Source: Candidatus Elarobacter sp. (GTDB taxonomy: Bacteria; Vulcanimicrobiota; Vulcanimicrobiia; Vulcanimicrobiales; Vulcanimicrobiaceae). From it: 9,567 nt of DNA. The notes under the pieces are model-generated. The model worked only from the letters and a program-made list of their open reading frames with translations, did not search any database and was not told the DNA's origin. Made by a program: the position numbers and the translations under genes. The stretch's first letter is position 1. The number at the start of each line of letters is the position of its first letter. Shown here one piece after another: positions 1 through 9,567 of the stretch. The stretch lies in NCBI GenBank assembly GCA_030150085.1, contig JASLGJ010000078.1, positions 1-9,567 on the forward strand, written 5' to 3'.

Positions 1-629
1 GCCGCCGCACTGCCGAAGCGGCGCACGAACGGCCCGTGCGGCAGCGCGGCCAGCTCGCCCAGGGTGCTCACGCCGAGCAGCCGCAGCCGTTCCGCGGCGG
101 CCGGGGGCAGCTCCAGCACCTCCAGCGGGAGCGGGGCGAGGAAGGCCGCCGGGTCGCCGCCGCAGACCGTCCCGTCGCCGCGCCCGGCGGCGGCCTGGGC
201 CACGAAGCGGTTCGGTCCCAGACCCAGGCGCACGGGCAGGTCGAACCCGGCCAGCGCGCCGCGCACCGCGGCCAGCCAGGCCCGGGCGCCTCCCGCGATG
301 CCTTGCATCTCCAAAAAAGCCCGGCCCGGGCCGTCGTCCTCGACCAGCGGCGAGGCCGCGTCGAGCGCGTCGAGCATCTCGCCCCAGACCCGCGCGCCGG
401 CGGCCGGGTCGTCGAAGACGGTCCGGGCCTCGTGCGCCACCGCCTGGGCCTGGACCAGCGTCATCCCCGCCCGCACCCCCAGCGCCGCCGCGCTCGGCGA
501 GCAGTCCAGCACCCGCCCGCGCTCCCTCCGGTCGGCCAGGACCACCGGCTCGCCCAGGTCGAGCCCGGGCTGCTCCAGCCGCGCCACCCCGAGCCGGAAA
601 GCGGGAATCCAGACGCACAGTACTGGCAT
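1..629 (-). CDS. imuB: ImuB-like Y-family DNA polymerase (partial, C-terminus outside window)
   Basis: About 209 N-terminal residues of an ImuB-type Y-family polymerase read leftward from ATG 629-627 and run off the window. The protein opens MPVLCVWIPAFRLGVARLE, and a fingers/palm segment ends in LGLGPNRFVAQAAAGRGDG, the Y-family 'G.a.NKfLAKiAs' region. A helix-hairpin-helix-like stretch follows (ERLRLLGVSTLGELAALP). The acidic residues expected for catalysis are missing: the N-terminal 'DxDxFFA' Asp is replaced by a WIPAF stretch, and the 'SIDE' motif by DDGPGRAFLEMQG. That is the known ImuB pattern: a non-catalytic adaptor that links the beta clamp, ImuA and DnaE2 in SOS translesion synthesis. 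The start is fixed by a SOS promoter whose -10 ends 9 nt upstream, so the message is nearly leaderless and has no Shine-Dalgarno site. Its usual partner imuA lies 2 kb away on the same strand. DnaE2 may lie beyond the left edge (inference). An active DinB is unlikely given the lost acidic residues. Confidence 0.85.
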   Translation of the reverse strand, partial: MPVLCVWIPAFRLGVARLEQPGLDLGEPVVLADRRERGRVLDCSPSAAALGVRAGMTLVQAQAVAHEARTVFDDPAAGARVWGEMLDALDAASPLVEDDGPGRAFLEMQGIAGGARAWLAAVRGALAGFDLPVRLGLGPNRFVAQAAAGRGDGTVCGGDPAAFLAPLPLEVLELPPAAAERLRLLGVSTLGELAALPHGPFVRRFGSAA

Positions 630-638
630 ATGAGTACC

Positions 639-667
639 ATTTTAATGAACATATGTTTGGTACACAA
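639..667 (-). promoter_or_regulatory. SOS-controlled promoter of imuB
   Basis: Read on the minus strand: -35 TTGTGT (667-662, 3 of 6 consensus), a 17-bp spacer, and -10 TAAAAT (644-639, 5 of 6). The LexA-type box lies wholly within the spacer, so bound repressor would block RNA polymerase. The predicted transcription start, about 7 nt after the -10, falls at about 632-631, only 0-3 nt before the imuB ATG. This implies a leaderless transcript. The -35 is weak, the -10 and spacing are good. Confidence 0.7.
647..658. promoter_or_regulatory. LexA (SOS) box upstream of imuB
   Basis: GAACATATGTTT matches the Gram-positive SOS box GAAC-N4-GTTY, with one mismatch from a perfect palindrome. It has the same central ATAT as the imuA box at 3493-3504. 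It sits between the -35 and -10 elements of the imuB promoter. Confidence 0.8.
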
Positions 668-792
668 GTGTCATAAACTAGCCCCTCTCCCCAGAAAGGA
701 CCCCGGTCGTGGCGATGCTGAGCTTCGCTAGGGCTGGACAGCTGAGCTCGGGTGCTGGAGATTAGCGTTTGAACGCGAATTGTTGCACGGAG

Positions 793-822
793 TTGACAAT
801 TACCGGGCTCGGTTCGTATCCT
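793..822 (+). promoter_or_regulatory. Promoter of the antitoxin-toxin genes
   Basis: TTGACA at 793-798 is a perfect -35. After an 18-bp spacer comes TATCCT at 817-822 (4 of 6). Transcription should start near 829, giving a leader of about 33 nt before ATG 862. TTGACAA (793-799) and TTGTCAT (822-828) form an imperfect inverted repeat flanking the core promoter, a possible autoregulatory operator. An arm pair GCGTT-TG-AACGC at 765-776 lies just upstream. Both operator suggestions are inference. Confidence 0.6.
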
Positions 823-861
823 TGTCATCTCGTCCGACCCGCGTGAATGAGAGGCACCTTG

Positions 862-1275
862 ATGACCGCTTCCAACCGGCGCGTTCTGTCGCCTCAAAGG
901 TCTCTCCGTGCCAACCTCACGTTCGAGCGCGCGCAAAAGCGCCTCTCGCAGGCCGAGCTCGCCAAGCGGGCCGGTGTGTCACGCCATGCCATCGTCCGGC
1001 TGGAGTCGGGCGAGTATCCGAACCCGGGTCTGGAGTTGCTCGACAAGATCGCGCGCGCGCTCGACGTCACCGTTCACCGCCTGCTCGAGCCGGTCGAGGC
1101 GGTTCCGCGCGAGCCGAGCGACGCCGAATTGCTGCGCCGAATGCAAGATCCGCCGAGCGAGTTCGTCGATGCCGACGATCTCATCGCCGCGGTCGACGAA
1201 GCGAACCGGGCCGCCGCTCAGCTCGGCGCTCGGCAGCGATACTCCAACCGGGGACGACGGCGGGTGGAGTCTTAG
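862..1275 (+). CDS. XRE/Cro-family HTH protein, probable antitoxin
   Basis: A 137-residue DNA-binding protein. Residues about 18-76 form an XRE (HTH_3) helix-turn-helix: RLSQAELAKRAGVSRHAIVR is the typical helix 2-turn-recognition-helix signature, followed by LESGEYPNPGLELLDKIA and RALDVTVHRLLE. Residues about 85-137 form an acidic tail (DADDLIAAVDEANRAAAQLG) ending in a basic stretch. ATG 862 is chosen over ATG 847 because GAGAGG (849-854) lies 7 nt upstream at good Shine-Dalgarno spacing. The 3' end overlaps a RelE-like gene in the +1 frame, so an antitoxin and autorepressor role is likely. The predicted activity is repression of its own promoter (793-822) and neutralisation of the toxin. 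The family is clear. The antitoxin role rests on context, and a stand-alone regulator is possible. Confidence 0.85.
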   Translation: MTASNRRVLSPQRSLRANLTFERAQKRLSQAELAKRAGVSRHAIVRLESGEYPNPGLELLDKIARALDVTVHRLLEPVEAVPREPSDAELLRRMQDPPSEFVDADDLIAAVDEANRAAAQLGARQRYSNRGRRRVES

Positions 1276-1555
1276 CCTGCACCGCGGCGTGCGCCGGATC
1301 ATCGACGGGTACGGCCTCGAAAACCAGCAGTTCAAACCGGCGCTCGCGCAGCTGCTCGCCGCGCTCAAGCGCGATCCGAAGCGGTTTCCGAAGAAGTCGG
1401 GTTCGCTGGATGCCGCGCGTTCCGCGAAGCTGCGTTTCCGCGGAGCGGCTTGGCGGGCGGTCTTCACGCTGGATGAAGAACGCCGGGTCGTGACCATCCT
1501 CTCGCTCGCTCCGCACGACCGGGCCTACGCCGAGGCGGAGCGCCGCCTGGGCTAG
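1169..1555 (+). CDS. RelE/ParE-superfamily toxin-like protein (start uncertain)
   Basis: The C-terminal about 95 residues have the RelE/ParE layout: a short first strand (WSLSL, from 1265), two helices (HRGVRRIIDGYGLE; FKPALAQLLAALKRDPKRFP), then the sheet KLRF-GAAWRAVFTLDEERRVVTILSLAPHD and a terminal AYAEAERRL. KLR, WRAVF and the late H/Y match where this superfamily keeps RNase or gyrase-interacting residues. The start is a problem. The fold should begin at or just before W at 1265, but no ATG, GTG or TTG lies there. ATG 1169 (used here, 128 aa) adds about 32 residues unlike any RelE N-terminus and overlaps the antitoxin by 107 bp. GTG 1289 would remove strand 1. A CTG at 1277 or frameshifting from the antitoxin are alternatives. 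The antitoxin-toxin order and overlap suggest a type II TA pair; the target is unknown. Confidence 0.65.
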   Translation: MPTISSPRSTKRTGPPLSSALGSDTPTGDDGGWSLSLHRGVRRIIDGYGLENQQFKPALAQLLAALKRDPKRFPKKSGSLDAARSAKLRFRGAAWRAVFTLDEERRVVTILSLAPHDRAYAEAERRLG

Positions 1556-1556
1556 G

Positions 1557-2144
1557 GTGCGGAAACGCCGCCTGCGCGCGGCGCGTTCCCAGGGCATGCT
1601 GTCCGCCGTTCTCGCCTTCGCGCTCGCGCAAGCCGCGCCGTCCGGTTCGCCGCTGCCCGCCGCCTCGGCCGTCCCCGCCGCTTCGGTCCCGCCGGAGGCT
1701 TCGGCCGCGCCGTCCGCTCCGGCGGCGCCGGTGGGCTCGGCCGCGCCGGGCGCGGCGGTGACGAGCCCGAGCGATCCCTCGCTGGCGATCATCATCAACT
1801 CCGGCTCGACCAACATCGCGGGCTACGTGCTGCGGGTGCGCAACGACGGCTGGACGACGCTCGAGCAGAACGGCGCGACGCAGCACAAGCGCGTCGACCA
1901 GGCGCTCGCGGCGCGTTTGTTCGCCGATTTGCGCGCGGCCGGACCGCTGGACGCGCTGCCGCGCGCGATGTGCATGAAGAGCACCTCGTTCGGCTCGGTG
2001 ACGACCGTCTCGTACCGCGGCGCGCGCTCGCCCGACCTGTCGTGCCCCGGCTCGTCGAGCGCGCAGACCGCGCTGGGCGCCGACGTCAACGCGCTGCGCG
2101 ACGCGGCCGGCGTCTCGCAGCGGCCCCGCAGCGAGTTTCGCTAG
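1557..2144 (+). CDS. Secreted protein with Ala/Pro/Ser-rich linker, unknown function
   Basis: A 195-residue protein, family not recognised. GTG 1557 gives a basic n-region (RKRRLRAAR), a hydrophobic core (MLSAVLAFALA, residues 14-24) and a likely signal-peptidase site after AQA, so export is predicted. ATG 1596 is an alternative start but would lose the positive residues. Residues about 27-72 are a low-complexity Ala/Pro/Ser linker. Residues about 75-195 form a compact domain starting LAIIINSGSTNIAGYVLRV, rich in strand-like segments, with two cysteines (Cys139, Cys163) that could form a disulfide outside the cytoplasm. The start lies 1 nt after the toxin stop, so the two are probably translationally coupled. 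A secreted protein is an unusual third gene for a TA operon. The lack of a lipobox argues against a lipoprotein. Confidence 0.75.
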   Translation: MRKRRLRAARSQGMLSAVLAFALAQAAPSGSPLPAASAVPAASVPPEASAAPSAPAAPVGSAAPGAAVTSPSDPSLAIIINSGSTNIAGYVLRVRNDGWTTLEQNGATQHKRVDQALAARLFADLRAAGPLDALPRAMCMKSTSFGSVTTVSYRGARSPDLSCPGSSSAQTALGADVNALRDAAGVSQRPRSEFR

Positions 2145-2250
2145 CCGTCCGCGCCGCGCGCTCGGATGTGCCGGCGAGCGTCAGATGAGATGAAGCTGAG
2201 GCCAGGGTGAGGGTTCGCTGAGACTTGCTTTGAGAAACGTCCCAGGTGCG

Positions 2251-2256
2251 TATCCT
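2251..2256 (+). promoter_or_regulatory. Probable -10 element for the small secreted protein gene
   Basis: TATCCT, preceded by CG exactly as in the antitoxin promoter (CGTATCCT at 815-822 and 2249-2256). No convincing -35 is present: TTTGAG at 16-bp spacing or TTGCTT at 20-bp spacing are the nearest. Transcription from here would begin near 2263, at the foot of the 2261-2281 hairpin. Confidence 0.4.
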
Positions 2257-2260
2257 GATC

Positions 2261-2281
2261 GGGCGGACGGCGCATCCGCCC
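2261..2281 (+). promoter_or_regulatory. 5'-leader hairpin
   Basis: GGGCGGA (2261-2267) and TCCGCCC (2275-2281) form a perfect 7-bp GC-rich stem with a 7-nt loop. It sits where the transcript from the TATCCT element is predicted to begin. A hairpin at the extreme 5' end often protects mRNA from decay; that role here is inference. Confidence 0.5.
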
Positions 2282-2287
2282 GCATTC

Positions 2288-2305
2288 CATCATCATCATC
2301 ATCAT
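2288..2305 (+). repeat. (CAT)6 trinucleotide repeat in the 5' leader
   Basis: Six perfect CAT units lie between the leader hairpin and the Shine-Dalgarno GAGGAG (2315-2320) of the downstream gene. The tract is 23 nt upstream of the start codon and outside any supported reading frame. Changes in unit number would alter leader length without affecting coding. Confidence 0.9.
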
Positions 2306-2328
2306 CCCGCGCCTGAGGAGAACACTCC

Positions 2329-2652
2329 ATGTTTCGCAAGACCCTCATCGCGACCGCGCTCCTGGCCTCCATCGTCGCCCCGCTGGCCGCGAGCGCCGGC
2401 GAGGTCGAGAACCGGCTCCACCACGAGCAGCAGCGCATCAACCAGGGCGTCAAGAACGGCTCGCTGACGTACGGCGAGTACCAGCGCCTCGACAACCGCG
2501 AAGACCGCCTCCAGGCCGAGCGCAACCGCGACCTGCGCCGCAACGGCGGCCACCTGACGCCGGCCGAGTACAAGCGCCTCAACCGGCAAGAGAACCGGCT
2601 CTCCGACCAGATCTACTTCCAGAAGCACGACCGCCAGCACCAGCACCGTTAG
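2329..2652 (+). CDS. Small secreted two-repeat protein, unknown function
   Basis: A 107-residue exported protein. A signal peptide is clear: MFRK, a hydrophobic stretch (residues 5-19), then ASA at 21-23 as cleavage site, leaving GEVENRLHHEQQR as mature N-terminus. The mature part is highly charged and contains two copies of one unit 30 residues apart: NGSLTYGEYQRLDNREDRL (43-61) and GGHLTPAEYKRLNRQENRL (73-91), each probably a turn plus an amphipathic helix. It ends in a His/Gln-rich tail (KHDRQHQHR) that might bind metal (speculative). Similar small periplasmic proteins with 'RI.QG...G.LT..E..RL..RE.R' repeats occur in many Gram-negative genomes without assigned function. ATG 2329 is supported by GAGGAG at 2315-2320 with an 8-nt spacer. 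It is probably monocistronic, since hairpins follow directly. Confidence 0.85.
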   Translation: MFRKTLIATALLASIVAPLAASAGEVENRLHHEQQRINQGVKNGSLTYGEYQRLDNREDRLQAERNRDLRRNGGHLTPAEYKRLNRQENRLSDQIYFQKHDRQHQHR

Positions 2653-2659
2653 GGGCGGC

Positions 2660-2674
2660 TCGGCCGAAGGCCGA
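2660..2674. terminator. GAA-loop hairpin, candidate bidirectional terminator (first)
   Basis: TCGGCC-GAA-GGCCGA forms a 6-bp stem 7 nt after the stop of the upstream gene. No T-tract follows. It is the first of two hairpins in the 51-bp gap between convergent genes. Confidence 0.55.
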
Positions 2675-2681
2675 ACGCGAC

Positions 2682-2702
2682 GGATCGCGCGAAGCGCGAT
2701 CC
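2682..2702. terminator. GAA-loop hairpin, candidate bidirectional terminator (second)
   Basis: GGATCGCGC-GAA-GCGCGATCC is a perfect 9-bp stem closed as GCGAAGC, a sequence known to form unusually stable DNA mini-hairpins. It abuts the imuA stop (2706-2704, minus strand). It lacks a T-tract, so it may instead act as an mRNA 3'-end stabiliser for either convergent transcript. Confidence 0.6.
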
Positions 2703-2703
2703 A

Positions 2704-3474
2704 CTAGCCGGCGCGGACCACCCGGCGCAGCGGTGCCGGGGCGGCCTCCGCGAGCGCGCGCTCGCGCAGGTCGACCAGCGGCGGCCGGTTCTCGAAGCTC
2801 TCGCAGCGCACCAGCGCGTCGCCCACCGGGGCGGCGCGTTTGTGCTTGCGCACGGTCGCGCGGACGTCGTAGCCGGCCAGCTCGCCGCAGTGGCCCGCCG
2901 GGCCGTTCCAGCGCACCCGCTCGATCGCCGTCTCCAGGCGCAGCGAGGCGAAGTAGCGCAGCTCGGCCGAGGCCTCGTCGCCCACCGCCAGCAGCAGCGC
3001 GCCCGCGCGGTGGGCCAGGCTGGCCAGGCGGGTCCAGGTCGCCGCGCCGGTTCCGCGCCCGCCGGGCAGCGCCGGGATCACGACCACCGCGAAGGCCTGC
3101 GAGCGCAGCGCGATGTCGGCCGCCCGCGCCACCGCGGCCGGCTCGTGGACCGGCACGACCAGCAGCCGCTCCAGCCGCACCCCGGCCGCCTCCAGCGCGG
3201 GCGGGAAGAGGTCGACCCCGATCAGCGCGGCCAGCCCGCGCCGGGTCGCCGCGGCCAGCAGCCGGGCCGCGAGCGCGCTGCGCCCCGAGCTGGGCGGCCC
3301 CTCCAGCGTCGCGATCGTCCCGCGCGGGAACCCGCCGCCCAGCGCCCGGTCGAGGTCCTCCAGCTCGGTCCGCAGCAGGGCCTCCTCGCTGCGCACGAAC
3401 GCGGCGGCCGCCGTCTCGCGGTGGCGGAGGTCGAGGCGCTCCCGAAGGGCTGCGAACGCCGGGTCGAGGCTCAT
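2704..3474 (-). CDS. imuA: ImuA-like RecA-fold protein of the SOS mutasome
   Basis: A 256-residue RecA-related protein of the ImuA type, which partners ImuB and DnaE2 in damage-induced mutagenesis. Residues 42-70 (LDRALGGGFPRGTIATLEGP, then PSSGRSALA) match the RecA 'LD.aLGGGlP.G.i.Ei.GPesSGKTtLa' region. The Walker A lysine is arginine (G59..S63-G64-R65-S66), so ATP binding is probably weakened. A hydrophobic strand (FAVVVIPALPGG, about 128-139) sits near the Walker B position. The C-terminus is basic (RKHKRAAP). ATG 3474 is preferred over ATG 3498: the latter lies inside the SOS box, upstream of the predicted -10. In typical genomes imuA directly precedes imuB. Here 2.1 kb of opposite-strand genes lie between them. 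ImuA is divergent, so 'RecA-like' is firmer than the exact name. Confidence 0.75.
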   Translation of the reverse strand: MSLDPAFAALRERLDLRHRETAAAAFVRSEEALLRTELEDLDRALGGGFPRGTIATLEGPPSSGRSALAARLLAAATRRGLAALIGVDLFPPALEAAGVRLERLLVVPVHEPAAVARAADIALRSQAFAVVVIPALPGGRGTGAATWTRLASLAHRAGALLLAVGDEASAELRYFASLRLETAIERVRWNGPAGHCGELAGYDVRATVRKHKRAAPVGDALVRCESFENRPPLVDLRERALAEAAPAPLRRVVRAG

Positions 3475-3483
3475 GGTCCGCCC

Positions 3484-3512
3484 AGCGTAATCGAACATAT
3501 GTTCTATGTCAA
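3484..3512 (-). promoter_or_regulatory. SOS-controlled promoter of imuA
   Basis: On the minus strand: a perfect -35 TTGACA (3512-3507), a 17-bp spacer, then TACGCT (3489-3484, 3 of 6) as -10. The LexA box fills most of the spacer. Transcription should start near 3477, leaving about 3 nt before ATG 3474, so the transcript is nearly leaderless. The design matches the imuB promoter at 639-667. Confidence 0.75.
3493..3504. promoter_or_regulatory. LexA (SOS) box upstream of imuA
   Basis: GAACATATGTTC is a perfect 12-bp palindrome and an exact match to the GAAC-N4-GTTC SOS box. It lies between the -35 and -10 of the imuA promoter. Confidence 0.88.
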
Positions 3513-3523
3513 CGCGCTGAAGT

Positions 3524-3543
3524 CATAGTTCTCTCGTACTATG
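3524..3543. repeat. Inverted repeat upstream of the imuA -35
   Basis: CATAGT (3524-3529) and ACTATG (3538-3543) are perfect 6-bp arms with an 8-nt gap. They start 12 bp upstream of the imuA -35. A second short palindrome, GTGAC-G-GTCAC (3544-3554), follows at once. Either could be an operator. No regulator is identified. Confidence 0.4.
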
Positions 3544-3603
3544 GTGACGGTCACGCCGCGTGCGCCGGCGCCCCGACGGGCGGATTCTCCGGAGCAGTTG
3601 CCC

Positions 3604-3631
3604 GGCCGGCGGGGCTCGGGCTCAGCCGGCC
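3604..3631 (-). terminator. Possible hairpin at the end of the small membrane protein gene
   Basis: GGCCGGC (3604-3610) and GCCGGCC (3625-3631) pair as a 7-bp stem with a 14-nt loop that contains the stop codon of the minus-strand gene. A second overlapping stem, GCCTCG/CGAGGC (3629-3643), lies within its last codons. No T-tract is present. In such GC-rich DNA chance hairpins are common, so support is weak. Confidence 0.3.
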
Positions 3632-4035
3632 TCGGCCCGAGGCTCCCGGGTGACGAGGTAGGACACCAGCAGCAGCACCAGGATGTCGCGGTGGGTCTCG
3701 TCGAGCTCGTAGTCGCGGAAGGCCTCGTCGAGCAGGGCGAACGAGCCGAACAGGGCGATCCCCAGGCCGTAGGCCAGCTCCTGGTTGCCGCGCGCGAAGG
3801 CGGCCGCGATCGCCGTCTCGACCCCCACCACCCCGGCTAGCAGGACGCCCAGCAGCGGGCGGGGCGGCTGGGCGGAGGCGAGCAGCTTCTCCATCCCGGC
3901 CAGGTTGCCCGAGCCCCAGCGCGCCAGGTGCGGCGCGCCGCCGAAGCGGGAAGCGATGTCGCACAGGTTCTTGGCCGCGGCCAAGCCGTGCCAGGCGGAG
4001 AGCACCGCGAACAGGGAGCGCCGGACGAGCTGCAT
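3622..4035 (-). CDS. Small integral membrane protein, unknown function
   Basis: A 137-residue protein that I cannot assign to a named family. The N-terminal 50 residues hold a moderately hydrophobic stretch (SLFAVLSAWHGLAAAKNL) and a Gly-rich segment (FGGAPHLARWGSGNLAGMEK). Three likely transmembrane segments follow: about 60-80 (LLGVLLAGVVGVETAIAAAF), 87-103 (LAYGLGIALFGSFALLD) and 117-129 (DILVLLLVSYLV). Between the last two lies an acidic loop, EAFRDYELDETHRD, distinctive enough to serve as a family signature. There are no transporter or enzyme motifs. ATG 4035 is the natural start. GGAGG lies rather far (16 nt) upstream, so translation may rely on GGGAAAG nearer the start. It is divergent from the M16 cluster across a 62-bp gap that must hold both promoters, though no clear -35/-10 pair is visible there. 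Confidence 0.75.
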   Translation of the reverse strand: MQLVRRSLFAVLSAWHGLAAAKNLCDIASRFGGAPHLARWGSGNLAGMEKLLASAQPPRPLLGVLLAGVVGVETAIAAAFARGNQELAYGLGIALFGSFALLDEAFRDYELDETHRDILVLLLVSYLVTREPRAEAG

Positions 4036-4097
4036 GCGAGCGTCTTTCCCGCCTCCGGCAGGGACCAGGCGACCCGGCTGGGGATAGGCGAGAACCC

Positions 4098-5390
4098 GTG
4101 ACCGTACTACCGACGATCTCCGCCTCGGCGATCGACGTCGCGCCGATCCGCTACGCCGACCGCACCCTCGCCAACGGCCTGCGCGCGATCCTGGTCCCCG
4201 ACCGGCGCGTGCCCTCGGTCGCGATCAACGTCGCCTACCAGGTCGGCGGCAAGGACGACCCGCCCGGGCGCTCGGGCTTCGCCCACCTCTTCGAGCACCT
4301 GATGTTCAAGGGCACCGCGCGGACCGCGCCCGAGACGCTCGACCGCCTGACCGAGGACGTGGGCGGCTACAACAACGCCTTCACGACCGAGGACATCACC
4401 AACTACTACGAGGTCGTGCCGTCCAACCACCTCGAGCGGCTGCTCTGGGCCGAGGCCGACCGGCTGGCCGCGCTCGACGTCAACCAGGCCAACTTCGCCA
4501 CCGAGCGCGAGGTCGTGATCGGCGAGTACGACCAGCGCATCCTGGCCGAGCCGTACGGGATGCTGGGCGAGCTGGTCGAGCGCGAGGCCTACACGGTCCA
4601 CCCGTACCGGCGCGGGGTGATCGGCGACCCGGCCCAGCTCAACGCGGCCTCGCTCGACGACGTGGTGGCCTTCCACGCCACCTACTACCGGCCCGACAAC
4701 GCGGTGCTGGTGGTGGCCGGCGACCTCGACCTCGAGCAGACCTTCGCCTGGATCGAGCGGTACTTCGGCGCGATCCCGCTCCCGCCCGGGAAGGTCCCGC
4801 GGGTGACGGCGACCGAGCCGGCCCAGACCGCCGAGCGCGGCTACACCTACCGCGCGGCCAACGTGCCGCTCCCGGCGGCCGAGGAGGCCTACCACATCCC
4901 GGCCCTCTCGCACCCCGACGCCGCGCCGCTGGAGGTGCTCGAGACGCTGCTGGGCGCGGGGCGCTCCTCGCGCCTGTACACCACCCTCGTCTACGGCAAG
5001 CAGCTCGCCTCGAGCGCCTACGCCGCGGCCGACCTGCGCCAGCACCCGGGGCTGTTCGGGGTGCGGCTGACCTGCGCCCAAGGGGTGGAGCTGGCCGCCG
5101 CGCGCGCCGCACTGGCCCTGGAGCTGGACCGGGTGCGCGACGAGCCGGCCGAGCAGAGCGAGATCGACCGGGTGAAGACCCAGATCGCCAGCGCCCTGGT
5201 GCGCTCGCGCCAGACCGCCAACGGCATCGCCCAGGCCCTGGCCCGGGCCACGACCGAGCGCGGCGACCCCGAGAGCGTCAACGGCGACCTGGCCCGCTAC
5301 CTGGCGGTGACGGCCGACGACGTGCAGCGCGTCGCGCGCACCTACCTGCGCGCGGAGAACCGGACCGTCGTCGAGTACCTTCCGGGATGA
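4098..5390 (+). CDS. M16 family zinc metalloprotease, catalytic subunit
   Basis: A 430-residue M16 (insulysin/processing-peptidase-like) protease. The inverted zinc motif HxxEH is intact (H63-L-F-E66-H67 in GFAHLFEHLMFKGT), and the third zinc ligand fits E143 in FATEREVVIGEYDQR, about 76 residues downstream as the family requires. An N-terminal M16 domain (about 18-180) and a C-terminal M16_C domain (about 185-370, with GAGRSSRLYTTLVYGKQLAS) make one protease half. These halves close like a clam over unfolded peptides. No signal peptide is seen, so a cytoplasmic location is inferred. GTG 4098 is the start used; the Shine-Dalgarno (AGGCGAGA, 4086-4093) is modest. Its stop overlaps the next start by 4 bp (ATGA), and the next gene encodes the complementary inactive half, so the two probably form a heterodimer. 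Confidence 0.93.
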   Translation: MTVLPTISASAIDVAPIRYADRTLANGLRAILVPDRRVPSVAINVAYQVGGKDDPPGRSGFAHLFEHLMFKGTARTAPETLDRLTEDVGGYNNAFTTEDITNYYEVVPSNHLERLLWAEADRLAALDVNQANFATEREVVIGEYDQRILAEPYGMLGELVEREAYTVHPYRRGVIGDPAQLNAASLDDVVAFHATYYRPDNAVLVVAGDLDLEQTFAWIERYFGAIPLPPGKVPRVTATEPAQTAERGYTYRAANVPLPAAEEAYHIPALSHPDAAPLEVLETLLGAGRSSRLYTTLVYGKQLASSAYAAADLRQHPGLFGVRLTCAQGVELAAARAALALELDRVRDEPAEQSEIDRVKTQIASALVRSRQTANGIAQALARATTERGDPESVNGDLARYLAVTADDVQRVARTYLRAENRTVVEYLPG

Positions 5391-6766
5391 GCATCTCGGC
5401 CGCGATCCCGGCGCCGGGGCCGGTGCGCGAGGCGACCTTGCCTGCCCCGGTCGAGCGCGTCCTCGGCAACGGCCTGCGGGTCGTGGCCTTCGCCCAGCGC
5501 GGGCTGCCGCTGGTGGCGGCCCAGCTCGTGGTGCGCTGCGGCGCGGCGGCCGAGCACGAGGACGAGGCCGGGCTGGCCGCGCTGACCGCCGCCCTGCTCA
5601 CCCAGGGCACGACCGCCCACGACGCGCTGGCCCTGGCCGCCAGCGCCGACGCGCTGGGCGCGCGGCTGGACGCGGGCTCGGGCTACGACGCGACCCTGAT
5701 CTCGGTCAGCGCCACCACGCCCGCCTTCCCGCACGCCTTCGCGCTGCTCGAGGAGGTGGTGCGGCGGCCGGCCTTCGCCCCGCGCGAGGTCGAGCGGGTG
5801 CGGGCCAAGTCGATCTCCGACCTGGCCCTGACCTACGCCAGCCCGAGCAGCGTGGCACGCCTGGCGGCCCAGCGCGTGGCCTACGGCAGCGCGCCCTACG
5901 CCCACCCGCTGGCCGGCACCGCCTCCTCGCTGGCCGGGCTGACCCGCGACCGGGTGGCCTGGTTCCACGAGCGCTTCTACCGCCCCGACGACGCCGTGCT
6001 GGTGATCGGCGGCGACCTCGCGGTCGAGGAGGCCTTTCGCCTGGCCGAGCGGGTGCTGGGCGGTTGGCGCGCGCCCGACGCGCCGCTGTCCGACTTCCCT
6101 TCCGGCGCGATGCCGGCGCCGCGCGAGCGCGTGGTGATCGTCGACAAGCCCGAGGCCGGGCGGACCGCGCTGCTGGTCGGGCGGCTGAGCATCGAGCGCC
6201 GCTCGCCCGACTACTATCCGGCCGTGGTCGCCAGCGCCGTGCTGTCGGGCTACAGCGGGCGGCTCAACCAGGAGATCCGGGTCAAGCGCGGGCTCTCGTA
6301 CGGGGCCTCGGCCTCGGTCTCGCCGCGCCGCCTGCCGGGGCTGTTCCTGGCCTCGACCCTGGTCGACCACAGCCGCGCCGCCGAGGCCACCGAGGTCACG
6401 CTGGAGACGATCCGCTCGCTGGCCGAGCGCCCGGCCCAGGCCGAGGAGCTGGCCACCCGCAAGGCCACCGTGACGGGCGGCTTCTACCGGGGGATCGAGA
6501 CCGTCGACGGGATCGTCGGCTCGCTCGCGGAGCTGGTGCTCTACGACGCCCCGCTGAGCGACCTGGGGGCGTACGTGCCGCGGGTCCTGGCGGTCGACGC
6601 CGAGACGGTGCGCGACTTCGCGGCCCGGGCGCTGGTGCCCGACGACTTCACGGTGCTGGTGGGCGACGCGGCGAAGTTCGCCGACGCCCTGCGCGCCGCG
6701 CACGCCGACGTCACGGTGATCGCCGCCGAGGCGCTCGATTTCCGTTCGCCGACCTTGGGAGTGTAG
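5387..6766 (+). CDS. M16 family protein, non-catalytic partner subunit
   Basis: A 459-residue M16 homologue in which the zinc site is gone. Aligning GLAALTAALLTQGT with GFAHLFEHLMFKGT of the upstream gene puts Ala65, Ala68 and Ala69 at the three HxxEH positions. The C-terminal half keeps RGLSYG (R301, Y305), the Arg/Tyr pair that in paired bacterial and mitochondrial M16 proteases positions substrate for the active partner. Other M16 landmarks are present: FYRPDDAVLVIGGDL (about 197-211) and SGYSGRLNQEIRVKRG (about 287-302). It is translationally coupled to the catalytic subunit by a 4-bp overlap, and heterodimer formation is expected from known paired systems. Loss of zinc ligands with retention of R/Y argues for a working partner over a decayed gene. 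Confidence 0.92.
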   Translation: MSISAAIPAPGPVREATLPAPVERVLGNGLRVVAFAQRGLPLVAAQLVVRCGAAAEHEDEAGLAALTAALLTQGTTAHDALALAASADALGARLDAGSGYDATLISVSATTPAFPHAFALLEEVVRRPAFAPREVERVRAKSISDLALTYASPSSVARLAAQRVAYGSAPYAHPLAGTASSLAGLTRDRVAWFHERFYRPDDAVLVIGGDLAVEEAFRLAERVLGGWRAPDAPLSDFPSGAMPAPRERVVIVDKPEAGRTALLVGRLSIERRSPDYYPAVVASAVLSGYSGRLNQEIRVKRGLSYGASASVSPRRLPGLFLASTLVDHSRAAEATEVTLETIRSLAERPAQAEELATRKATVTGGFYRGIETVDGIVGSLAELVLYDAPLSDLGAYVPRVLAVDAETVRDFAARALVPDDFTVLVGDAAKFADALRAAHADVTVIAAEALDFRSPTLGV

Positions 6767-6769
6767 AGG

Positions 6770-7399
6770 GTGTCCGAGACCGTTTCCGACCGCGTCCGGG
6801 TGACGCGGCTGGCCGACCGCGCGCGCTACGACCGCGCCGCCGTGGACGCGATCCTCGACGAGGCCTACGTGGCGCACGTCGGGGTGGTGGTCGACGGCGC
6901 GCCGGTGGTGCTGCCCTTCGCCTGCGCGCGGGTCGGCGACGAGCTGGTGCTGCACGGCTCGACCCTGGCCGGGGTGCTGAGCGCGGCCGCGTCCGGCGCG
7001 CCGGTCTGCGCGACCGTGACCCACCTCGACGGGCTGGTGCTGGCCCGCAGCGCCTTCCAGTCCTCGATGAACTACCGCACCGTGGTGGTCCACGGCCGGG
7101 CCCGCGAGATCGTCGACCGGGCCGAGAAGATCGCGCTGCTCGACGCCTTCGTCGACCGGCTGCTGCCCGGCCGGCGGGCCCAGATCCGGGGCATGAGCGA
7201 GGGCGAGCTGACGGCCACCCAGGTCGTCGCCCTCCCGCTCGACGCGGTCTCGGCCAAGGTCCGCACGGGCCCGGTCAAGGAGCCGGCCGAGGACGTCGAC
7301 CCGGCGGTCTGGGCTGGGGTGATCCCGCTGCACCTGGTGCGCGGCGAGCCCGAGCCCGACCCCAGCAACGGCCCGCAGGCCCCGCCGCCGGCGGGCTGA
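6770..7399 (+). CDS. NimA-like / pyridoxamine 5'-phosphate oxidase-family flavoprotein
   Basis: A 209-residue protein of the split-barrel FMN-binding superfamily, closest in pattern to the Nim/Pyridox_ox_2 group. Signs are the opening RVTRLADRARYDRAAVDAIL ('R...R...D.....+L'), the strand AHVGVVVDGAPVVLPFACAR, the segment ELVLHGSTLAGVLSAAASG, and the core SAFQSSMNYRTVVVHGRAREI, where S-x-N-Y-R-S/T-V-x-x-x-G is the hallmark. Members bind FMN or a related flavin and reduce nitro compounds or act as redox enzymes; the actual substrate cannot be read from sequence. It is not the PdxH vitamin B6 enzyme, whose C-terminal motif is absent. The C-terminus is a Pro-rich tail. GTG 6770 lies 3 nt after the M16 partner stop, so it is co-transcribed. 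Confidence 0.85.
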   Translation: MSETVSDRVRVTRLADRARYDRAAVDAILDEAYVAHVGVVVDGAPVVLPFACARVGDELVLHGSTLAGVLSAAASGAPVCATVTHLDGLVLARSAFQSSMNYRTVVVHGRAREIVDRAEKIALLDAFVDRLLPGRRAQIRGMSEGELTATQVVALPLDAVSAKVRTGPVKEPAEDVDPAVWAGVIPLHLVRGEPEPDPSNGPQAPPPAG

Positions 7400-7458
7400 G
7401 CGGGTCGCCCCCGCTCCGTCCGGACTTCCGGCCGCGCGAGCTGGGTACGACCCTCCCC

Positions 7459-8202
7459 GTGGAGATCGGCTGGCCGGCGGAACTGGTCCTGATCCGGCAC
7501 GCGGAGAGTGCCGGGAACGTGGCGCGCGAGCTGGCCCTGGCGACGGGCGCGGCGACGATCGACGTCGGCGCGCGCGACTGCGACGTGCCGCTCTCGCCGC
7601 TGGGCGAGCGCCAGGCGGCGGCGCTGGGGCGCTGGTGGTCCGACCACGTCCTACCCTACGATGCGCTGCTCTGCTCGCCGTACGTCCGCGCCCGGCAGAC
7701 CGCCGAGATCGCGCTGCGCGCGGCGGGCTGGGACGGCGTCCCGCTGCTGGTCGACGAGCGCCTGCGCGAGAAGGAGTTCGGCGCGCTCGACCGGCTCACG
7801 AGCGCCGGTATCCTGGAGCGGTTCCCCGAGCAGGTCGAGCTGCGCCGCGCGCTCGGCAAGTTCTACTACCGCCCGCCGGGCGGCGAGAGCTGGACCGACG
7901 TGATCCTGCGCGTGCGCAGCGCCTACGAGACGATCGTGCGCGAGCACGCCGGCCGGCGCATCGCGGTGATCTCGCACCAGGTCGTGGTGCTCTGCTCGCG
8001 CTACGTGATCGAACGGCTGAGCGAGGACGAGATCCTCGCCATCGACCGCCAGGGCGACGTGGCGAACTGCTCGGAGACGACCTACCACCTCGACCCCGCG
8101 ACGCAGCGGCCGGCGCTGCAGTCGTACAACGTGGTCGCCCCGCTCGAGGAACAGGGCGCGCCGGTGACCGCGCACCCCGACGGCCCGGTCGCGGCGACGT
8201 GA
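7459..8202 (+). CDS. Histidine phosphatase superfamily (phosphoglycerate mutase-like) protein
   Basis: A 247-residue branch-1 histidine phosphatase. The catalytic motif LIRHAES gives the phospho-acceptor His14 with Arg13. SPYVRARQTAE (73-83) supplies the second phosphate-binding Arg77. LREKEFG (102-108) carries the likely acid E106. VISHQVVV (170-177) gives the second catalytic His173. GGESW (141-145) is the common loop. Members range from phosphoglycerate mutase to broad phosphatases, and the substrate here is undetermined. GTG 7459 is the only canonical start near the RHAES motif that keeps the first strand. It leaves a 59-nt gap after the flavoprotein gene, the largest within this cluster. 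Upstream, the open frame continues but is a shadow of the M16 and flavoprotein genes. The stop overlaps the start of the next gene by 4 bp (GTGA). Confidence 0.9.
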   Translation: MEIGWPAELVLIRHAESAGNVARELALATGAATIDVGARDCDVPLSPLGERQAAALGRWWSDHVLPYDALLCSPYVRARQTAEIALRAAGWDGVPLLVDERLREKEFGALDRLTSAGILERFPEQVELRRALGKFYYRPPGGESWTDVILRVRSAYETIVREHAGRRIAVISHQVVVLCSRYVIERLSEDEILAIDRQGDVANCSETTYHLDPATQRPALQSYNVVAPLEEQGAPVTAHPDGPVAAT

Positions 8203-9080
8203 CGCGCGCCTGCACGGACATCGACGACGCGCTGCTGCGCGGCTGGTCGCTGCCGGTGCCGGAAGAGGGCAGCAAGGACGAGCGGGGGAGCGTGTTCGTG
8301 GTCGCGGGCGCGCCGCAGATGCCCGGCGCGGCGGTGCTCGCGGCGACGGCCGCGCTGCGCGCGGGCGCGGGCAAGCTGCAGATCGGCACCGTGGCGAGCG
8401 TGGCGGCGCACGTCGGGATCGCGGTGCCCGAGTCGCTGGTGGTCGCGCTCGCCGAGGCGCCCAGCGGGGCGATCTCGCTCGCGGCGGTGGCGACGATCGT
8501 CGAGCGCGCGAACCGCGCGGATGCGGTGGTGATCGGGCCGGGGCTGGTGGACGAGTTCGCCTCGTCGGCGCTGATCGCGGCCGTTACCGCGGGGCTGGAG
8601 AAGCCGGCCGTGATCGACGCGGCGGCGCTGGCCTGCTTCGCGGACCACCCCGGTGCGATCGCGCGCCTGGGCGGGCGCGCGGTGCTGACCCCGCACGCGG
8701 GCGAGATGGCGGCGATGCTCGGCCGCCCGCGCGACGAGATCGAAGCGGAGCCGGAGCGATTTGCGCGCGAGGCGGCGGAGCGGTTCGGCGCCGTGGTGGC
8801 GCTCAAGGGTTCGCAGACGCACATCGCGGCGCCGGATGGGACGATGTACCGTAACGCGCGGGGTCATGTCGGCTTGGCGACGTCGGGCTCGGGCGACGTG
8901 CTGGCGGGGATCATCGGCGGGTTGCTGGCGCGTGGAGCGGAGCCGGTGCAGGCCGCGGTGTGGGGTGTGTATCTGCACGCGCGAGCGGGTCAGGTGTTAG
9001 GCGAGCGCGTGGGGATCGGATTCTTAGCCCGCGAGATTCTGAGGGAGGTGCCATTGTTGATGTGCATGCTAAGCGGCTGA
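8199..9080 (+). CDS. nnrD: ADP-dependent NAD(P)H-hydrate dehydratase
   Basis: A 293-residue ribokinase-fold enzyme of the YjeF C-terminal family. It dehydrates the damaged hydrate form of NADH/NADPH back to the working cofactor, using ADP or ATP. Signatures in order: GSVFVVAGAPQMPGAAVLAA then ALRAGAGKL (30-60), VVIGPGL (111-116), VIDAAAL (138-144, usually VlDADAL, so one Asp is Ala), LTPHAGEMAAML (163-174), and TSGSGDVLAGIIGGLLARG (228-246) with the catalytic Asp233. The epimerase (NnrE) domain often fused N-terminally is absent. GTG 8199 overlaps the phosphatase stop by 4 bp. The extreme 3' end (last about 15 codons, with TTG, TTG, CTA and ATG) is less GC-rich than the rest and leads straight into the AT-richer tail. 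The C-terminus PLLMCMLSG is slightly unlike the family. Confidence 0.93.
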   Translation: MTRACTDIDDALLRGWSLPVPEEGSKDERGSVFVVAGAPQMPGAAVLAATAALRAGAGKLQIGTVASVAAHVGIAVPESLVVALAEAPSGAISLAAVATIVERANRADAVVIGPGLVDEFASSALIAAVTAGLEKPAVIDAAALACFADHPGAIARLGGRAVLTPHAGEMAAMLGRPRDEIEAEPERFAREAAERFGAVVALKGSQTHIAAPDGTMYRNARGHVGLATSGSGDVLAGIIGGLLARGAEPVQAAVWGVYLHARAGQVLGERVGIGFLAREILREVPLLMCMLSG

Positions 9081-9567
9081 ATGTTAATTAGCAGTCGTCG
9101 GTCGAATCCAACTCCGGGAGCCACGTACAGGTCGCGTCCCAATCGAGGGTGTCCTGCTTTGTAAGAACATGCTTTTCCCGCTTTATAATACGGGCCATAG
9201 TGTACGACGCAATGCCGTCCTAGCGGTCCAACGACCCGTTGACGGCCGAAGCCGGTTGGTGGAAATGTGGCGTGTAGCGTACTTTGCCGAATTCAATGAT
9301 CTGGTGATTACTTGCCGTCTTAAATACCCGTAGAGCGCTGAAAGCGTCCTTAATGACCCCTACGAAGGCGGGGGAGAAGTCGTCTGCGGTATTCTCCGTC
9401 TCAATGAGTCTTGCGTAAATTTCGGACAGTGCCCTTCGCCTTCATAGAGTCAGGCGAAACCGAGCGTTCTCACGATTTGAAGCGCGTCTAGTTCTGTTCT
9501 TTAAGTGCGTTAGAGCATATGATCAAAGGTTGGTAAGAATTCGGGCGAGCCATGCGAAGGGCGGACG
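9081..9567. other. AT-richer region without an intact gene
   Basis: This 487-bp stretch differs sharply from the rest: 24 of the 60 bases at 9481-9540 and 30 of 60 at 9301-9360 are G or C, against 48 of 60 at 5581-5640. No intact reading frame of useful size is present on either strand. A TATAAT at 9184-9189 with TTGTAA 19 bp upstream (9159-9164) is promoter-like on the plus strand, but AT-rich DNA gives such matches by chance. The one interesting signal is a stop-interrupted coding-like frame on the minus strand. Foreign origin, decay or an assembly join are all possible. Confidence 0.7.
9088..9567 (-). pseudogene. Degraded coding-like remnant, unidentified
   Basis: On the minus strand one frame (TAA stop at 9090-9088) reads like protein apart from internal stops TAG (9222-9220), TGA (9444-9442) and TGA (9525-9523). 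The best segment, 9441-9223 (73 codons), reads RRRALSEIYARLIETENTAD, then FSPAFVGVIKDAFSALRVFK and IIEFGKVRYTPHFHQPA. The piece after the TAG contains YTMARIIKREKHVLTKQDTL, then DWDATCTWLPELDSTDDC. No segment has an ATG with a ribosome site that opens the whole. A different frame just upstream (about 9490-9450) reads ELDALQIVRTLGFA, hinting at a frameshift too. I do not recognise the family. A faint resemblance of 'V.YTPHFHQP' to the GrpE 'fdP..He' region is too weak to name it. A chance open frame cannot be excluded. Confidence 0.35.

Follow-up and report, generated by a model that had tools for sequence, protein, structure and literature searches.

Opposite-strand genes lie between imuA and imuB in a Candidatus Elarobacter mutasome locus, and a LexA-type box precedes each imu gene

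Genes whose products work in a single complex would be expected to share an operon. The stretch of Candidatus Elarobacter sp. DNA analysed here (9,567 nucleotides, called the window) has imuA and imuB on the minus strand and, between them, a 2.1-kb plus-strand block composed of an antitoxin, a toxin, and two genes named SEC1 and SEC2. This anatomy agrees with an earlier sequence-only reading, which had placed four plus-strand genes between the two imu genes and proposed either an inserted block or a lineage that keeps two SOS units. The locus raises the question of how the two genes came apart and whether they are still controlled together. Other genomes are labeled by number (example, G001).

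The imuA gene occupies positions 2704 to 3474. The best NCBIfam match of its product, and the one that identifies the RecA-like domain, is the ImuA profile NF033429 (E 1.6e-13), although the score of 51 bits is under the curated cut-off of 150. The protein aligns with 17 relatives at 68–86% identity. The Walker A motif of RecA has a lysine where the SSGR loop of ImuA has an arginine, and this arginine is invariant in all 18 aligned rows. Loss of the ATPase site is described as an ImuA trait (PMC6511836). The open reading frame tool gave a longer frame (2704–3498, minus strand), the start of which falls within the LexA-type box described below. The start is placed at 3474, as the earlier reading had it, because the start codon lies 29–31 nucleotides past the box start in 14 of 14 clade promoters and 3498 lies inside the box.

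The imuB gene (3 to 629, minus strand) leaves the window at its left end, so that only the first 209 codons are present; full-length ImuB in seven relatives is 492–519 amino acids. In the best stretches, the product is 70–75% identical to ImuB of G001–G004 and 54–58% identical to that of G005 and G006. It contains a Y-family domain (PF00817 IMS, E 5.7e-15) without the catalytic acids. Compared with the DinB paralogues of three relatives, the DLD and DE motifs are replaced (FDLDAF by VWIPAF and LDEAF by PGRAF), and from these residues ImuB is apparently catalytically dead. The identity of both genes, as given in the earlier reading, is supported.

Each imu gene is preceded by a LexA-type box, as the earlier reading had also noticed, and each box sits within the 17-nucleotide spacer of a sigma70-like promoter predicted from the sequence. 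The imuA box, GAACATATGTTC, is at 3493–3504, 30 nucleotides upstream of the start codon, in a promoter TTGACA-17-TACGCT (3484–3512, minus strand) with the same layout as in relatives. The imuB box, GAACATATGTTT on the plus strand, is at 647–658, 29 nucleotides upstream of the start codon, and departs from the palindrome at one position. Its promoter, TTGTGT-17-TAAAAT (639–667, minus strand), has a −10 element matching at 5/6 positions and a weak −35 element (3/6); position and layout are those of boxed clade relatives. A search of the window for GAAC-N4-GTTC-type sites with up to two mismatches returned six matches against 0.12 expected, and none of 200 shuffles reached six. Every site is counted once per strand here, and a weak site at 9513 accounts for two of the matches. 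P-values from a box weight matrix were not used because the loci that supplied their null hold many genuine boxes.

In relatives, the same kind of operator is found at lexA itself. A lexA match was obtained in 15 of the 18 genomes searched, and all 15 have two such boxes upstream; each of these lexA genes has a box of the GAAC-N4-GTTT form, like that of imuB. The imuA and imuB boxes are presumed to be bound by LexA. Since each gene has its own box, DNA damage likely switches on imuA and imuB as separate units.

The layout was compared across 149 genomes of the phylum. Among the matches listed, 97 imuA-imuB pairs were counted in 96 genomes (G111 counted twice; RecA- and DinB-level matches excluded), of which 80 are contiguous, less than 300 nucleotides apart, and 17 are separated by 468 nucleotides or more. 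The two genes are usually adjacent. The window's clade, a 15-row branch with SH-aLRT 100 in a 47-row quick tree, has two undeterminable rows, and in 13/13 determinable rows the genes lie apart, at distances of 0.5 to 57 kb. G096, G124, and G069 have no imuA-imuB pair on one contig, G128 and G130 end inside imuA, and the additional ImuA copies of G125:C295 and G127:C109 stop before imuB and were left out of the count. An assembly chimera might be suspected, as the window is a 9.6-kb contig. The same order recurs in several assemblies, including G123, where the split lies on a single contig of 3,508,363 bases; the chance of a chimera is negligible and this explanation was rejected.

The gap itself holds two ordinary chromosomal genes that recur in relatives, SEC1 and SEC2, and a variable cargo slot. 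Both products are labeled secreted-type from their N-termini. SEC1 (1557–2144, plus strand) belongs to a common chromosomal family present in 91 of the 149 genomes; its predicted fold, compared with the PDB, reached E 0.022 at best (Mago nashi), with nothing below 0.001. SEC2 (2329–2652, plus strand) is small and convergent with imuA, and among the matches listed it was found in 23/149 genomes, in nine of them next to imuA. An Rfam scan of the window at gathering scores returned no match.

In the window, the cargo slot holds a toxin-antitoxin pair. The XRE-type antitoxin (847–1275, plus strand) has an HTH_3 match (E 3.5e-13), and the toxin follows in the frame 1262–1555 (plus strand), where the start codon is uncertain and a GTG at 1289 would give 88 amino acids. 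The toxin falls below the curated Pfam cut-offs for PF15781 (E 3.2e-5, 24.3 bits versus 28) and PF05016 (17.8 versus 23). Its structure model (pLDDT 96.7) matches RelE/HigB structures, and a predicted RelE/ParE fold beside an antitoxin is the type II arrangement. In 9 of 12 loci, the antitoxin gene lies beside the toxin relative and on the same strand. In PADLOC, the antitoxin drew HTH-type matches alone, and the toxin drew no match. The pair resembles HigBA/RelBE systems in having a RelE-fold toxin beside an XRE antitoxin, and differs in the toxin scores and in gene order: HigBA has the toxin first, whereas here the antitoxin gene is first.

A recent mobile insertion of the block into a contiguous imuAB, whether here or in close relatives, would account for the presence of such a pair and for the scattering of toxin relatives over 16 of the 149 genomes. 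This explanation is very hard to sustain and was rejected: the split is present in all 13 determinable clade rows, the SEC1 and SEC2 families occur elsewhere on phylum chromosomes too, and a search of 72,556 plasmid records found no match to the toxin at E 1e-5. The imuB promoter-like site, moreover, shows the layout of the clade. Of the two explanations in the earlier reading, the lineage-kept split is supported and a fresh insertion is not; contiguous versions do exist in the phylum, with none in the determinable clade rows.

The earlier reading also speculated that the pair could link the arrest of growth to DNA damage. For such a functional partner of the mutasome, the position between two SOS-type promoters would fit. 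The antitoxin of G001, at the same spot, is 63% identical to that of the window, while copies elsewhere are 36–45% identical, which could mean that the pair was retained at the imu locus. It is present there only in the window and G001, however, and the 11 remaining determinable clade rows lack it at this locus. The window box search found no LexA box on the pair, which has a sigma70-like promoter of its own (TTGACA-18-TATCCT, 793–822, plus strand). This site scores 10/12 and was the sole one found in 560–3600, where 0.1 was expected. A role as an SOS device is thus very unlikely and was rejected; the pair is probably a passenger.

Separation and boxes do not coincide fully. An imuB box is present in 9 of the 13 clade rows (the G123 box, a one-base variant, is included), with the start codon 29–32 nucleotides past the box start. 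No box precedes imuB in the other four (G001, G002, G124, and G126), and separate LexA control is therefore not universal in the clade; the proposal of two SOS units is limited to the same extent. Outside the clade, the genes are separated in seven genomes, of which G098 has an imuB box and the other six do not. Of the 80 contiguous pairs, 25 were read for boxes, and none of these rows has one before imuB. The imuB starts were estimated from partial alignments in six of these 25 rows and in G098; a rescan of the interval inside imuA to imuB left the box counts unchanged and found the G098 box. In G131, the search for an imuA box gave no match. Layout and box presence were also compared by a Fisher test (p 5.8e-5), which ignores kinship and was not used as evidence; the contrast amounts to about two independent gains.

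The boxless members bear on another explanation, in which imuA and imuB would still form one transcription unit, a noncontiguous operon. SOS transcripts begun at imuA would cross the block in antisense and continue into imuB, and the box there would only reinforce this expression. The four clade members without the box retain gene order and strand. Boxless separations are also shorter, 468–1756 nucleotides (n=10) versus 687–57,419 nucleotides (n=9) for boxed ones (Mann-Whitney p 0.016, kinship uncorrected; G096 left out, its distance being unknown), and within the clade four boxless versus eight boxed separations gave p 0.048, again uncorrected for kinship. A simple length rule does not hold, as G001 is boxless at 1756 nucleotides while boxes occur at separations of 687 nucleotides in G098 and 825 nucleotides in G122. 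The stop codons of imuA and SEC2 overlap by a few nucleotides in G002, G003, G124, and G125 and lie about 3–14 nucleotides apart in G127, G123, and G001, so that these seven relatives have little room for a terminator, which fits read-through. In the window, the convergent genes SEC2 and imuA end on either side of two stable hairpins without a T-run (2653–2703; fold of −34.3 kcal/mol for 2646–2712, z −2.3). These, together with the promoter-like site of imuB itself, argue against read-through here, and transcription is unlikely to span the 57 kb (57,419 nucleotides) between the genes in G004. A noncontiguous operon of this kind is considered unlikely for the window, though better supported than the explanations rejected above.

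The third mutasome gene shows a similar pattern in relatives. A LexA-type box precedes dnaE2 in 17 of the 20 loci read, with an in-frame ATG 28–33 nucleotides past the box start in 17/17. The boxless loci are G091 (about 0.5 kb past imuB), G099 (at a contig end), and G125, where the stretch read contains a dnaE-type relative of 31% identity. In G001, G002, G096, G123, G124, G126, and G129, dnaE2 lies 6–25 kb downstream of imuB on the same contig and strand. Among the matches listed, dnaE2 shares a contig with imuB in 7 of 12 clade genomes, and in these seven it is a third boxed unit. The dnaE2 gene shares box, −10 position, and start distance with the imu promoters; a TTGACA-like −35 element is present in only 3 of 11 clade loci. 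By analogy with known bacteria, ImuA, ImuB, and DnaE2 may cooperate as a mutasome.

The locus is best read as an inherited conversion from operon to regulon. We consider it likely that the imuA-imuB operon was split, here and in most members of the clade, into units with LexA-type boxes of their own, and the opposite-strand genes are probably gap filling. Most likely, a single split at the base of the clade would have come about by a chromosomal rearrangement that brought in the ordinary genes SEC1 and SEC2, and the slot would afterwards have gained and lost cargo, the toxin-antitoxin pair included. LexA is predicted to repress both imu genes, and DNA damage to induce each separately. The imuB box may have taken over from read-through out of imuA. 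More tentatively, the clade could preserve stages of this conversion. Short opposite-strand inserts would first have been read through as a noncontiguous SOS operon, followed by a growing gap and a LexA-boxed, near-leaderless imuB promoter built like that of imuA, after which the gap would have been free to reach tens of kilobases and collect cargo.

The locus resembles the imuA-imuB-dnaE2 (imuABC) cassette in its ImuA/ImuB-type proteins, the replaced acids of ImuB, its LexA-type boxes, and the downstream dnaE2 of relatives. The operon form of imuABC is one uninterrupted unit (PMC3901139); here, the 2.1-kb block and a second promoter-like site intervene, and imuB is itself boxed. In Mycobacterium tuberculosis, the mutasome is likewise split into more than one LexA-controlled unit, but imuA'-imuB remain together and dnaE2 is apart (PMC3901139), whereas here imuA and imuB are apart from each other. 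Dispersal of the cassette has been reported (PMC8072749), and the portion of that description available mentions no opposite-strand genes between imuA and imuB. The menE-menC-MW1733-ytkD-MW1731 locus of S. aureus, a described noncontiguous operon, has co-directional genes around an opposite-strand gene (PMC7154746). The present locus is similar in gene arrangement and differs in that its second gene, imuB, has a promoter-like site of its own. A literature search returned no description of imuA and imuB separated by opposite-strand genes in the portions of the sources covered, the layout survey of Erill et al. 2006 lying outside the search, and a search on the phylum name and LexA returned no paper. 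As split mutasome cassettes are already known, the arrangement is a variant and not a new kind.

Across the clade, imuA, imuB, and dnaE2 persist as separate units, most of them LexA-boxed, amid turnover of unrelated genes between them. Because it includes both boxed and boxless members, the break-up of an operon without loss of co-regulation can be tested by comparison. As this locus also suggests, a toxin gene can lie between two SOS genes without belonging to the SOS response.

The imuA gene (2704-3474) and the imuB gene of the window both lie on the minus strand, the latter represented by its first 209 codons (629 to the window end). Between them, the plus strand encodes a toxin-antitoxin pair (RelE-fold toxin, XRE-type antitoxin) as well as SEC1 and SEC2, both secreted-type proteins. 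Named relatives of the ImuA protein come from Candidatus Elarobacter, Eremiobacteraeota, Vulcanimicrobium and similar. The catalytic acids kept in DinB paralogues (three relatives) are absent from the ImuB fragment, as expected for ImuB. The last 483 bases of the window (9085-9567) are 52% G+C vs 74% elsewhere and contain no confident gene.

Profile searches with ImuA and ImuB were run on 149 genomes of the phylum, with a pair defined as imuA and imuB on one contig and strand. Among the matches listed, 97 pairs were found in 96 genomes; the genes are less than 300 nt apart in 80 pairs and at least 468 nt apart in 17. A tree of 47 rows built from ImuA and ImuB places the window within a 15-row branch (SH-aLRT 100), referred to here as the clade. 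The two genes are separated in all 13 clade rows that could be determined (the window and genomes G001-G004, G096, G122-G127, and G129), with gaps ranging between 523 nt (G126) and 57 kb (G004). In G096 they are on different contigs, and no imuB match was present in the stretch read around imuA. Seven genomes outside the clade are also separated (G005, G006, G064, G081, G091, G098, and G131), and parsimony requires five changes between split and contiguous states on the tree. The imuA of G006 (locus L031, 4004-5204) was matched as two pieces. Two neighboring M16 peptidase genes (window 4098-6766), divergent from imuA, occupy the same place in 12 of the 15 clade rows, one gene being cut by the contig end in G127. 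The pair is about 6 kb away in G004 and G096, and the G124 contig begins inside imuA.

The gap contents are partly conserved. Of the 13 clade rows, 10 have SEC1 within the gap and 8 have SEC2 next to imuA; the two families occur in 91 and 23 of the 149 genomes, respectively, both also at other places. The remaining genes vary. The window and G001 have a toxin-antitoxin pair, G123 and G127 an NAD-dependent epimerase, G125 a beta-lactamase-family protein, G003 a Flp pilin, and G129 an AAA ATPase with others. The 805-nt gap of G122 holds no convincing gene. Outside the clade, SEC2 alone separates the genes in G081 and G091, and the interposed gene may share the imu direction, as with an esterase gene in G005 (and, judged by eye, a comparable ORF in G064) and a methyltransferase in G098. 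Loci L032 (2636-3565) and L037 (408-1331), also outside the clade, carry a same-strand esterase-type gene between imuA and an imuB without a box.

The toxin structure was modelled with high confidence (pLDDT 96.7), and the model hits structures of RelE and HigB at E values down to 3.4e-4; the sequence scores under Pfam cut-offs. Of the 149 genomes, 16 hold toxin relatives, that of G001 alone being at the imu locus. Because the G001 antitoxin there is 63% identical to that of the window, vs 36-45% for copies elsewhere, the two pairs may descend from one insertion lost by others. The sequence-only reading had speculated that the pair could tie growth arrest to DNA damage; a connection with SOS is unsupported, and the pair carries a promoter-like site of its own.

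In the window, imuA and imuB each have a GAAC-N4-GTTC-type (LexA-type) box inside the 17-nt spacer of a sigma70-like promoter. The predicted minus-strand promoters are TTGACA-17-TACGCT for imuA (within 3474-3512) and TTGTGT-17-TAAAAT for imuB (within 629-667), the latter with a weak -35 (3/6). The box is read as a predicted SOS operator because the same type precedes lexA, which was matched in 15 of 18 genomes searched with two such boxes upstream in all 15. The second is of the GAAC-N4-GTTT form, like the box of imuB in the window. In 15/15 loci (L113-L127) the lexA boxes are spaced 57-61 nt and the second ends in GTTT. From sequence, this pair is a predicted double operator conserved in the phylum.

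The layout is rigid across relatives: start codons lie 29-31 nt past the box start at imuA (14/14 clade promoters read) and 29-32 nt at imuB (9/9 boxed clade genes), and an in-frame ATG lies 28-33 nt past it at dnaE2 (17/17 boxed genes, 11 within the clade). Since the -10 in relatives is at box+13 to +16, about 9-12 nt before these start codons, the three mRNAs are predicted to have no leader or almost none. Exceptions among boxed imuA rows outside the clade are G030 and G034; dnaE2 departs in one point, with a TTGACA-like -35 at just 3 of its 11 clade loci. The database start of the window's ImuA (P0001, 2707-3498) is an ATG within the box, and entries P0021 and P0112 start even further upstream, so some ImuA N-termini in the group are likely called too long.

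An imuB box is present in nine of 13 clade rows (window, G003, G004, G096, G122, G123 as a one-base variant, G125, G127, and G129) and absent in G001, G002, G124, and G126. None was found in 25 contiguous rows scanned from inside imuA to imuB, and of the seven non-clade genomes with separated genes G098 alone carries one. Boxless gaps are shorter than boxed gaps (p 0.016; clade alone p 0.048; uncorrected for kinship), which fits read-through across short gaps and an own imuB promoter across long ones. As a correlation this has exceptions: G001 (boxless at 1756 nt), G098 (boxed at 687 nt), and G122 (boxed at 825 nt).

The dnaE2 family was matched in 20 of 20 genomes searched, above the family cut-off in 15, with a model that also catches the replicative polymerase. 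It lies 6-25 kb downstream of imuB on the same contig and strand in G001, G002, G096, G123, G124, G126, and G129, and on another contig in the five remaining genomes of the clade (G003, G004, G122, G125, and G127). Where contigs allow reading, the clade mutasome is thus spread over three units, imuA and dnaE2 boxed and imuB boxed in most. Published work describes dispersal of the cassette: in M. tuberculosis dnaE2 lies apart from imuA' and imuB, which are kept together (PMC3901139), whereas here imuA and imuB are themselves apart, and another source mentions cassettes divided among three or four places (PMC8072749). The literature searched, to which the main layout survey did not belong, yielded no description of imuA and imuB parted by genes on the opposite strand and bearing a second box.
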